Assembly: GCF_020524485.1 (NCBI RefSeq)
Contig: NZ_JAIVLF010000004.1
Coordinates: 496,001-560,000 of the forward strand
Length of the DNA stretch: 64,000 nt
Direction of reading: 5' to 3'
Origin: Novosphingobium profundi
GTDB lineage: Bacteria > Pseudomonadota > Alphaproteobacteria > Sphingomonadales > Sphingomonadaceae
Each line of letters begins with the position of its first letter. Position 1 is the stretch's first letter. The notes beneath the pieces are model-generated. The model saw nothing but the letters and a program-made list of their open reading frames with translations. It searched no databases and had not been told where the DNA came from. A program made the translations under genes and the position numbers. Below, in pieces: positions 1 to 64,000 of this stretch.

Positions 1-120
1 CTCGTGCGCAGCCGCTTTCGCCTGGCCATGAAGCGCCACGGCCTTGGACCTCCCGGCGTCCACCTCGATTGCAGCCAGTTCCGCGCGCCCTCGCCCGACG
101 GGCAACTCAGCTTGCTGTAA
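1..120 (+). CDS. C-terminal end of a gene cut by the window edge, possibly PA0069-family radical SAM protein
   Basis: An open frame runs from the first base to a TAA at 118-120 and encodes the last 39 residues of a protein. The tail reads LDCSQFRAPSPDGQLSLL. A short 'LD.S.FR.P...GQLSLF'-like ending is what I remember for the PA0069 family of radical SAM (spore photoproduct lyase-like) proteins, but the cysteine motif and domain lie outside the window, so the family call is inference from a short tail only. That this is a real gene end is likely: codon use is GC-rich at third positions and nothing else occupies the strand. Confidence 0.4.
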   Translation, partial: LVRSRFRLAMKRHGLGPPGVHLDCSQFRAPSPDGQLSLL

Positions 121-235
121 AGGCCTGGGCACGATCAGGAAGACACCGCCCATGAAATAATACACTTGCCTAATAGCGAAGGCCGTGCGTTCATAGCGCG
201 CCTGCAATTCCCACCGTGCTCCCGGAGGAGAATTC

Positions 236-730
236 ATGAACGCCGCTCTACTCGCGCTGGCCCTCGCCAGCCTCGCCCCCGCTGCAGGCGCGTCCTCGCC
301 CCCCGTCCGCGACACGACCCTGGATACGACAAGCCGCACGCAGGCCTGCACCCCGGACTACCTCTCCACGACCGAGGCGGTCACCTACGCCTCCTACCTG
401 GGCTCGAAAGCGGGCGTTGCCGGGATCTTCGAGATGCCCGTGCGCGCAGTAGGCGCACAAAGCGGCCACATCTACCTGAACTCCGAGCGCGACTACCGTG
501 ACCGCAACTGTCTGACGGTCTCCATTCCCAAGGCAACCGCGCAGCGCATGTTCGGCAGCGATGATCCGGATGAGATTGCCAAACACCTGAAGGGACAGCG
601 CATTTTCGTGAAAGGCATCGCCCGGCAGGTCCGCATCAATTTCATTGCGAACGGCCAGCCGACCGAGAAGTATTACTTCCAGGTCCATGTCTTGGCCGAC
701 CAGCCCGAGCAGGTACGCCTGGCGGCCTGA
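236..730 (+). CDS. Secreted OB-fold-like protein of unknown function
   Basis: Encodes 164 residues. The start at 236 is supported by GGAGGAG five bases upstream. Residues 1-20 form a signal peptide (hydrophobic run, then an AGASS-type cleavage region), so the protein is probably periplasmic. The mature part contains the stretch 'GHIYLNSERDYRD' followed by 'GQRIFVKGIARQ', a layout I associate with small OB-fold, nucleic-acid-binding-like domains of secreted bacterial proteins (FLNS..DYR then G..I.V.G.V). Two cysteines at about 39 and 88 could form a disulphide. No partner gene is evident: the preceding gene ends 115 bases upstream and the next encodes an unrelated membrane protein. Function is not known. 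Confidence 0.75.
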   Translation: MNAALLALALASLAPAAGASSPPVRDTTLDTTSRTQACTPDYLSTTEAVTYASYLGSKAGVAGIFEMPVRAVGAQSGHIYLNSERDYRDRNCLTVSIPKATAQRMFGSDDPDEIAKHLKGQRIFVKGIARQVRINFIANGQPTEKYYFQVHVLADQPEQVRLAA

Positions 731-860
731 GGCACGGCAGGCTCCGGCCCCAAACCTTCCAACTCCCCGCTGAACGCGCGGTAATCTGCGGTTCATGGAA
801 CCGGAGGCGCGTATCCTTGGTTATTCCCGGCAACACGAAACAACAACGGGATGCGAAACC

Positions 861-1160
861 ATGGCAGATGAATACGTGACCCAGGAGCGCCGCACGACCA
901 CCGACGAACCGGCTGCGGCACAGCCTACCCACACCACCGTCATCCATGAGAGCAAGTCGTCCTCAGGCGGCAGTGGCCTTGTCATCGCGCTGATCCTGCT
1001 CGTCGCGGTTGTCGGCGGCTTCTACCTCTTCAGCCAGACCTCCTCGAGCGAGGTTGCGCGCGACAACGCCATTGCCGATGCGGCGCAGGATGTCGGCAAT
1101 GCGGCCTCGCAGATCGGCGATGCGGCCGAGAGCGCAGCCGAAGGCGCCACCAACAACTAA
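861..1160 (+). CDS. Small single-span membrane protein, low complexity
   Basis: Encodes 99 residues from the ATG at 861; an in-frame ATG at 795 would add 22 residues that do not look coding. Residues 1-38 are hydrophilic and rich in Thr, Ala and Glu, residues about 39-57 form one transmembrane helix (GLVIALILLVAVVGGFYLF), and the C-terminal 40 residues are Ala/Asp/Gly-rich with a repeating 'AA..IGDAAE' pattern that suggests an amphipathic helix. No SP cleavage site is seen, so it is probably an inner-membrane anchored protein with its tail outside. I do not recognise the family. It is followed by a strong bidirectional hairpin shared with the convergent dnaE. Confidence 0.7.
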   Translation: MADEYVTQERRTTTDEPAAAQPTHTTVIHESKSSSGGSGLVIALILLVAVVGGFYLFSQTSSSEVARDNAIADAAQDVGNAASQIGDAAESAAEGATNN

Positions 1161-1177
1161 GGCGCGCCCCTCACATG

Positions 1178-1216
1178 CAAAAGGCCCGGCATTCCATATG
1201 GAGTGCCGGGCCTTTA
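1178..1216. terminator. Bidirectional terminator between the membrane protein gene and dnaE
   Basis: A hairpin with arms AAAGGCCCGGCATTCC and GGAGTGCCGGGCCTTT around an ATAT loop lies between two convergent genes. A run of A on the left and T on the right makes it usable in both directions. Confidence 0.8.
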
Positions 1217-1242
1217 TGCGTGTTTCAAACGAAGCGCGGAAA

Positions 1243-4200
1243 TCAGGCCGCGCGGCGCACGCTCTCGGGGCCCTGACGGGCGATCAGCGAGATGTTCGAG
1301 AGCCCCTCGACACTGGCGAGCTGCTCGGCAAATTCGCCATCGAGCGCAAAATCGCGCCCCAGCCGCACCCGCTGGTCACGGCCATCGCCCAGCTTGAGCG
1401 TCGCCATAACCTCGCCTGTGCCCTTGCGCCCCGGACGCATGAGGAGCGCGAGTTCCTGCACCGCCTCGACCGTGCTGATGTCGAGGCGCAGGAGCATGCG
1501 CGCGCCTGCCGTCACTTCGGCCAGCGGACGACCGCTGCGCACAGTGACGCGCGGCGGCTCGTCCTCGCTCGGGCTGTCGAGTTCGACCTGAAGCAGCAGG
1601 CAGGCGTTCTCCTTGCCCCAGCCGACAAAGGCATCGACCATGTTCTCTTCAAAGCAGCAGGCCGAGAAGTTGCCCGAAGCGTCCGAGTAGTCGACCATGA
1701 CGAAGTCCTTGCCCCGCTTGGTCTTTCGCTTCTGCACGTTCTCGACCATCGCGGCCATGACGGCGCCGGTGCGCCCGCCCTCGCCGCCCCCGGCCATGAG
1801 GCTGGCATAAGTGCGCGCGCCGTTCGCCGAGGCGACCGCGCGGTACTGCTCGACCGGATGCGCGGCGAAGTAGAAGCCGAACACCTCGCGCTCCTTGGCC
1901 ATCTGGTCCATGCGGCTCCAGGGCTTGGCATCGACCAGGCGCAGGCCCTGCACGGCGTGGTCCTCGTCCCCGAAAAGACCGCCTTGCGTTGAATTGCGCT
2001 CGCGTGCGGACATATCGGCTTCGGCCAGCAGCGTGTCGGCGTTGGCGATGACCTTGGCGCGGTTGGGTTCGAGCCCGTCCAGGCCGCCCGCCGCGCCCAG
2101 ACTTTCCAGGAGGCGGCGGTTCATCGAGCCCGCCGGTGCGCGCCGGAACAGGTCGTCCAGGCTGGTGAACTTGCCGTTGGTCTCGCGCTCCTTGACCACC
2201 GCGTCCATGGCCTTCTCGCCCACGTTGCGGATGCCCGCGAGCGCATAGCGCACGGCCAGGCTGTCGTGGGTTTCCTCGACGATGAACTCGGCTTCGGACT
2301 TGTTGATGTCGGGCGGCGCGACCTCGATGCCGTTGCGGCGCATGTCGTCGACGAAGATCGCCAGCTTTTCGGACTGGTGCATGTCGAAGCACATGGCCGC
2401 GGCGTAGAATTCGTGCGGGTAGTGCGCCTTGAACCAGGCGGTGTGGTAGGCAAGCAGCGCGTAGGCAGCCGCGTGCGACTTGTTGAATCCGTAGCCTGCG
2501 AACTTGTCGATCAAGTCGAACAGTTCGTTGGCCTTGGGCGCGTCGATGTCGGAGACTTCCTTGCAACCCGCGACGAAGCGCTTGCGCTGCTTGTCCATCT
2601 CGGCCTGGACCTTCTTGCCCATGGCGCGGCGCAAAAGGTCTGCATCGCCCAGCGAGTATCCGGCCAGGATCTGCGCGGCCTGCATGACCTGTTCCTGGTA
2701 GACGAAAATCCCGTAGGTTTCCTCCAGGATACCCGCCAGCTTCTCGTGCGGGTAGATGATTTTCTCCAGCCCGTTCTTGCGTCGGCCGAAGAGCGGGATG
2801 TTGTCCATCGGGCCCGGGCGATAGAGCGACACGAGCGCGATGATGTCGCCGAAGTTGGTCGGCTTCACCGCCGCGAGCGTGCGGCGCATGCCTTCCGATT
2901 CCAGCTGGAACACGCCAACCGTGTCGCCGCGCTTCAAAAGCTCGTAGGTGCCCGGATCGTCCCAGCTCAGCGTCGAGAGGTCGATGGTGATGCCCCGCCG
3001 CTCCAGAAGATCGCAGGCGCGGCGCAGGACCGAGAGCGTCTTGAGGCCGAGGAAGTCGAACTTGATGAGGCCGGTGTCCTCGACGAACTTCATGTCGAAC
3101 TGCGTCACCGGCATGTCCGAGCGCGGATCGCGGTAGAGCGGAACCAGCTTTTCCAGCGGTCGGTCGCCGATGACGACACCCGCCGCGTGGGTCGAGGAGT
3201 TGCGCGGCATGCCTTCGAGCTGGACGGCAAGATCCACGAGGCGCTTCACTTCGTGGTCGTTGTTGTATTCACGCAGGAATTCTTCCACCGGCGGCGAGGT
3301 GGAGCCGTCCTTCTCCTTCTTGCCGTTGAGCGCCTGGTCGAGCGTCCACGGGTCGGTCGGGTGGTTGGGCACCATCTTGCACAGGCTGTCGACGCGGCCA
3401 TAGCCCATCTGCAGGATGCGCCCGCAGTCGCGCAGCACCGCGCGCGCCTTCATCTTGCCGAAGGTGATGATCTGGGCGACGTGGTCGTGCCCGTACTTCT
3501 TCTGCACGTAGCGGATCGTCTCACCGCGCCGGGTTTCGCAAAAGTCGATGTCGAAGTCGGGCATCGAGACGCGTTCCGGGTTGAGGAAGCGTTCGAACAG
3601 CAGACCCAGCTTGAGCGGATCGAGGTCGGTGATGGTCAGCGCCCAGGCGACCAGCGAACCGGCACCCGAACCACGGCCCGGACCCACCGGAATCCCGTTG
3701 TCCTTGGACCACTTGATGAAGTCGGCAACGATCAGGAAGTAGCCGGGAAAGCCCATGCCCACGATGATGTCGATCTCGAACTTCAAACGCTTGGCGTAGT
3801 CGATGAAGTCTTCGGTGACGCCCTTCTCGCGCAAGGCTTCGTAGGCGCGAGCAAGTTCCTCCCCCTCGAAGGCGAGCGCCTCATCGAGCTCGGCCTCGGT
3901 GGCCTCGGGCCAGTAGGGGGCAAGACGGCGCGCCAGGCCGCGGCGCGAATCGCGCGCGAGCATGGCTTCCTCGCCCTTCTTGTCGCCGGCAAGGCTGGGC
4001 AGCAGTGCAGGACGGCGCGGCGGGACATAGGCGCAGCGCTGCGCGACGACGAGGGTGTTGGCCATCGCCTCGGGCAGGTCGGCGAACATCTCCTCCATCG
4101 CCTCGATCGGCTTGACCCAGCGCTCAGGCGAGGAGCGCGGACGCTCGGCCGCATCGACCTGGGTGGAGTTGGCGATGCACAGCATGGCATCGTGCGCATC

Positions 4201-4845
4201 GTGGAAGGAGCTTTCCGAGTACTGCGCCGGGTTTGAGGCCACGAGCGGGATGTCGCGCGCATAGGCGAGATCGATCAGCGCCTCCTCGCTCGCGTCCTCG
4301 ACCTCCTCGCCGGTGCGGGTGATCTCGATGTAGAGGCGGCCCGGGAAAAAGCGTTCGAGCGCTTCGCAATAGCCGGTCGCCTCAGCCGTATCGCCCTTGG
4401 CGAGGAGCCGCGCGAGCGCGCCCTCATCGCCGCCCGAAAGGCAGATCAAGCCGTCGGTATGGCCTTCGAGCGAATCGAGCTCGACGTGCGGTTCCAGTTC
4501 GAGCGGGCGTTCGAGGTGCGCGCGGCTGACGTGGCGGCACAGGTTCTCCCAGCCGGCCTCGTTCTGTGCGAAGAGCGCGAGCCAGTCGATCGGACGATCC
4601 TGCCCCTGCGCCACGGCGCCCGGGCGGGCAACGGCAAGGAAGGTCCCGACGATGGGCTGGATGCCCGCCCCCTTGGCCGCCTGCGCATAAGTCGGCGCGG
4701 CGTAGAGGCCGTTGCGGTCACAGATCGCCATGGCCGGAAAGCCCCGGGCTTTCGCCAGTTTCGCCATGGCCTTGGGGTCGATCGAGCCATCCAGCATCGT
4801 GTAGCTGGAGAAGATGCGCAAGGGTACGAAAGGAGAGAACGCCAT
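1243..4845 (-). CDS. dnaE: DNA polymerase III subunit alpha
   Basis: Encodes 1200 residues, full length for the replicative polymerase catalytic subunit. An N-terminal PHP domain (about 1-280) is followed by the polymerase core with the catalytic MPDFDIDFC motif near residue 427, a GPGRGSGAGSL motif before it, a tandem HhH region, an OB fold (about 1020-1110) and a C-terminal tail ending in RRAA. A QGGLFG sequence near residue 952 fits the internal beta-clamp-binding motif (QADMF in E. coli). The first PHP motif reads LRIFSSYTMLDG, lacking the histidines of active PHP phosphoesterases, so this domain is probably structural. lolC-lolD-dnaE is a conserved order in relatives; here lolD is 2.7 kb away with other genes between. 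Confidence 0.97.
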   Translation of the reverse strand: MAFSPFVPLRIFSSYTMLDGSIDPKAMAKLAKARGFPAMAICDRNGLYAAPTYAQAAKGAGIQPIVGTFLAVARPGAVAQGQDRPIDWLALFAQNEAGWENLCRHVSRAHLERPLELEPHVELDSLEGHTDGLICLSGGDEGALARLLAKGDTAEATGYCEALERFFPGRLYIEITRTGEEVEDASEEALIDLAYARDIPLVASNPAQYSESSFHDAHDAMLCIANSTQVDAAERPRSSPERWVKPIEAMEEMFADLPEAMANTLVVAQRCAYVPPRRPALLPSLAGDKKGEEAMLARDSRRGLARRLAPYWPEATEAELDEALAFEGEELARAYEALREKGVTEDFIDYAKRLKFEIDIIVGMGFPGYFLIVADFIKWSKDNGIPVGPGRGSGAGSLVAWALTITDLDPLKLGLLFERFLNPERVSMPDFDIDFCETRRGETIRYVQKKYGHDHVAQIITFGKMKARAVLRDCGRILQMGYGRVDSLCKMVPNHPTDPWTLDQALNGKKEKDGSTSPPVEEFLREYNNDHEVKRLVDLAVQLEGMPRNSSTHAAGVVIGDRPLEKLVPLYRDPRSDMPVTQFDMKFVEDTGLIKFDFLGLKTLSVLRRACDLLERRGITIDLSTLSWDDPGTYELLKRGDTVGVFQLESEGMRRTLAAVKPTNFGDIIALVSLYRPGPMDNIPLFGRRKNGLEKIIYPHEKLAGILEETYGIFVYQEQVMQAAQILAGYSLGDADLLRRAMGKKVQAEMDKQRKRFVAGCKEVSDIDAPKANELFDLIDKFAGYGFNKSHAAAYALLAYHTAWFKAHYPHEFYAAAMCFDMHQSEKLAIFVDDMRRNGIEVAPPDINKSEAEFIVEETHDSLAVRYALAGIRNVGEKAMDAVVKERETNGKFTSLDDLFRRAPAGSMNRRLLESLGAAGGLDGLEPNRAKVIANADTLLAEADMSARERNSTQGGLFGDEDHAVQGLRLVDAKPWSRMDQMAKEREVFGFYFAAHPVEQYRAVASANGARTYASLMAGGGEGGRTGAVMAAMVENVQKRKTKRGKDFVMVDYSDASGNFSACCFEENMVDAFVGWGKENACLLLQVELDSPSEDEPPRVTVRSGRPLAEVTAGARMLLRLDISTVEAVQELALLMRPGRKGTGEVMATLKLGDGRDQRVRLGRDFALDGEFAEQLASVEGLSNISLIARQGPESVRRAA

Positions 4846-5311
4846 ATCCGCGATCTAGGCCCCGGGCTGCGGACGGATCAAGACCTTGCGGGCATCGAGT
4901 GGGGGATAGCCGCGCACGCGGGCGCGCGCCAGGCGCGCGAGGCGCAGACGCTGGTTAACGCCCAAACACGACAAACCGGCGCCCATCCGGCAAGCGATGA
5001 TACACTCGCCGCCGCGATAATTACAAAATCTTCGTAATTATAGAAACTTACGTCCTATTTTTCAGGAACCCTCCCTCTTTTCAAGCTACGCACAAAGAGT
5101 TAAGGATAGTTTCCTATAGATACATTCTGGAACGAGAGCGTGCATCGGCGCGACGGACAGCAACCAGGGTAAGCCGCAGGCAGCAAGGCATGCGCCTTGA
5201 CCGCAGGCGGTTGCACCCGCTCAAGATGAGGACGCCAGTTCGCCATGCCCGATATTGCACCTTCGCATCTCGCTCTTCCGGCACGCGCCGCAGCCCGGCG
5301 CTGACCACAGA
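4846..5311. other. Intergenic region between dnaE and a divergent diguanylate cyclase
   Basis: About 466 bases with no supportable gene. The middle (about 5010-5125) is clearly more AT-rich than its surroundings and holds a perfect inverted repeat at 5017-5041, so it probably carries the promoters of dnaE (leftward) and the GGDEF gene (rightward). I could not fix individual promoter boxes with confidence. Confidence 0.5.
5017..5041. promoter_or_regulatory. Perfect 8-bp inverted repeat in the dnaE/GGDEF divergent promoter region
   Basis: ATAATTAC and GTAATTAT face each other across a 9-base spacer in an AT-rich island. It could be an operator for a dimeric regulator or a small hairpin; no regulator family is assigned. 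Confidence 0.4.
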
Positions 5312-6589
5312 ATGGCGGACATCCCCACCATTGCCGTGTGCAGTACGGCGGCTGCGGCGATCCTGTGCATTGCCATGGTCCTGGCTTGGTTCAAGGACGG
5401 TCGCCCGCGCCATTCGATCTGGCTGTTCTCGCCTTTTGCGGTGGCCATCCCCGCCGGGATCCTGCTGAGTTACCCGGACGAACTGGGCGGTGCGCCCGCG
5501 CTGGCCTTCGGGTGGTTCCTGTTCACGCTGATGTTCGGCGCTGCCTGGCAGTGCGCGCGCTATGCAGCGCGCCGACGCCCACTCCCGATCCCCGCGCTCA
5601 CCGCCTGCCTTGTCAGCCTCGTCTTCTCGCTGACGCTCGGGAACGATGCCCACTTTCCCGAATGGCGCATGTTGCCGCGTACACTGCTGATGGCCGGGTT
5701 CAGCCTGCTGAGCGCGCGCGAGTTCCAGAGCCTGCGCGACCGCCACTTGCCCTCGGCCCAGACGCTGGCCTGGATCTTCTACGCCTTCGGCGGCTACCAC
5801 GCACTGCGCGTCCCCTTCACGACGCTGCTGCCAGCCCCCTACGGCTCGCTCGAGACGCAGACCTGGGCCATCGCCAGCTTCAACTTCCTACTGGTTCTGC
5901 AAGGCCTTCTTCTGGCCGTCTTCATGACGACGCTGGGGCGCGAGCGGATCGCACTGCAGCACTTCCAGCTCGCCATGGTCGATCCGCTGACGGGCGTGGG
6001 CAATCGCCGCGCGCTCGACCGGAGGCTCGCGCAGCTGTCCTACGAGCGTGCGGGCAGCGAGGGGCAGGTGCTTGCGCTGGCCGTGCTCGACATCGACAAC
6101 TTCAAGTCCGTCAACGACCGCTTCGGCCATGGCTTTGGCGACGTGGTGATTGCAGGTGCGGCCAATGTCGCCTGCGAGTTTGTCCATCATCGCAGTGTCT
6201 TCCGCCATGGCGGCGAGGAATTCGCCGTGCTCTTCGAAGCCGCATCGCCAGACAGCGCCTACGCCAGGGTCGAGCGCATACGCGCCGCCTTCGAAGCGCG
6301 CGCCCACCGTTATGCCGATCATGCGCATCTGGCGACGCTGAGCGCAGGCGTTGCCATCCACACGCCCGGAGTTTCGCCCCAGCAGCTTCTCGATGAGGCA
6401 GACCGGGCGCTCTATCTCGCCAAGGCGCTGGGCCGCAATCGCACGGTGCTGGCCGACGAGGCGAGCATGGCACGGCTGATGGAAGAGGCTCTGCAGGCCA
6501 AGACCAGCCGCGGATCGCTGCAGGCCACCGCCGATGTACAGGAAACGCAAGCCCTGGCACCCAGCGGGCCGGAGCGCCGCCGCGCCTGA
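5312..6589 (+). CDS. Membrane-anchored diguanylate cyclase (GGDEF)
   Basis: Encodes 425 residues from the ATG at 5312; a TTG at 5255 would add 19 residues lacking coding character. The first about 215 residues hold six or so transmembrane segments with short loops. The C-terminal GGDEF domain starts near residue 235 (MVDPLTGVGNRRALD), has the substrate-binding LDIDNFKSVND segment near 260 and the active-site signature HGGEEFAVLF near 300. GGEEF is an active variant, so synthesis of c-di-GMP from GTP at the inner membrane is expected. The RxxD inhibitory site before the signature is absent (the D position is Arg), suggesting no classical product inhibition. Two PilZ-type proteins in this window (12023 and 30547) are possible readers of the signal. 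Confidence 0.93.
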   Translation: MADIPTIAVCSTAAAAILCIAMVLAWFKDGRPRHSIWLFSPFAVAIPAGILLSYPDELGGAPALAFGWFLFTLMFGAAWQCARYAARRRPLPIPALTACLVSLVFSLTLGNDAHFPEWRMLPRTLLMAGFSLLSAREFQSLRDRHLPSAQTLAWIFYAFGGYHALRVPFTTLLPAPYGSLETQTWAIASFNFLLVLQGLLLAVFMTTLGRERIALQHFQLAMVDPLTGVGNRRALDRRLAQLSYERAGSEGQVLALAVLDIDNFKSVNDRFGHGFGDVVIAGAANVACEFVHHRSVFRHGGEEFAVLFEAASPDSAYARVERIRAAFEARAHRYADHAHLATLSAGVAIHTPGVSPQQLLDEADRALYLAKALGRNRTVLADEASMARLMEEALQAKTSRGSLQATADVQETQALAPSGPERRRA

Positions 6590-6596
6590 GCCCTGC

Positions 6597-7085
6597 TCAG
6601 AGCAGCTTTTCGATATCGCGGGAAAGTGTGACGGGCTTTTCAGTCGGCCCGTAGCGGCGCACGACCTGGCCATCGCGATCAATCAGGAACTTGGTGAAGT
6701 TCCACTTGATCGCCCTGGTGCCCAAAACACCCGGAGCTTCGGCCTTGAGCCACTGGAAAAGAGGATCGGCGTTCGCGCCATTGACCTCGACCTTGCCCAT
6801 CACGGGGAAGGAGAGGCCGAAATTGATCTCGCAGAACTGGGCAATGTCCTCGGCCGAGCCGGGCTCCTGCCCGCCGAACTGGTTGCACGGAAAGGCCATG
6901 ACCTCGAACCCGCGCGGACCATAGTTGCGATAGAGGGCTTCGAGGCCCTTGTACTGCGGCGTGAAGCCGCACTTGCTGGCGGTATTGACCACCAGCACCA
7001 CCCTGCCGAGACGGTCGGCCAGGCCCACCGTCTCGCCAGAAGGCAACCTCGCCGAAAAATCGGCGATAGTGCGTGGATCAGGCAT
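6597..7085 (-). CDS. Glutathione peroxidase family protein
   Basis: Encodes 162 residues, a complete thioredoxin-fold peroxidase of the GPx/BtuE family. The peroxidatic cysteine is in NTASKCGFTPQY near residue 39, and the conserved FPCNQFGGQEPG and KWNFTKFL motifs supply the Gln, Trp and Asn of the catalytic tetrad. The cysteine in FPCNQF is the usual resolving cysteine of thioredoxin-dependent members. It has no signal peptide, so it acts in the cytoplasm on peroxides. The start overlaps the end of the upstream small gene by 8 bases, so both are on one transcript. It ends 7 bases from the convergent GGDEF gene with no visible terminator between. Confidence 0.93.
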   Translation of the reverse strand: MPDPRTIADFSARLPSGETVGLADRLGRVVLVVNTASKCGFTPQYKGLEALYRNYGPRGFEVMAFPCNQFGGQEPGSAEDIAQFCEINFGLSFPVMGKVEVNGANADPLFQWLKAEAPGVLGTRAIKWNFTKFLIDRDGQVVRRYGPTEKPVTLSRDIEKLL

Positions 7086-7362
7086 CGCCCTTGGGGAAAT
7101 CCGAACGGCGGTACAGCGTCACGATCTCGGCGTACTTGAAGGTGCGGTCACCGGCCTTCTGGATTGCGTAGTCCTCACGCTTTTCCTCGGGCAGGTCCAT
7201 CACGAACTCGATCATCTCGGCCACGGTCCCGCGGCGCAGGACCTTGAAGCGGTGGAACAGGCCGCCGCCGTCCTCGCACTTGTGCAGTTCGGCCGAATCG
7301 TTCCAGGCGAAGCCGGAACCGGCGCCTTCACCGCCGTGAATGGTGGAGGGATTGTCGCTCAT
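7078..7362 (-). CDS. Conserved hypothetical protein, 94 residues
   Basis: The start at 7362 (MSDNPSTIHG) is chosen because AAGG lies a suitable distance upstream and the further upstream codons do not look coding. The protein is cytoplasmic and mixed-charge: a flexible Gly/Ser-rich N-terminus, then 'WNDSAELHKCEDGGGLFHRFKVLRRGTVAEMIEFV' spread over two predicted strands and a helix, and a basic tail. I recognise no family. It overlaps the start of the glutathione peroxidase gene by 8 bases, which implies translational coupling, and it follows lolD after 140 bases on the same strand. Confidence 0.75.
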   Translation of the reverse strand: MSDNPSTIHGGEGAGSGFAWNDSAELHKCEDGGGLFHRFKVLRRGTVAEMIEFVMDLPEEKREDYAIQKAGDRTFKYAEIVTLYRRSDFPKGDA

Positions 7363-7502
7363 CGCGCTTGGCCTTTCATGTTCACTCTTATGGGACCGCC
7401 CGGTGCTAACGGTAGTTGTACCGAGCTTTTGTTTCCATTTGGCAATGTCGATCGCCAAAATCAACGCGCGCGTGCCCTCGTGCGGACGCGCGCGTGCAAT
7501 TT

Positions 7503-8208
<706 letters not shown>

Positions 8209-8216
<8 letters not shown>

Positions 8217-9450
8217 AGCGAAGGACCTGGACAGGATCGGTGCTCGCCGCCTTGAACGCGGGGTAGAGCGTGGCGAGGAAGCTGAGGACGAGCGAGAGCA
8301 CGCAGATGATGGCGATCTCGACCGGATCGGTGCGCGCGGGCAGCTCGGTGAGGAAGCGGATCGAGGGGTCCCACAGGTTCTGCCCCGTCAGCCTCTCGAC
8401 CAGATGCACGACCGGCTGGCGGAAATAGAGGAAGACCGCGCCCAGCATCAGGCCCGCGACCGTGCCCGCAGCGCCGATGCAGAAGCCCGCAGTCACGAAG
8501 ACTTTCATCAGCGACCGGCGCGTTGCGCCCATGGTACGCAGGATCGCGATGTCGCGCGTCTTGGCGCGCACCAGCATGATCAGCGAGGAGAGGATGTTGA
8601 ACACTGCGACAAGGACGATGATCGAAAGCACCACGAACATCGCCACCCGCTCGACCGCCAGCGCCTCGAACAGCGAGGCGTTCATCTGCTTCCAGGTGGT
8701 GACGACCGCCTTGCCCTTGAGCTGGCGTTCCAGCGGAGCCAGGAATTCGCTCACCCGGTCAGGATCGGACGTCGTGATCTCGATGGTGCCTATGGTGTCA
8801 CCCGACAGCAGGAGTTGCTGCGCATTGACCATGGGCATGATCACGTAGCGCTCATCGAGGTCGTAGATCCCGATCTCGAAGATGGCGGTCACCGTGTAGG
8901 CAATCTGCCGGGGAACCGTACCGAAGGGCGTCGGGCGTCCCGCCGGGTTGATGATGGTGATGGTATCGCCCACCCGCGCGCCCAGGTTCTGAGCGAGCTG
9001 CGAGCCGATGGCGATGTTGCTCACCCCGTCCGCGAGCGATTTAAGACTGCCTTCCTGCACCTTGTCCGCCAGAGCATCGATGTCCCCTTGCGTGTTGCCG
9101 CGCACGAGAATGCCTTCGACCCGGCCGTTGAAGGTCGTCATCAGCGGCTGTTCGATCAGCGGCGAGGCATGGGTGACGCCAGGTGTCTTGCGCGCATTTT
9201 CCAGCACCTCCTCCCAGTTCTCCAGACGTCCGCCGTAGGCCTGCACGATGGCATGACCGTTGAGGCTGACGATCTTGTCGAAAAGCTCGGCGCGAAAACC
9301 GTTCATCACGCTCATCACGATGACGAGCGCGGCAACGCCGAGCATGACCGCAACGAGGCTGATCCCGGCGACGAGCGCAATGAAGCGCTCCCCCTTGCCG
9401 GGCAGCATGTAGCGCTTGGCGATGGTCCATTCGAAAGGAGAGAGTAGCAA
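8209..9450 (-). CDS. lolC: Lipoprotein-releasing ABC transporter permease (LolC/E type)
   Basis: Encodes 413 residues with one N-terminal transmembrane helix (about 25-50), a large periplasmic domain (about 50-270) and three C-terminal helices, the standard LolC/LolE topology, ending in PVQVLRYE as in the FtsX-like permease family. Only one permease gene is next to lolD. Many alphaproteobacteria use a single hybrid subunit (LolF) as a homodimer in place of LolC plus LolE, and this gene fits that pattern, though a second copy outside the window cannot be excluded. It is the first gene of a minus-strand unit continuing into lolD. Confidence 0.93.
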
Positions 9451-9765
9451 GCGGGACGCCGCCTTCTATGAAGAGGTGAAAACCGGATAAAGCTGTGCAG
9501 GCGCCAAGCCTTAGGGTGAAGGCTTGTGGGAGGCAAGCAAGGAGCGGCCCCGCCCCCGTGCTCGCCGCCCGGACGCGCCCGCCTGAAGCGCACAAGATGC
9601 CTCCCGGTTCCCACCCCGAGACGAGAGCCAGTCCGTGTCACATCCGCGTCACCTTTTCGCGTCAAGGGAACAATGGCACCTCTTGCGGGTTCACGCCCTC
9701 TTGCAATTGCGGCCGATCCCTGCAAATGCGCCCTCGACCTTGACGCAGGCGCGGGCCCTCATTCC
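9451..9765. other. Intergenic region between lolC and divergent purF
   Basis: 315 bases, GC-rich, holding the divergent promoters. I find no riboswitch-like fold, no clear PurR-type palindrome and no small ORF with a ribosome binding site. purF starts without a recognisable Shine-Dalgarno sequence. Confidence 0.4.
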
Positions 9766-11202
9766 ATGAACCTTACACACCCCTTTCGTGACGCCGACGG
9801 GGACAAACTGCGCGAAGAGTGCGGTGTCTTTGGCGTAATCGGAGCACAGGACGCGGCGAACATCACCGCCGCCGGTCTCCACTCCCTTCAGCATCGCGGC
9901 CAGGAGGCGGTGGGCATCACCTGCTTCTCAGGCAGCGATTTCCGGTCGCATCGCGGACTTGGCCACGTGGCCCAGGTCTTCGACAACGACACTCTTGAAA
10001 CGCTTCCGGGCGCGATGGCCTCGGGCCACGTGCGCTACTCGACCACCGGCGGTTCGGGCCTGCGCAACGTGCAGCCGCTCTACGCGGATCTGGCCGCAGG
10101 CGGCTTCTCGATCGCGCACAACGGCAACATCTCCAACGCGATGACGCTCAAGCGCGACCTCGTGATGAAGGGCTCGATCTTCCAGTCGACCTCCGACACC
10201 GAGGTGATCATCCACCTAGTCGCGACGAGCCGCTACCCCACCCTTCTCGACAAGTTCATCGATGCCCTGCGCATGGTCGAAGGCGGCTACGCCCTCATCT
10301 GCATGACCAACGAGGGCATGATGGCCTGCCGCGACCCGCTGGGCATCCGCCCGCTGGTGATGGGCCGCATCGGCGATGCCATCGTCTTTGCCTCCGAAAC
10401 GGTGGCTTTCGACGTGATCGGCGCCGAATTCATCCGCGCGGTCGAGCCGGGCGAGCTGGTCCAGGTGGACTTCAAGGGCACGATCTCGAGCCACCGTCCC
10501 TTCGGCAGCCCCTCCCCGCGCCCCTGCATCTTCGAGCACGTCTACTTCAGCCGTCCCGACTCGGTGATGGACGGGATCTCGGTCTACCAGGCGCGCAAGC
10601 AGATCGGCATGGAGCTCGCCAAGGAATCGCCCGCCAACGCGGACGTCGTCATTCCCGTGCCCGACAGCGGCGTTCCCGCCGCGATCGGCTACGCGCAGGA
10701 ATCGGGCATTCCCTTCGAGCTGGGCATCATTCGCTCGCACTACGTCGGGCGCACCTTCATCCAGCCCGGCGACGCGGCACGCCATTCGAGCGTGAAGCGC
10801 AAGCACAACGCCAACCGCGCCATCGTGGAAGGCAAGCGCATCATCCTCATCGACGATTCGATCGTGCGCGGCACGACCTCGATGAAGATTGTCGAAATGA
10901 TGCGCGATGCAGGCGCGGCCGAAGTGCACATGCGCATCGCCAGCCCGCCCACGCAGCACTCGTGCTTCTACGGCGTCGACACGCCCGAGCGTTCGAAGCT
11001 GCTCGCCGCCAAGATGGACACCCAGGCCATGGCCGACTTCATCAAGGCCGACAGCCTCGCCTTCGTCACCATCGACGGCCTGTATCGCGCGGTGGGTGAG
11101 CCCAAGCGCGCCAAGAAGTGCCCGCAGTTCTGCGATGCCTGCTTCACCGGCGACTACCCGACCCGTCTCACCGACTTCGAGACCGCGGGCAGCCGGGCAT
11201 GA
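9766..11202 (+). CDS. purF: Amidophosphoribosyltransferase
   Basis: Encodes 478 residues. It catalyses the first step of de novo purine synthesis (PRPP plus glutamine to phosphoribosylamine). The N-terminal class II glutamine amidotransferase domain has the nucleophile Cys19 in REECGVFGVIG, preceded by an 18-residue propeptide that must be removed, and the C-terminal phosphoribosyltransferase domain has the PRPP loop IILIDDSIVRGTTS near residue 362. The ATG at 9766 gives a propeptide of the usual length; the frame is open further upstream but looks non-coding. The stop codon overlaps the next start (ATGA), coupling it to the SDR gene. guaB, further down the window, acts later in the same pathway. 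Confidence 0.97.
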   Translation: MNLTHPFRDADGDKLREECGVFGVIGAQDAANITAAGLHSLQHRGQEAVGITCFSGSDFRSHRGLGHVAQVFDNDTLETLPGAMASGHVRYSTTGGSGLRNVQPLYADLAAGGFSIAHNGNISNAMTLKRDLVMKGSIFQSTSDTEVIIHLVATSRYPTLLDKFIDALRMVEGGYALICMTNEGMMACRDPLGIRPLVMGRIGDAIVFASETVAFDVIGAEFIRAVEPGELVQVDFKGTISSHRPFGSPSPRPCIFEHVYFSRPDSVMDGISVYQARKQIGMELAKESPANADVVIPVPDSGVPAAIGYAQESGIPFELGIIRSHYVGRTFIQPGDAARHSSVKRKHNANRAIVEGKRIILIDDSIVRGTTSMKIVEMMRDAGAAEVHMRIASPPTQHSCFYGVDTPERSKLLAAKMDTQAMADFIKADSLAFVTIDGLYRAVGEPKRAKKCPQFCDACFTGDYPTRLTDFETAGSRA

Positions 11203-11927
11203 GCGCGGCCCCGGCGACGACGTTCGAGGGCCAGATCGCCCTGGTGACCGGCGCCAGCCGAGGCATCGGGGCGGCCACCGCCAAGGCGCTCGCGGCCGCG
11301 GGCGCCCACGTGGTGCTCACGGGCCGTGACACCAAGGCGCTGGAAACGGTCGAGGAAGCGATCTTCGAGGCTGGCGGGTCGGCGACCATCGCCCCTGTCG
11401 ACCTCGTCGAGCCCGACGGCATCGCGCGCCTCGCCACGGCCGTTTCGCAGCGCTGGGGCAAGCTCGACATTCTCGTCATCAACGCGGCGATCCTGCCCGA
11501 GCTGACGAGCGTCGCCGACATCGACCAGCGCGTCTTCAACAAGGCGCTGACGACCAACGTACTCGCCTCGCAGGCGCTTATCGCCAACTTCGATCCGCTC
11601 CTGCGCAAGAGCCCGAACGCGCGCGTCATCGGCATGACGACGACCGTCGCGGGCGCTCCGCGCGCCTTCTGGGGCGCCTATGGAGCCACCAAGGCCGCGC
11701 TCGAAGTTCTTCTGGACTGCTACGCCCAGGAAACCGAAAAAACCTCGAAGATCCGCGTCGCCATCGTTAACCCTGGGGCGACCCGCACGGCGATGCGCGC
11801 ACGCGCCTATCCGGGCGAGGATCCCGCGACAGTCAAGACCCCCGAGACCGTCGCCGAACGCATGGTAGAGCTCCTTACCGAGCCCTTCCCCAGCGGACAT
11901 CGCGAATTTCTTAACCAATCGAAGTAA
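11199..11927 (+). CDS. SDR family oxidoreductase
   Basis: Encodes 242 residues of a classical short-chain dehydrogenase/reductase. The nucleotide-binding TGASRGIG motif is at about residue 19, the NAAI motif near 95 and the active-site YGATK near 160. The residue 13 positions before the catalytic Tyr, normally Ser, appears to be Thr in the MTTTVAG segment, which could still support proton relay. Its substrate cannot be told from the sequence. The start overlaps the purF stop by 4 bases, so it is co-translated with purF, a pairing I recall in sphingomonads without a known metabolic reason. Confidence 0.88.
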   Translation: MSAAPATTFEGQIALVTGASRGIGAATAKALAAAGAHVVLTGRDTKALETVEEAIFEAGGSATIAPVDLVEPDGIARLATAVSQRWGKLDILVINAAILPELTSVADIDQRVFNKALTTNVLASQALIANFDPLLRKSPNARVIGMTTTVAGAPRAFWGAYGATKAALEVLLDCYAQETEKTSKIRVAIVNPGATRTAMRARAYPGEDPATVKTPETVAERMVELLTEPFPSGHREFLNQSK

Positions 11928-12022
11928 TCTGCGGTAAACTGCTTTCTGACAGCAAAGGCTCTTTCCACGCGGCCGATTCCGGCCGTGGTCGGCAATGCAT
12001 TCAGGCGCAGGGACCCCTAATC

Positions 12023-12376
12023 ATGGCCAGCACCGGCAAGCAGTTGTACGAGAACGCGGCGCAGGAAGATCGCAGCGCGCCGCGCGAGCGCATCTCCATT
12101 CCCGCCTCTCTGCGCGCATCGGGCGGCAAGGGCTACCAGACCGTCGTGCGCGACCTTTCGATGTCGGGCTTTTCGGCCATGGCGATGAGCCGCATCCACC
12201 CCGGCACCTACTGCTGGCTCACCCTGCCCGGCATGGAATCGATGGCCGCCAAGGTCATCTGGTGGGACGAGGGCATGGTCGGCTGCGCCTTTGAAAACCT
12301 CATCGCCCCGATCATCTACGAAGACCTCATGGTGCGCTGGCGCCTGAAGGGCTGGCTCGGCAAGAGCGAAGGCTGA
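12023..12376 (+). CDS. PilZ domain protein, likely c-di-GMP binding
   Basis: Encodes 117 residues, essentially one PilZ domain. Both c-di-GMP binding motifs are visible: RxxxR in RSAPRER near residue 19 and DxSxxG in DLSMSGFSA near residue 45, followed by the typical 'V.WWDEGMVGCAFE' core strand. It is cytoplasmic and has no fused effector domain, so it probably acts by binding a partner when c-di-GMP is high. A membrane diguanylate cyclase lies about 6 kb away, but there is no operon link. It is a single-gene unit, convergent with the photolyase gene and separated from it by a repeat element. Confidence 0.85.
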   Translation: MASTGKQLYENAAQEDRSAPRERISIPASLRASGGKGYQTVVRDLSMSGFSAMAMSRIHPGTYCWLTLPGMESMAAKVIWWDEGMVGCAFENLIAPIIYEDLMVRWRLKGWLGKSEG

Positions 12377-12395
12377 ACCGGCCAGCCAGAAAAGC

Positions 12396-12490
12396 GCCAC
12401 CTCGCCTGTCTTTACAAGCGCCGCACGCTTGGCGCGAGGCAGACAGTTCGGGAGCCCGAGGGCAATGGCCCTCGGAACAATGTTCTTCTT
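12396..12490 (-). repeat. Dispersed palindromic element, copy R1 (partial: hairpin 1 and decayed hairpin 2)
   Basis: Hairpin 1 is perfect: CCGAGGGC and GCCCTCGG around AATG at 12456-12475. Read on the minus strand it starts 16 bases after the photolyase stop and is followed by GGCTCCCGAACTGTC, then a decayed second palindrome near 12396-12440. The third hairpin is missing. The left end GGAAGAAGAACATTG matches the reversed right end of copy R3. Confidence 0.75.
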
Positions 12491-12491
12491 C

Positions 12492-13868
12492 CTACTCCCC
12501 CTTGAACCTCTCCCACGCCCCCAGCGCGCGTTCGCGCCCCGCGCGGTGCTCGATCAGCCTTTGCGGATAGCCTCTGGGGCGCGCCATCGGTGAGGGATCG
12601 TGGATATCGCCTGCGGGCAGATCGGCCAGTTCGGGCACCCACTGCCGGATATAGCCCGCGGCATCGAACTTCTCCGACTGGCTGAGCGGCGCCATGATCC
12701 GCACGAACATGTTCGAATCGACGCCCGAGCCCGCGTTCCACTGCCAATTGACCGCGTTCGAGGCGTAGTCCGCATCCACCAGCGTGTCCCAGAACCACTT
12801 TTCGCCCTCGCGCCAGTCGATCAGCAGGTGCTTGATGAGGAAGCTCGCCGTAATCATGCGCACGCGGTTGTGCATCCAGCCGGTGTGCCACAGCTCGCGC
12901 ATTCCGGCATCGACGATGGGATAGCCGGTGCGTCCCTGCTGCCAGGCCTCAAGGTCCTCCTCGGCCTGCGCGCCGCTGCGCCAGGGGAAATCGTCGAAGC
13001 CCTCGCGCGCGGAGGTCCCGCCATAGTCAGGGAACTGCAGGATCACGTTCTGCGCGTAGTCGCGCCAGCCGATCTCGCTAAGGAACGTCGCCACCGAGCC
13101 GCCCGCCGACGACGTCGCGTGCCACACCTGTGCGGGGGATATCTCGCCGAAATGCAGATGGGGGGACAGGAACGAGGTCCCGTTTCGCGCAGGCAGGTTG
13201 CGCTGCCCTTCGTAGCGCGAGGCTTTCTCGGCAAAGGTCTTCAAGCGCGCCTTCGCGCCCTCCTCGCCCGGCGTCCAGAAATCGCGCAAGCCCCCCGCCC
13301 AGTCGGGCTTCGTCGGCAGCAGGCCCCAGTCGTCCAGCGCCTCGCTTTCAGGCCAGCTTTCGGGCGCGGCGATGGTGTGCGGGCGATAGAGCGGATCGGG
13401 CGGCGGCAGGCGTTCGTGCAGCGCGCGCCAGAAAGGTGTGAAAATCTTGTAGGGCTGGCCCGCGCCCGTCGTCACCGATCCGGGCGGCGCCAGGTAGTTG
13501 CCGTGATGAAGATGCAACGTCAGCGCCTTGCCCACCGCCTTCTCGGCGTTGCGCCACCAGGGCTCGTAGTGGCGCAGCGCATGGACCTCGCTCGCCCCCA
13601 CCTCCTTCGCCAGAGCGGGGAGCACCTCCTCGCACCTCCCCCGGCGCAGGATCAGGCGCGAGCCCTTCTCTTCCAGTGCCGCAGACAGGCTTTCCAGCGA
13701 ATGGTGCAGCCACCAGCGCGAGGCCCCGCCCATGGCGCGGTGCTTTGCCGTCTCGTCGTCCAGGACATAGACGGGGACGACCGGCCCCTTCGCGGCGGCC
13801 TCGACCAGCGCGGCCTGGTCGGAAAGACGAAGATCCCGGCGGAACCAAACGATTACAGGTGAACTCAT
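12492..13868 (-). CDS. phrB: Deoxyribodipyrimidine photolyase (cryptochrome/photolyase family)
   Basis: Encodes 458 residues. The N-terminal alpha/beta photolyase domain (VIVWFRRDLRLSDQAAL, about 1-130) binds the antenna cofactor; the C-terminal FAD-binding domain carries the conserved TGYPIVDAGMRELWHTGWMHNRVRM and WNAGSGVDSNMFVRIM segments and ends in the class I hallmark MARPRGYPQRLIEHRAGRERAL. Length and motifs fit a class I CPD photolyase that repairs UV dimers with blue light. It is monocistronic, divergent from the PAP2 gene at 13910, and repeat copy R1 begins 16 bases after its stop. Confidence 0.94.
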   Translation of the reverse strand: MSSPVIVWFRRDLRLSDQAALVEAAAKGPVVPVYVLDDETAKHRAMGGASRWWLHHSLESLSAALEEKGSRLILRRGRCEEVLPALAKEVGASEVHALRHYEPWWRNAEKAVGKALTLHLHHGNYLAPPGSVTTGAGQPYKIFTPFWRALHERLPPPDPLYRPHTIAAPESWPESEALDDWGLLPTKPDWAGGLRDFWTPGEEGAKARLKTFAEKASRYEGQRNLPARNGTSFLSPHLHFGEISPAQVWHATSSAGGSVATFLSEIGWRDYAQNVILQFPDYGGTSAREGFDDFPWRSGAQAEEDLEAWQQGRTGYPIVDAGMRELWHTGWMHNRVRMITASFLIKHLLIDWREGEKWFWDTLVDADYASNAVNWQWNAGSGVDSNMFVRIMAPLSQSEKFDAAGYIRQWVPELADLPAGDIHDPSPMARPRGYPQRLIEHRAGRERALGAWERFKGE

Positions 13869-13909
13869 GGCTTGCGCAACGCCTCCCTATGCGCTGCGTT
13901 CCCTAGACC

Positions 13910-14641
13910 ATGATTCTTTCCGAGCAAACATCCCGCCCCGCGCTTCACAGCCATCCGATCAGCCGTCGCAAGGCCCTGATCGTGGCCATTTTTGCCTGGA
14001 CGGGTTTTGCACTTCTGGCCTGGGCGGTGCTGACCGGCCACACCGCCACGATCGACCGTACCGCCCTGCTGTTCTGGCGCGACGGAGACCTGCGCCCGAT
14101 CGGCCCTGTCCGCCTGCTTGAAGTGGTGCGCGACATCACGGCGCTGGGCGGCGTGCTCTTGCGTAATCTCTTCGCGCTCGCCGCCATCGTCGCGCTCGTC
14201 TTCCTGGGGCACCGCCGCGCGGCGAGCCTCCTGGGCCTGACCGTCGTGCTGGGCTGGGTGGTCGAAGTCGCAATCAAGCTGCTTGTCGGACGCCCGCGCC
14301 CGGAGATCACGCTGCATCTGACCGAAGCGGGCGGCTCGAGCTTTCCGAGCGGGCACAGCTTCAATTCGGCCGTGGTCTTCCTCGCCATCGCGCTCGCCTT
14401 TGCAGGCTTCAGTTCGCGCGAGCGGGTGCGCGTGACGATCCTGGGCGGTGCGCTGGCGACCAGCCTGATGGTGGCCTGGAGCCGCGTCTGGCTGGGTGTT
14501 CACTGGCCCGCCGATGCGCTGGCCGGGTGGCTGGGCGGGACGGCCTGGGCCTTCTCGGCCGCCGCCCTCCTCGGCCCGGCCGCGCGCCTCACCGCGGCGA
14601 AGAGCGAGCGCTTCAGCGGCCCGAGCAGCGCCCTTCACTGA
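13910..14641 (+). CDS. PAP2-type phosphatase, membrane
   Basis: Encodes 243 residues of a phosphatidic acid phosphatase type 2 membrane enzyme. The three phosphatase motifs are all present: KLLVGRPRP near 122, FPSGHSFNS near 145 and SRVWLGVHWPADALAGW near 190, giving the catalytic His pair and Asp. Five to six hydrophobic segments place the active site at the periplasmic face. Likely substrates are undecaprenyl pyrophosphate or phospholipid phosphates, which the sequence cannot separate. Its 3' end overlaps the end of the convergent gene at 14613 by 29 bases. Confidence 0.9.
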   Translation: MILSEQTSRPALHSHPISRRKALIVAIFAWTGFALLAWAVLTGHTATIDRTALLFWRDGDLRPIGPVRLLEVVRDITALGGVLLRNLFALAAIVALVFLGHRRAASLLGLTVVLGWVVEVAIKLLVGRPRPEITLHLTEAGGSSFPSGHSFNSAVVFLAIALAFAGFSSRERVRVTILGGALATSLMVAWSRVWLGVHWPADALAGWLGGTAWAFSAAALLGPAARLTAAKSERFSGPSSALH

Positions 14642-15590
14642 CAGGTAAATCCACCTCGACCCGGAAGCCATCCGCGAACCCACCGCGCGCATAGCGGCCG
14701 TCTCCCACCGTGACCGTCTCGATGCAGCCCTCGCGCGATATGCGGGCGAAGGGCATCTGTGACCAGTCGAGAAAATCGCGCAGTTCGGCCGACGCTTCGA
14801 TGGCCCGGCGAACCTCGGGCCGCGCCATGTTGTCGGGTTCGGGGGCCTGAACCTTGCGGAGCACGCCGGGATCGGCCAGCGGATCGTAGCGGCCATAGCC
14901 CAGCGCGCCGTTCTCCCGCCACACCACCTCGCGCTGCCAGAAGGCAAGCGGCCCGGGGCTGGCAAAGACCCGGTCGGGATGGGCATGGGGCGGCGCCTTG
15001 CGCAGCGCCGCGCCCGCCATCTGCGAAATCCCGATGTTGGCGCCGATGAACAGGACGACGCCTGCAAGGCCTGCAATGGCCGCCTTGCCCGGGAAGGCCG
15101 CGCCTGCCTTCGTCTTGCGCCAGGCAAGGAAAATCCCGCCCCCCAGCATCGCCAGCAGCCAGGGCGAGACGATGAACAGCCCATCGGTGTGGAACCAGCG
15201 CGTGCTGGTGGGGGACAGAAGCTGCACCGCGTACGTATTCTGAAGATCGAGCAAGGGATGGGTCAGCGCGCCCAGATAGCACAACGTCAGAAGCCACCAG
15301 GGCCGCATCTCCAGTCCGCTGGCAAAAGTTGCGCCGCGCTTCACCTGCCAGCGATCAAGCAGCCACAGGAGCCCTGCGAGCAACGGGGGCATCACCAGCA
15401 CCCCGCCGACGAGGCCATGGGTGAAACCCCGGTGCATCGCCAGCGGCGCCCAGGGCGCCCAACCGAAGAACACATCGATATCGGGCATGTTTGCCGCCAG
15501 CACGCAGGCTGCAAGGCCCTTGCGCGTACGCCGCTTGAGGCCGGTTTCCGCGAGCGCCCAGCCGGTCAGGCTGTGGGTAATGTTATCCAT
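14613..15590 (-). CDS. YdjM-like membrane-bound metal-dependent hydrolase (DUF457)
   Basis: Encodes 325 residues. The N-terminal half has MDNITHSLTGWALAETGL, MPDIDVFFG, HRGFTHGL and ALTHPLLDLQNTY, the His/Asp pattern of the YdjM/YfhO-like membrane hydrolases of unknown substrate; four transmembrane helices lie between about 60 and 190. The C-terminal part (about 195-325) is soluble. E. coli YdjM is LexA-regulated, but I see no GTTC-N7-GTTC box upstream here. It overlaps the convergent PAP2 gene and is divergent from rppH. Confidence 0.85.
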   Translation of the reverse strand: MDNITHSLTGWALAETGLKRRTRKGLAACVLAANMPDIDVFFGWAPWAPLAMHRGFTHGLVGGVLVMPPLLAGLLWLLDRWQVKRGATFASGLEMRPWWLLTLCYLGALTHPLLDLQNTYAVQLLSPTSTRWFHTDGLFIVSPWLLAMLGGGIFLAWRKTKAGAAFPGKAAIAGLAGVVLFIGANIGISQMAGAALRKAPPHAHPDRVFASPGPLAFWQREVVWRENGALGYGRYDPLADPGVLRKVQAPEPDNMARPEVRRAIEASAELRDFLDWSQMPFARISREGCIETVTVGDGRYARGGFADGFRVEVDLPVSEGRCSGR

Positions 15591-15866
15591 TTTTTCCCGT
15601 ATCTTGAGCGAGGTTTAGCGCCGTGTATCGCGGCACACAGCCGCGCTGGCAAGGGTCGAGCGAGCAACGCGCAAGAGCCTTGAAGGTGCCTGACCTTCCC
15701 GTGTCCGAAGGTCGACTTGCACGAAAGACACGACGGAAATCGGCAAATCAGGCTGGCAAATCGGGGGCGCATGGGCCATCTTGAAATCGATGCCTGCCGC
15801 GCTTTCCTTCTCCCGGATTTCCTGCCACGCGGGCTCTCATTCAATTTACCGGAATTTATCCAGGCA

Positions 15867-16349
15867 ATGACCGATTACGCGAATCTTCCTTACCGCCCCT
15901 GCGTCGGGGTGATGCTTGTCAATGCCGACGGCAAAGTCTTCGTCGGCAAGCGAATCGACACCAAGGAGGGCAATTTCTGGCAAATGCCGCAGGGCGGCGT
16001 GGACGACGGCGAGGACCTCAAGGACGCCGCGCTTCGCGAGCTGTTCGAGGAAACCGGCGTGCCCGCCGACAAGGCGGTCATCCTCACGCGCACCAAGGAC
16101 GAACTGCTCTACGACCTGCCCGACGAACTGCTGGGCAAGCTGTGGAAGGGCCAGTTCCGTGGGCAGCGCCAGCACTGGTTCCTCGCCCGCTTCGAAGGCT
16201 GCGATGAGGACATCGACCTCAACGCACACGAACCGGCCGAATTCTGTGACTGGAAGTGGGTCGACGGCGACGATCTTCCCGAGCTCATCGTGCCCTTCAA
16301 GAAGCGCGTCTACCGCTCGGTGCTGGAGGAATTCCGCGCGCTGATCTGA
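15867..16349 (+). CDS. rppH: RNA pyrophosphohydrolase RppH
   Basis: Encodes 160 residues, the usual RppH length. The Nudix box GGVDDGEDLKDAALRELFEETGV begins near residue 38, and the flanking RPCVGVMLVN and WQMPQGG segments are typical of RppH rather than other Nudix enzymes. It removes pyrophosphate from 5' triphosphate (or diphosphate) ends of mRNAs, triggering RNase E decay. The ATG at 15867 gives the canonical MTDYANLPYRPCVG start. It is a single-gene unit closed by a strong bidirectional terminator. Confidence 0.95.
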   Translation: MTDYANLPYRPCVGVMLVNADGKVFVGKRIDTKEGNFWQMPQGGVDDGEDLKDAALRELFEETGVPADKAVILTRTKDELLYDLPDELLGKLWKGQFRGQRQHWFLARFEGCDEDIDLNAHEPAEFCDWKWVDGDDLPELIVPFKKRVYRSVLEEFRALI

Positions 16350-16375
16350 ACCGCGTCAGATCTCCAACGACAACG

Positions 16376-16413
16376 AAAAAGCCCGCTGAACCGCAAGGTT
16401 CGGCGGGCTTTTT
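16376..16413. terminator. Bidirectional terminator of rppH and the TPR gene
   Basis: Arms GCCCGCTGAACC and GGTTCGGCGGGC are perfectly complementary around GCAA and are flanked by A5 and T5, so the hairpin works on both strands between two convergent genes. Confidence 0.92.
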
Positions 16414-16440
16414 CGTACGTCCGTTACGGCTTTAAAGCGT

Positions 16441-16965
16441 TTATTGGTTGGCGCTTTGCGTGCCCGGCGTCGTCTTGACCTCGGGCGCGCTCACGACCTT
16501 GGCGGCGTTCTCGGGCGAAGGGCCCCGGGCAATCGCCGCCGAGACGTCACGGGTCTGCGCGCAGTCGGCACCGCACAGGCTTTCCAGCCGCGCGAGACGA
16601 CGGTTCGCCTTCTCGGTCGCGCCCTTCTCGGCCAGGGCAACGCCTTCACCCGCCAGAGCGGCGAGATTGCGTGGATCGCGTTCCAGCGCAATGCGGTAGT
16701 ACCGGATCGCCTTGCCAGTAAGGCCCTTGGCGCGTTCTGCCTCCGCGAGGGCAACCAGCACGGCGACACTGCCCGGCTCAACCGCCAGCGCGGCCTCGAA
16801 GGCATCGACGGCCTGCCCCGTAGCGCCCGCTTTCAGGCTTGCCTGGCCCTGCTCCATCAACGCGCTCGCACGCGGATCGAGCACTTCGCTCGCCTCCGAA
16901 TGGAGCACGCTGGAAGAGACGGCAGCAACAAGAGAAAGGGCAACGGCAGCAGGCGTGTAACGCAT
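16441..16965 (-). CDS. Exported TPR protein
   Basis: Encodes 174 residues. The ATG at 16965 is chosen over one at 17001 because AAGGA precedes it at the right distance and it leaves a typical signal peptide (MRYTPAAVALSLVAAVSSSV) cleaved after about residue 25. The mature protein has two to three TPR repeats (about 35-105: ALMEQGQASLKAGATGQAV, then AEAERAKGLTGKAIRYYRIAL), a two-cysteine segment SLCGADCAQT and a disordered Pro/Lys tail. It is probably a periplasmic scaffold of unknown partner. It lies just downstream of the rRNA methyltransferase gene on the same strand. Confidence 0.8.
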   Translation of the reverse strand: MRYTPAAVALSLVAAVSSSVLHSEASEVLDPRASALMEQGQASLKAGATGQAVDAFEAALAVEPGSVAVLVALAEAERAKGLTGKAIRYYRIALERDPRNLAALAGEGVALAEKGATEKANRRLARLESLCGADCAQTRDVSAAIARGPSPENAAKVVSAPEVKTTPGTQSANQ

Positions 16966-17014
16966 CAAGAAGTCCTTGGCAGAGATCTGTTTCCGCGACA
17001 TGAGCGCAAGGCTA

Positions 17015-18187
17015 TCACAGCCGTTTGAAGCGCGCGACGAAAAACCCGTCGGTTCCGTCCTGGCCCGGCGAGAGGCGAAGCCCCGCCCCGCGCGGCGTTC
17101 CAGCAGGAAGCGAAATCGCCTCGGCCTGCCAGCCCGGATTGCGAGCAAGGAAGCCTTCGGCCTGGTCCGCGCCCTCGGCGTCGAGCAGCGAGCAGGTCAC
17201 GAAGACGAGCCGCCCCTCGGGCTTCACCAGGCTTGCCGCGATGTCGAGCAGACGCGCCTGCGTGGTGGCGTAGCGCAGGATCTGCTTGTCGGTGAGGCGC
17301 CAGCGGGCCTCGGGATTGCGACGCCAGGTGCCCGTGCCCGAGCACGGTGCGTCCACCAGTACCGCATCGGCGGCCCCGACCAGGCCTGAAAGCCCGGCAG
17401 GCTCCTTCCCCGGGTTCAGGAGAAGTGTTTCAATGGGAAGCGTACCTGCCCGCTCTGCGCGCGGGGCAAGGCGCGAGAGGCGCGTGCGGTCGCTGTCACA
17501 CGCCACCAGTCGTCCGGTGTTGGCCATGCTCGCGGCCAGCGCGAGGGTCTTGCCGCCGGCCCCCGCGCACAAGTCGACGATGGTCTCACCAGGCGCGGCG
17601 GCAACCACTTCGCAGGTGAGCTGCGAACCGGTGTCCTGCACCTCGATGGCGCCGCTCGCATACGCCTCGGTCGGCTCGATCCGGGTGTCGGGAGGATAGC
17701 GCCATCCGTTGACAGCCTGCGTCTTCTCCGCGCCCTCGGGCAGGTCGTCGGGCGTGCCCTTGAGCGTGTTGAGCCGGATATCGAGCGGCGCGCGGTCGAG
17801 CATGTGGGCGGCCGCCTCGGCGTCAATGCCGCTGTTCGCCAGGCGCATCATCAGCCAGTAGGGCGCCGCCCCGCGGGCCGCCACAGTCTCCTCGGGCGAG
17901 ATCGCGGCCGGTGCATGGCGCGAGCCGTCGAAGAGCTCGGCAATATCAGGATTTTCCTGCGCCACGCGCAGCATCGCGGCGCGGCCCGTTTCAGGCACTT
18001 CCCCGCAGGCGCGGATCGCCCGGTAGGTCAACTCGCGCACCGCGCGCCGATCCTTGCTGCCGGCAAAGCGGCGCGCGCGGAACCAGTCGGCGATGATGCG
18101 GTCGGCCGGCGCACCGTTGGAGCGCGCGGCCTCGATCACGAGGTCGAGGATCTCGATCGCGGCCTGAACGCGGGCGGAAGGGGTCAT
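17015..18187 (-). CDS. RsmB/NOP-family rRNA cytosine-C5 methyltransferase
   Basis: Encodes 390 residues from the ATG at 18187, which has GGAGAG six bases upstream. The N-terminal about 110 residues resemble the NusB-like part of RsmB in reduced form; the C-terminal Rossmann domain has the SAM motif DLCAGAGGKTLALAA near 235, the catalytic VDAPCSGTGTWRRNPE near 305 and the second catalytic cysteine in VTCSLL near 350. This is the arrangement of 16S rRNA m5C967 methyltransferase and its close paralogues. The start codon overlaps the stop of the small upstream gene (ATGA), so they are coupled. Confidence 0.9.
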   Translation of the reverse strand: MTPSARVQAAIEILDLVIEAARSNGAPADRIIADWFRARRFAGSKDRRAVRELTYRAIRACGEVPETGRAAMLRVAQENPDIAELFDGSRHAPAAISPEETVAARGAAPYWLMMRLANSGIDAEAAAHMLDRAPLDIRLNTLKGTPDDLPEGAEKTQAVNGWRYPPDTRIEPTEAYASGAIEVQDTGSQLTCEVVAAAPGETIVDLCAGAGGKTLALAASMANTGRLVACDSDRTRLSRLAPRAERAGTLPIETLLLNPGKEPAGLSGLVGAADAVLVDAPCSGTGTWRRNPEARWRLTDKQILRYATTQARLLDIAASLVKPEGRLVFVTCSLLDAEGADQAEGFLARNPGWQAEAISLPAGTPRGAGLRLSPGQDGTDGFFVARFKRL

Positions 18188-18411
18188 CGGGAACTCTCCT
18201 GGCCGGCCCGAAACGCCTGCCAGGCGGCCTCCATCTCGGCGCCCGGGGGCACCTGGAGACATGCGTAAGGCGCCGCCGTGCGCTGCGCGGCGGCGGCCTC
18301 ACATGCCTCGTGCGATACGAACAGGCCGGGGACGCGGCTGACCGGCGGAGCGGCAGATGCCGCTCCGGGATCGGCCAGCACCAGAAGCATCCAGGGAAGG
18401 AATTCCTCCAT
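18184..18411 (-). CDS. Small hypothetical protein coupled to the rRNA methyltransferase
   Basis: Encodes 75 residues beginning MEEFLPWMLLVLADPGAAS, a possible short signal sequence, followed by 'GLFVSHEACEAAAAQRTAAPYACLQVPPG' arranged as a small two-cysteine domain that resembles periplasmic proteins with one disulphide. No family is recognised. Reality is supported by the exact ATGA overlap with the next start and by its position 14 bases downstream of guaB on the same strand. Confidence 0.6.
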   Translation of the reverse strand: MEEFLPWMLLVLADPGAASAAPPVSRVPGLFVSHEACEAAAAQRTAAPYACLQVPPGAEMEAAWQAFRAGQESSR

Positions 18412-18425
18412 TCCCGGCCTCCGGC

Positions 18426-19946
<1,521 letters not shown>

Positions 19947-20059
19947 CTAGTGGGCAGATGCGCTTCTTGTGCCTCGCTGGTGCACAAAAACGCGTTTTTC
20001 TGACCAAACAGCAATTTGGACACATGTCCTGGCGGGTCAGCGCGGCCTTGCGCCGAGTT

Positions 20060-21568
20060 TCAGGGCGCCTCGAGGCGGACGAGCGGCGCGTTGCGCGGGT
20101 CGGAGAACCAGCGCCCAAGGTCGGTGAGCAGGAGCACGTCCTCAACCTCACCTCCCAGTTCCAGGCCATGGGTCAGGTCGTCACTGGGTCGGTGATAGTC
20201 GCTCTCGTAGAAGGCGCGCATGCGGGTGATATCGCCATAGGCCGTCGTGACCATGACAGCCGGGATATCGTGCTGAAGCAGCGCCCAACCATCCTGGCGG
20301 CGCACGAATTCGTTGGCATCCTCACTGTCGAGAAGGTCAAAGTGCGCGCGGCGGGCCACTTTCGCGATGTCCTCGTCGAGGCCCGTCATGCCCTTGCCGA
20401 CGATGGCAAAGGGCGTGCCGGCGGGCGCGATGGCGACCGAGTCGATATTGAACGCCGCCACGATGCCATCGAGCGGGACCGGCGGGTTCTCGGCAAAGGC
20501 ATGGGCGCCCAATAGCCCCACTTCCTCGCCGGTTGTGGACAGGAAGTAGACGTCGCGCTCCAGCGGCGGGCCCTTGGCGAGCGCGCGCGCCACTTCGGTG
20601 AGCGCAGCCACTCCGCTCGCATTGTCGATCGCGCCATTGCAGACGGTATCTTCCGCGGGCGGCTCGGCGCAGGCCCCGAAGTGGTCCCAGTGCGCCACGA
20701 ACAGGACCGCGCCCGCATCGGGATTGCGCCCGGGCAGCTTGCCGATGAGGTTGTGGGTATGAATGGTCGTGGAGCGGGTGGTCGCCTCGAACGAGGCGGA
20801 GAGGCCGAGCGCAAGCGGCGTGAAGTCGGCGCGCGCGGCCTTCGCCTCCAGCGACGGGAGTGTCTGCGAAGTCCCCTCCAGAAGCCCTGCCATTGCCTCG
20901 GGGCTGATGAAGGCTTCCAGGTCGCCGCCGGTCGCATCCTGCGCCAGCGCATAGCCCGAACGCCCGCGCCGGGCGACGACCTCCTCGAAGCTGCGCGACC
21001 CGTCAAGCACGGTGAGCACAGCGGCCGCGCCCATTTCCAGGAACGCGCTCTGCCGCGTGCCGGACGCCTCTTCGCCCTCGCGCAGGCCGTCGAGCAGGAC
21101 CACGATACGGCCGGCCAGTTCGTTACGCGTCAGCGCGCCCGCCTCGAGGTTGCCCACAAACAGCAGGGGCGAGCGGCGCGCAAGGCCGCGCTTGCCCGAG
21201 GTCAGGACGATCACGTCCTCGGGCCTCAGCGCCTTCGTACCACGTCCCCGGAAGAACTGTGCCGACGACGTCGCAGGCTCACGCGCGACCAGGGTGACGG
21301 GCGCGAACCACTCGTTGGCCGGATCGTTGGTGCCCGAGACGAGGCCGATGTCGAACCATTCCCGGCCCAGGTAGCGCAGCGTTTTAGCCTCGCCCTCGGT
21401 GCCCGGTTCGCGGCCCGCAAACTCGTCGCTCGCCAACCTCTCGATATGATGGCGAAGGCGCCCTTCGAGCGCACGTTGGGCCCGGCGTGACGCGGCCTCG
21501 AGCGGCGCCGCGCCGGTCACTGCCATTACGCCCGCAAGAGCGGCCAGCAAGGTCCGCCTGCCCCACAC
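20060..21568 (-). CDS. Exported M28 family zinc peptidase
   Basis: The body is clear: VAHWDHFG, NGAIDNASGVAA, STTGEEVGLLGAHAF, the IDSVA segment and a late YHRPSDD histidine are the five zinc-ligand regions of M28 aminopeptidases, with a PA-type insert domain before them (about 110-230). The start is uncertain. I place it at the GTG at 21568, giving 502 residues beginning with a signal peptide (WGRRTLLAALAGVMAVTGAAPLEAA, written here in two parts of one segment). The frame is open to an ATG at 21772, but that stretch is Arg/Pro rich and looks non-coding. Likely a periplasmic peptidase releasing N-terminal amino acids. Confidence 0.85.
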   Translation of the reverse strand: MWGRRTLLAALAGVMAVTGAAPLEAASRRAQRALEGRLRHHIERLASDEFAGREPGTEGEAKTLRYLGREWFDIGLVSGTNDPANEWFAPVTLVAREPATSSAQFFRGRGTKALRPEDVIVLTSGKRGLARRSPLLFVGNLEAGALTRNELAGRIVVLLDGLREGEEASGTRQSAFLEMGAAAVLTVLDGSRSFEEVVARRGRSGYALAQDATGGDLEAFISPEAMAGLLEGTSQTLPSLEAKAARADFTPLALGLSASFEATTRSTTIHTHNLIGKLPGRNPDAGAVLFVAHWDHFGACAEPPAEDTVCNGAIDNASGVAALTEVARALAKGPPLERDVYFLSTTGEEVGLLGAHAFAENPPVPLDGIVAAFNIDSVAIAPAGTPFAIVGKGMTGLDEDIAKVARRAHFDLLDSEDANEFVRRQDGWALLQHDIPAVMVTTAYGDITRMRAFYESDYHRPSDDLTHGLELGGEVEDVLLLTDLGRWFSDPRNAPLVRLEAP

Positions 21569-21921
21569 GCGCCAGTTGGCGCGCGCCACAGGCACGGCAG
21601 ACGGCAGCCACACGGCGTTCGAGAACGGTCTGACGAACACGGAAGGTATCGACGTTTCCCTTGTGCGGCAGGACGCCGCAGACGCCTCATGGCACAAGCG
21701 ATCCCGATGCCGCAACGGCGGTTTGCACCGTGCAGGAGATGGATGCCTTCTGGGGCGCTCCACGCCCGGCACCGCCCGTGCATTTTTCGCAACGGGAACG
21801 TGAACAAGTGTGATACGTTGAACGCATCAAGCCGGACAGATTGTCCGGATTTCAAGTCGATAGAGAAAAGCGGCCCGGCGCATTCGCGCGCTTCCAAGGC
21901 CGCTCCTATGGAGACGTTCGA

Positions 21922-22584
21922 ATGTCCACGCGAACCCGCGCCCTCATTGCCGCCCTTGCCCTTCTCCCGCTTGCCCAGCCCGCGCTCGCACAGGGCGACA
22001 GCAAGCCGATCACCAGCAAGGATCCCTCCGCGCTCGACATCGCCAAGACGCCGGTGACAGACCTCAATCTCGACTCCAAGGAAATCCCCGAGGTGCTCAC
22101 CCGCGCGGTGGAACAGCCCTACGATCTGACCGGCCTCAACAGCTGCGCGGCCATCGGCCAGTCGGTGCAGGAGATTTTCGCGGCAATCGGCCCCGACGTC
22201 GACATTCCCAAGGAGGAGCGCGACCGCATCAGCGCCGGGCGCGTCGCCAAGTGGGTGGTCTCCTCGTTCATCCCCTTCCGTGGCCTCATCCGGGAAATCT
22301 CGGGCGCAAACGACCGCGAACGTGAAGTGCGCACCGCGATCCAGGCGGGCATGACGCGGCGCGGCTTCCTCAAGGGCGTGGGCGCTTCGCGCGGGTGCGA
22401 CTATCCCGCAGCGCCTGCCACCGCCGAGGACATCGCGGCCATCGACGCCGAACTGGACCGCCGCGACGCCGAAGAGAAGGACGGCGACAAGGACCCGAAG
22501 GACGAGCGCGGCGAGGAACAGGGTGAGCGCACCAGCGAGGGCGTTCCCATCGTCAACCAGCCCGTGGTCCAGGGCCAGAACTAG
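21922..22584 (+). CDS. Secreted protein of unknown function
   Basis: Encodes 220 residues from the ATG at 21922, preceded by GGAG. A clear signal peptide (MSTRTRALIAALALLPLAQPALA) is cleaved at ALA-QG. The mature part has a conserved-looking core 'SCAAIGQSVQEIFAAIGPDVDIPKEERDRI' (in two helices), a hydrophobic patch WVVSSFIPFRGLIREISG near 110 that may be membrane-associating, an RRGFLKGVGASRGCDYP segment, and a strongly acidic, Lys/Glu/Asp-rich low-complexity C-terminus. I recognise no named family. It is monocistronic and convergent with the M56 gene, with no terminator-like hairpin in the 73-base gap. Confidence 0.75.
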   Translation: MSTRTRALIAALALLPLAQPALAQGDSKPITSKDPSALDIAKTPVTDLNLDSKEIPEVLTRAVEQPYDLTGLNSCAAIGQSVQEIFAAIGPDVDIPKEERDRISAGRVAKWVVSSFIPFRGLIREISGANDREREVRTAIQAGMTRRGFLKGVGASRGCDYPAAPATAEDIAAIDAELDRRDAEEKDGDKDPKDERGEEQGERTSEGVPIVNQPVVQGQN

Positions 22585-22657
22585 GCCCCGTCATGTGCGA
22601 AGGCGGGAACGGCACTGGAGCGCCCTTCCCACCTTCTCGACAGATACGGATCTATTA

Positions 22658-24337
22658 TCAGATTTCGTCGGCGCGCAGGTCGCGCTCCACTTCGGCCCGT
22701 GCTTCGGCCAGTTCGCGCTCGATCTCGGCCAGAGCTGCGGCGCGGCTTGCCGCATCGTAGCCCGCCTGCGCGGCGATCTCGTGCCGGGCGCCTTCCAGCG
22801 CGCTGAGCACGATCTGCGCGATGTGCTGCGGAGGCCCTGCGCAAATCACGACGTGCTCGCCGTCCTTGGACTGGCCCGCAGCGTGCGAGCGACCTTGGGT
22901 GTCGGCCGGACAGCGCGTATCGATCACCATCTCGCGGCGTGTCTCACCCACACCAGCCTGCGCCGGATGCACGATGCGCACGGTCTTCACCTTGCCATCC
23001 TTCGAGACGAATTCCTCGACCTTGGGTGCCTGCGCCAGGGCCTTGGCGACCATCGCCTCGATTTCGACCTCGTTCATTCCCGCATGGCGCGCCTGCTTCT
23101 GGGCTTCGCGCACGGCGCGTTCGGTCGAGGCGGCGACCTCAGCGGCCACGGCCGGTGGAGCGGGCGCAGCCGGAGGCGCCGGGGGGACATGCCCCACGCG
23201 CGCGGGCGCCTCGGGAGCGGCAGGAGCCTCCGGCGGAAGCGGCGCGGCAACCCTGTCGGGCACGGATGGCGGCGCAGGAGGTGCAGGTGGCGCCGGCACG
23301 TCGCGGTCCGTGGCCGCCAAGACATCGTCCTGCCCCCGGGCCGCGTAGCTGACCGTCGCGGTCATCGGCACCGCCACGATGGCGAGCGCGAAGAGACTGC
23401 GCGCCGCGAGCTTGCGCCAGGGGCCGGTGTCGGCCTGGTTGAGCGCCCGCAGGCGCTGGATGATCGGCTTGCCACCGCCAAGTCCGCCCGCCATCGGCGC
23501 CGCAAGCGCCAGCGGAGCATGCCCGGCAAACGAGGCGATAAGCTGGCCGTAGCGGGCGCGCTCAGCCCGGTCCCGCCCAGCCATGACGCGGGCATCGCAG
23601 GCGGCTTCCTGGTCGCCGCGCAGCGCGCGCCACGAGGCCCAGGCCAGCGGATTGAACCAGTGCAGCGCGAAAAGCGGCTGCAGCGCCATGATCGCGATGA
23701 GGTCCCCCCCGGCGTGGTGCTCCAGTTCATGGGCAATCGCGAAGTCCGAGGTTTCGGAATCGGCCCCGGCGAGAAACCCGAAGGGCAGCGCGACCACCTT
23801 GTCGAAGACCCCGAAGGCCAGCGGCGCAGCCACCAGCGGGCTCTCGACAATGCGCACACGGCCTGCGGTCGCGACAGCGCGCGCATCGGTGAGGACCTGG
23901 CGCCGCATCATCTGGTAGTTCCAGGTCCGCCAGACAAGGAATGCCAGCGCCCCTGCCAGCCACACCATGAGGAATGCGCTGGTCCACGGGATCTGCATCC
24001 AGGGCTCCGGCTCGGCGGGCACGGGCACAAGATCCGCGACAGGCTCAGCGGCAAGGACGAGCCCCGCCGCCTCGGACGTGGCCGGAAGGGCGGTCGAAGC
24101 CTCCCCGGCGCGCGCCGAGGTCTGCGCGACGCCGACTTCCACTCCAGCCAACCAACGCGTCGGCGCCAGGGCGGCGGGCAAGGCCAGCGGTGGCATCACG
24201 AAGCGAAGCGCGGGCAGCAGCCACAAGGCATAGGCTGCCTGCGCACCAAAACTGCGCGCCACCGGACGGCGAAGAAGCAGCACCAGCGCCATCAGCGCGC
24301 CGGTCATCACCAGCGTATCAAGCAACCATTCGGTCAT
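22658..24337 (-). CDS. BlaR1-like M56 family membrane metallopeptidase
   Basis: Encodes 559 residues. Four transmembrane helices (about 3-20, 35-55, 112-130 and 315-335) surround a cytoplasmic zinc-peptidase domain with the HELEHH motif near residue 208. The family cleaves or inactivates the cognate BlaI/MecI repressor. After the last helix comes a long Pro/Ala-rich linker (PAPPAPPAPP and similar, about 345-410) and an Ala/Glu-rich, probably coiled-coil C-terminus, not the penicillin-binding sensor domain of BlaR1, so the signal sensed is probably not a beta-lactam bound there. The start at 24337 overlaps the blaI stop (ATGA), the classic two-gene arrangement. Confidence 0.9.
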   Translation of the reverse strand: MTEWLLDTLVMTGALMALVLLLRRPVARSFGAQAAYALWLLPALRFVMPPLALPAALAPTRWLAGVEVGVAQTSARAGEASTALPATSEAAGLVLAAEPVADLVPVPAEPEPWMQIPWTSAFLMVWLAGALAFLVWRTWNYQMMRRQVLTDARAVATAGRVRIVESPLVAAPLAFGVFDKVVALPFGFLAGADSETSDFAIAHELEHHAGGDLIAIMALQPLFALHWFNPLAWASWRALRGDQEAACDARVMAGRDRAERARYGQLIASFAGHAPLALAAPMAGGLGGGKPIIQRLRALNQADTGPWRKLAARSLFALAIVAVPMTATVSYAARGQDDVLAATDRDVPAPPAPPAPPSVPDRVAAPLPPEAPAAPEAPARVGHVPPAPPAAPAPPAVAAEVAASTERAVREAQKQARHAGMNEVEIEAMVAKALAQAPKVEEFVSKDGKVKTVRIVHPAQAGVGETRREMVIDTRCPADTQGRSHAAGQSKDGEHVVICAGPPQHIAQIVLSALEGARHEIAAQAGYDAASRAAALAEIERELAEARAEVERDLRADEI

Positions 24338-24732
24338 GATTTCAACTCCTTGAGGAGAGCTTCGATCTCGGCAATGTCGGTATCGCTCAGCGCTTCGGCT
24401 TGCGCGAGTTGGGCAAACAGCGGCGCCGCCCTGCCCCCGAACAGACGATCGACAAGGCGGCGGCTCTCGGTCCCGACATAGTCGGACCGGGCCATGGCCG
24501 GGCTGTATAGGAAGCGCTTGCCATCGCGCGTGGTGCTGAGCGCCTGCTTGGTGACAAGCCGCGCGAGCAGGGTCTTGACCGTGGGCAGGCTCCACCCGCG
24601 CGCGGCGCAGACCTTTGCGCAGACATCCTGCGCACAGAGCGGAGCCTCCTCCCACAGGACTTCCATCACCGCATGTTCGGCTTCGGAAATACGCTCGCCA
24701 GGCTGGGCGTTGGCTTGGGGCGTTGCGGCCAC
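24334..24732 (-). CDS. BlaI/MecI/CopY family transcriptional repressor
   Basis: Encodes 132 residues, the normal size. The winged-helix DNA-binding domain spans about 15-85 (ISEAEHAVMEVLWEEAPLCA, then SLPTVKTLLARLVTKQAL), followed by the RFLYSPA turn and a C-terminal dimerisation helix region (about 95-130). It presumably represses its own promoter and is inactivated by the adjacent M56 peptidase. Two TAC-N4-GTA dyads lie directly upstream of its start. The target beyond this operon is not visible here; the only beta-lactamase-like gene of the window is at 28482. Confidence 0.93.
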   Translation of the reverse strand: MAATPQANAQPGERISEAEHAVMEVLWEEAPLCAQDVCAKVCAARGWSLPTVKTLLARLVTKQALSTTRDGKRFLYSPAMARSDYVGTESRRLVDRLFGGRAAPLFAQLAQAEALSDTDIAEIEALLKELKS

Positions 24733-24745
24733 GTTTCACTCCATC

Positions 24746-24777
24746 GTTTACACACGTAATCGACTACGCCTGTAAAC
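24746..24777. promoter_or_regulatory. BlaI-type operator with two dyads
   Basis: Thirty-two bases that begin GTTTACA and end TGTAAAC hold two short palindromes 16 bases apart: TTAC-ACAC-GTAA (24748-24759) and TAC-GCCT-GTA (24765-24774). Known BlaI/MecI operators have the form TAC-ATAT-GTA, so the outer bases match and the centre differs. It lies 14-45 bases upstream of the blaI start codon, where a repressor would block the promoter. Confidence 0.7.
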
Positions 24778-24854
24778 AATGAGCGTCAATCGCGCAGATG
24801 TCGTTCGCAGATGCCCGAATGCCGTTGGTCGAGCGCCAACGCTCCGCGAGCCCT

Positions 24855-25466
24855 TTACAGGCGGGAGCGTACCGCGTTGCCGACCTTGCGCATGCCCAGC
24901 GCCAGCACGATCAGGAACACGCCGCGCACAGCGAACGAGATCATCAGGATCACCGCCAGGAACGCGAGGCCCGTCGCGGGCGAGGAGAACAGCAGGATGA
25001 GGCCGAGCACGAGATCGAGCGCGCCCATGAACAGGCGCCAGCCCTTGTCGTGGCTGGCCTTGAGCGCCCAGGCGATCTGCAGCACACCCGCTATCGCAAG
25101 CCACGCACCAATCGCCCAGACGAGCGACAGCGCGCCAACCACGGGATTGAACAGGGCAAAGAGGCCCGCGATAAGGGCCAGGACGCCGAGCGCGATTTCC
25201 ACCCAGCGCCCGCGATGCGCCATCGAGGTGGAGCCCGCCGCAATCGCGGCGACGCCGTAAAGCAGAAGCGTGATGCCCACGATGATGCCTGTCGCCACCC
25301 CCGTCGCGATGGGGTTGGTGAGGATCAGCAGGCCCAGCACGAGCAGGAATATCCCGTAGGCCAGAATCCAGCCCCAGATCTTGCCCGGCGCATGGGCCAG
25401 CGCGGCCACGACCGGGTCCTTCTCGACATCGGGGGTGAGAGCGGGGTCGAGTTCTTCGCGCGGCAT
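24855..25466 (-). CDS. HdeD family membrane protein
   Basis: Encodes 203 residues from the ATG at 25466, which is preceded by AAGGAGA at ideal distance. After a hydrophilic N-terminus (about 1-30) come six transmembrane helices arranged as three DUF308 repeats, each with the pattern 'LGLLILTNP', 'AGLFALFNP', 'LGLILLFSSP'. That periodicity is the hallmark of HdeD-like proteins, associated with acid or stress resistance in enterobacteria; the molecular role is unknown. It is a separate transcription unit between sdhA and the blaI operon. Confidence 0.88.
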   Translation of the reverse strand: MPREELDPALTPDVEKDPVVAALAHAPGKIWGWILAYGIFLLVLGLLILTNPIATGVATGIIVGITLLLYGVAAIAAGSTSMAHRGRWVEIALGVLALIAGLFALFNPVVGALSLVWAIGAWLAIAGVLQIAWALKASHDKGWRLFMGALDLVLGLILLFSSPATGLAFLAVILMISFAVRGVFLIVLALGMRKVGNAVRSRL

Positions 25467-25634
25467 GGGCGTCTCCTTGGCGGGCTCACTGTTCGAAAAT
25501 GTGCCCGCACCACAGGAGGCGGGACACTGGGGAAAACACTGAGACCGGCCCGGAAGTTGCCGCCAAGCGCGAGGAAGTTCGGTTAGGCAAACGATTTTCC
25601 CAAATCGCCCTATGCCAGCCACCGCCCGTAACGC

Positions 25635-25672
25635 AAAAAGGCGGCGCTCCCATCCGGGAACGCCGCCTTTTT
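25635..25672. terminator. Terminator directly after sdhA
   Basis: Arms AAAAAGGCGGCG and CGCCGCCTTTTT with inner CTCC/GGAA form a strong hairpin 37 bases beyond the sdhA stop. On the minus strand it ends in a T5 run. It closes the sdhCDA transcript. Confidence 0.9.
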
Positions 25673-25708
25673 AGCTTCGGACCTTCGGACCGGCCGAAGG
25701 CGCCGGGA

Positions 25709-27529
25709 TCAGTACACGCGCTTCTTGGGCTTGATGTACTCGGCATCGTCGGTGAGCGTGTATTCGTGCACCGGACGGTAGTCGAGGCGAACCTCGCCGC
25801 CCTTGCCGCCCCAGCCGTTGAACCAGGCTGCGGTGTGCTTCATCCACTCGGCATCGTTGCGATCGGGGAAGTCCTCGTGCGCGTGGGCGCCGCGGCTTTC
25901 CTCGCGCGCGTGGGCGCCGTGGAGGGTGACGGTGGCTGCACCGATCAGGTTGTCCAGCTCCATCGTCTCGACGAGGTCGGAGTTCCAGATCAGGCCGCGG
26001 TCCGAAACCTTGATGTCCTGCATCTTCTTGTAGGTCTCGGCCATGGCGGTCTTGCCTTCAGCCATGAGCTGCTCGGTGCGGAACACGGCGGCGTGGGCCG
26101 ACATGTTCTGCTGCATTTCCTTGCGGATCTCGGCCGTGGGCGTGCTGCCGTCGGCGTAGCGGAAGTGGTCCAGACGGGTAAGCGCCAGGTCCGCGGAGTC
26201 CTTGGGAAGCTCGGGCTGCGCCGCGCCGGGCTTGACCATCTCCTTGAGGCGGTGGCCGGTCGCGCGGCCGAAGACCACGAGGTCGGTCAGCGAGTTCGAG
26301 CCGAGACGGTTCGCGCCGTGGACCGACACGCAGGCCGCTTCACCCACCGCAAACAGACCCGGGACAACCGTTTCGGGGTTGCCGTCGGCGCCGATCGTCA
26401 TGACCTCGCCGTGGTAGTTCGTGGGGATGCCGCCCATGTTGTAGTGGACGGTGGGAACGACCGGCAGCGGCTGACGGGTGAGGTCAACGCCTGCGAAGAT
26501 CTTGCCCGACTCGGTGATACCCGGGAGGCGCTGTGCCAGCACCTTGGGATCGATGTGGTCGAGGTGCAGGTAGATGTGGTCCTTGTTCGGGCCCACGCCG
26601 CGACCTTCGCGGATTTCCAGCGCCATCGAACGCGAGACGACGTCGCGCGAGGCGAGGTCCTTCGCGGACGGGGCGTAGCGCTCCATGAAGCGCTCGCCTT
26701 CGGAGTTGGTGAGGTAGCCACCCTCGCCGCGCGCACCTTCGGTGATGAGCACGCCCGCACCGTAGATGCCGGTGGGGTGGAACTGCACGAACTCCATGTC
26801 CTGGAGCGGCAGGCCTGCGCGCAGGACCATGCCAGCGCCGTCGCCGGTGCAGGTGTGCGCCGAGGTCGCGGTGAAGTAGCTGCGGCCATAGCCGCCGGTC
26901 GCCAGCACCACGGCCTGCGAACGGAAACGGTGGATCGAGCCGTCATCGAGGCACAGCGCGATCACGCCGACGCACTTGCCGCCGTCCATGATGAGGTCGA
27001 TGGCGAAGTATTCGATGAAGAAGTCCGCCGCGTACTTCAGCGACTGCTGGTACAGCGTGTGCAGCATGGCGTGACCGGTACGGTCGGCCGCGGCGCAGGT
27101 GCGCTGCACCGGCGGGCCTTCGCCCATGTTCTGCATGTGGCCGCCGAAGGGGCGCTGGTAGATCGTGCCGTCCTCGTTGCGGCTGAAGGGCATGCCGGCA
27201 TGCTCCAGCTCGAGGATCGCGTCGGGCGCTTCACGCACCATGTACTCGATCGCGTCCTGGTCACCCAGCCAGTCCGACCCCTTGACGGTGTCGTACATGT
27301 GCCAGGTCCAGTGGTCGGGCGTGTTGTTCTTGAGGCTTGCTGCGATACCGCCCTGCGCCGCCACGGTGTGCGAACGGGTGGGGAAGACCTTGGTGATGCA
27401 CGCGGTCTTCAGGCCGGCTTCGGCCGAACCCATCGTGGCGCGCAGACCCGAGCCACCGGCGCCGACGACGACGGTGTCATACATGTGGTCAATGATCTTG
27501 TAGGCGGAACCAGTCTTATCCTGGGTCAT
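25709..27529 (-). CDS. sdhA: Succinate dehydrogenase flavoprotein subunit
   Basis: Encodes 606 residues. The FAD-binding Rossmann start is [20 protein letters not shown], the covalent-FAD histidine lies in [15 protein letters not shown] near residue 57, and active-site segments [21 protein letters not shown] (quoted in part) and [13 protein letters not shown] follow. It oxidises succinate to fumarate in complex II at the inner membrane. It starts 4 bases after sdhD on the same strand. A strong terminator follows it, and sdhB, which encodes the iron-sulphur subunit and usually comes next, is not here. Confidence 0.97.
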
Positions 27530-27533
27530 TCAA

Positions 27534-27914
27534 TCAGGCTCCCAGCGCGAGGCGAAGGACGCACAGGACGCCAAAGGCGGCGCCTGCGAAAACGGCGATG
27601 TTGAGTGCGGCAAGGCACGCGAACTTGGTGCCGTGGTCGTGGACGTAGTCTTCCATCATGACCTGGACGCCGAGACGGGCGTGCCAGAAGGTCGAGACGA
27701 TGAGGAGGCCCATGGCGACCGCGGGGACCGGCGCGGAGATCCAGTCGATGACCGTGACGTAGGACAGGTCGTCGAGCAGGAGGATCGAGGCGGCCAGCCA
27801 GATCATCAGGAAGAGATTGCCGACCGCGGTGAAGCGCTGGATCAGCCAGTGATGCGCGCCATGCTTGGCCGAGCCGAGGCCGCGCACGCGGCCGATGGAG
27901 GTTCCGTTACCCAT
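27534..27914 (-). CDS. sdhD: Succinate dehydrogenase membrane anchor subunit SdhD
   Basis: Encodes 126 residues with three transmembrane helices (about 28-48, 60-80 and 95-122). The FWHARLGVQVMMEDYVHD segment at the second helix supplies the haem-ligand histidine and the Tyr/Asp of the ubiquinone site. The N-terminal GSAKHGAHHWLIQR motif is typical of alphaproteobacterial SdhD. It sits between sdhC (16-base gap) and sdhA (4-base gap) in a tight operon. Confidence 0.94.
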   Translation of the reverse strand: MGNGTSIGRVRGLGSAKHGAHHWLIQRFTAVGNLFLMIWLAASILLLDDLSYVTVIDWISAPVPAVAMGLLIVSTFWHARLGVQVMMEDYVHDHGTKFACLAALNIAVFAGAAFGVLCVLRLALGA

Positions 27915-27930
27915 GGTGTCTACCCTATCT

Positions 27931-28323
27931 TCAGCGCAGCAGCAGGATCGCCCAGAAGGCGACGGTGAGAACGACGCCCAGCACGCTGGTCACGAGCGAC
28001 CAGGTGCGGTTGCCCTTCAGCTCGAAACCGGCACCGATATCGAGGACGAAGTGGCGAAGGCCGCTCATCATGTGATTGAAAAAGGCCCAGCTGATGCCGA
28101 CCAGGACGATGTAACCGATAGGCGACGTCATGCACTTGGCGAGCAGCGCATAGGCCTCCGGGCCGCTGGCCAGCGCGCCAAGCCACCACAGCAGCAGCGC
28201 GAGGCCGACAACCAGACCGTGCCCGCTCACGCGGTGCATGATCGAGACAAACATATGCGGACCCCAGCGCCAGATCTGGAGGTGCGGCGATAACGGACGG
28301 TTCTTGCTGCCAGCGGTGGCCAT
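27931..28323 (-). CDS. sdhC: Succinate dehydrogenase cytochrome b556 subunit SdhC
   Basis: Encodes 130 residues with three transmembrane helices. The SPHLQIWRWGPHMFVSIMHR N-terminal signature and the haem-binding FNHMMSGLRHFVLDIG motif near residue 85 identify SdhC. It is the first gene of the sdhCDA operon; its promoter lies in the 158-base gap shared with the divergent metallo-beta-lactamase gene. Confidence 0.95.
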   Translation of the reverse strand: MATAGSKNRPLSPHLQIWRWGPHMFVSIMHRVSGHGLVVGLALLLWWLGALASGPEAYALLAKCMTSPIGYIVLVGISWAFFNHMMSGLRHFVLDIGAGFELKGNRTWSLVTSVLGVVLTVAFWAILLLR

Positions 28324-28481
28324 GTCCTTGCGAATCCCCTTGCCTGCGGCAGCCTAGGTACGCTGCCCTCGTGGAAGTCCCCCTTAGTCATTTCGCTGCA
28401 ACGCGCAAGTTCCACAGTCACATCAGCGGGATTGGCGCGTGCAACTAGCCAAGTGCGGGCGCCGCGATTAAGGCGCGAGAG

Positions 28482-29450
28482 ATGATGTTGCCCGCTCCCC
28501 GCGCGCCGTTCCGGCGCCTTCGATGGACGCCGCTTGCCGTGCTGGGCGCTGGCGCACTCGCGCTGGGGGTCCCGCACGCGTTTGCCCGTACGGATGATGC
28601 GCCCGGCGCACGACTGGCGCAGGCCTGCGCGGGCCGGGATGGCTGGGCCGAGCCCGCCCCGCCCGCCCGCATCGCCCCGGAAACCGGGATAAAGGCATGG
28701 TATGTCGGCACTTGCGGGATTACCGCGCTGCTCCTCGATACAGACGCGGGACTGGTGCTGCTGGATAGCGGCGTCGCCGAGGCGGCCCCGCTTATCCTTG
28801 GCAATATTCGCAAGCTCGGTTTCGATCCGCGCGAGGTGCGCTGGCTGCTCGGCTCGCACGAGCACCATGACCACGTCGGCGGCCATGGTGCAGTGCAACG
28901 TGCGACGGGCGCAAAGGTCGCCGCGCTCGCTGTCGCTGCGCGCAGTCTGACGCGCGGAAAAATCACTCTCGATGATCCCCAGCGCGGCGCCATCTCCGAT
29001 TTCGCGCCCGTTCGGGTGGACCGCGTCCTGGCTGACAGCGAGGGACTCGTCGTGGGCTCACTCGTCCTCACGCCCCACGCGACGCCCGCCCATACGCCCG
29101 GATCGACAAGCTGGACCATCGCCAGCCGCGTCCCCGGGGCGCCCGCAATGACGCTCGCCTATGTGGACAGCGCCACGACCGTTTCGGCAAAGGGCTATCG
29201 CTTCACTGACCATCCCGACCGTGTGACCCAGGCCCGCGCAGGTTTCGCGGCGATCGCGGCCCTGCCCTGCGACGTCCTCGTCACCCCGCATCCTTCGGCC
29301 AGCAACCTCTTTGCCCGCCTGTCGGGCAGCGAAGCGCTGAACGACCCGCAGGCCTGCGTGCGCTACGCAGCACGCGCCTCCGAGTACCTCGACACACGCC
29401 TCTCCCAAGAGCGCGCGAACGACCACCAAGCAGAAGTACCCAAGTCATGA
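28482..29450 (+). CDS. Subclass B3-like metallo-beta-lactamase, exported
   Basis: Encodes 322 residues with an N-terminal signal sequence (about 1-38, ending AFA-RT). The fold opens with WYVGTCGITALLLDTDAGLVLLDSG (in two strands), as in B3 enzymes. Zinc ligands are in SHEHHDHVGGH near residues 125-132 (H-x-H-x-D-H spacing), HTPGSTSW near 203 and TPHPS near 269, the latter two as in L1-type enzymes. This set is compatible with real beta-lactam hydrolysis in the periplasm, but related B3-fold proteins with other substrates exist. Its stop overlaps the prmA start (ATGA). The blaI-M56 pair is 4 kb away and not linked by operon. Confidence 0.82.
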   Translation: MMLPAPRAPFRRLRWTPLAVLGAGALALGVPHAFARTDDAPGARLAQACAGRDGWAEPAPPARIAPETGIKAWYVGTCGITALLLDTDAGLVLLDSGVAEAAPLILGNIRKLGFDPREVRWLLGSHEHHDHVGGHGAVQRATGAKVAALAVAARSLTRGKITLDDPQRGAISDFAPVRVDRVLADSEGLVVGSLVLTPHATPAHTPGSTSWTIASRVPGAPAMTLAYVDSATTVSAKGYRFTDHPDRVTQARAGFAAIAALPCDVLVTPHPSASNLFARLSGSEALNDPQACVRYAARASEYLDTRLSQERANDHQAEVPKS

Positions 29451-30361
29451 GCTGGAAGATTACCGCCTACGCCGACCGCGCCACCATCGAGCACGTCCTT
29501 GTCGCGCACGAGGACGCCTTCGACTGGGATCCCGAGATCGTCATTTCGGGCAGCGAGATCGCCGAGGACAAGCCCGACGACTGGCAGCTCGAAGCCTGGC
29601 TGGGCCACAAGCCCGGCAAGGCCGAGACCGAGGCCCTCGCCGCGCTGTTCCCGGGCGAGGTTCCGGCCTTCGAAATCGAGGAACTGCCCGAGACCGACTG
29701 GCTCGTCTCCAGCCAGCAGGACCTGGAGCCGATCCGCGCCGGTGCCTTCCACGTCCACACGCCCGAACACCCCGCCCTGAAGGAAAGCGGCGTCTTCGAC
29801 TTCACCATCCCCGCCAGCCAGGCCTTCGGCACCGGACAGCACGCGACGACCGCCGGGTGCCTCGCCATGCTCACGCACATGAAGCAGCGCGGCGTCCTCG
29901 TGCGCAGCTGCGCGGACATCGGCACGGGCACCGGGCTCCTCGCCTTTGCCGCGCTGCGCCTGTGGCCCAATGCGCTGGCCATCGCGAGCGACATCGACGC
30001 GGTCTGCCCGGCCGTCGTGGAAGCCAATGCACGCACCAACGGCATTGCCATGGGCGAAGGCAACGGCGAGCTCATCATGACCGTCGCGGCGGGCATGGAC
30101 CACCCCCTGCTCCACGCGCGCGGGCCCTACGACCTCGTCCTGGCGAACATCCTCGCCGGACCGCTGGTCGAACTCGCCCCCGACTTCGCGGATGCGCTGG
30201 TTCCGGGCGGACACCTTGTCCTCGCAGGCCTTCTGGAAACGCAGGAGCCTGCCGTGCGCCGCGCCTGCCGCCTTGCCGGACTGCGCCTTGCGGGCCGGAT
30301 GGTGAACGGGGACTGGTCGATCCTCTGGCTGCGCAAGCGCCGTCGCTGGCGGGCAAGCTGA
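29447..30361 (+). CDS. prmA: Ribosomal protein L11 methyltransferase
   Basis: Encodes 304 residues. An N-terminal L11-recognition domain (about 1-60) precedes the SAM methyltransferase domain with QAFGTGQHATT near 125, DIGTGTGLLAFAAL near 162 and the PrmA-specific LANILAGPL near 232. It trimethylates ribosomal protein L11 in the cytoplasm. The start codon overlaps the metallo-beta-lactamase stop by 4 bases, so translation is coupled to that gene. It ends 22 bases before repeat copy R2. Confidence 0.94.
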   Translation: MSWKITAYADRATIEHVLVAHEDAFDWDPEIVISGSEIAEDKPDDWQLEAWLGHKPGKAETEALAALFPGEVPAFEIEELPETDWLVSSQQDLEPIRAGAFHVHTPEHPALKESGVFDFTIPASQAFGTGQHATTAGCLAMLTHMKQRGVLVRSCADIGTGTGLLAFAALRLWPNALAIASDIDAVCPAVVEANARTNGIAMGEGNGELIMTVAAGMDHPLLHARGPYDLVLANILAGPLVELAPDFADALVPGGHLVLAGLLETQEPAVRRACRLAGLRLAGRMVNGDWSILWLRKRRRWRAS

Positions 30362-30370
30362 GAATAGGGA

Positions 30371-30519
30371 CGAAAGAGATATATCAAGGGGTCATCACCC
30401 CTTGACCCCGAACCGGGCGACCTCACCTTATCTCAGCCAGACTGGCGCAGGGAAGGTGAGGTCTGCAAATTTGGGGAGCCCGAGGGCGATGGCCCTCGGA
30501 ACCGATATCTTTGAATCTC
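30371..30519 (-). repeat. Dispersed palindromic element, copy R2 (complete)
   Basis: All three hairpins are present: hairpin 3 TCAAGGGG/CCCCTTGA at 30384-30405, hairpin 2 ACCTCACCTT/AAGGTGAGGT (10 perfect pairs) at 30420-30462 and hairpin 1 CCGAGGGC-GATG-GCCCTCGG at 30480-30499. Relative to the minus-strand PilZ gene at 30547, hairpin 1 begins 47 bases after its stop. Hairpin 2 has an inner CCAG/CTGG stem. Confidence 0.88.
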
Positions 30520-30546
30520 TTGTCCGACCGGCCGGCTCGCTTCAGC

Positions 30547-30822
30547 TCAGGCCACAATTTCCAGTTCAAGACGCCGGGCCGCACGGCCATAGCGCGTCAG
30601 GATCTTCTCCGCACCGGGATCGAGCACCCGGTCGAACGCCACGCCCACGCGATCGGCCACGCTCCAGCGCACCCGCGCCTTGATCATCCCCACACCATCG
30701 AGCGCGAAAGCCAGTTTCTGGCCGCACGCCAGTTCACCGCATTCCACGACGAACTGGCAGCCCGCCGACGAAACATGCCGGGCTACCACGCTGGGATGGT
30801 CGCATACGTCCCGCATCTGCAT
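30547..30822 (-). CDS. Short PilZ-like protein
   Basis: Encodes 91 residues from the ATG at 30822, which follows GGAGGAGGG. The core (SSAGCQFVVECGELACGQKL, then ARVRWSVADRVGVAFDRVL) matches the second half of a PilZ domain. The first motif RxxxR is absent and the DxSxxG position reads HVSSAG, so c-di-GMP binding is doubtful. Being small and cytoplasmic it may be an adaptor. It is divergent from sciP across an AT-rich region with CtrA-like boxes, which makes cell-cycle control possible. Confidence 0.7.
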   Translation of the reverse strand: MQMRDVCDHPSVVARHVSSAGCQFVVECGELACGQKLAFALDGVGMIKARVRWSVADRVGVAFDRVLDPGAEKILTRYGRAARRLELEIVA

Positions 30823-30866
30823 GATGCCCTCCTCCGCTGCGCCGCTTCTCCTGCGCACAAGGCTAA

Positions 30867-30881
30867 TTAATAAATCTTAAC
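30867..30881. promoter_or_regulatory. CtrA-like box, PilZ-proximal
   Basis: TTAA-N6-TTAAC. The textbook CtrA consensus is TTAA-N7-TTAAC, so the spacer is one base short. It lies 45 bases upstream of the PilZ start and in the shared region with sciP. Confidence 0.4.
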
Positions 30882-30978
30882 GCCCCGTAAACTTTCGTAA
30901 ACCGCGAATTTATGGGGATATTAGCAAGAGACCGCGATTTCTCGGTAGAATACATAATTTGCAATTAACCTTTGCAAG

Positions 30979-30993
30979 TTAATTAATGTTAAC
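30979..30993. promoter_or_regulatory. CtrA-like box, sciP-proximal
   Basis: A second TTAA-N6-TTAAC, 63 bases before the sciP start, with an extra TTAACC half-site at 30965-30970. In Caulobacter sciP is activated by CtrA. Spacing again is N6, so this is suggestive only. Confidence 0.45.
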
Positions 30994-31055
30994 GCATTCT
31001 GGCAAGAATAGACGCTGTCAGGGGGGTTGGTGCTGACAATCGAGAGAGGCCAACC

Positions 31056-31358
31056 ATGGAACATGACGAGAAGCAGCGGCCCGATTCCGTAATTGGGCCC
31101 CTAGGGGAAAAACTAGAGAGGGCAACACTACCGCCCGCAAATACTTCGCGATGGGTCGTACGCCGCAAGGCCGAAGTTGTCGCAGCCGTCAATGGCGGTC
31201 TGCTTACGATAACAGAAGCTTGCGAACGCTATGGACTTACGCTCGAAGAACTTGCCTCATGGCAACGCTCCGTCGAACGTGAGGGCATGGCGGGCCTTCG
31301 AGCCACGCGCGTTCAGCATTACAGGCAAATGCATGAACGACAGGGACGCAAGTCCTGA
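31056..31358 (+). CDS. sciP: CtrA inhibitor SciP (DUF1153)
   Basis: Encodes 100 residues. The block VIGPLGEKLERATLPPANTS then RWVVRRKAEVVAAVNGGLLT and EACERYGLTLEELASWQRSV is almost the canonical SciP sequence: a helix-turn-helix protein that binds CtrA and blocks recruitment of RNA polymerase at CtrA-activated promoters, shaping the cell cycle. GAGAGG precedes the start. The upstream AT-rich region contains CtrA-like boxes, consistent with the CtrA-sciP loop known from Caulobacter. It is monocistronic with its own terminator. Confidence 0.95.
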   Translation: MEHDEKQRPDSVIGPLGEKLERATLPPANTSRWVVRRKAEVVAAVNGGLLTITEACERYGLTLEELASWQRSVEREGMAGLRATRVQHYRQMHERQGRKS

Positions 31359-31420
31359 CGGATGACACGCGGCGGTCTGTTCGGCGGTACAGGCCAAGCC
31401 TCCTCGGGGAATCCCCTGTG

Positions 31421-31457
31421 AAAACGGGCTGACGCTTGCGGGCGCCGGCCCGTTTTT
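31421..31457. terminator. Terminator between sciP and ligA
   Basis: AAAACGGGC and GCCCGTTTTT pair around an 18-base loop that has its own GC-rich core. A/T runs on both sides serve the convergent sciP and ligA genes. A shorter GGGGAATCCCC hairpin precedes it near 31405. Confidence 0.8.
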
Positions 31458-31467
31458 ACATCCTTAA

Positions 31468-34486
<3,019 letters not shown>

Positions 34487-34572
34487 GGTCTTCTCCTTCT
34501 GTCCAATTGGATTGGTAGCAGACGGAAATGGCGACAGCCAAGCAGGATTGCCGGTCTGCAAGGCGCGGCAGT

Positions 34573-35469
34573 TCAGCCCAGCACGTGGCCCAGCGTCAGG
34601 ATCGTGCGTGCGTGACGCTGGGCAATCGCCATGCGGTCCGCGCCGTAGCCACCGCCAAGTGTGCTGGCCACAGCGATACCGCGCGCCCGCGCCTCGCCCG
34701 CAACCATGCGATCGCGCGCCTCCAGTCCCTCGTCCGACAGCGCGAGGCGTCCGAGCTTGTCGTCCGCGTGGGCATCGACGCCCGCCTGCAGCAGGATGAG
34801 TTCGGGCGCGAAGTAATCGAGCACCTGCGGGAACGCACCGGCCAACGCCTCCAGATAGGCCGCATCGCCCAGGCCATCGGCAAGGCCAATATCGAGCGAG
34901 GAGCGCGCCTTGCGCGAAGGAAAGTTCTTCTCGGCGTGAAGTGACAAGGTGAAGATATCCCCCCGCCCGGCCGTCAGCGCGGCGGTGCCATCACCCTGAT
35001 GCACGTCGAGATCGAGGATAAGGACGCGGGAGACCTCGCCCTCCTCGATCAGCCGGTTGGCCGCCAGAGCCAGATCGTTGAACACGCAGTACCCCGCGCC
35101 GGTATCGGCCAGCGCATGGTGGCTGCCGCCCGCGCTGTTGGCGGCGTATCCGTGAGCAAGCGCGAGCCGGGCCGCCAGCCATGTGCCTCCCGGCGAAAGC
35201 TGCGAGCGGCGCGAGATCCGCGCGTCGATGGCAAAGCCGATCCGGCGCTGCTTGGCCGGCGGCACACGGCAGGTGAGGACCTCCTCGACATAGGCCGGGT
35301 CATGGACAGCTTCGAGCCATTCGGGCGGCATGATCTCAGGTTCATGGACCGTCATCGCCGCCCCGCTCTCACCCAGCGCGCGCATGACGAGCGCGTACTT
35401 GTCGTGCGGGAAGGTGCCGGACCGGGCGGTTTCCACCGCATAATCGGGGTGATGGACGATGTGCAGCAT
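34573..35469 (-). CDS. Histone deacetylase-like amidohydrolase
   Basis: Encodes 298 residues. Zinc-amidohydrolase motifs of the HDAC/acetoin-utilisation superfamily are clear: GGSHHALADTGAGYCVFND near 108 (the His-His pair), LDLDVHQGDGTA near 145 (metal-binding Asp and His) and the GGGYG loop near 275. It resembles the class IV/prokaryotic 'histone deacetylase family protein' that removes acetyl or other acyl groups from small molecules or proteins. The ATG at 35469 gives the usual MLHIVHHPDY start; one at 35532 would add 21 residues. It follows the small membrane gene after 82 bases. Confidence 0.88.
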   Translation of the reverse strand: MLHIVHHPDYAVETARSGTFPHDKYALVMRALGESGAAMTVHEPEIMPPEWLEAVHDPAYVEEVLTCRVPPAKQRRIGFAIDARISRRSQLSPGGTWLAARLALAHGYAANSAGGSHHALADTGAGYCVFNDLALAANRLIEEGEVSRVLILDLDVHQGDGTAALTAGRGDIFTLSLHAEKNFPSRKARSSLDIGLADGLGDAAYLEALAGAFPQVLDYFAPELILLQAGVDAHADDKLGRLALSDEGLEARDRMVAGEARARGIAVASTLGGGYGADRMAIAQRHARTILTLGHVLG

Positions 35470-35551
35470 CCCCCTGCCGTTAACCGGGCGCACCGCTGCG
35501 GTCGAGCCCCCGAGGCGCGCAACGCGTCGCATTGTGGCTCGGCTTCAGGCC

Positions 35552-35890
35552 TTACGCTCCCATCCACACGACAGGGTTGGTGGCGCACAGGAAAACCGAG
35601 TTCAGCGCCACGAGTGCCAGATCGCGTGCCCCGCTTTCATCCCCGAACCAGCGCAGGAAGCGGGAGAAATTCCAGGTCCCCAACACGCCCGCCAGGATCG
35701 TCCAGGCGAGGATCGCCACCCCGAACGGGGTCATTGCAAAGACACTGAAGCCCGAGAGGGCGAGCCCCACGAGGAGAAGGAGCATCCAGACCGCGCAGCC
35801 AAAGGAACTGAGCCCCCAGGCCAGCGCGACAAAGGGAAAGGCAAGTGTTGCCCCAAACGCACCCAGTTCCGCGCGGGTGGGGCGGCGCAT
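35552..35890 (-). CDS. Small membrane protein downstream of recN
   Basis: Encodes 112 residues with three to four transmembrane helices (about 8-28, 33-52, 56-72 and 88-108). No recognised family. The start overlaps the recN stop by one base (TGATG), so it is translated in coupling with recN and would share its SOS control. Confidence 0.72.
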   Translation of the reverse strand: MRRPTRAELGAFGATLAFPFVALAWGLSSFGCAVWMLLLLVGLALSGFSVFAMTPFGVAILAWTILAGVLGTWNFSRFLRWFGDESGARDLALVALNSVFLCATNPVVWMGA

Positions 35891-37554
35891 CAGGCGCCCT
35901 GGAGCAGCCGGTCGGCCTGCGCGCGCGCTTCCTCGGTGACCTGCGCGCCCGAGAGCATGCGCGCGATCTCTTCCTTGCGCTCGGCCTCGCTGAGCGGGGC
36001 GACCGAGGTCTTGGTCACCGTCCCGCGCGAGGACTTGGAAATCATGTAGTGGCGGTTGCCGCGCGCGGCGACCTGCGGGCTATGCGTGACGGCCAGGAGC
36101 TGCCCATTCGAGGCGAGGCGCGCGAGGCGCTCACCAATGGCATCGGCCACCGCACCGCCCACGCCCCGGTCGATCTCGTCGAAGATCACCGTGGCCGCCC
36201 CGCCCTCTTCGGCCAGCGCAACCTTGAGCGAGAGGATGAAGCGCGACAGTTCGCCGCCCGAGGCAATCTTGGCGAGCGGTGCGAACTCGGCGCCCGGGTT
36301 GGTCGAGATGAGAAACTCCACCCCGTCCATACCGCTCGCGTTCCAGCGCGCCTCGGGCAGCTTGACGACCGAGGTCTGGAAGCGCGCGGCGTCGAGCTTG
36401 AGCGGGGCGAGTTCGGCCGCCACAGCCTTGTCGAGCCGCCGCGCGGCCGAACGGCGCAAGTCATGGCGCTTGCTCGCCTTGTCGCGGTAGTCGAGCGCGG
36501 CCTTCTGCGCGGCGGCCTCCAGCCTGGCGATATGCTCGCTCCCCCCCTCGATCGCGTCGAGCGCGGCGCGCATTGTCGCCATCTTTCCAGGCAGGTCATC
36601 GACGGCACAGGCATGCTTGCGGGCCTGCGCGCGCAAGTCGAACAGGCGTGTCTCGATCCGGTCTAGCTCGGCCGGATCGAAGGCCAGCGCCTGCGCGGCT
36701 TCTTCCAGCTTGGCTTCGCTCTCCCCCGCCTCGATCACCGCGCGGTCGAGCGCGTCGAGCGCTTCGGCGAGCAGCGCATGTTCAGGCGCGATGCGGTCCA
36801 GTCGCCGCGCAGCCCCGCGCAGCGCGGCGAGCGGCGAATCGTTGCCGTCCCACAGGAAGCGCAAGCCCTCCAGATCCTCGGACAGACGCTCACCCTTCTG
36901 CATGTCCGCGCGGGCCAGCGCGAGGGTTTCCTCCTCGCCTTCTTCGGGTGACAGCGCCTCCAGTTCGGCCAGGTGCGCGGTCAGCAATTCCTCGTCCTCG
37001 GCCGCGCGGGCGACTTCCTCGCGCGCGAGATCGAGCGCGTCTTGTGCGCGCCGCCAGGTCTTGAAGGCGGCTTCGAGCCCGGCGAGATCGCCACCGGCAA
37101 AACGGTCGAGAAGGTCGCGGTGGCCCTTGGCGTTGACGAGGCCGCGGTCATCGTGCTGGCCGTGGATCTCGACCAGGGCCGGACCGATTTCCCGCAAGAG
37201 CGCTACGCTGACGGGCTGGTCGTTGAGCCAGGCGCGCGAGCCGCCGTCGGCCTTGAGCTGGCGGCGCAGGATGAGCGGTTCCCCCGGCTCCACCTCAATG
37301 GCAGCGCCCTCAAGAGCCGCTTCCAGGACAGCAGGCAATTGCGCAAACTCGAACGTCGCCGTCACGCTGGCCCGTGCCTCGCCCGCACGGACGAGGCCGG
37401 TATCGGCGCGGTTGCCGATGACGAGGCCCAGCGCGTCGAGCAGGATCGACTTGCCGGCACCGGTTTCACCGGTCAGCACACCAAGGCCACGGGCAAAATC
37501 GAGGTCGAGTGCCTCGATCAGGACGATGTTGCGGATGGAGAGACGAGTCAGCAT
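35890..37554 (-). CDS. recN: DNA repair protein RecN
   Basis: Encodes 554 residues of the SMC-like double-strand-break repair ATPase. It begins MLTRLSIRNIVLIEALDLDF with Walker A GETGAGKS near 34, has the long coiled-coil arms (about 150-360) and the C-terminal ABC signature (ASGGELSRFILSLK) with Walker B TVIFDEIDRGVGG. There is no Shine-Dalgarno sequence; instead an SOS box abuts the start codon, so transcription must begin very near it or the message is leaderless. It is followed without gap by a membrane protein gene. Confidence 0.96.
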   Translation of the reverse strand: MLTRLSIRNIVLIEALDLDFARGLGVLTGETGAGKSILLDALGLVIGNRADTGLVRAGEARASVTATFEFAQLPAVLEAALEGAAIEVEPGEPLILRRQLKADGGSRAWLNDQPVSVALLREIGPALVEIHGQHDDRGLVNAKGHRDLLDRFAGGDLAGLEAAFKTWRRAQDALDLAREEVARAAEDEELLTAHLAELEALSPEEGEEETLALARADMQKGERLSEDLEGLRFLWDGNDSPLAALRGAARRLDRIAPEHALLAEALDALDRAVIEAGESEAKLEEAAQALAFDPAELDRIETRLFDLRAQARKHACAVDDLPGKMATMRAALDAIEGGSEHIARLEAAAQKAALDYRDKASKRHDLRRSAARRLDKAVAAELAPLKLDAARFQTSVVKLPEARWNASGMDGVEFLISTNPGAEFAPLAKIASGGELSRFILSLKVALAEEGGAATVIFDEIDRGVGGAVADAIGERLARLASNGQLLAVTHSPQVAARGNRHYMISKSSRGTVTKTSVAPLSEAERKEEIARMLSGAQVTEEARAQADRLLQGA

Positions 37555-37569
37555 GTTCGCGAATCGTTC
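37555..37569. promoter_or_regulatory. LexA (SOS) box touching the recN start codon
   Basis: GTTC-N7-GTTC on the plus strand (GAAC-N7-GAAC on the recN strand), the alphaproteobacterial LexA consensus. The box ends one base before the recN ATG, and its spacer contains GATTC, a GANTC site for the CcrM methylase. Confidence 0.75.
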
Positions 37570-37640
37570 TACCGTACGAATTCGCTTTCGTCACCCGGCT
37601 TTACGCCTGTTAACGTGCTGTCGGTGGGCGCTGGCGCCCC

Positions 37641-37692
37641 GCCCTGTTGCGTTGCCCTGTTGCGTTGCCCTGTTGCGTTGCCCTGTTCCGGT
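37641..37692. repeat. 13-bp tandem repeat, four units
   Basis: Three perfect copies of GCCCTGTTGCGTT and a fourth that changes to GCCCTGTTCCGGT run head to tail, directly after a GGGCGC-TG-GCGCCC hairpin at 37626-37639, upstream of recN. Confidence 0.85.
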
Positions 37693-37713
37693 GCGACCCG
37701 AAGGGCGGAGGCG

Positions 37714-37833
37714 TCAGGCGAGCAGATGGAGCCCGGCGGCGATCCCCAGTGCCCAGACACCAAGGACAAGAGCACACAGGGCCTCGATTTCCCAGCAGCG
37801 ACCCGGGGCTTCGAAATTGTGCGGAGCAGCCAT
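37714..37833 (-). CDS. Possible 39-residue single-span membrane peptide
   Basis: A short frame from ATG 37833 to TGA 37714 encodes 39 residues: a soluble N-terminus with three charged residues near position 15 (CWEIEA) and one continuous hydrophobic helix (about 18-39, LCALVLGVWALGIAAGLHLL). An AGGA lies about 13 bases before the ATG, a poor distance. Third-position GC is only moderately high. Membrane peptides this short are easy to miss, and the hydrophobic helix is more orderly than expected by chance, but this is a tentative call. Confidence 0.38.
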   Translation of the reverse strand: MAAPHNFEAPGRCWEIEALCALVLGVWALGIAAGLHLLA

Positions 37834-37970
37834 CTTAGCGAAACTTTCCTGAAGCGATTCGGCGCATCTGTCGCGCCGTTGCTCGCACCTTTTAACTCAA
37901 CCCATAAAGTAGACAAAGTGAATTTTTGGCAATCGCAATGACCGCGCCACACCGCTGCGTCGCATACGAG

Positions 37971-38003
37971 AAGCCCCCCGCAGCGCGAAGCTGCGGGGGG
38001 CTT
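37971..38003. terminator. Hairpin downstream of bamD
   Basis: AAGCCCCCCGCAGC and GCTGCGGGGGGCTT are perfectly complementary around GCGAA, 27 bases after the bamD stop. It lacks a long T run, so termination may rely on the stem strength alone. Confidence 0.7.
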
Positions 38004-38029
38004 GATAACCGTTCGTATGGCCCGTTCGT

Positions 38030-38827
38030 TCAGGCCGCGATGAAGTCGGGCGCGTTCTTGTCCATGAGCTTGTAGGCGCGCTCGTACCACTTGGAATTGG
38101 GGTAATTGTTCTCGAGCACGGCCGCCGCCTTCTGGGCTTCCTCGGGAACGCCGAGCGAGAGGTAGCACTCGACCAGACGAAACAGCGCCTCAGGCGCGTG
38201 GCTGGTGGTCTGGAAATTGTCGACCACGGCGCGGAAGCGCAGCGTGGCGGCCAGCCACTTGCCGCGCTGCTGGTAGTTGCGCCCGACGGTCATTTCCTTG
38301 CCCGCGAGGTGATCGTTGACCAGGTCGAGCTTGAGGCGCGCGTCGGCCGCGTACTGCGTGGTCGGATAGCGGCGGATGATGTCGGTGAGCGCGGCCTTGG
38401 CCTGCTCGGTCGTCTTCTGGTCGCGCGTCACGTCGCTGATCTGCTCATAGTAGCACATCGAGATCAGGTAGTAGGCGTAAGGCGCATCCTTGTTGCCCGG
38501 GTGGATCGAGAGGAAGCGCTGCGCCGACTGGATCGCCTTGTTGTAATCGCGCGCGGCGTAATAGCTGAACGCGCTCATCAACTGCGCGCGGCGCGCCCAG
38601 GGCGAATAGGGATGCTGGCGCTCGACCTCATCGAACAGCGCTGCGGCCTGCTTGGTGCGGCCGGTATCGAGACGCTCGCGCGCAGCGGCATAAAGCGTGT
38701 CGACGTCGCGCGCGACGTAGGCGGTATCCTTGGCGCCGCCCGAGCCGCCACCGCAGCCGGCCGTGAGGACAAGGGCGCCGCATGCAGCGGCCAGGACAAC
38801 GGGTTTGAGGCGCGAACGTTCGAACAT
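38030..38827 (-). CDS. bamD: Outer membrane protein assembly factor BamD
   Basis: Encodes 265 residues from the ATG at 38827. A lipoprotein signal peptide ends in the lipobox LTAGC (Cys24 or so) and is followed by a Gly-rich linker and five TPR motifs (for example YAAARERLDTGRTKQAAALF, and AIQSAQRFLSIHPGNKDAPY). It is the essential lipoprotein of the BAM complex that folds outer-membrane proteins. Upstream of recN and ligA in many alphaproteobacteria; lpxC, which often precedes it, is not in this window because the next gene upstream is divergent. Confidence 0.95.
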   Translation of the reverse strand: MFERSRLKPVVLAAACGALVLTAGCGGGSGGAKDTAYVARDVDTLYAAARERLDTGRTKQAAALFDEVERQHPYSPWARRAQLMSAFSYYAARDYNKAIQSAQRFLSIHPGNKDAPYAYYLISMCYYEQISDVTRDQKTTEQAKAALTDIIRRYPTTQYAADARLKLDLVNDHLAGKEMTVGRNYQQRGKWLAATLRFRAVVDNFQTTSHAPEALFRLVECYLSLGVPEEAQKAAAVLENNYPNSKWYERAYKLMDKNAPDFIAA

Positions 38828-39020
38828 GGCGCGTCTATAACCAGCGCGCGGCTGAACGCCAAGTGAAGTTGCGCACTGTTTTTCCACCCGCCCCTAACCC
38901 GCCCTGCCCCGGCCCAGCCCGATCTCAAGGCGATGCAAGCGGGCAACGCCAAGGACTTAGGGTGAAAACTTCGGCAGATGCGCCTTGCCTGCCCCCTCCA
39001 GCCTGCCATAGTGGCCAGCA

Positions 39021-40817
39021 ATGGCTGGCAGCAACGAACTCTATTCCCCCGTCATGTCCGACGCCCTCGTCATCCTGGGCGCCGCGGGCATCGTCATCCC
39101 CGTCTTCAACCGCTTCAAGATCACGCCCGTGATCGGGTTCATCCTGGTGGGCCTGCTGGTGGGTCCCTTCGGGCTCGGCCGACACGTCTTCGAGCATCCC
39201 TGGCTGACCCACATCAGCATCACCGACCCCGGCGGGCTCGACATCTTTGCCGAGTTCGGGATCATCCTCCTCCTGTTCTCGATCGGCCTGGAACTCTCGT
39301 TCGGACGCCTGTGGGACATGCGCCGGATGGTCTTTGGCCTGGGCATGATGGAACTGGTCGTGATCGGCAGCGCGCTGACCTTCATCCTCGCCGCCATCGG
39401 CCAGGCCTTTGCTGGCGCCGTGGCGCTGGGCCTCGCGCTCTCGCTGTCCTCGACCGCGCTCGTCCTCAAGATCACCAACGCGGCAACGCCCGTGGGCCGC
39501 GCGGCGCTGGCCATGCTGCTGTTCGAGGACATCGCGCTTGTTCCCATCATCTTCCTTCTGGGCGCGCTGGCCCCGCACGCATCGGCCGACGGGATGGGCA
39601 ATCTCATCCACACGCTGCTGTGGGGCGCGGCGGTCATCGCCGGGCTGCTGGTTTTCGGGCGCTACCTCCTGCCCCCGCTCTTCGCGCAGGCCGCGCGCAC
39701 CAAGAGCCCCGAGCTGTTCCTCGCCGCCTCGATGCTGGTGGTCATTCTCGCCTCGCTGCTGACGGCTGCGGTCGGCCTCTCGCCCATCGTCGGCTCGCTG
39801 ATCGCGGGTCTCCTCATCGCCGAGACCGAGTACCATTCCGAGGTCGAGCAGATCATGGAGCCCTTCAAGGGCCTCGCGCTCGGTGTCTTCCTCATCACCA
39901 TCGGCATGAGCATCGACCTATTGGTGGTCTGGGAATACCTCTATTCGATCCTCGTCGCGACGGTCGGCGTGATCCTTCTCAAGGCCGTGGTCACCGGCGT
40001 TCTGCTGCGGCTGATGGGCGCGCGGCGCGGCACCGCGACCGAGACCGGCATTCTCATGTCGAGCCCCTCGGAGACCACGCTGATCGTGCTCTCGGCCGCC
40101 GCCACCGCGCAGCTCATCCAGCCCGGCACCAACCAGTTCTGGCAGATCGTGACCGCCATCGGCCTTACTGTCACCCCGCTGCTTTCCATGTTCGGCAAGA
40201 TCGCCGCACGCCGGGTCGATCAGGTCGAGGCCCCGCACCACCCCGCCGAGACCGAGGACAAGCCGAGCACGATCATCATCGGCTTTGGCCGCGTGGGCAA
40301 GCTGGTCGCCGACATGCTGACCCGTCACGACCGGCCCTATATCGCGATCGACACCGACACCGACTTTATCGCCGACGGGCGCACGCAAGGCTACAACGTC
40401 GCCTTCGGCGATGCCGCGCGCGGCGATGCGATGGAGCGCCTGGGCGCCGAGAACGCAGCCGCGGTCATCCTCACCATGGACGTTCCCGTGACCGCGCAGC
40501 GCATCGTGCGCAAGCTGCGCCAGCAGTATCCCGACCTGCCGATCATCGCCCGCGCACGCGATGCCGAGCACGCCGCCCTGCTCTATCGCGCCGGGGCCAC
40601 CCACGCCGTGCCCGAGACGTTGGAAAGCTCGCTCCAGCTGTCCGAGGCCGTGCTGGTCGAGACCGGGGTGCCAATGGGCCCGGTCATCGCCTCGATCCAT
40701 GAAAAGCGCGACACCTTGCGCGAACAGATCATGGAACAGGGCGGCCTTGCGGAAAAACCGGCCTTGCGCTCGGGCGTCCTCACCAAGGACCGCGAGACAC
40801 CGGGAGCCGCGCGATGA
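39021..40817 (+). CDS. CPA2 monovalent cation:proton antiporter with NAD-binding domain
   Basis: Encodes 598 residues. The first about 390 form a Na/H-exchanger-type membrane domain of 12-13 helices (FNRFKITPVIGFILVGLLVG, then GLELSFGRLWDMRRMVFGLG), and a RCK/TrkA-N Rossmann domain follows (about 418-535) beginning IIIGFGRVGKLVADML. This YbaL/KefB-like arrangement exports potassium (or sodium) in exchange for protons under nucleotide control. The start could also be the ATG at 39054. The stop overlaps the next start (ATGA), joining it to the acetyltransferase gene. Confidence 0.92.
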   Translation: MAGSNELYSPVMSDALVILGAAGIVIPVFNRFKITPVIGFILVGLLVGPFGLGRHVFEHPWLTHISITDPGGLDIFAEFGIILLLFSIGLELSFGRLWDMRRMVFGLGMMELVVIGSALTFILAAIGQAFAGAVALGLALSLSSTALVLKITNAATPVGRAALAMLLFEDIALVPIIFLLGALAPHASADGMGNLIHTLLWGAAVIAGLLVFGRYLLPPLFAQAARTKSPELFLAASMLVVILASLLTAAVGLSPIVGSLIAGLLIAETEYHSEVEQIMEPFKGLALGVFLITIGMSIDLLVVWEYLYSILVATVGVILLKAVVTGVLLRLMGARRGTATETGILMSSPSETTLIVLSAAATAQLIQPGTNQFWQIVTAIGLTVTPLLSMFGKIAARRVDQVEAPHHPAETEDKPSTIIIGFGRVGKLVADMLTRHDRPYIAIDTDTDFIADGRTQGYNVAFGDAARGDAMERLGAENAAAVILTMDVPVTAQRIVRKLRQQYPDLPIIARARDAEHAALLYRAGATHAVPETLESSLQLSEAVLVETGVPMGPVIASIHEKRDTLREQIMEQGGLAEKPALRSGVLTKDRETPGAAR

Positions 40818-41251
40818 GCGTTGAGGTCCGCCCTGCGAGGCGCAGCGATCTCGGCGCGATCCTAGCCCTGGAGGAGGCCACCTTCCCCGAGGAAACCTAC
40901 GGCGAGATCGCGCTGCGCCAGTTCATCGACCTGTTCCCCACCCGCTTTCTCGTGGCCGAGAGCGCGGGCGCGGTGGCTGGCTATGCGCTGGGCGGCATCG
41001 ACGATAGAGGCGAAGGCTGGCTGCTCTCGCTGGGCGTCAGTCCGGCCTTTCAGGGCCAGGGTATCGGTACGCGCCTGCTTGGCGCGGTGCTGGCCGCGCT
41101 GGACGATGCCCCCGTGATCCGCCTGACAGTCCTGCCGGGCAACGACCACGCTGTCGCGCTCTATGAAAAGAATGGATTTTCGACCGAGGCCTTGCGCCCG
41201 GACTACTATGGCCCCGGGCAGGATCGCCTGGTCATGGTGCGCCCCCGCTGA
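40814..41251 (+). CDS. GNAT family N-acetyltransferase (RimI-like)
   Basis: Encodes 145 residues. The acetyl-CoA pyrophosphate loop is GVSPAFQGQGIGTRLL near 75-90, and the C-terminal YEKNGF motif matches RimI-type protein acetyltransferases (LYEKNGF). Target is unknown: RimI modifies ribosomal protein S18 and other proteins' N-termini. It is coupled to the antiporter by an ATGA overlap, a pairing with no obvious shared function. Confidence 0.87.
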   Translation: MSVEVRPARRSDLGAILALEEATFPEETYGEIALRQFIDLFPTRFLVAESAGAVAGYALGGIDDRGEGWLLSLGVSPAFQGQGIGTRLLGAVLAALDDAPVIRLTVLPGNDHAVALYEKNGFSTEALRPDYYGPGQDRLVMVRPR

Positions 41252-41370
41252 CCGCCGGTTGTGCGCTGCGCTCGCTGTCCGAGCGCCCCGGCCCCCTCGC
41301 GTCTTGCCGCGCAGATAGGGGCCCGTGCCTGGATCATCAGGCTTGATTCGCGTTAACCAGATGCGCCCCG

Positions 41371-41574
41371 TCAGTTGGTCTCGATGCGAATGCAGGCATG
41401 GAAGGCACCGTCATCCTCGTCCTGCCGGTGCCAGACCTCGACAACTTCGAGATGGAGCAATTCCGCGTCGATCTCGAGCGCAAGGAATTCCCCCTTGTGC
41501 GGCAGGAAGTCGAACTCGGTCGCGAACAGCGGCTCCTCGTCATCCTCATCCGCAAAAACATCGACAAACGGCAT
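41371..41574 (-). CDS. Small acidic conserved protein
   Basis: Encodes 67 residues, strongly acidic with the start MPFVDVFADEDDEEPLF and a core 'HLEVVEVWHRQDEDDGAFHA' forming predicted beta strands. The start has GGGAGG eight bases upstream. A frame on the opposite strand exists but lacks such a site. No function is known. Confidence 0.65.
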   Translation of the reverse strand: MPFVDVFADEDDEEPLFATEFDFLPHKGEFLALEIDAELLHLEVVEVWHRQDEDDGAFHACIRIETN

Positions 41575-41689
41575 GCAGAAACCTCCCGAACGTAAAACCT
41601 AAGTGAAAGTTCCTATATCATTTTGCATAATGAAATAAATTCCTATTTCGATTTCGAGATTGCCCCGAATAGGTACAAACAACACTTTA

Positions 41690-42616
41690 TTACTTGTGTG
41701 ACTCAAACACAGACCAGCCCGTCGCCTGGACCAGTTTCTCCAGTGCAACTTGCCCCAGATGCGAATTCCCGCTTGCGTTGAGCCCCGGCGACCAGACCGC
41801 GATGCTTGCGCGCCCGGGCGCCACGCACAGGATGCCCCCTCCCACTCCCGACTTGCCCGGAAGGCCAATGCGGTAGGCGAAATCCCCCGAATTGTCGTAG
41901 TGCCCACAGGACATCATCAGCGCATTGATACGCCGCGCCCGGCGCGCCGTAACGATCCGGCGCCCTTCCACCTGCCCCGCATCCATCAGGTAGCGCCCGG
42001 CCATTGCCAGTTGCCGACAAGACATGGAAAGCGCGCAGAAATGGAAATAGGTACCCAGCACCTTGGCCACCTCGCCGTGGATATTTCCAAAGGCGCGCAT
42101 ATAGTTGCCAAGGGCCATGTTGGTAAAACCGGTTTCTTCCTCGGCCCGCGCCACGGCGCTGTCGATCACGATCGTCTCGTCGCCCGCCAGTTCGCGCACG
42201 AAGCGCAGCATCTGCCCGATTGCCTCGCGCGGTTCGAGATGGCCGAGCAGCACGTCGGTCACCACGATGGCGCCCGCGTTGATGAAGGGATTGCGCGGTA
42301 TTCCCCGCTCGCTCTCCAACTGGACAATGGAGTTGAAGGCCGACCCCGAAGGTTCGCGCCCGACCCGGCTCCAGAGCTGATCGCCCACCGTGCCCAGCGC
42401 CAGCGTGAGGGCAAAGACCTTGGATATGGACTGGATCGAGAACGGCTCGTGCGCATCCCCCGCCATGTGCACCGACCCATCTTCCAGAACCACCGCGATC
42501 CCGAACTTGCTGTCCGGGACTCCGGCCAGTGGCGGGATATAGTCCGCCACCCGCCCGCGTTCCCGGCGGGTTGCCATGTCGGCGGCAATCTCTTCGACCA
42601 GATCCGTGATATCCAT
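41690..42616 (-). CDS. glsA: Glutaminase A
   Basis: Encodes 308 residues of the serine-dependent beta-lactamase-fold glutaminase family. The catalytic SxxK is in [13 protein letters not shown] near residue 64, and the family blocks [28 protein letters not shown] and [10 protein letters not shown] (near 260) are all present. It hydrolyses glutamine to glutamate and ammonia. It is monocistronic. Confidence 0.95.
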
Positions 42617-42686
42617 GGCAAAAATCGTCGCACAGGCCGCGCCGGGCCGCCAGCGCTAATCGCAAGGCATCCCCTCGGTTGGGAGG

Positions 42687-43760
42687 CTAGAGCGCCAGTC
42701 CCGGGCCTCGCCCGCTAAGCCGCCCTCTCCCGCGCAGGTAGCGCGTGAGAGGCACTTCCACGTGCCGGTGAAAGGCCAGGCTGACAAGCGGCACGAGCAC
42801 GACCATCAGCGCCACCATCACCACCAGCCCGGCCACGCTCTGGGTCAGACCCGCCGCTTTCCAGGCCTTGCTCACGAACTGGAGAACGAAGACGTGAACG
42901 AGGTAGATCGCGTAGGACGCATCGCCCTGGCGATGCAGCCAGACGGCCCGCAGGGTTATCCCGCGCCGCTCAAGCGCCACGGCGCCCAGCACGACGAGCG
43001 CGGCGAGCATCGCGCCCCACAGATCGGGATGGGGCAATCCGGACGGAACGTAGAGAACCTCGAGCGCGCAGAGCCCCGCCGCGCCCGCGAACAAGGCGCC
43101 ACCAGCCAGAGCCGGGGGCAATCCCGAGGAAGGAAGGCTCCGCGCGAGCAGCATCCCGAGAGCAAAGGCCAGCACGCTGTCGGCGCCCCAGTACCCCGCC
43201 AAACCTCCAGCCCCGGACACCTGCGCCAGCCACAACAGCCCCAACGCGCCGCACGCAAGCGCCACGCGTCCACGGCGCGGCGCCAGCAGGCAAAGCGCAA
43301 AGAGCAGGTAGAAAGCCATTTCATAGTTCAGCGTCCACCCGACCACCAGAATCGGCCGGCGCACGGTGCCCAGTTCGGTAAAATCGGGAAGGAAAAAGAG
43401 CGCGGCAAGAAGCGCATCGGGCGTGATAGCGGCCCGGTCAAACAGTCGATACCCCGCTGCAATGCCAAGTACGGCAAGCCCGGTCAGCAGCCAGTAGATC
43501 GGCACGATCCGCACGATCCGCTGAACCAGGAACGCTCGCGGAGAAGGTCCCAGCCGGTCACTGCGCATCACGACCAGGAAGGCCGAGAGCACGAAGAAGA
43601 TATCCACCCCGCGCGCGCCCAGCGCCGGAAGCTCCGGCACCCGTCCCGCAGCCGTGTAATGCGCGAGGTTGTTCGCAATGTGGTGCGCCACGACCATGTA
43701 GGCGGCCACGGCGCGCAGCGCCTGTACGTTGACCAGGACAGGTCCCGCAGATCCCGGCAT
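42687..43760 (-). CDS. Acyltransferase family 3 (OafA/YrhL-like) membrane protein
   Basis: Encodes 357 residues with about ten transmembrane helices and no extracytoplasmic SGNH domain. The catalytic histidine segment is MVVAHHIANN near residue 22, and the FVLSAFLVV and VGWTLNYEMAFYLLFALCLL segments (near 55 and 130) are characteristic. It probably transfers acyl groups onto a surface glycan or lipid at the inner membrane. It is monocistronic, with repeat copy R3 lying upstream of its start. Confidence 0.88.
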   Translation of the reverse strand: MPGSAGPVLVNVQALRAVAAYMVVAHHIANNLAHYTAAGRVPELPALGARGVDIFFVLSAFLVVMRSDRLGPSPRAFLVQRIVRIVPIYWLLTGLAVLGIAAGYRLFDRAAITPDALLAALFFLPDFTELGTVRRPILVVGWTLNYEMAFYLLFALCLLAPRRGRVALACGALGLLWLAQVSGAGGLAGYWGADSVLAFALGMLLARSLPSSGLPPALAGGALFAGAAGLCALEVLYVPSGLPHPDLWGAMLAALVVLGAVALERRGITLRAVWLHRQGDASYAIYLVHVFVLQFVSKAWKAAGLTQSVAGLVVMVALMVVLVPLVSLAFHRHVEVPLTRYLRGRGRLSGRGPGLAL

Positions 43761-43898
43761 CGATGTCTCGCCTAAAGATGCGGCGAAAATGCCGCGCTCC
43801 TAAGCCTACCTCGCCGTGCGGGTATACGGGGAGCGCAACCGGCTCCATAGTGGAGCCAAGACCGGGGGACCGGCCTAAGAATGACAAGAATGAAGTCA

Positions 43899-44038
43899 AA
43901 AAAGAAGTTCCGAGGGCCATCGCCCTCGGGCTCCCCGAACGGGCGACCTCACCTTTCGCGCGCCACCTTGGCTGAGAATGGTGAGGTCGACGGTAATAGG
44001 GTCAAGGGGTAATAACCCCTTGAAAAAATACTTCTTCC
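43899..44038 (+). repeat. Dispersed palindromic element, copy R3 (complete)
   Basis: Hairpin 1 CCGAGGGC-CATC-GCCCTCGG at 43910-43929, hairpin 2 ACCTCACC/GGTGAGGT at 43946-43987 and hairpin 3 TCAAGGGG-TAATAA-CCCCTTGA at 44002-44023. The right end continues AAAAAATACTTCTTCC, whose reverse complement matches the left end of R1. It is the one clear copy whose hairpin 1 does not follow a stop codon closely. Confidence 0.9.
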
Positions 44039-44060
44039 ACCCTGCCCGCTACCCACAACG

Positions 44061-44091
44061 AAAAACGCCCGAAGGCCGAGCCCCCGGGCGT
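44061..44091 (-). terminator. Terminator of alaS
   Basis: ACGCCCG and CGGGCGT pair around a 13-base GC-rich loop, and on the alaS strand the stem is followed by T5. It starts 41 bases after the alaS stop. Confidence 0.75.
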
Positions 44092-44131
44092 CTATTCTGG
44101 TTCTTCACCACATCGCGTGGCGGAGGAACGA

Positions 44132-46789
44132 TCAGCCGGCGAGCGCGGCCTTTACGGCGGCAATCGCCTCGGCGCCCTTGGAGCCGTCCGGGCCACCGCC
44201 CTGCGCCATGTCGGGACGGCCACCGCCGCCCTTGCCGCCCATCGCGGCGACACCGGCGCGCACCAGGTCCACGGCCGAGGCCTTGTCCTTGAGATCGTCG
44301 GTGACGGCGACCGCAATCGCGCCCTTGCCCTCGTTCACCGCGACAATCGCCGCAACGCCCGAGCCGATGCGCTGCTTGGCCTGGTCGAGCAGGCCGCGCA
44401 GTTCCTTGGGGTCAAGCCCTTCGAGCACCTGGCCCGAGAAGGTGATGCCATTGACGTCCTCGTCGGCCGGGCCCGAAGCCGCACCGCCGCCGCCAAGAGC
44501 GAGCGCCTTCTTGGCTTCGGCCAATTCACGCTCCAGCTTCTTGCGCTCGTCAAGCAGAGCAACGACGCGCTCGGTCACTTCGTCGGGCGTCGTGCGCAGC
44601 GCCGAGGCCGCGGCCTTGAGCGCGTCCTCGCGGGCGACGAGCCACTGGCGCGCGCCCTCGCCGGTCAGCGCCTCGATACGGCGCACGCCCGAGGAGACGG
44701 CGCTTTCCGAAACGATGCGGAAGAGGCCGATATCGCCGGTCGCGTTGACGTGGGTGCCCCCGCACAGCTCGACCGAGTAGGAACGCTTGCCGTCGGTGCG
44801 GCCCATCGAGAGGACGCGCACTTCATCGCCGTACTTTTCGCCGAAGAGCGCCATGGCGCCCGCCTCGATGGCATCGTCCGGGGTCATCAGGCGCGTCATC
44901 ACGCCTTCGTTCGCGCGGATTTCCGCGTTCACTTCGGCCTCGATAGCGGCAATGTCCTCATCGGAGAGCGCCTTGGGGTGGGCAAAGTCGAAGCGCAGGC
45001 GGTCGGGCGACACCATCGAGCCCTTCTGGGTGACGTGGTCGCCCAGACGGTCGCGCAGCGCCTGGTGGACAAGGTGCGTGGCCGAGTGGTTGGCGCGGAT
45101 CGCGTCGCGGCGCGCGACATCGACCGACATCAGCACCGAATCGCCCAGCTTGATCGCGCCGGCCGTAACCGTGCCCGACATCGCGTGGAGGCGGCCCAAG
45201 GGCTTTGCCGTATCCTCGATCGTGATCGCAAGATCGCTGCCCGGAACCGCGCCGGTGATCGTGCCCGCATCGCCAACCTGGCCACCCGATTCGCCGTAGA
45301 ACGGGGTCTGGTTGGTGAGCACGGTGACCTTCTCGCCCGCCTTGGCTTCGCTGACTTCCTTGCCATCGACGAGCAGCGCGACAACGCGACCCTCGCCGGT
45401 GGTGGCGGTGTAGCCGGTGAACTCGGTCGCGCCTTCGCGCTCGGCGATGTCGTACCAGATTTCGGCGTCGGCAGCCTGCCCGGAGCCCTTCCACGCGGCG
45501 CGCGCGGCGGCCTTCTGCTGCGCCATCGCGGACTGGAAGCCCTCTTCGTCGACCGAAATACCGCGCGGGCGCAGCGCATCGACGGTAAGGTCATAGGGGA
45601 AGCCGTAGGTGTCGTAGAGCTTGAAGGCGGTTTCGCCCGCAAGCGTCGCGCCCTCGGCCATGTCGCCGGTCGCCTCGTCGAGCAGCTTCAGACCGTTCGA
45701 GAGCGTGCGGCGGAACTGGACTTCCTCGCGCTCCAGCGTTTCCTCGATCAGCGCCTGCGCGCGGCCGAGTTCGGGGAAGGCCTGGCCCATTTCCGCGACA
45801 AGCGCGGGCACGAGGCGGTGCATCAGGGGATCCTTGGCGCCCAGCAGGTGCGCGTGGCGCATGGCGCGGCGCATGATGCGGCGAAGGACATAGCCACGGC
45901 CCTCGTTCGAGGGCAGCACGCCGTCCGCAAGGAGGAAGCTGGTCGAGCGCAGGTGATCGGCGATCACGCGGTGGCTCGCGGTGCGATCTCCCTCGGCCTT
46001 CACCCCCGTCAGGTTCTCCGAGGCGGCAATGAGGTTGCGGAAGGTGTCGATATCGTAGTTGTCGTGGACGCCCTGCATGACGGCCGCAATACGCTCCAGC
46101 CCCATGCCGGTGTCGATCGACTGGTTGGGCAGGTTGCCGACGATCTCGCCGCCCGCCTGCTCGAACTGCATGAACACGAGGTTCCAGATCTCGATGAAGC
46201 GGTCGCCGTCTTCCTCGGGCGATCCCGGAGGGCCGCCCCAGATGTGATCGCCGTGGTCGAAGAAGACTTCCGAGCACGGACCGCACGGGCCATCATCGCC
46301 CATCGTCCAGAAGTTGTCCTTGGTCGGGATGCGGATGATGCGGTCATCGCCCAGCCCGGCGATCTTCTTCCAGAGTTCGGCCGCTTCATCGTCGGTGTGG
46401 TAGACGGTGACGAGCAGCTTTTCCTGGGGAAGCGCCCATTCCTTGGTCAGCAACGTCCAGGCGTTGAGGATCGCCTCTTCCTTGAAATAATCGCCGAACG
46501 AGAAGTTGCCGAGCATTTCGAAGAAGGTGTGGTGACGCGCGGTGTAGCCCACGTTGTCGAGGTCGTTGTGCTTGCCGCCAGCGCGCACACACTTCTGCGA
46601 GGAGGTCGCACGAGTATAGTCGCGCTTCTCCTGGCCCGTGAACACGTTCTTGAACGGCACCATGCCGGCGTTCACGAACATCAGCGTCGGGTCGTTGTAC
46701 GGGACCAGCGGCGCGGACTGGACCTGTGCGTGGCCCTTGGATGCGAAGTAGTCGAGAAAGGACCGGCGGATATCGTTCGTCGTCTGCAT
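44132..46789 (-). CDS. alaS: Alanine-tRNA ligase
   Basis: Encodes 885 residues, full length. It opens with the class II motif 1 region ([20 protein letters not shown]) and motif 2 around [20 protein letters not shown], followed by the tRNA-recognition domain, the editing domain with the zinc-binding [12 protein letters not shown] near 568 and [15 protein letters not shown] near 675, and a C-terminal Gly-rich oligomerisation domain ([13 protein letters not shown]). It charges tRNA-Ala and clears Ser/Gly mischarging. It is monocistronic here. Confidence 0.98.
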
Positions 46790-46890
46790 GCAAGCGCCGA
46801 TAAGCTACCCGGGCGGGGTCGGCAAGACGCTGCGTGCGGTCAGACGGTTCGTTTTGGGCGATGAAACGGGGTTTTGTGCGCTGGGAGCGC

Positions 46891-48177
46891 TCAATCTTCC
46901 CCGTCGCGCACGAAGTAGCTGGCCAGTTCGACGTGGGTGGACCAGCGGAACTGGCCGACGGGGCGCAGTTCAGCGAGGCGGAAGCCCGCTTCGATCAGGC
47001 GCGCGCCGTCGCGCGACCAGCTCGACGGGTTGCACGAGATGTAGACCACGCGGTTGACGCTCGAATCCGCGATGCACTCCACCTGCTCGCGCGCACCGGC
47101 GCGGGGCGGGTCGAGGAGGACGGCTTCGAACTTGGAAAGTTCATCGGCCATGAGCGGGTTGCGGAAAAGGTCGCGGTGCGCGCTGAAGACCGGGCGCTGG
47201 GCGCGGTCGGCGCCGGACTTGCCCGCAAGATGCACGTCGCGCGCGGCTTCGGCGGCAAAGACCTTGCAGGTCGGCCCCGCCAGCGCGAGCGCGAAGGTGC
47301 CAAGGCCGGAGAACAGGTCGGCCACGGTGGCGGCATCGCCGATCCATTCGCTCGCCGCAGAGACGAGCGCGTCTTCGCCGTCCTTCGTCGCCTGGAGGAA
47401 GGTTCCGGGCGGGAACGGCACCGGCGTCTCGCCCAGCGTCACGGTGACGGGCGCGGGCTCCCACACGGTCTCATAGCCGTAGCCACCGTCCATGGTGAGG
47501 CGCGCAAGGCCATGGCTTTGCGCGAAGTCCAGCATCGCCTCGGTCGCGGCAAGGCCCTCGGCGGTGAGGCCCTTGACGCCCAGGTCCACGCCCTGGTCGA
47601 CGAGCGTCATCTCGATGTCGCAGGCCATGCGCGGCATGGCGTTCTGGGACGACTTGGCGTTCTTGCCCCCCTTCCCGCGCGGGCCCTTCTTGACCGGCGC
47701 AGCCTTGCCCATGGTGATGAGCAGCTTGCGGATCGGGCCCAGGAGAGCGGTGATCTCGGGGACGAGGACCGGGCATTCCTCCAGCTCGACCAGCCGGTGC
47801 GACTTGGCTTCGCGAAAGCCGATGACGATGCGTCCGCCCGAGCTTTCGGCGCGCAGCGAGGCGCGGCGGCGCGCGCCCGGCGGCGAAAGATAGGGCGCAG
47901 CGATCGTCTCGGCGCCCAGTTCCTGCGAGGAGGAGGCATTGGCCACGCGCGCCTCGACAAAGCCCTCCAGCGTCTCGGCATCGAGCTGCTGGAGCTGGCA
48001 GCCCCCGCAGCGCCCGAAGTGCTTGCAGGCGGGCTCGATATGGTGCGGGCCCCATTCGAGCGTGCCATCGGCGCGCAGGATATCGCCCGGCGCCGCGCCC
48101 CAGGCAAAGCGGCCCGAGGCGGTGACACCGTCGCCCTTGGAGGCGATTCGCAGGATTTCTTCGTTTTGCTCGTTCAC
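46891..48177 (-). CDS. RumA/RlmD-like 4Fe-4S SAM-dependent RNA methyltransferase
   Basis: Encodes 428 residues from a GTG at 48177 that overlaps the nnrD stop (GTGA). Cysteines in CKHFGRCGGCQLQQ near residue 49 and the nearby CPV fit the [4Fe-4S] cluster of RumA; the SAM domain carries DLFSGLGTFALALAG near 285, the DPPRAG motif near 365 and the catalytic cysteine in VYISCNPSSWSRD near 388. The N-terminal TRAM domain is short. It probably methylates uracil C5 in 23S rRNA, but could be a related 5-methyluridine enzyme. Last gene of the ilvD-lipoprotein-nnrD run. Confidence 0.9.
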   Translation of the reverse strand: MNEQNEEILRIASKGDGVTASGRFAWGAAPGDILRADGTLEWGPHHIEPACKHFGRCGGCQLQQLDAETLEGFVEARVANASSSQELGAETIAAPYLSPPGARRRASLRAESSGGRIVIGFREAKSHRLVELEECPVLVPEITALLGPIRKLLITMGKAAPVKKGPRGKGGKNAKSSQNAMPRMACDIEMTLVDQGVDLGVKGLTAEGLAATEAMLDFAQSHGLARLTMDGGYGYETVWEPAPVTVTLGETPVPFPPGTFLQATKDGEDALVSAASEWIGDAATVADLFSGLGTFALALAGPTCKVFAAEAARDVHLAGKSGADRAQRPVFSAHRDLFRNPLMADELSKFEAVLLDPPRAGAREQVECIADSSVNRVVYISCNPSSWSRDGARLIEAGFRLAELRPVGQFRWSTHVELASYFVRDGED

Positions 48178-49592
48178 AGGCAGGCCGCTAGCGCAGCCGG
48201 TATCGTTTCGGCAAGCTGCGATGCGGTGAAAGGCTTGGGCGCCAGCCGCGCGGCCTCGCCGTGGAGCCACACGCCCTCGCACGCCGCCGCGAACGGATCG
48301 AGGCCTGTCGCAAGGCGGCTGGCGATGGTGCCCGCGAGCACGTCGCCGGTGCCTGCGGTCGAGAGCCAGGCCGAGGCGCGCGGTGCGCAGGCCAACTCTC
48401 CCTCCGGCCCGGCGATCACCGTGTCCGGCCCCTTGGCGACAATCACCATGCCACTCGCGCGGGCCAGCGCCACGGCGCGTTCGATACGCGTGGTGCCCTC
48501 CTCGCACGTAAACGCGCGTTCGAGCGCGACCAGTTCGCCCTCGTGCGGGGTGGCAATGACAGGTGCGCTGCGCTCGGCGAGAAGGCGCGGTCCCAGCAGC
48601 ACCAGCGCATCGGCGTCAAGGACAACGGGCACCGGATCGGCCAGCGCGATGGCCAATCGTTCCCGCGCCGCGCCGTCGCGGCCAAGGCCCGGGCCGACCA
48701 GGATCGCGGCGTTGCGGTGGTCGGAGAGAAGCTCCGAAACAGGTCCGGTTTCGACGACGAGGTCGCTCGGGCAGTTGCGCTTGTCGGCGGCGAAGAGCTT
48801 GACGTAGCCCGCCCCTGCGCCTTGCGCGGCGGTGCTCGCAAGGATCGCCGCGCCCGGCATCGCGCCGCCCACGACCGCAAGCAGCCCGCGCGTGTACTTG
48901 TGCGCGTCGGCCGGGGGCGCAGCAATCTCGGGCCGCGCGATGGCCTGCGCGGCGTCCTCAACAGGCGTCACGCCGATGGGCACGAGGCGCAGGGCCCCCA
49001 TGCGCGCGCTCGCGGGCATCAGGAAGTGCGCGAACTTCCAGGCGCCAAGCGCGAGGGTCAGGGTGTAGGCGGGCAGGTCCTCGTTCAGGAGCAGGCCGGA
49101 ATCGGATGCGATACCGCTTGGCATATCGACCGCGACCGCCTTGGCGTGGCGCGCGGCAAGCCGGGTGACGAGATCCCGGTGCGCGTCCTCCAGCGGGCGC
49201 GAAAGGCCGCTGCCAAACAGGCAATCAACGAAGACCTCGCCGCGCGGAAGATCGCCCTCACCCTCGTGCACCTCACCCTGGTAGAGCGCGCGGGCGGTCT
49301 TCGCCGCCTCGGTTGTGGGCGCCATCGGCGCAATGACCACGACCTTGCCGCCGCGCCGACGCAGGCTTTCAGCGATGACATAGCCGTCCCCGCCGTTGTT
49401 GCCCGGCCCGCACAGCACGCTCACCGCATTGCCGCCCGAAACGCGCCAGACCCAGGCGGCCGCGCCCTGCCCGGCCCGCTGCATCAGTTCATCGACCGAA
49501 ATGCCGTCAGCGATCAGCGCTTCTTCGGCGGCGCGCATCTGCGCAACGGTCAGGATCTGGTCGGAGGAGGCGTAAGTATCAACGTGGGTCAT
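48174..49592 (-). CDS. nnrD: Bifunctional NAD(P)H-hydrate repair enzyme
   Basis: Encodes 472 residues. The N-terminal YjeF_N epimerase domain (about 1-210) has VLCGPGNNGGDGYVIAESL near 60, and the C-terminal ADP/ATP-dependent dehydratase domain has PHEGELVALE near 355 and the anion-hole GTGDVLAGTIAS near 420. Together they repair damaged hydrated NADH and NADPH. It overlaps the small lipoprotein gene upstream by 14 bases and the methyltransferase downstream by 4. Confidence 0.94.
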   Translation of the reverse strand: MTHVDTYASSDQILTVAQMRAAEEALIADGISVDELMQRAGQGAAAWVWRVSGGNAVSVLCGPGNNGGDGYVIAESLRRRGGKVVVIAPMAPTTEAAKTARALYQGEVHEGEGDLPRGEVFVDCLFGSGLSRPLEDAHRDLVTRLAARHAKAVAVDMPSGIASDSGLLLNEDLPAYTLTLALGAWKFAHFLMPASARMGALRLVPIGVTPVEDAAQAIARPEIAAPPADAHKYTRGLLAVVGGAMPGAAILASTAAQGAGAGYVKLFAADKRNCPSDLVVETGPVSELLSDHRNAAILVGPGLGRDGAARERLAIALADPVPVVLDADALVLLGPRLLAERSAPVIATPHEGELVALERAFTCEEGTTRIERAVALARASGMVIVAKGPDTVIAGPEGELACAPRASAWLSTAGTGDVLAGTIASRLATGLDPFAAACEGVWLHGEAARLAPKPFTASQLAETIPAALAACL

Positions 49593-49968
49593 GGCTCTTC
49601 ATTGTCACCGGAAAGAGATAGCGGTCGGTCCCCAGCGTCACTTCCATCCGGTCCTCGCCCAGCCGCGCGACGATGGCGTCCGCCCCGTCACTGGGGGCAA
49701 GGCCCGATCCATCGGTCTGGACATCGAAGCGGCGAAAGCCCCCGTCGGGGTGGCGCACGACGAGGGTCAGCACACCGCCGCGCACCACGCGCTCGACCGC
49801 GCAGACGGGTTTGAGCTCTGTCGCCCCCGCCAGCGCGCAGGGGATGTGCTCCTCGCCCTCGGCCACCTCGGGCGGCGTATCGGAGGAGGAACAGGCCGCG
49901 AGCCCGCCCACGGCAAGCAGCAGGGCAATCATGCCCCTGCCGCCTGCCCTGGACCGGCTGCGTGCCAT
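49579..49968 (-). CDS. Putative lipoprotein
   Basis: Encodes 129 residues. I choose the ATG at 49968 because it gives a basic n-region (MARSRSRAGGRG), a hydrophobic stretch and the lipobox LAAC; the ATG at 49932 lacks a positively charged start. Predicted lipidation is at Cys26. The mature domain is a small beta-rich module of unknown family containing 'LTLVVRHPDGGFRRFDVQ'. It starts 11 bases after ilvD and overlaps nnrD by 14 bases, so it is part of that operon. Confidence 0.68.
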   Translation of the reverse strand: MARSRSRAGGRGMIALLLAVGGLAACSSSDTPPEVAEGEEHIPCALAGATELKPVCAVERVVRGGVLTLVVRHPDGGFRRFDVQTDGSGLAPSDGADAIVARLGEDRMEVTLGTDRYLFPVTMKSHDPR

Positions 49969-49979
49969 GCCCGCCCTGC

Positions 49980-51836
49980 TCAGCCGCGCTTGAGCTGGGT
50001 GACGTCGCGCACCGCGCCCTTGGCGGCGCTGGTGGTCATCGCGGCGTAGGCCTGGAGTGCGGCCGAGACCTTGCGCTTGCGCGGGTGGACCGGCGACCAG
50101 GCCTCCGGCCCGCGGGCGTCCTGCGTGGCGCGGCGCGCGGCCATTTCCTCGTCGCTCACCATCAGGTTGATCGTGCGGTTGGGGATGTCGATCTCGATCG
50201 TGTCGCCGTTCTCGACAAGGCCGATCTCCCCGCCCTCGGCCGCCTCGGGCGAGACGTGGCCGATGGAGAGGCCCGAAGTGCCGCCCGAGAAGCGCCCATC
50301 GGTGAGGAGCGCGCAGGCCTTACCCAGGCCCTTCGACTTGAGGTAGCTCGTCGGGTAGAGCATTTCTTGCATGCCCGGCCCGCCGCGCGGACCTTCATAG
50401 CGGATCACGACAACGTCGTTTTCCTTGACCTGGCCGCCCAGGATCCCCGCGACAGCCGCGTCCTGGCTTTCGTAGACGCGCGCGGTGCCCGTGAACTTGA
50501 GGATGCTCTCGTCCACGCCCGCCGTCTTCACGATGCAGCCATCGCGCGCGATGTTGCCGAACAGGACCGCAATGCCGCCATCCTGGCTGAAGGCGTGCTC
50601 CTTCGAACGGATCACGCCGCCTTCGCGGTCAAGGTCCAGTTCCTTCCAGCGGTTGGCCTGGCTGAACGCGGTCTGCGTCGGCACGCCGCCGGGCGCAGCC
50701 TTGTAGAAGTTCTGCACGCTTTCATCATTCGTGCGGCTGATGTCCCAGCGGTTGAGCGCATCGCCCAACGTCCGGGCATGTACGGTCGGGCAATCCGAGT
50801 GCAGCAGGCCCGCGCGGTCAAGCTGGCCCAGGATCGCCATGATGCCGCCGGCCCGGTGCACGTCCTCCATGTGGACGTCGGCCTTCGCGGGCGCGACCTT
50901 GGAGAGGCAGGGCACCTGGCGCGAGAGACGGTCGATGTCGGCCATGGTAAAGTCGACGCCCGCTTCCACGGCGGCGGCCAGAAGGTGCAGAACGGTGTTG
51001 GTCGAACCGCCCATCGCGATATCGAGGCTCATCGCGTTCTCGAAGGCCTTGAAGCTGGCGATGGTGCGCGGCAGGACGCTCTCGTCCTCCTGCTCGTAGT
51101 AGCGCTGGCACAGGTCCACGGCGAGACGGCCCGCTTCCTTGAACAGGCGTTCGCGGTCGGCGTGAGTGGCGAGCGTCGAGCCATTGCCCGGCAGCGAAAG
51201 GCCCAGCGCCTCGGTCAGGCAGTTCATCGAGTTGGCGGTGAACATGCCCGAGCACGATCCGCAGGTCGGGCAGGCTGAACGCTCGATCGCAGCGACTTCC
51301 TCGTCGGAGTAGCTCTCATCGGCCGCCGCGACCATCGCATCGACGAGGTCGAGCGCGGTTTCCTTGCCCTTCAGCGTCACCTTGCCCGCTTCCATCGGGC
51401 CGCCCGAGACGAAGACAACGGGGATGTTAATGCGCATTGCGGCCATCAGCATGCCCGGCGTGATCTTGTCGCAGTTGGAGATGCAGACCATGGCATCGGC
51501 GCAGTGCGCGTTGACCATGTACTCCACGCTGTCGGCGATGAGGTCGCGGCTGGGCAGCGAATAGAGCATGCCGTCGTGGCCCATGGCGATGCCGTCATCG
51601 ACCGCGATGGTGTTGAATTCCTTGGCGACGCCGCCCGCATCCTCGATCTCGCGCGCGACCAGCTGGCCCAGGTCCTTGAGGTGAACGTGGCCCGGCACGA
51701 ACTGCGTGAACGAGTTGACGACAGCGATGATCGGCTTGCCGAAGTCGCCATCCTTCATGCCGGTCGCACGCCACAGGCCACGCGCGCCTGCCATGTTGCG
51801 GCCGTGGGTCGACGTGCGGGAACGAAAGGCGGGCAT
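49980..51836 (-). CDS. ilvD: Dihydroxy-acid dehydratase
   Basis: Encodes 618 residues. Cysteine ligands of the iron-sulphur cluster lie in CDKITPGML near 124 and CGSCSGMF near 196, and the C-terminal [20 protein letters not shown] motif closes the fold. It makes the 2-keto acids of valine and isoleucine synthesis. It is the first gene of a minus-strand unit of four. No leader peptide or T-box-like attenuator is evident in the 200 bases upstream. Confidence 0.97.
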
Positions 51837-52033
51837 GGGTACACTCCGAAAGGTCTGGCCAGCTGCCTGGCCGTGAGGTCTGGTTTTTGCGCGCCGAGAC
51901 GTTTTCCCGCGCGCGGATCATGTGGCGCCCCTACGCCAAAAGGTGGAGCGCCGAAAGGCATAAAATTTCACACAAAGGGCCAACGGCTTGCCGGATCGTA
52001 CCCAAGCCCCCTTACCACCACCGGGCTCCGCGC

Positions 52034-52612
52034 CTAGTCCTCGGGCGCGTCCCCGAAGCGGTTGGGGCCCTCCGTCCCAGGCAGCGCCAGGAAGATCAGC
52101 AGCGTTGCCAACGCGCCCAAGTAGCCCAGGTTCGACAGCATCAGGAGCGCGAAGCTACCAAATCCCGGCACCTCTCCCTGCCGCGCGGCGGAAAACAACG
52201 GATAACTGGGAGCAAGGCCCATGACATAGAATGGAACCGGAAGGAGCGCCCAGCGACCCGTGCGGTTGCCGTCATGGAGCCGCCGCACCACCGCCGCGCC
52301 GAGCAGGAATACCGCAATCAGCGTCGCGACGGCCCCCAGGGTGAGCACCGCGTCCATGTCGGGCATGAATTCGGGGTGCGCCCCCTCGATCTCGATGCGC
52401 ACGTGCCCCGGCCCGCGCGAAATCGTCGAGCTTTCGGGATGCTTGAGGGCAAAGCGCTCCATGCGCACGAACGTGGCGGAGAAGATCGGCACGGCCACTG
52501 CAGCGCCAAACGCGACAAGGCCCGCAGCGACTAGCGCGAACCACAGCCAGAAGCTGCGCTGCCCCTCACGCCCGGAAAGGCGCGCCAGGTTGCGAATATG
52601 ATAGGCTATCAT
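52034..52612 (-). CDS. DUF805 family membrane protein
   Basis: Encodes 192 residues from the ATG at 52612, with GGGGGGGATCC preceding. Four transmembrane segments (about 22-42, 88-108, 117-137 and 155-178) and the HDGNRTGRWAL turn are typical of DUF805 proteins, whose function is unknown. An insertion of about 40 residues with a charged loop (RMERFALKHPESSTISRGPG) separates helix 1 from helix 2. Confidence 0.83.
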   Translation of the reverse strand: MIAYHIRNLARLSGREGQRSFWLWFALVAAGLVAFGAAVAVPIFSATFVRMERFALKHPESSTISRGPGHVRIEIEGAHPEFMPDMDAVLTLGAVATLIAVFLLGAAVVRRLHDGNRTGRWALLPVPFYVMGLAPSYPLFSAARQGEVPGFGSFALLMLSNLGYLGALATLLIFLALPGTEGPNRFGDAPED

Positions 52613-52736
52613 GGATCCCCCCCATCTGATGCAAAGCAAGGTTAGCGCCCCCCGGTTGCACCGTCCAACGCATTCGCATTCCTAGGGAATTTCGCGCATT
52701 TTGCATCGCAACAGATAGTTCGCTATCCTCTCTTTC

Positions 52737-53168
52737 ATGGAACCTGTCGATCGCCTCGTACTGGAACCGGAAGAGCAGGAGTGGCTGGACCTTGCGCGGG
52801 TCTGGATCAAGGGCCACTTCGCCAGCGATCCCGAAGATGCCTATTCTTCGGTCGACGGAAAACTGGCCGTGGTGCGCGCAAACCTCGCGCAAGGCTGGGT
52901 CGGCCCTGACGACACCTGGAAACTGCAGTCGCTGGGCATCGCGATGGGCGATGCGCTGGCGCAGGACCTCATGCTCGACTGGGTGACCATCGACGACGAG
53001 TTCGGGCGCCAGCCCGCGCTGCACTGGCCGGGCACCTCGATCGTGTGCTTTCCCCTCACCATGATCGCCCAGCGCGTCGAAGAGGGGGAGCATGTCGATA
53101 TCGACACCATGTACGAGACGACGCGCGTGCAATTGAACGAAATAGCGTTCTCGGGCGATGTCGAATAG
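52737..53168 (+). CDS. DUF3806 domain protein
   Basis: Encodes 143 residues, cytoplasmic and all-helical/beta. The block LQSLGIAMGDALAQDLMLDW and then DDEFGRQPALHWPGTSIVCF is the DUF3806 signature. Function unknown. The region after it becomes noticeably AT-rich. Confidence 0.8.
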   Translation: MEPVDRLVLEPEEQEWLDLARVWIKGHFASDPEDAYSSVDGKLAVVRANLAQGWVGPDDTWKLQSLGIAMGDALAQDLMLDWVTIDDEFGRQPALHWPGTSIVCFPLTMIAQRVEEGEHVDIDTMYETTRVQLNEIAFSGDVE

Positions 53169-53188
53169 GCATTGCGATACACAGGCAC

Positions 53189-53216
53189 TTGTATTTTCGC
53201 ATGCTTCGTGTATAGA
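53189..53216 (+). promoter_or_regulatory. Possible sigma70-type promoter
   Basis: TTGTAT and TATAGA are separated by 16 bases in an AT-rich patch. A transcript from here would run toward 53303 and the small genes. Confidence 0.3.
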
Positions 53217-53302
53217 TGGGGCCAAGTCGCCAATAATCGCGGTGACGATTGCCGAGACATCTCACGATTTCGGCTTTCCCCTCTCGCCAGTTGAATTTGC
53301 CC

Positions 53303-53330
53303 AGGAGCTTGGCTCCTCGCAGAGTTTTTT
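53303..53330 (+). terminator. Weak terminator-like hairpin
   Basis: AGGAGC-TTG-GCTCCT followed, 7 bases later, by T6. The gap between stem and T run makes it a poor terminator. Confidence 0.3.
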
Positions 53331-53624
53331 ATCTGCCACGGCAACCACTTGGCGACAGACGCGTTCACAACACGCCGGAGCCTGATCCACCCGGACGGCT
53401 CCACCTTCCAGCGGACGTTCCGACGGTTTGCTCAGCGCCTTGCGCGCCCCGCCTCGCCAGATGGGTCCATCCCGGTCCGGCTCGGGGTTGCCAAGGCCTT
53501 GCGAACAGGCTGTCATCCAAACGACCGCAAAGGCCGTTACAACGTCTTTGAAGACACCCGCGCCCGAACCGGCGCACAGACCATTGAAGAAGGAGGCAGG
53601 ACGAACCTGCCGCACGAAACGAAT

Positions 53625-53777
53625 ATGAAGTACAAGAACATGCACCTTGAGAGGAATCCCGCCCTGCCCCACCACCGCGCGATGGTTCGCGCCAGTGCGG
53701 CGCAGGACACCAAGGGCAGCCCCGCGCTGATCCCGACATCCGAACTCCAGCGGCTCGTTGCCGGGATGGTGGACTGA
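53625..53777 (+). CDS. Possible small protein, 50 residues
   Basis: A frame from ATG 53625 to TGA 53777 encodes 50 residues (MKYKNMHLERNPALPHH... ending LQRLVAGMVD). Nearly all third positions are G or C, as in neighbouring genes. The only good Shine-Dalgarno sequence (AAGGAGG at 53590) is about 30 bases upstream, where a CTG might be used instead. It lies 76 bases before the next small gene. Confidence 0.4.
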   Translation: MKYKNMHLERNPALPHHRAMVRASAAQDTKGSPALIPTSELQRLVAGMVD

Positions 53778-53853
53778 TCAGGTCCAGCACCTGCCCGACC
53801 GGCCCGAACCGCTTCATCCGCCCATCCCGCCCCACCAACCAGGAGAACACGAC

Positions 53854-54084
53854 ATGGACCTCAACAAGGCCTACGCCGCGCACCAGCGCGCCCTGATGGC
53901 GGCGGGCATGGCCACTGACCCGCAGGCGCGCCGTGAACGCCTCGCCGATGCCGCGCGTATCGCCACGCGCATCGGCAGCTTCCAGCAGGACCTCGGCGCG
54001 GCCGCGGCCCAGGCTTGGATGCACACGCCCTGCGCCGCCCCTGCAAAACTCGAAGCCGGTCCGCACAGCGCCGCCGCGCGCTGA
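53854..54084 (+). CDS. Small conserved protein, 76 residues
   Basis: Encodes 76 residues from ATG 53854, preceded by AGGAG at 8-9 bases. It is helical (MDLNKAYAAHQRALMAAGMA, then ADAARIATRIGSFQQDLGAA), of the sort I recall as small sphingomonad hypothetical proteins. A strong terminator follows at 54198, which supports a real transcript. Function unknown. Confidence 0.7.
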   Translation: MDLNKAYAAHQRALMAAGMATDPQARRERLADAARIATRIGSFQQDLGAAAAQAWMHTPCAAPAKLEAGPHSAAAR

Positions 54085-54197
54085 GGGCGACAGGCACACC
54101 GCCCCGACAATCGAGCTCGGCAGAGAGTTGGCAGGCCCAGACGCCTTGCCTTCTTCCCGAGCGGCATAGCCGAGGCCGTCGAACCCGCCATGAAGTG

Positions 54198-54231
54198 AGG
54201 CGCCGGAAGCTTGGCTTCCCGGCGCCTTTTT
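54198..54231 (+). terminator. Terminator after the 76-residue gene
   Basis: AGGCGCCGG-AAGC and GCTTCCCGGCGCCT form a strong stem ending in T5, 113 bases after the stop at 54084. Confidence 0.85.
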
Positions 54232-54341
54232 CATGCGCGCCTGGCGACCCGTTTCGACCCGCACCTGCCCCGGCTGCCATCATCCCCGCGAAGACGAGGA
54301 TCGGGAACCTGGCGGCTGCAGGGCGCCCCCAAGGGTTGTCA

Positions 54342-54420
54342 TTCAGAAGGTTATTCCGAGGGCCATCCCCGTCGGGCTTCCGGACTTGTGAACTCAGTCC
54401 ACGCACGCAATCGCCGCCGG
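54342..54420 (+). repeat. Dispersed palindromic element, degenerate copy (R4')
   Basis: Starts CAGAAGGTTATTCCGAGGGC like the left ends of R6 and R4, but the second arm reads CCCCGTCGG so hairpin 1 is broken, and only traces of the following GGCTCCCC-like spacer can be followed. Confidence 0.55.
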
Positions 54421-54475
54421 GATACGTAAGTCCGCCGTTCTTCCCACACGAATGGAGGCAGCCTACTTCGGAAAA

Positions 54476-54575
54476 CGGGCGCCCTCGCCTTGTACGGCCA
54501 AGGTCGCGCGAACAAAGTGCGCGAGACACTATGGGGAGCCCGAGGGCGATGGCCCTCGGAATCATCCCTTCATTT
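54476..54575 (-). repeat. Dispersed palindromic element, copy R4 (partial)
   Basis: Hairpin 1 CCGAGGGC-GATG-GCCCTCGG is perfect at 54540-54559 and lies 32 bases beyond the stop of the minus-strand gene at 54592. Hairpin 2 has decayed and hairpin 3 is absent. Confidence 0.75.
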
Positions 54576-54591
54576 CCAGCCCCCGCCTCTG

Positions 54592-55326
54592 TCAGGCAAT
54601 CTCGAGAGCCACCTGGTTGCACACCCGGATGAGGCGTTCGGCCCATTGTGCCTGCCCCTGCTCGTCCGAAATCAGGTCCTGCCGGATCTCGAGATAGAGG
54701 TAGGGGCGCCCTTCGCTTTCGACGTGGCGTTCGATGGCCGCGTTATAGATCTTGCCCGAATAGGGCTCCTGATCGCCGACGATGAGGCCCTCTTCCTCGA
54801 ACAGGCGCGTGGCGATGCGCGCACCGCGATCGTCCGCATCGTAGAGAACCCCGCAATGCCAGGGGCGGGTCTCGTCGGGCTTCGTCGCCATCTGCGGGGT
54901 AAAGCTGTGCAGGATCAGTGTGAGCTGGGGCGGCTGCTCGTTGAGGAGCGCGGTCAGCGCGTCGTGGAAGGGATGGTGGAAGCGCGCGAGGCGCGCCTCG
55001 CGGTCGATGCCGACATTGCCCGGAATAGCCGAACCATCGCTCGTCTCGGGGATCGCGGCGGGATCGTCCACGGTGCGGTTGGTGTCGCAGACAAGGCGGC
55101 TGACATTGCCCAGCAGCGCAGCCGTGCCAGGCCGTGCGCACATGCGCTCGGCAATCCCTGCAACGCCGATGTCGATGGCGATGTGCTCGTCCATCAGCTC
55201 GGGCGCGATGCCCAGGTCAATGTCGCCGGGCACGCGGTTCGAGGCGTGATCGGCAACGACAAGGATGCCCCCGAAGCGGGGCGTGCCGACGATGCGGTAG
55301 CTTTCGGTCTCGGTCGTGGTCTGCAT
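54592..55326 (-). CDS. N-formylglutamate amidohydrolase family protein
   Basis: Encodes 244 residues. The family blocks are LVVADHASNRVP near 24, DEHIAIDIG near 47, VCDTNRTVDDP near 79, HHPFHDALT near 118, LILHSFTP near 137 and PYLYLEIRQDLI near 215. These fit the HutG-like N-formylglutamate/N-formimino amidohydrolase superfamily, zinc-dependent and cytoplasmic. Without other hut genes nearby a role in histidine use is not shown. It starts 9 bases beyond ispE on the same strand. Confidence 0.87.
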   Translation of the reverse strand: MQTTTETESYRIVGTPRFGGILVVADHASNRVPGDIDLGIAPELMDEHIAIDIGVAGIAERMCARPGTAALLGNVSRLVCDTNRTVDDPAAIPETSDGSAIPGNVGIDREARLARFHHPFHDALTALLNEQPPQLTLILHSFTPQMATKPDETRPWHCGVLYDADDRGARIATRLFEEEGLIVGDQEPYSGKIYNAAIERHVESEGRPYLYLEIRQDLISDEQGQAQWAERLIRVCNQVALEIA

Positions 55327-55335
55327 GGGACCGTC

Positions 55336-56160
55336 CTAACGCAGCTTGCCCGCCATTTGCCACCAGCCACGATGTGATTGCGCTAGTTTTTCCGCCGCTT
55401 CGTCGCGCGCGTCGACGCTGTCGTAGAGCGCAAAGCAGGTCGCGCCCGAGCCGGACATGCGCGCCAGGAAAGGCGCCGTCGCCTCCAGCGCAGCCAGCAC
55501 GTCGCCAATCACGGGGCAAATTTCCAAGGCGGGGCCTTCCAGGTCATTACGGCCTGCAAGGGCAATTGCGCGTAAGGAGCCTTCGCTTGGCATGGCGCCC
55601 CGGTCCACGCCGTCCCAGGCCTTGAACACAGGCCCTGTCGGCACCGCCTCGCGCGGGTTCACAAGGAGCACCGGACAGCCCGCCAGATCGTTTTCGGCGA
55701 CTTCGGCAAGATCGGTGCCCGTGCCCGTCCCGATGCAGGCGCGCGAGAGAACGCAGGCGGGTACGTCCGCGCCCAGCTTTGCCGCGCGCGCGTGCCAGTC
55801 TTCGGGCAAACCGTGCGCGCGCTCGACCATGCGGAACACCGCGCCTGCATCGGCTGACCCGCCGCCCAGCCCGGCCGCGACCGGCAGGCGCTTTTCCAGC
55901 GTCACCGCCCAGCCGCCCTTCCCCCCGGCGCCATGCGGCAAGGCGCCCAGCGCCTGCGCGACGATGTTGTCGAACGGATTGGTGAGACCACCGACGAACT
56001 CGCCGCGCACTTCCAGCAGGTCCTCGCCCGCCGGGGTGGCCGCAAGCCGGTCGCCATCGTCGACGAAGGCGAAGAGCGTCTCCAGTTCGTGGTAGCCGTC
56101 CTCGCGGCGACGGCGCACGTGGAGGGCAAGGTTGATCTTGGCGTAGGCGGTTTCGTTCAT
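55336..56160 (-). CDS. ispE: 4-diphosphocytidyl-2-C-methyl-D-erythritol kinase
   Basis: Encodes 274 residues of the GHMP kinase family. The N-terminal AYAKINLALHVRRRREDGYH carries the substrate-binding Lys, and the ATP-binding loop VAAGLGGGSADAGA is near residue 95, with SGSGATCF near 245. It performs the fourth step of the non-mevalonate isoprenoid pathway. The start at 56160 is preceded by AGGAG four bases away, and this site is inside a hairpin (see 56162-56210). It is followed 9 bases later by the amidohydrolase-like gene. Confidence 0.94.
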   Translation of the reverse strand: MNETAYAKINLALHVRRRREDGYHELETLFAFVDDGDRLAATPAGEDLLEVRGEFVGGLTNPFDNIVAQALGALPHGAGGKGGWAVTLEKRLPVAAGLGGGSADAGAVFRMVERAHGLPEDWHARAAKLGADVPACVLSRACIGTGTGTDLAEVAENDLAGCPVLLVNPREAVPTGPVFKAWDGVDRGAMPSEGSLRAIALAGRNDLEGPALEICPVIGDVLAALEATAPFLARMSGSGATCFALYDSVDARDEAAEKLAQSHRGWWQMAGKLR

Positions 56161-56161
56161 G

Positions 56162-56210
56162 GCTCCTGTCCCTGAAACGACAGGAGCGCCGGGGCAAGCC
56201 CCGACGCTCC
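56162..56210 (-). promoter_or_regulatory. Competing hairpins over the ispE ribosome binding site
   Basis: Hairpin A (56183-56210) pairs GGAGCG/CGCTCC and CGGGGC/GCCCCG around AA, with one mismatch. Hairpin B (56162-56187) pairs GCTCCTGTC with GACAGGAGC around CCTGAAAC, and its GACAGGAGC arm includes the Shine-Dalgarno AGGAG on the ispE strand. The arms overlap by GCTCC/GGAGC, so A and B cannot form together. This could be a conditional terminator or translation switch, or simply an intergenic terminator of etf-QO. Confidence 0.5.
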
Positions 56211-56240
56211 ACAATCGTCCGTCATCCGGCAAAAGCCCGA

Positions 56241-57899
56241 TCACATATTGGGATAGTTCGGCCCGCCGCCGCCTTCGGGCGTGACCCATTCGATGTTCTG
56301 GGTCGGGTCCTTGATGTCGCAGGTCTTGCAGTGGACGCAGTTCTGCGCGTTGATCTGGAGCTTGAGGGCATCGCCGCCCTCGCTCTCATCCGCCACGAAC
56401 TCGTAGACGCCCGCCGGACAGTAGCGCGCCTCGGGCCCTGCGTAGACCGGCAGGTTGACCTTGGTCGGGATCGCCGGGTCCTTGAGCTGGAGGTGGCAGG
56501 GCTGCTCTTCCTCGTGGTTGGTGAACGAGTAGGAGACGCTGGTCAGGCGGTCGAAGCTGATGACACCGTCGGGCTTGGGGTAGTCGATCGGCTTATAAAG
56601 GTCCGCGCGCTGCAGGCACGAGGCATCGGTGTGGTGCTTCATCGGCTTGGTGATGCCAAAGCCGAAGAGCGTGCGCAGCCACATGTCCGCACCGGCGAGC
56701 ACCGTGCCCATCTCGCCACCCCACTTGGCGACGAGCGGCTCGGCGTTCTGGACGAGCTTCAGCTCATCGGCGATCCAGCTGGAGCGCACGGCATCGTCGT
56801 AGTCCTGCAGGGTGTCGTGCTCACGCTCGGCCTTCACCGCCGCAGCGATGCTTTCGGCGGCCAGCATGCCCGACTTCATCGCCGTGTGGCTGCCCTTGAT
56901 GCGCGGCACGTTGACGAAGCCTGCCGAACAGCCCGCCAGCACGCCGCCCGGGAAGGCCAGCTGCGGCACGGACTGCCAGCCACCCTCGTTGATGGCGCGC
57001 GCGCCATAGGCCACGCGCTTGCCGCCTTCCAGGATCGCCTTGATCTCGGGGTGCTGCTTCCAGCGCTGGAATTCCTCGAAAGGATAGATGTAGGGGTTCT
57101 TGTAGTCGAGCGCGGCGACGAAGCCGAGCGAGACCTGCCCGTTGGCCTGGTGGTAGAGGAAACCACCGCCCCAGGCATCGTTCTCCGACAAGGGCCAGCC
57201 CTGCGTGTGGATCACGCGGCCCGGCACGTGCTTGTCGGGATCGATGTCCCACAATTCCTTCATGCCCAGACCATAGATCTGGGGCTCGCAGTTGGCTTCC
57301 AGGTCGTACTTGGCCTTGAGGCGCTTGGTCAGGTGCCCGCGCGCGCCCTCGCAGAAGACGGTGTACTTGCCCAGCAGGTTCATGCCCGGCTGGAAATCGC
57401 CCTTGGGCTCACCATCGCGGCCCACGCCCATGTCGCCGGTCTGCACGCCGATGACCGCGCCGTTGTCATCGTAGAGGATCTCGGCGGCGGGGAAGCCGGG
57501 GAAAATTTCCACTTCCAGCGCCTCGGCCTGTTCGGCCAGCCAGCGGCACAGATTGCCCAGCGAGCCTGTGTAATTGCCGTGGTTCGACATGAACTTGGGC
57601 TGGATCGCATGGGGAATGGAGAACTTCTTGCCGCGCGTCAGGTGCCAGTGCCAGTTGTCGGTCACCGGAGTTTCTGCCATCGGGCAGTCCATCTCGCGCC
57701 ATTCGGGCAGGAGTTCGTCGAGCGCCTTGGGGTCGAAAGTCGCGCCCGAAAGGATGTGGGCGCCAACCTCGGAGCCCTTTTCCAGCACGCAGACCTGAAT
57801 TTCGGGATCGACCTGCTTCAGCCGGATCGCGGTCGACAGGCCAGCAGGCCCGCCGCCGACAATGACGACGTCATAGGGCATCTCTTCGCGTTCAATCAT
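56241..57899 (-). CDS. Electron transfer flavoprotein-ubiquinone oxidoreductase
   Basis: Encodes 552 residues. It begins with an FAD Rossmann motif YDVVIVGGGPAGLSTAIRL, contains the membrane-associating middle region and ends with the 4Fe-4S ligand set (NCVHCKTCDIKDP near residue 525 and an upstream CPAGVYEF). It passes electrons from ETF (fatty-acid and amino-acid oxidation) to ubiquinone at the inner membrane face. It is divergent from the UDG-like gene. Confidence 0.95.
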   Translation of the reverse strand: MIEREEMPYDVVIVGGGPAGLSTAIRLKQVDPEIQVCVLEKGSEVGAHILSGATFDPKALDELLPEWREMDCPMAETPVTDNWHWHLTRGKKFSIPHAIQPKFMSNHGNYTGSLGNLCRWLAEQAEALEVEIFPGFPAAEILYDDNGAVIGVQTGDMGVGRDGEPKGDFQPGMNLLGKYTVFCEGARGHLTKRLKAKYDLEANCEPQIYGLGMKELWDIDPDKHVPGRVIHTQGWPLSENDAWGGGFLYHQANGQVSLGFVAALDYKNPYIYPFEEFQRWKQHPEIKAILEGGKRVAYGARAINEGGWQSVPQLAFPGGVLAGCSAGFVNVPRIKGSHTAMKSGMLAAESIAAAVKAEREHDTLQDYDDAVRSSWIADELKLVQNAEPLVAKWGGEMGTVLAGADMWLRTLFGFGITKPMKHHTDASCLQRADLYKPIDYPKPDGVISFDRLTSVSYSFTNHEEEQPCHLQLKDPAIPTKVNLPVYAGPEARYCPAGVYEFVADESEGGDALKLQINAQNCVHCKTCDIKDPTQNIEWVTPEGGGGPNYPNM

Positions 57900-57989
57900 G
57901 GGGTCCCCTGATCCAATACACCGATTTTGTTGCGCGCTTTACTCCCTTTGCCTTGATTGCTCGGTGCCGACAGGTCAATACCCCCCGCA

Positions 57990-58748
57990 ATGGATCACGG
58001 GTCAAACCAGCACTTTCTGTCAGATATCACGGGCGCGCTCGACTGGTGGAGACTGGCGGGCGTCGATTGCGATTATGTCGACGATCCGCAGGACTGGCTG
58101 GCGCCGCCCGAAGAGGAACTTCCTCCGCCCAGCGAATGGAGCATCGCGCGCGCCGAGAACGAGGCGAAGGCCGCCGCCGCGCCCGAGAACGCCAGGCGCA
58201 TCGACACCGAGGCACTGCCTGCAACGCTGGAGGCCTTCACGCCCTGGTGGAAGGCCGAGCCGCTGCTCGCCCCCGGCGCGCTCGAAACCCGCATCGCGCC
58301 TGTCGGCAAGGCAGGCGCCGAGGTCATGGTCATCGTCGAGGCGCCCGAGCGCGAAGACCGCGAAGGTCTGCTCACAGGCCCCCAGGGCCAGCTGCTCGAT
58401 GCAATCCTCGCCAGTGTCGGAATTTCGCGCGAAGACGCCTACCTCACCAGCGCCCTGCCCCGCGCGATGCCCGCCCCGGACTGGGCCGAGGCGCGCGCGC
58501 TGGGCCTGGGCGATGTGCTGATGCACCACATCGGCCTTGTCGGCCCGAAGCGGCTTTTCGTGCTGGGAGGGAACGTTCCGGCGCTTTTGGGCCACGAATC
58601 ACCGCAACGGGCTGCCGTTTCGCGAAAATTTAACCATCAAGGAACATCGATACCCTTGCTCGCTTCCTGGGGTCTGGACTCGCTGCTCAACCGGCCGCGA
58701 ACCAAGCCGGTCCTGTGGAAGGCGATGCTCGACTGGATCGCCACCTGA
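57990..58748 (+). CDS. Divergent uracil-DNA glycosylase family protein, probably inactive
   Basis: Encodes 252 residues from ATG 57990. The C-terminal half (about 105-252) keeps the UDG superfamily layout: VMVIVEAPEREDREGLLTGP in place of GEAPG, GQLLDAIL, and a C-terminal segment SWGLDSLLNRPRTKPVLWKAM where the usual catalytic HPSxL has lost its His. The protein has only one cysteine, so it cannot carry the [4Fe-4S] cluster of family 4/5 enzymes. The N-terminal about 100 residues are Glu/Ala/Pro rich and flexible. It may act as a DNA-binding or protein-binding remnant in repair. Start lacks a Shine-Dalgarno sequence. Confidence 0.75.
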   Translation: MDHGSNQHFLSDITGALDWWRLAGVDCDYVDDPQDWLAPPEEELPPPSEWSIARAENEAKAAAAPENARRIDTEALPATLEAFTPWWKAEPLLAPGALETRIAPVGKAGAEVMVIVEAPEREDREGLLTGPQGQLLDAILASVGISREDAYLTSALPRAMPAPDWAEARALGLGDVLMHHIGLVGPKRLFVLGGNVPALLGHESPQRAAVSRKFNHQGTSIPLLASWGLDSLLNRPRTKPVLWKAMLDWIAT

Positions 58749-58959
58749 CAGGCCCTCCCCACGACACAGTGGGGCAACCGGCAGGCGGCGGGACAAGGCA
58801 AGGCGAAACACGCCGCACGAGGCCCCGCAAGGACCCGGCGGCACATATGCGAAACGGCATTTTTTCGGGGTACGCAACGTGAAACGAGTTTGGGGAACAG
58901 CACGCAGCCAGGCACAGGTCCGCAAGGCCGCCGGTACGCGTGATGCGAACGCAGGCACG

Positions 58960-60786
58960 ATGACCAGGACGCTCAACAAGGCTGCGCTGGGCGCCGCAGG
59001 GCTCGCCGCGCTGCTGTGCAGCGTGGGCACCGCGCACGCGAACAGCGCCGCGGTCGACTATTTCCGCAGCCGGGGGACCACCAGCGTGGTGCCTTCGCTG
59101 CTCAGCCACGACGACCGGGACTACTACCGTGAGTACTTCGCGGCGGTCGAGGCCAAGGACTGGACCAAGGTGCAGCGCATGCTGGCCCAGCGCCCGGACG
59201 GCCCGATGCACCAGGAAGCCCGCGCCGAGTACTACCTCGCCGCCGGGTCGCCGAAGATCGAAGGGCCCGACCTTGCCGCCTGGCTCGCCGAAGGCACGCA
59301 GCTTCCCGGCGCCGACCAGATTACCCGCCTTGCCCAGCGCCGCGGTGTCTCCTCCACGCCCGCCCTCCCCAGCGAACAGAGCTTCGCGCGCCTGCCCACC
59401 CTGCCCAAGCGCGTGCGCCCCTCCTCGATCAACGACGGCACCATGCCCGAGGCGATCTCCACCGCCATTGTCGACCACATCAAGGCCGACGATCCGGCGG
59501 GCGCGCGTATGCTGCTCGACGGGGTCGATGCCAGCCTTTCGGGCTCGGCCCGCGCGGAATGGCGTCAGAAGGTCGCGTGGAGCTACTACATCTCCAACCA
59601 GGACGCGCCCGCCTATGAAATGGCGCAGTTCGCCACGCAGGGCGTGGGCCCGTGGGTCGGCGAAGCGTGGTGGACCGCCGGGCTCGCGGCCTGGCGCATC
59701 GGCGACTTCGACGGCGCGGCCGAGGCCTTTGCCAATTGCGCCAAGTCGGCCGAGAACGATGAACTCAAGAGCGCGGGCTACTACTGGAACGCCCGTGCCC
59801 TGACGCGCGCGCGCCGCCCCGAACAGGCCGCCGACGTGCTGCGCATGGCCGCCGCGCGCCACGAAACACTCTACGGCATGCTCGCGGCCGAGCAGCTGGG
59901 CATGCAGCTTCCCTCCCAGCACGCGCAGGCCGACTTCTCGCAGTCCGACTGGCAGAAGCTGCGCTCCGTGCCCAACGTGCGCACGGCCGTCTCGCTGGCC
60001 GAAATCGGCGAGGATGGCCTTGCCGACGAAGTGCTGCGCCACCAGGCCCGCATTGGCGAGGCCTCGCAGTACGCGCCGCTTTCGCGTCTGGCGCGCGATC
60101 TCGGCCTCCCCCAGACCCAGCTGTGGATGGCCTACAACGCGCCGCGCGGCGGCCGTCCGGACCCGGCTTCGCGCTTTCCCACGCCCAAGTGGACGCCAGC
60201 CAACGGCTGGCGCGTCGATCCGGCGCTGGTCTATGCCCATGCGCTGCAGGAATCGATCTTCCACACCAGCATCGTCAGCCCGGCGGGCGCGCGCGGCCTG
60301 ATGCAGATCATGCCCGCCGCCGCGCGCGATCACGCCGCATCGCTGGGCGTCTCGGGTTCGGCGAGCGACCTCAACAAGCCCGACATCAACCTTGCCTTTG
60401 GCCAGAACCACCTGCTCATGCTTCAGAACGACAGCGGCACGCAGGGGCTGCTGCCCAAGGTCATGGCGGCCTACAACGCCGGGCCCGTTCCGGTGCGCCG
60501 CTGGAACACCGAAGTGCGCGACGGCGGCGATCCGCTGCTGTGGATGGAGTCGCTGCCCTACTGGGAAACGCGCGGCTACGTGAATATCGTCATGCGCAAC
60601 TACTGGATGTACGAACGCCAGGCGGGCGGCGAATCCGAAAGCCGGATGGCGCTGGCCCAGGGCATGTGGCCCACCTTCCCCGGCCTGTCGGGCTCCAAGG
60701 GCGTGCGCATGTCGGCCCACGGCCAGCTCGCCACACCCCAGTCGCTGCACACAGGCGCCGTGCGCTTTGCCGACAGCCGCCGCTGA
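58960..60786 (+). CDS. Soluble lytic murein transglycosylase
   Basis: Encodes 608 residues from ATG 58960; a GTG at 58879 would add 27. A signal peptide (about 1-26, ending AHA-NS) leads to a long superhelical domain of tandem helix pairs (about 50-400, the Slt U-domain type) and the C-terminal transglycosylase domain with catalytic Glu in YAHALQESIFHTSIVSPAGA near residue 430, GLMQIMP, and AYNAGP near 505. It cleaves peptidoglycan glycan strands to anhydromuropeptides in the periplasm. Followed by moaB after 31 bases. Confidence 0.93.
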   Translation: MTRTLNKAALGAAGLAALLCSVGTAHANSAAVDYFRSRGTTSVVPSLLSHDDRDYYREYFAAVEAKDWTKVQRMLAQRPDGPMHQEARAEYYLAAGSPKIEGPDLAAWLAEGTQLPGADQITRLAQRRGVSSTPALPSEQSFARLPTLPKRVRPSSINDGTMPEAISTAIVDHIKADDPAGARMLLDGVDASLSGSARAEWRQKVAWSYYISNQDAPAYEMAQFATQGVGPWVGEAWWTAGLAAWRIGDFDGAAEAFANCAKSAENDELKSAGYYWNARALTRARRPEQAADVLRMAAARHETLYGMLAAEQLGMQLPSQHAQADFSQSDWQKLRSVPNVRTAVSLAEIGEDGLADEVLRHQARIGEASQYAPLSRLARDLGLPQTQLWMAYNAPRGGRPDPASRFPTPKWTPANGWRVDPALVYAHALQESIFHTSIVSPAGARGLMQIMPAAARDHAASLGVSGSASDLNKPDINLAFGQNHLLMLQNDSGTQGLLPKVMAAYNAGPVPVRRWNTEVRDGGDPLLWMESLPYWETRGYVNIVMRNYWMYERQAGGESESRMALAQGMWPTFPGLSGSKGVRMSAHGQLATPQSLHTGAVRFADSRR

Positions 60787-60817
60787 CACCCGCTGAAACA
60801 CCAGGACCCGTACTGCC

Positions 60818-61345
60818 TTGGCCATCGACACCGACCGCACGTTCAAGCCCATCAACATCGCGCTCCTGACCGTTTCGGACACGCGTGGCCCCGAGGATGA
60901 CACCTCGGGTGATATCCTCGCCGAGCGGATCAAGGGCGCCGGGCACAAGCTCGTCGCCCGCGCGATCGAGCGCGACGATGCGCAGCGCCTCGTCAGCCGC
61001 CTCAACGACTGGATCGACGACCAGGGCATCGACGCCATCGTCTCGACCGGCGGCACCGGCCTTACCGGGCGCGACGTGACCCCCGAGGCGCTCGACAGGG
61101 TGAAGGAAAAGGACATTCCCGGATTTGGCGAGCTGTTCCGCTGGATCAGCTACCAGACCATCGGCACCTCCACCGTGCAGAGCCGGGCCATGGCCGTGCT
61201 CAGCCGCGGCACCTACATCTTCGCGCTTCCCGGCTCGAATGGCGCGGTCAAGGACGGCTGGGACGGCATCCTCGCCGAGCAGCTCGACGCGCGCAACCGG
61301 CCCTGCAACTTCGTGGAACTGATGCCGCGCCTGCGTGAAGTCTAG
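60818..61345 (+). CDS. moaB: Molybdenum cofactor biosynthesis protein MoaB
   Basis: Encodes 175 residues from a TTG (60818) preceded by AGGA; no usable ATG occurs earlier. Motifs NIALLTVSDTRGPEDDTSG and VSTGGTGLTGRDVTPEAL match MoaB/MogA, which adenylylate molybdopterin or bind it. GSNGAVKDGWDGILAEQL near 140 completes the fold. It lies 31 bases after the transglycosylase gene, but no other moa genes are near. Copy R5 begins 17 bases after its stop. Confidence 0.92.
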   Translation: MAIDTDRTFKPINIALLTVSDTRGPEDDTSGDILAERIKGAGHKLVARAIERDDAQRLVSRLNDWIDDQGIDAIVSTGGTGLTGRDVTPEALDRVKEKDIPGFGELFRWISYQTIGTSTVQSRAMAVLSRGTYIFALPGSNGAVKDGWDGILAEQLDARNRPCNFVELMPRLREV

Positions 61346-61349
61346 GTCA

Positions 61350-61491
61350 GTCAGGAGATAATCCGAGGGCCATCGCCCTCGGGCTCCCCGAACTGTCCAC
61401 CTCACCTTCGACGCGCCAGCGTAGCTGAGAAAGGCGAGGTCGCCCATTTTGGGGTCAAGGGGTAATAACCCCTTGGAAAAATTCTTCTCCT
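61350..61491 (+). repeat. Dispersed palindromic element, copy R5 (complete)
   Basis: Hairpin 1 CCGAGGGC-CATC-GCCCTCGG at 61363-61382, hairpin 2 ACCTCACCTT/AAGGCGAGGT (one mismatch) at 61399-61440 and hairpin 3 TCAAGGGG-TAATAA-CCCCTTGG at 61455-61476. Hairpin 1 begins 17 bases after the moaB stop. Confidence 0.9.
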
Positions 61492-61559
61492 GCTCCCTGT
61501 TAGCGCACCACACCCTCATGTCAGGCACCTGCGCAAGTGGCCCAACTCCAGGCTCGTGA

Positions 61560-61580
61560 TGTGGATATGGCTGTGGATAT
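61560..61580. promoter_or_regulatory. Two TGTGGATAT direct repeats upstream of malQ
   Basis: Two copies 12 bases apart, each one mismatch from the reverse of a DnaA box (TTATCCACA). They could be an operator for a sugar-responsive regulator instead. Confidence 0.35.
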
Positions 61581-61730
61581 CCAGTTCATAGTGTAGGGAT
61601 ATCATGTCGATAGCAGGGGATAACCACGCGCCCCGCACCGCCGCCTGCGCCGATCAAGACGATTGCCGAGCCCCCCTGATTGCAGGTACGCTTGCCCCGG
61701 TGCCGCCTGGCGCTGTGGCAGGAGACCGCC

Positions 61731-63800
61731 TTGGAGCCTTCCCCCGACCCGTGTGCCGCTGCTCCCGATCCGGGCGGTCCGGCCGCATCGCTCCATGAGC
61801 TTGCCCACGCGCTTGGCCTTTCGCGGCGCTGGCGCGATGTCGAGGGGCGCGACCAGACGGTCTCGGACACCGCGCTCGCCCGCATCGTCACGGCGCTGGG
61901 CTACCCTTGCGACACACCGCAGGCACTCGCTCGCAGCCACGCACGCCTTGCCATCGCGGCGCGCAGCCTGCCCGCCATGCTCGTCACCGAGGTCGGCCGG
62001 CCGACACCGCTGCCCGCCAGTCTCACCAACGCGCGCATCACCGCCGAGGATGGCGAGGTGCAGGACGTGGCGCTTGAGGCCGGGGTCCTGCCTGCCATCG
62101 ACACGCCCGGCTACCACCGCGTCAGCCTCTACGGCCACGAGTTGACACTCGCCGTCGCGCCAGCGCGCAGCCCGACATTGGCCGACGTCCTGCCCCAAGC
62201 GCGTCAAGCGGAGCGTCTCTGGGGCCCGGCGGTGCAGATCCCGGCCCTGCGTTCGGCGCGCGCAGGGCAGGCCTACGGCACGCTCGCCGAACTGGCCGAG
62301 GCCGTGGACCTCTTCGCCGCGCGCGGGGCCGATGCGCTGGCAATCAACCCGGTCCACGCCCTCTTTGCCGGACTTGGCGAGGGGTACAGTCCCTATTCCC
62401 CTTCGAGCCGCCTCCACCTCAACACCGCCCTTGCCGCGCCCGAACTGGCAGGGCTCCCACCTCTTGATACTCCCGGTGACAGCGAGGCTGCGTTCATCGG
62501 CTGGGAGGAGGCCCTCCCCCGCCAGCACGCGGCCCTACGCGCACTGTTCGACGGGCTCGATCCCGCCACGCGCGCGCGCATCGCCGCCGAGACCGCAGAT
62601 AACGAGAGCCTCCAGCGCCAGGCCCTGTTCGACGCGCTCGACACCCACCACCGCGCCAAGGGCCGCACACACTGGCAGAACTGGCCCGCCAAGCACCGCG
62701 ATCCCCACGGCAAGGGCGCCGCGCACTTTGCTAAAACCCATGCCGAGGACGTCGCCTTCCACGCTTTCACGCAGTGGCTGACGGCCAGGGGGCTGGACGC
62801 GGTGCAGGCGCGCGCGAAGGCGGCAGGCATGGCGATCGGGCTCGTCGGCGATCTCGCCGTGGGCGTCCACACCGCAGGCGCCGATGCCTGGGCGCTGCAG
62901 GGCGCGATGCTGGAGGGGCTCACCATCGGCGCACCGCCCGATCCGCTGGGTCCGCTCGGCCAGAACTGGACGCTGACGAGCTTCTCGCCGCAGGGCCTGC
63001 AGCGCACCGGCTATGCGCCCTGGATTGCGATGCTGCGCGCGGCGCTTTCGCGCACCGGCGCGCTGCGCATCGACCACGCCTTCGGCATGGCCCGGCTCTG
63101 GGTGATCCCGGAAGGGCACGGCCCGGAGGACGGCGCCTACCTTTCCTATCCTTTCGAGGACATGCTGCGCCTTGCCGTGCTGGAAGCGCACCGGGCAGGC
63201 GCGCTCCTCATCGCCGAGAACCTGGGCACCGCGCCTTTCGGCTTCCTCGGCGCGCTGGAGGAACGCCGCCTCCTCGACATGCGCGTGCTGTGGTTCGAGC
63301 GCGCCGCCGATGAAGGCTTCATCGGCGCGGGCGACTACCCCCCCGACAGCGTGGCGATGACCGGCACGCACGACACCGCGACCATCGCGGGCTGGTGGCG
63401 CGGGCGCGACCTCGACTGGGCCCACGACCTGGGCCGCCTGCCCGAAGGCACCACCCGCGAGGACGCCGAAGCCAAGCGCGACTGGGATCGGGGGCTCCTG
63501 TGGGCGAGCCTCACCCACGACGCCGCGCCGCGCCCGGAGCCCGACAACCCCGCGCCGGTCCTGGAGGCCGCGCTCACGCACATCGGCAAGAGCCCGGCCG
63601 GCCTCGCCATCGCGCCGCTTGAGGACATCCTGGGCGAGAGCGAGCAGCCCAACCTGCCCGGCACCGTCACCGAGCACCCCAACTGGCGCCGCCGCCTGGC
63701 ACGGCCACTGGGGGAATGGCTGGAGGAGGCGCAGGTCAGCGAGAGGATCACGGCATTGGACACGGCGCGCAAGGGACCGGCCGATCCGCCATCCAGTTGA
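61731..63800 (+). CDS. malQ: 4-alpha-glucanotransferase
   Basis: Encodes 689 residues from a TTG at 61731 that has AGGAG six bases upstream; the frame is open further but lacks such a site. An N-terminal domain (about 1-130) precedes the GH77 barrel with the nucleophilic Asp in RIDHAFGMARLW near 446, the acid/base Glu in LLIAENLG near 494 and the third acid in GTHDTATIAG near 544. It moves maltodextrin chains between glucans. No glycogen genes are adjacent in the window. Copy R6 begins 20 bases after its stop. Confidence 0.94.
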   Translation: MEPSPDPCAAAPDPGGPAASLHELAHALGLSRRWRDVEGRDQTVSDTALARIVTALGYPCDTPQALARSHARLAIAARSLPAMLVTEVGRPTPLPASLTNARITAEDGEVQDVALEAGVLPAIDTPGYHRVSLYGHELTLAVAPARSPTLADVLPQARQAERLWGPAVQIPALRSARAGQAYGTLAELAEAVDLFAARGADALAINPVHALFAGLGEGYSPYSPSSRLHLNTALAAPELAGLPPLDTPGDSEAAFIGWEEALPRQHAALRALFDGLDPATRARIAAETADNESLQRQALFDALDTHHRAKGRTHWQNWPAKHRDPHGKGAAHFAKTHAEDVAFHAFTQWLTARGLDAVQARAKAAGMAIGLVGDLAVGVHTAGADAWALQGAMLEGLTIGAPPDPLGPLGQNWTLTSFSPQGLQRTGYAPWIAMLRAALSRTGALRIDHAFGMARLWVIPEGHGPEDGAYLSYPFEDMLRLAVLEAHRAGALLIAENLGTAPFGFLGALEERRLLDMRVLWFERAADEGFIGAGDYPPDSVAMTGTHDTATIAGWWRGRDLDWAHDLGRLPEGTTREDAEAKRDWDRGLLWASLTHDAAPRPEPDNPAPVLEAALTHIGKSPAGLAIAPLEDILGESEQPNLPGTVTEHPNWRRRLARPLGEWLEEAQVSERITALDTARKGPADPPSS

Positions 63801-63805
63801 AAAAT

Positions 63806-63950
63806 CAGAAAAGGATGATTCCGAGGGCCATTGCCCTCGGGCTCCCCGAACTGTCTAGCTCACCTTTCGCCGGCCGCCCTGGCTGAAAATGGTGAGGTCG
63901 CCGATTCCGGGGTCAAGGGGCGATGGCCCCTTGGAAAATCCTCTTCCTTC
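63806..63950 (+). repeat. Dispersed palindromic element, copy R6 (complete)
   Basis: Hairpin 1 CCGAGGGC-CATT-GCCCTCGG at 63821-63840, hairpin 2 with arms near 63857 (AGCTCACC, one mismatch) and 63891 (GGTGAGGT), and hairpin 3 TCAAGGGG/CCCCTTGG at 63913-63934. Its ends (GAAAAGGATGATTCC and, reversed, GAAGAGGATTTTCC) match each other almost fully. Confidence 0.9.
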
Positions 63951-63972
63951 TATCTACGAGGCATGGCCCGCC

Positions 63973-64000
63973 TCAGAGCTTCAGCCCCAGCGAGAACCCG
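63973..64000 (-). CDS. C-terminal end of a gene cut by the window edge
   Basis: On the minus strand a frame enters from the window edge and ends GFSLGLKL with TGA at 63973-63975. A short hydrophobic C-terminal strand of this kind often closes an outer-membrane beta barrel, but 8 residues cannot identify the gene. Confidence 0.3.

Follow-up and report, generated by a model that had tools for sequence, protein, structure and literature searches.

A high-copy, two-ended hairpin repeat located behind stop codons in Novosphingobium profundi

A stretch of 64,000 nucleotides from the 4.64-Mb genome of Novosphingobium profundi (contig NZ_JAIVLF010000004.1, positions 496,001 to 560,000), referred to here as the window, contains an intergenic repeat of about 140 bp at 43899-44038. 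This locus raises the question of what kind of element the repeat is, how it may have spread and why it is kept. The initial annotation, based on the letters of the sequence, had described it as a three-hairpin, MITE-like element with six clear copies in the window.

The repeat is real and exceeds chance expectation. Allowing up to three mismatches, the first hairpin with its tag (H1) matched the window seven times against 0.02 expected, and the third hairpin (H3) matched four times against 0.00 expected. The unit measured ~113 bp between the outer edges of its two hairpins, with flanking tracts of ~20 nt each. Read inward from either edge, the order of parts was a purine-rich tract (often containing GATT or a similar motif), a hairpin of 8 bp whose loop is YATY, then CCCC as the tag, and last the inner end sequence (~20 nt per end). 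H1 is CCGAGGGC-CATY-GCCCTCGG followed by GCTCCC, and H3, read inward, is CAAGGGG-N-YATY-N-CCCCTTG followed by ACCCC; the polarity of the two is identical, with the stem outside, then the YATY loop, and CCC(C) inside. The middle hairpin is formed by pairing of the inner end sequences of both ends (ACCTCACC and GGTGAGGT). The ends face each other and differ, commonly carrying AACTGTC at one and AATNGGC at the other. Folded as RNA, 43885-44045 reached -72.9 kcal/mol (z = -6.75); the structure comprised the three hairpins plus a closing stem.

The window contained four complete units, one unit with two H1 ends (H1-H1) and one lone H1 (Table 1). The repeat was present at all six places reported initially, with three hairpins in the four complete units only. 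The supposed three-hairpin copy at 12396-12490 proved to be a lone H1 with a weak middle hairpin. The copy at 54476 does carry the repeat, but it pairs with a degenerate H1 that had been overlooked, and the two form one H1-H1 unit. The four loop variants that had been listed (GATG, AATG, CATC and CATT) reduce to two loops, CATC and CATT, read on two strands. The outer 20 bases, described as near-inverted repeats of each other, were purine-rich on the left and pyrimidine-rich on the right, but the two tracts of one copy matched no better than swapped tracts (8.05 own, 8.40 cross; 49 H1-H3 copies). Copy-specific pairing of the outer tracts was likewise rejected, as at least four left-right pairs were found in 64/80 own, 63/80 shuffled and 70/80 swapped combinations, and in 46/80 distal flanks.

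Table 1. Units of the repeat and their parts in the window (window positions), and sites elsewhere at which facing ends enclose genes.
Feature	Location	Strand	Details
Complete H1-H3 unit	43910-44022	+	H1 43910-43929; tag GCTCCC 43930-43935; middle hairpin ~43936-43997; AGGGT tag and H3 43998-44022
Left tract of the 43910-44022 unit	43890-43909	+	Purine-rich; composition kept, sequence not
Right tract of the 43910-44022 unit	44023-44042	+	A run, then pyrimidine-rich
Complete unit, reversed	30385-30499	-	H3 and tag 30385-30409; H1 and tag 30474-30499
Complete H1-H3 unit	61363-61475	+	17 nt past called ORF end 61345
Complete H1-H3 unit	63821-63933	+	20 nt past called ORF end 63800
H1-H1 unit	54356-54559	.	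Left H1 54356-54381 degenerate (3 mismatches); right H1 54534-54559 intact
Single H1 and tag	12450-12475	-	Weak middle hairpin 12396-12449; second end not found
Gene-enclosing site	G000:C6:129610-131400		VOC-family protein and orphan ORF (Pfam)
Gene-enclosing site	G000:C6 ~328726-329370		129-aa orphan
Gene-enclosing site	L064 1573-2721, N. sp. BW1		GNAT acetyltransferase gene between two facing H1 ends, 1.1 kb apart

Across the genome containing the window (G000), H1 with its tag yielded 213 matches at ≤2 mismatches versus one for a reversed-pattern control, and H3 yielded 172, which bears out the proposal of a dispersed high-copy family. At the same threshold, an H1-like match was present in 60 of 195 genomes of the genus, with high counts in few of them: 196 in G408, 122 in G474, 119 in G444, 86 in G531, 43 in G580, 34 in G430 and 31 in G557. 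Many genus genomes had just one to four matches, and such counts say little. H3 was found in nine of the 195 genomes, with 156 matches in G408, 103 in G474, 38 in G430, 11 in G440 and one to three in four others besides those of G000. The H1-H3 form is found chiefly within one group of Novosphingobium species, and other species have H1-like matches whose basal pair differs. Among the matches listed, the basal pair of H1 elsewhere in the genus was often G-C or T-A, not C-G. The prevailing form among the matches listed for G444, G432 and further genomes of the genus was an H1 variant whose basal pair is G-C (GCGAGGGC...GCCCTCGC); G444 combined its 119 H1 matches with an absence of H3.

A search for H1 at ≤1 mismatch in 397 genomes of the family matched only the own genome. 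A covariance model, applied with strict filters to 12 candidates per genome, matched three of 298 family genomes, namely the own genome and, weakly, two of another genus (best E 4.3e-6 in G163 and 2.7e-5 in G212). The carriers among the matches listed (at least 35 stretches) were Novosphingobium organovorum, N. sp. BW1 and N. profundi. One plasmid record, from N. sp. MBES04, carried the element at two places.

The position of the element relative to genes was characterized in 104 units from the own genome, part of which had been picked by similarity to the window copy; the figures are from a stricter recount in which no palindrome was counted twice. Of these units, 88 were paired (80 H1-H3 and 8 H1-H1), and they lay between convergent genes in 50 cases, tandem genes in 28 and divergent genes in 8, with two at a stretch edge, giving convergent placement in 50/86 once the edge units are left out. 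None of the 88 overlapped a called ORF by more than 20 bp; genes were called with our own simple codon-usage caller, not a standard program. In the contiguous stretches alone, the convergent/tandem/divergent distribution was 26/20/4 of 50, compared to 70/254/108 of 432 gaps of ≥60 bp, a background that includes the element-bearing gaps (chi-square test, p = 3e-11). The median distance from stop codon to unit was 25 nt, with 81 of 128 stops within 30 nt, and the median distance from start codon to unit was 133 nt, with 1 of 44 within 30 nt. The context was alike in G408 (25/17/3 of 45 paired units). In the named loci, where some palindromes are included twice, the rows were convergent in 26 cases, tandem in 11, divergent in 4 and at an edge in 5.

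The element resembles the intrinsic bidirectional terminators of the same genome in having a hairpin between convergent genes, with an A/purine tract before it and a T/pyrimidine tract after it. Unlike them, it has three hairpins and a repeated sequence, and it lacks a T run directly after the hairpin: T made up 4-41% at the first five positions after H3 (49 copies), and pyrimidines prevailed from position 7 or 8. The GC hairpin directly followed by a T run that marks a canonical intrinsic terminator was therefore not found in the element itself. Our own terminator test found no canonical intrinsic terminator beside the element in 24 of the 28 convergent gaps that contain it; such terminators occurred in 4/28 gaps with the element versus 13/37 without (p = 0.087). 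Taken by itself, the terminator evidence is weak.

Hairpins and tags are conserved at loci between G000 and G408, while the interior drifts. At 32 orthologous H1-H3 pairs, for which the own copies had been selected for intact hairpins and the G408 ones just for a gap of similar length, identity was.992 in the H1 stem,.953 in the H1 loop and.974 in its tag. In the same set it was.953 in H3,.938 in the GGGGT tag,.805 in the middle, and.867 and.781 in the outer tracts, with.981/.990/.854 at the three codon positions between these genomes. Identity of the middle was lower among paralogs (.714) than among orthologs.

In the stretch around the window, H1 mismatches amounted to 2/140 positions in G408 (7 H1) versus 34/180 in G474 (9 H1; p = 1.5e-7). 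For the seven H1 compared in both relatives, the counts were 2/140 versus 27/140 (p = 4.9e-7), and without one insertion-altered G474 site, 2/120 versus 20/120 (p = 6e-5). The hairpins were thus held in one species pair and not in the third species at these few sites. The divergence of H1 in G474 is near its synonymous divergence (codon position 3 identity.819), and this genome retains its 122 H1 matches overall despite the erosion at the sampled loci.

In an alignment of 60 copies, 88.6% of cells paired. None of 500 shuffles reached the observed covariation score, the number of paired cells or that of cells with both sides changed; the number of pairs changed on both sides was reached by 1/500 shuffles and that of further pair types by 25/500. 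Sliding the structure by two columns gave 16 pairs changed on both sides versus 14 in place. H1 hardly varies; H3 closes with C-G in 38 of the 60 copies and with T-A in 14. The initial annotation had taken variable loops over constant stems as a sign of selection on pairing, but the H1 stem is nearly identical within the genome, so the window copies do not demonstrate it. Such selection would rest on the differences between species (C-G, G-C or T-A at the base of H1 among the matches listed) and on the H3 closing pair rather than on loop variation.

Frequent inversion of the middle core was rejected, as 58 of 80 own copies were direct, 2 inverted, 6 ambiguous and 14 unscored. Among the orthologs, 0/33 scored pairs passed as inverted (three rows skipped). 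To the eye, the G408 counterpart of the 43910 unit appears to have an inverted core, but the score was tied (.68/.68).

Signs of movement were looked for by comparing orthologous places. In the G408 stretches, 48 of the 104 own units could be mapped, 43 of them with the same length within 25 bp; conversely, 47 of 62 G408 units had a mapped place in the own stretches, and 45 of these agreed in length within 25 bp. None of the 48 own or 47 G408 mapped units corresponded to a clean empty site. The length exceptions that were viewed were truncations, rearranged content or other DNA, such as the 775 bp of other DNA in G408 at C6a 62572. At another place, 516 bp of the own genome contain two units where G408 retains just one H1 remnant. 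A whole unit lies in the opposite orientation in G408 at C6a 67914, and at C6a 102729 the G000/G408 comparison set an H1-H1 unit against an H1-H3 unit with a further H1.

No target duplication was apparent, as the longest direct repeat across the unit averaged 5.53 for own and 5.47 for cross combinations (86 copies). Likewise, a Y1 transposase (RAYT, Y1_Tnp, PF01797) was detected in none of 10 carrier genomes at E ≤ 0.01; the controls were detected in 6 of 14. The MITE-like description therefore holds for the terminal inverted repeats, with facing ends in the same order of parts, and for a few longer versions that enclose genes; it does not extend to target duplications, to clean empty orthologous sites or to an autonomous element, none of which was established. 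Copy number, shape and the mixing of ends suggest that the element has been mobile, although movement was not seen happening.

A scan for facing ends 260-4000 bp apart covered 786 kb of G000, parts of G408 and G474, and 35 named loci. It returned eight rows, of which four (three sites) were kept, with inner motifs at both ends (Table 1), and three were dropped as neighbouring elements. At the G408 counterpart of the 129-aa site, the two ends are shared and so, imperfectly, are ~75 to 85 bp of sequence inward of either one; in between lie a DUF695-RraB gene and a transposase (DDE_3/HTH) in two frames. At the counterpart of the VOC site, the left end is shared, the right end was not found, and the content is unrelated, consisting of a TonB_C-domain ORF and an ORF without assignment. 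The DDE_3 and TonB_C labels are from a Pfam scan of four ORFs of the G408 cargo sites, in which one 129-aa ORF among the four, at first taken for part of a transposase, had no match. We tentatively read the DDE transposase, which we take to be IS630-like, as a separate insertion between the ends; it could also be the missing enzyme of the element.

The GC-content of the cargo was.49-.57, compared to.665 in the window. A blastn comparison of the own cargo DNA with the examined stretches of G408 and G474 gave no match at E 1e-5, and in plasmid look-ups with two cargo proteins every match was under 60% identity. Integron-like attC sites in the cargo were considered and rejected, as the GCGGACATT motif was not enriched (6 versus 4 in the reversed control, 786 kb). 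At G000:C6 ~328726-329370, imperfect direct repeats of ~30 bp bound the cargo inside the element ends, and they are partly shared in G408 around different cargo. The eighth row of the scan, at N. profundi locus L089 (1533-5490), places an H1 opposite an H3 at a distance of 3.9 kb, and the DNA in between has four called ORFs; the inner motif is proper on the H3 side and doubtful on the H1 side. This row was neither kept nor dropped.

Among known systems, the closest in build are the REPIN/GTAG REP doublets with their RAYT transposase, as presented in the portions of PMC3116915 and PMC3733652 used here. Like them, the element is a high-copy, extragenic, inverted pair of short palindromes with a clover-type fold, an unpaired tag at the foot of each hairpin, and hairpins more conserved than the spacer; in our data these features correspond to 88/104 paired units and to the fold of the window copy. 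Unlike them, it has a GGGG/CCCC tag instead of GTAG, most sampled units have two different hairpins, a few copies enclose genes, and the Y1 transposase is absent in 10/10 carrier genomes. In the 60-copy alignment, the foot of H1 reads GCTCCC and that of H3 reads GGGGT or something close to it, and a GTAG-type tag is absent. Membership in the REP/RAYT group was thus rejected on the tag and the transposase.

The CGTC REPs of alphaproteobacteria are defined, in the part of PMC3733652 used here, by a CGTC (or TGTC, CCTC) terminal motif, A-T first pairs and a CCA tail. The element shares with them the 8-bp stem and 4-nt loop (8-9 bp and 4-5 nt in CGTC REPs), the predominance of facing dimers, the lack of a linked transposase and the position mostly between convergent or unidirectional genes. 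In contrast to these REPs, the foot of its hairpins lacks CGTC, TGTC or CCTC, its TGTC lying a few bases inward as part of the inner end sequence, and it has no CCA tail. H1 also has no A-T in its first two pairs, starting with two C-G pairs in 60/60 rows; H3 starts with C-G, then two A-T pairs. Membership in the CGTC REPs was therefore rejected on foot tag, first pairs and tail. The main text of PMC3733652 makes no mention of Novosphingobium.

Rfam gave no match in the window at the gathering score and just sub-cut-off matches for 43850-44090 (E of 0.48 or more). In the open-access literature, GCCCTCGGGCTCCC, GGGGTCAAGGGG and CGAGGGCCATCGCCCTCG occur in some papers, none of them on the element by title, and the best matches included no title describing a Novosphingobium or Sphingomonas palindrome or MITE. 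We file the element as a GGGG-tagged variant of the REP doublet.

Considering these data together, we lean, at slightly better than even confidence, towards a short, non-autonomous, two-ended element of REP-doublet type that spread via its folded single strand by means of a non-RAYT enzyme acting in trans and was kept as a two-way 3'-end structure. Its assignment to the REP-doublet kind follows from the build, the tag, the facing order, the place behind genes and the lack of protein content in most sampled copies. In spreading, the folded single strand, in clover form, would be copied by a putative trans-acting enzyme other than a RAYT. In retention, the hairpin stack, transcribed from either neighbouring gene, would form the 3' end of the message, where it might halt transcription or block exonucleases from both sides; place and conservation point to such a two-way role. 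Against the REP-doublet explanation, no transposition event was seen and no linked enzyme was established, tracts exchanged between copies pair at least as well as the purine and pyrimidine tracts of one copy, and the covariation signal is limited by the further pair types and by the two-column slide. With no T run directly after H3 and a difference in terminator frequency at p = 0.087, the case for a terminator role is weak. The erosion of H1 at the sampled G474 loci indicates that these copies are not needed in every species.

Part of the same evidence fits other explanations. A non-autonomous transposon or mobile insertion cassette, with the ends as terminal repeats, minimal copies empty and some carrying passenger genes moved by a transposase, is unlikely in our view. 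It would account for the genes between facing ends at three sites, the unrelated genes in both G408 counterparts, the low cargo GC and the DDE transposase lying between two ends. However, passenger genes between inverted ends without a common transposase, a feature that would be shared with mobile insertion cassettes, are accompanied by no parent IS, mostly empty sampled copies and no target duplication; in addition, the gene-enclosing units are few, have no transposase in common, and the second G408 site lacks its right end. We regard with considerable doubt a related idea, in which the elements would be docking sites of a dispersed gene-cassette system behind stop codons, mostly empty but able to house small foreign genes (acetyltransferase, VOC, DUF695-RraB, TonB_C, orphans) at fixed chromosomal places and to swap them over time via a putative non-RAYT enzyme. 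It is equally improbable that the element is a structured 3' feature of the cell itself, serving to stabilise RNA or to terminate transcription in both directions, that was never self-mobile, spread by ordinary duplication and was retained by selection. The place behind stop codons, the conservation of the hairpins at loci and the stable fold argue for it, but ~200 scattered, near-identical H1 copies, varied end combinations, the whole-unit inversion at C6a 67914, the enclosed genes and the erosion in G474 argue against it. Very unlikely is a double-stranded DNA binding site for a putative chromosome protein and kept by that protein, by analogy with E. coli REPs, which are binding sites for gyrase. 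H1 and the tags keep their exact sequence and not pairing alone, another H1 sequence prevails in some other species among the matches listed, and constraint exists between G000 and G408 and not at the sampled loci in G474; still, such a role would not require so tight a link to stop codons.

RAYT transposases are the usual explanation for REP doublets, and here ~200 units of the same build, with another tag, occur with no RAYT in 10 tested carriers. Being held at loci in two species and decaying at a few sampled loci in a third, the REP-doublet-like element offers a route to whatever factor maintains or spreads repeats of this kind. Should the ends indeed take the enclosed genes along when they move, carrying genes would be a further property of REP-like repeats.

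Two minor observations concern single hairpins. Beside the H1-H1 unit of the window, at 54278-54302, lies a degenerate CGTC-REP-like palindrome, CATCATCCCCGCGAAGACGAGGATC, with three mismatches to an approximate CGTC-REP pattern (chance expectation 0.00). In N. organovorum (L067 3382-3492), the middle hairpin is near-perfect from tag to tag (CCCCAACTGTAGACC...GGTCTACAGTTGGGG), and the tags are thus able to pair together too.
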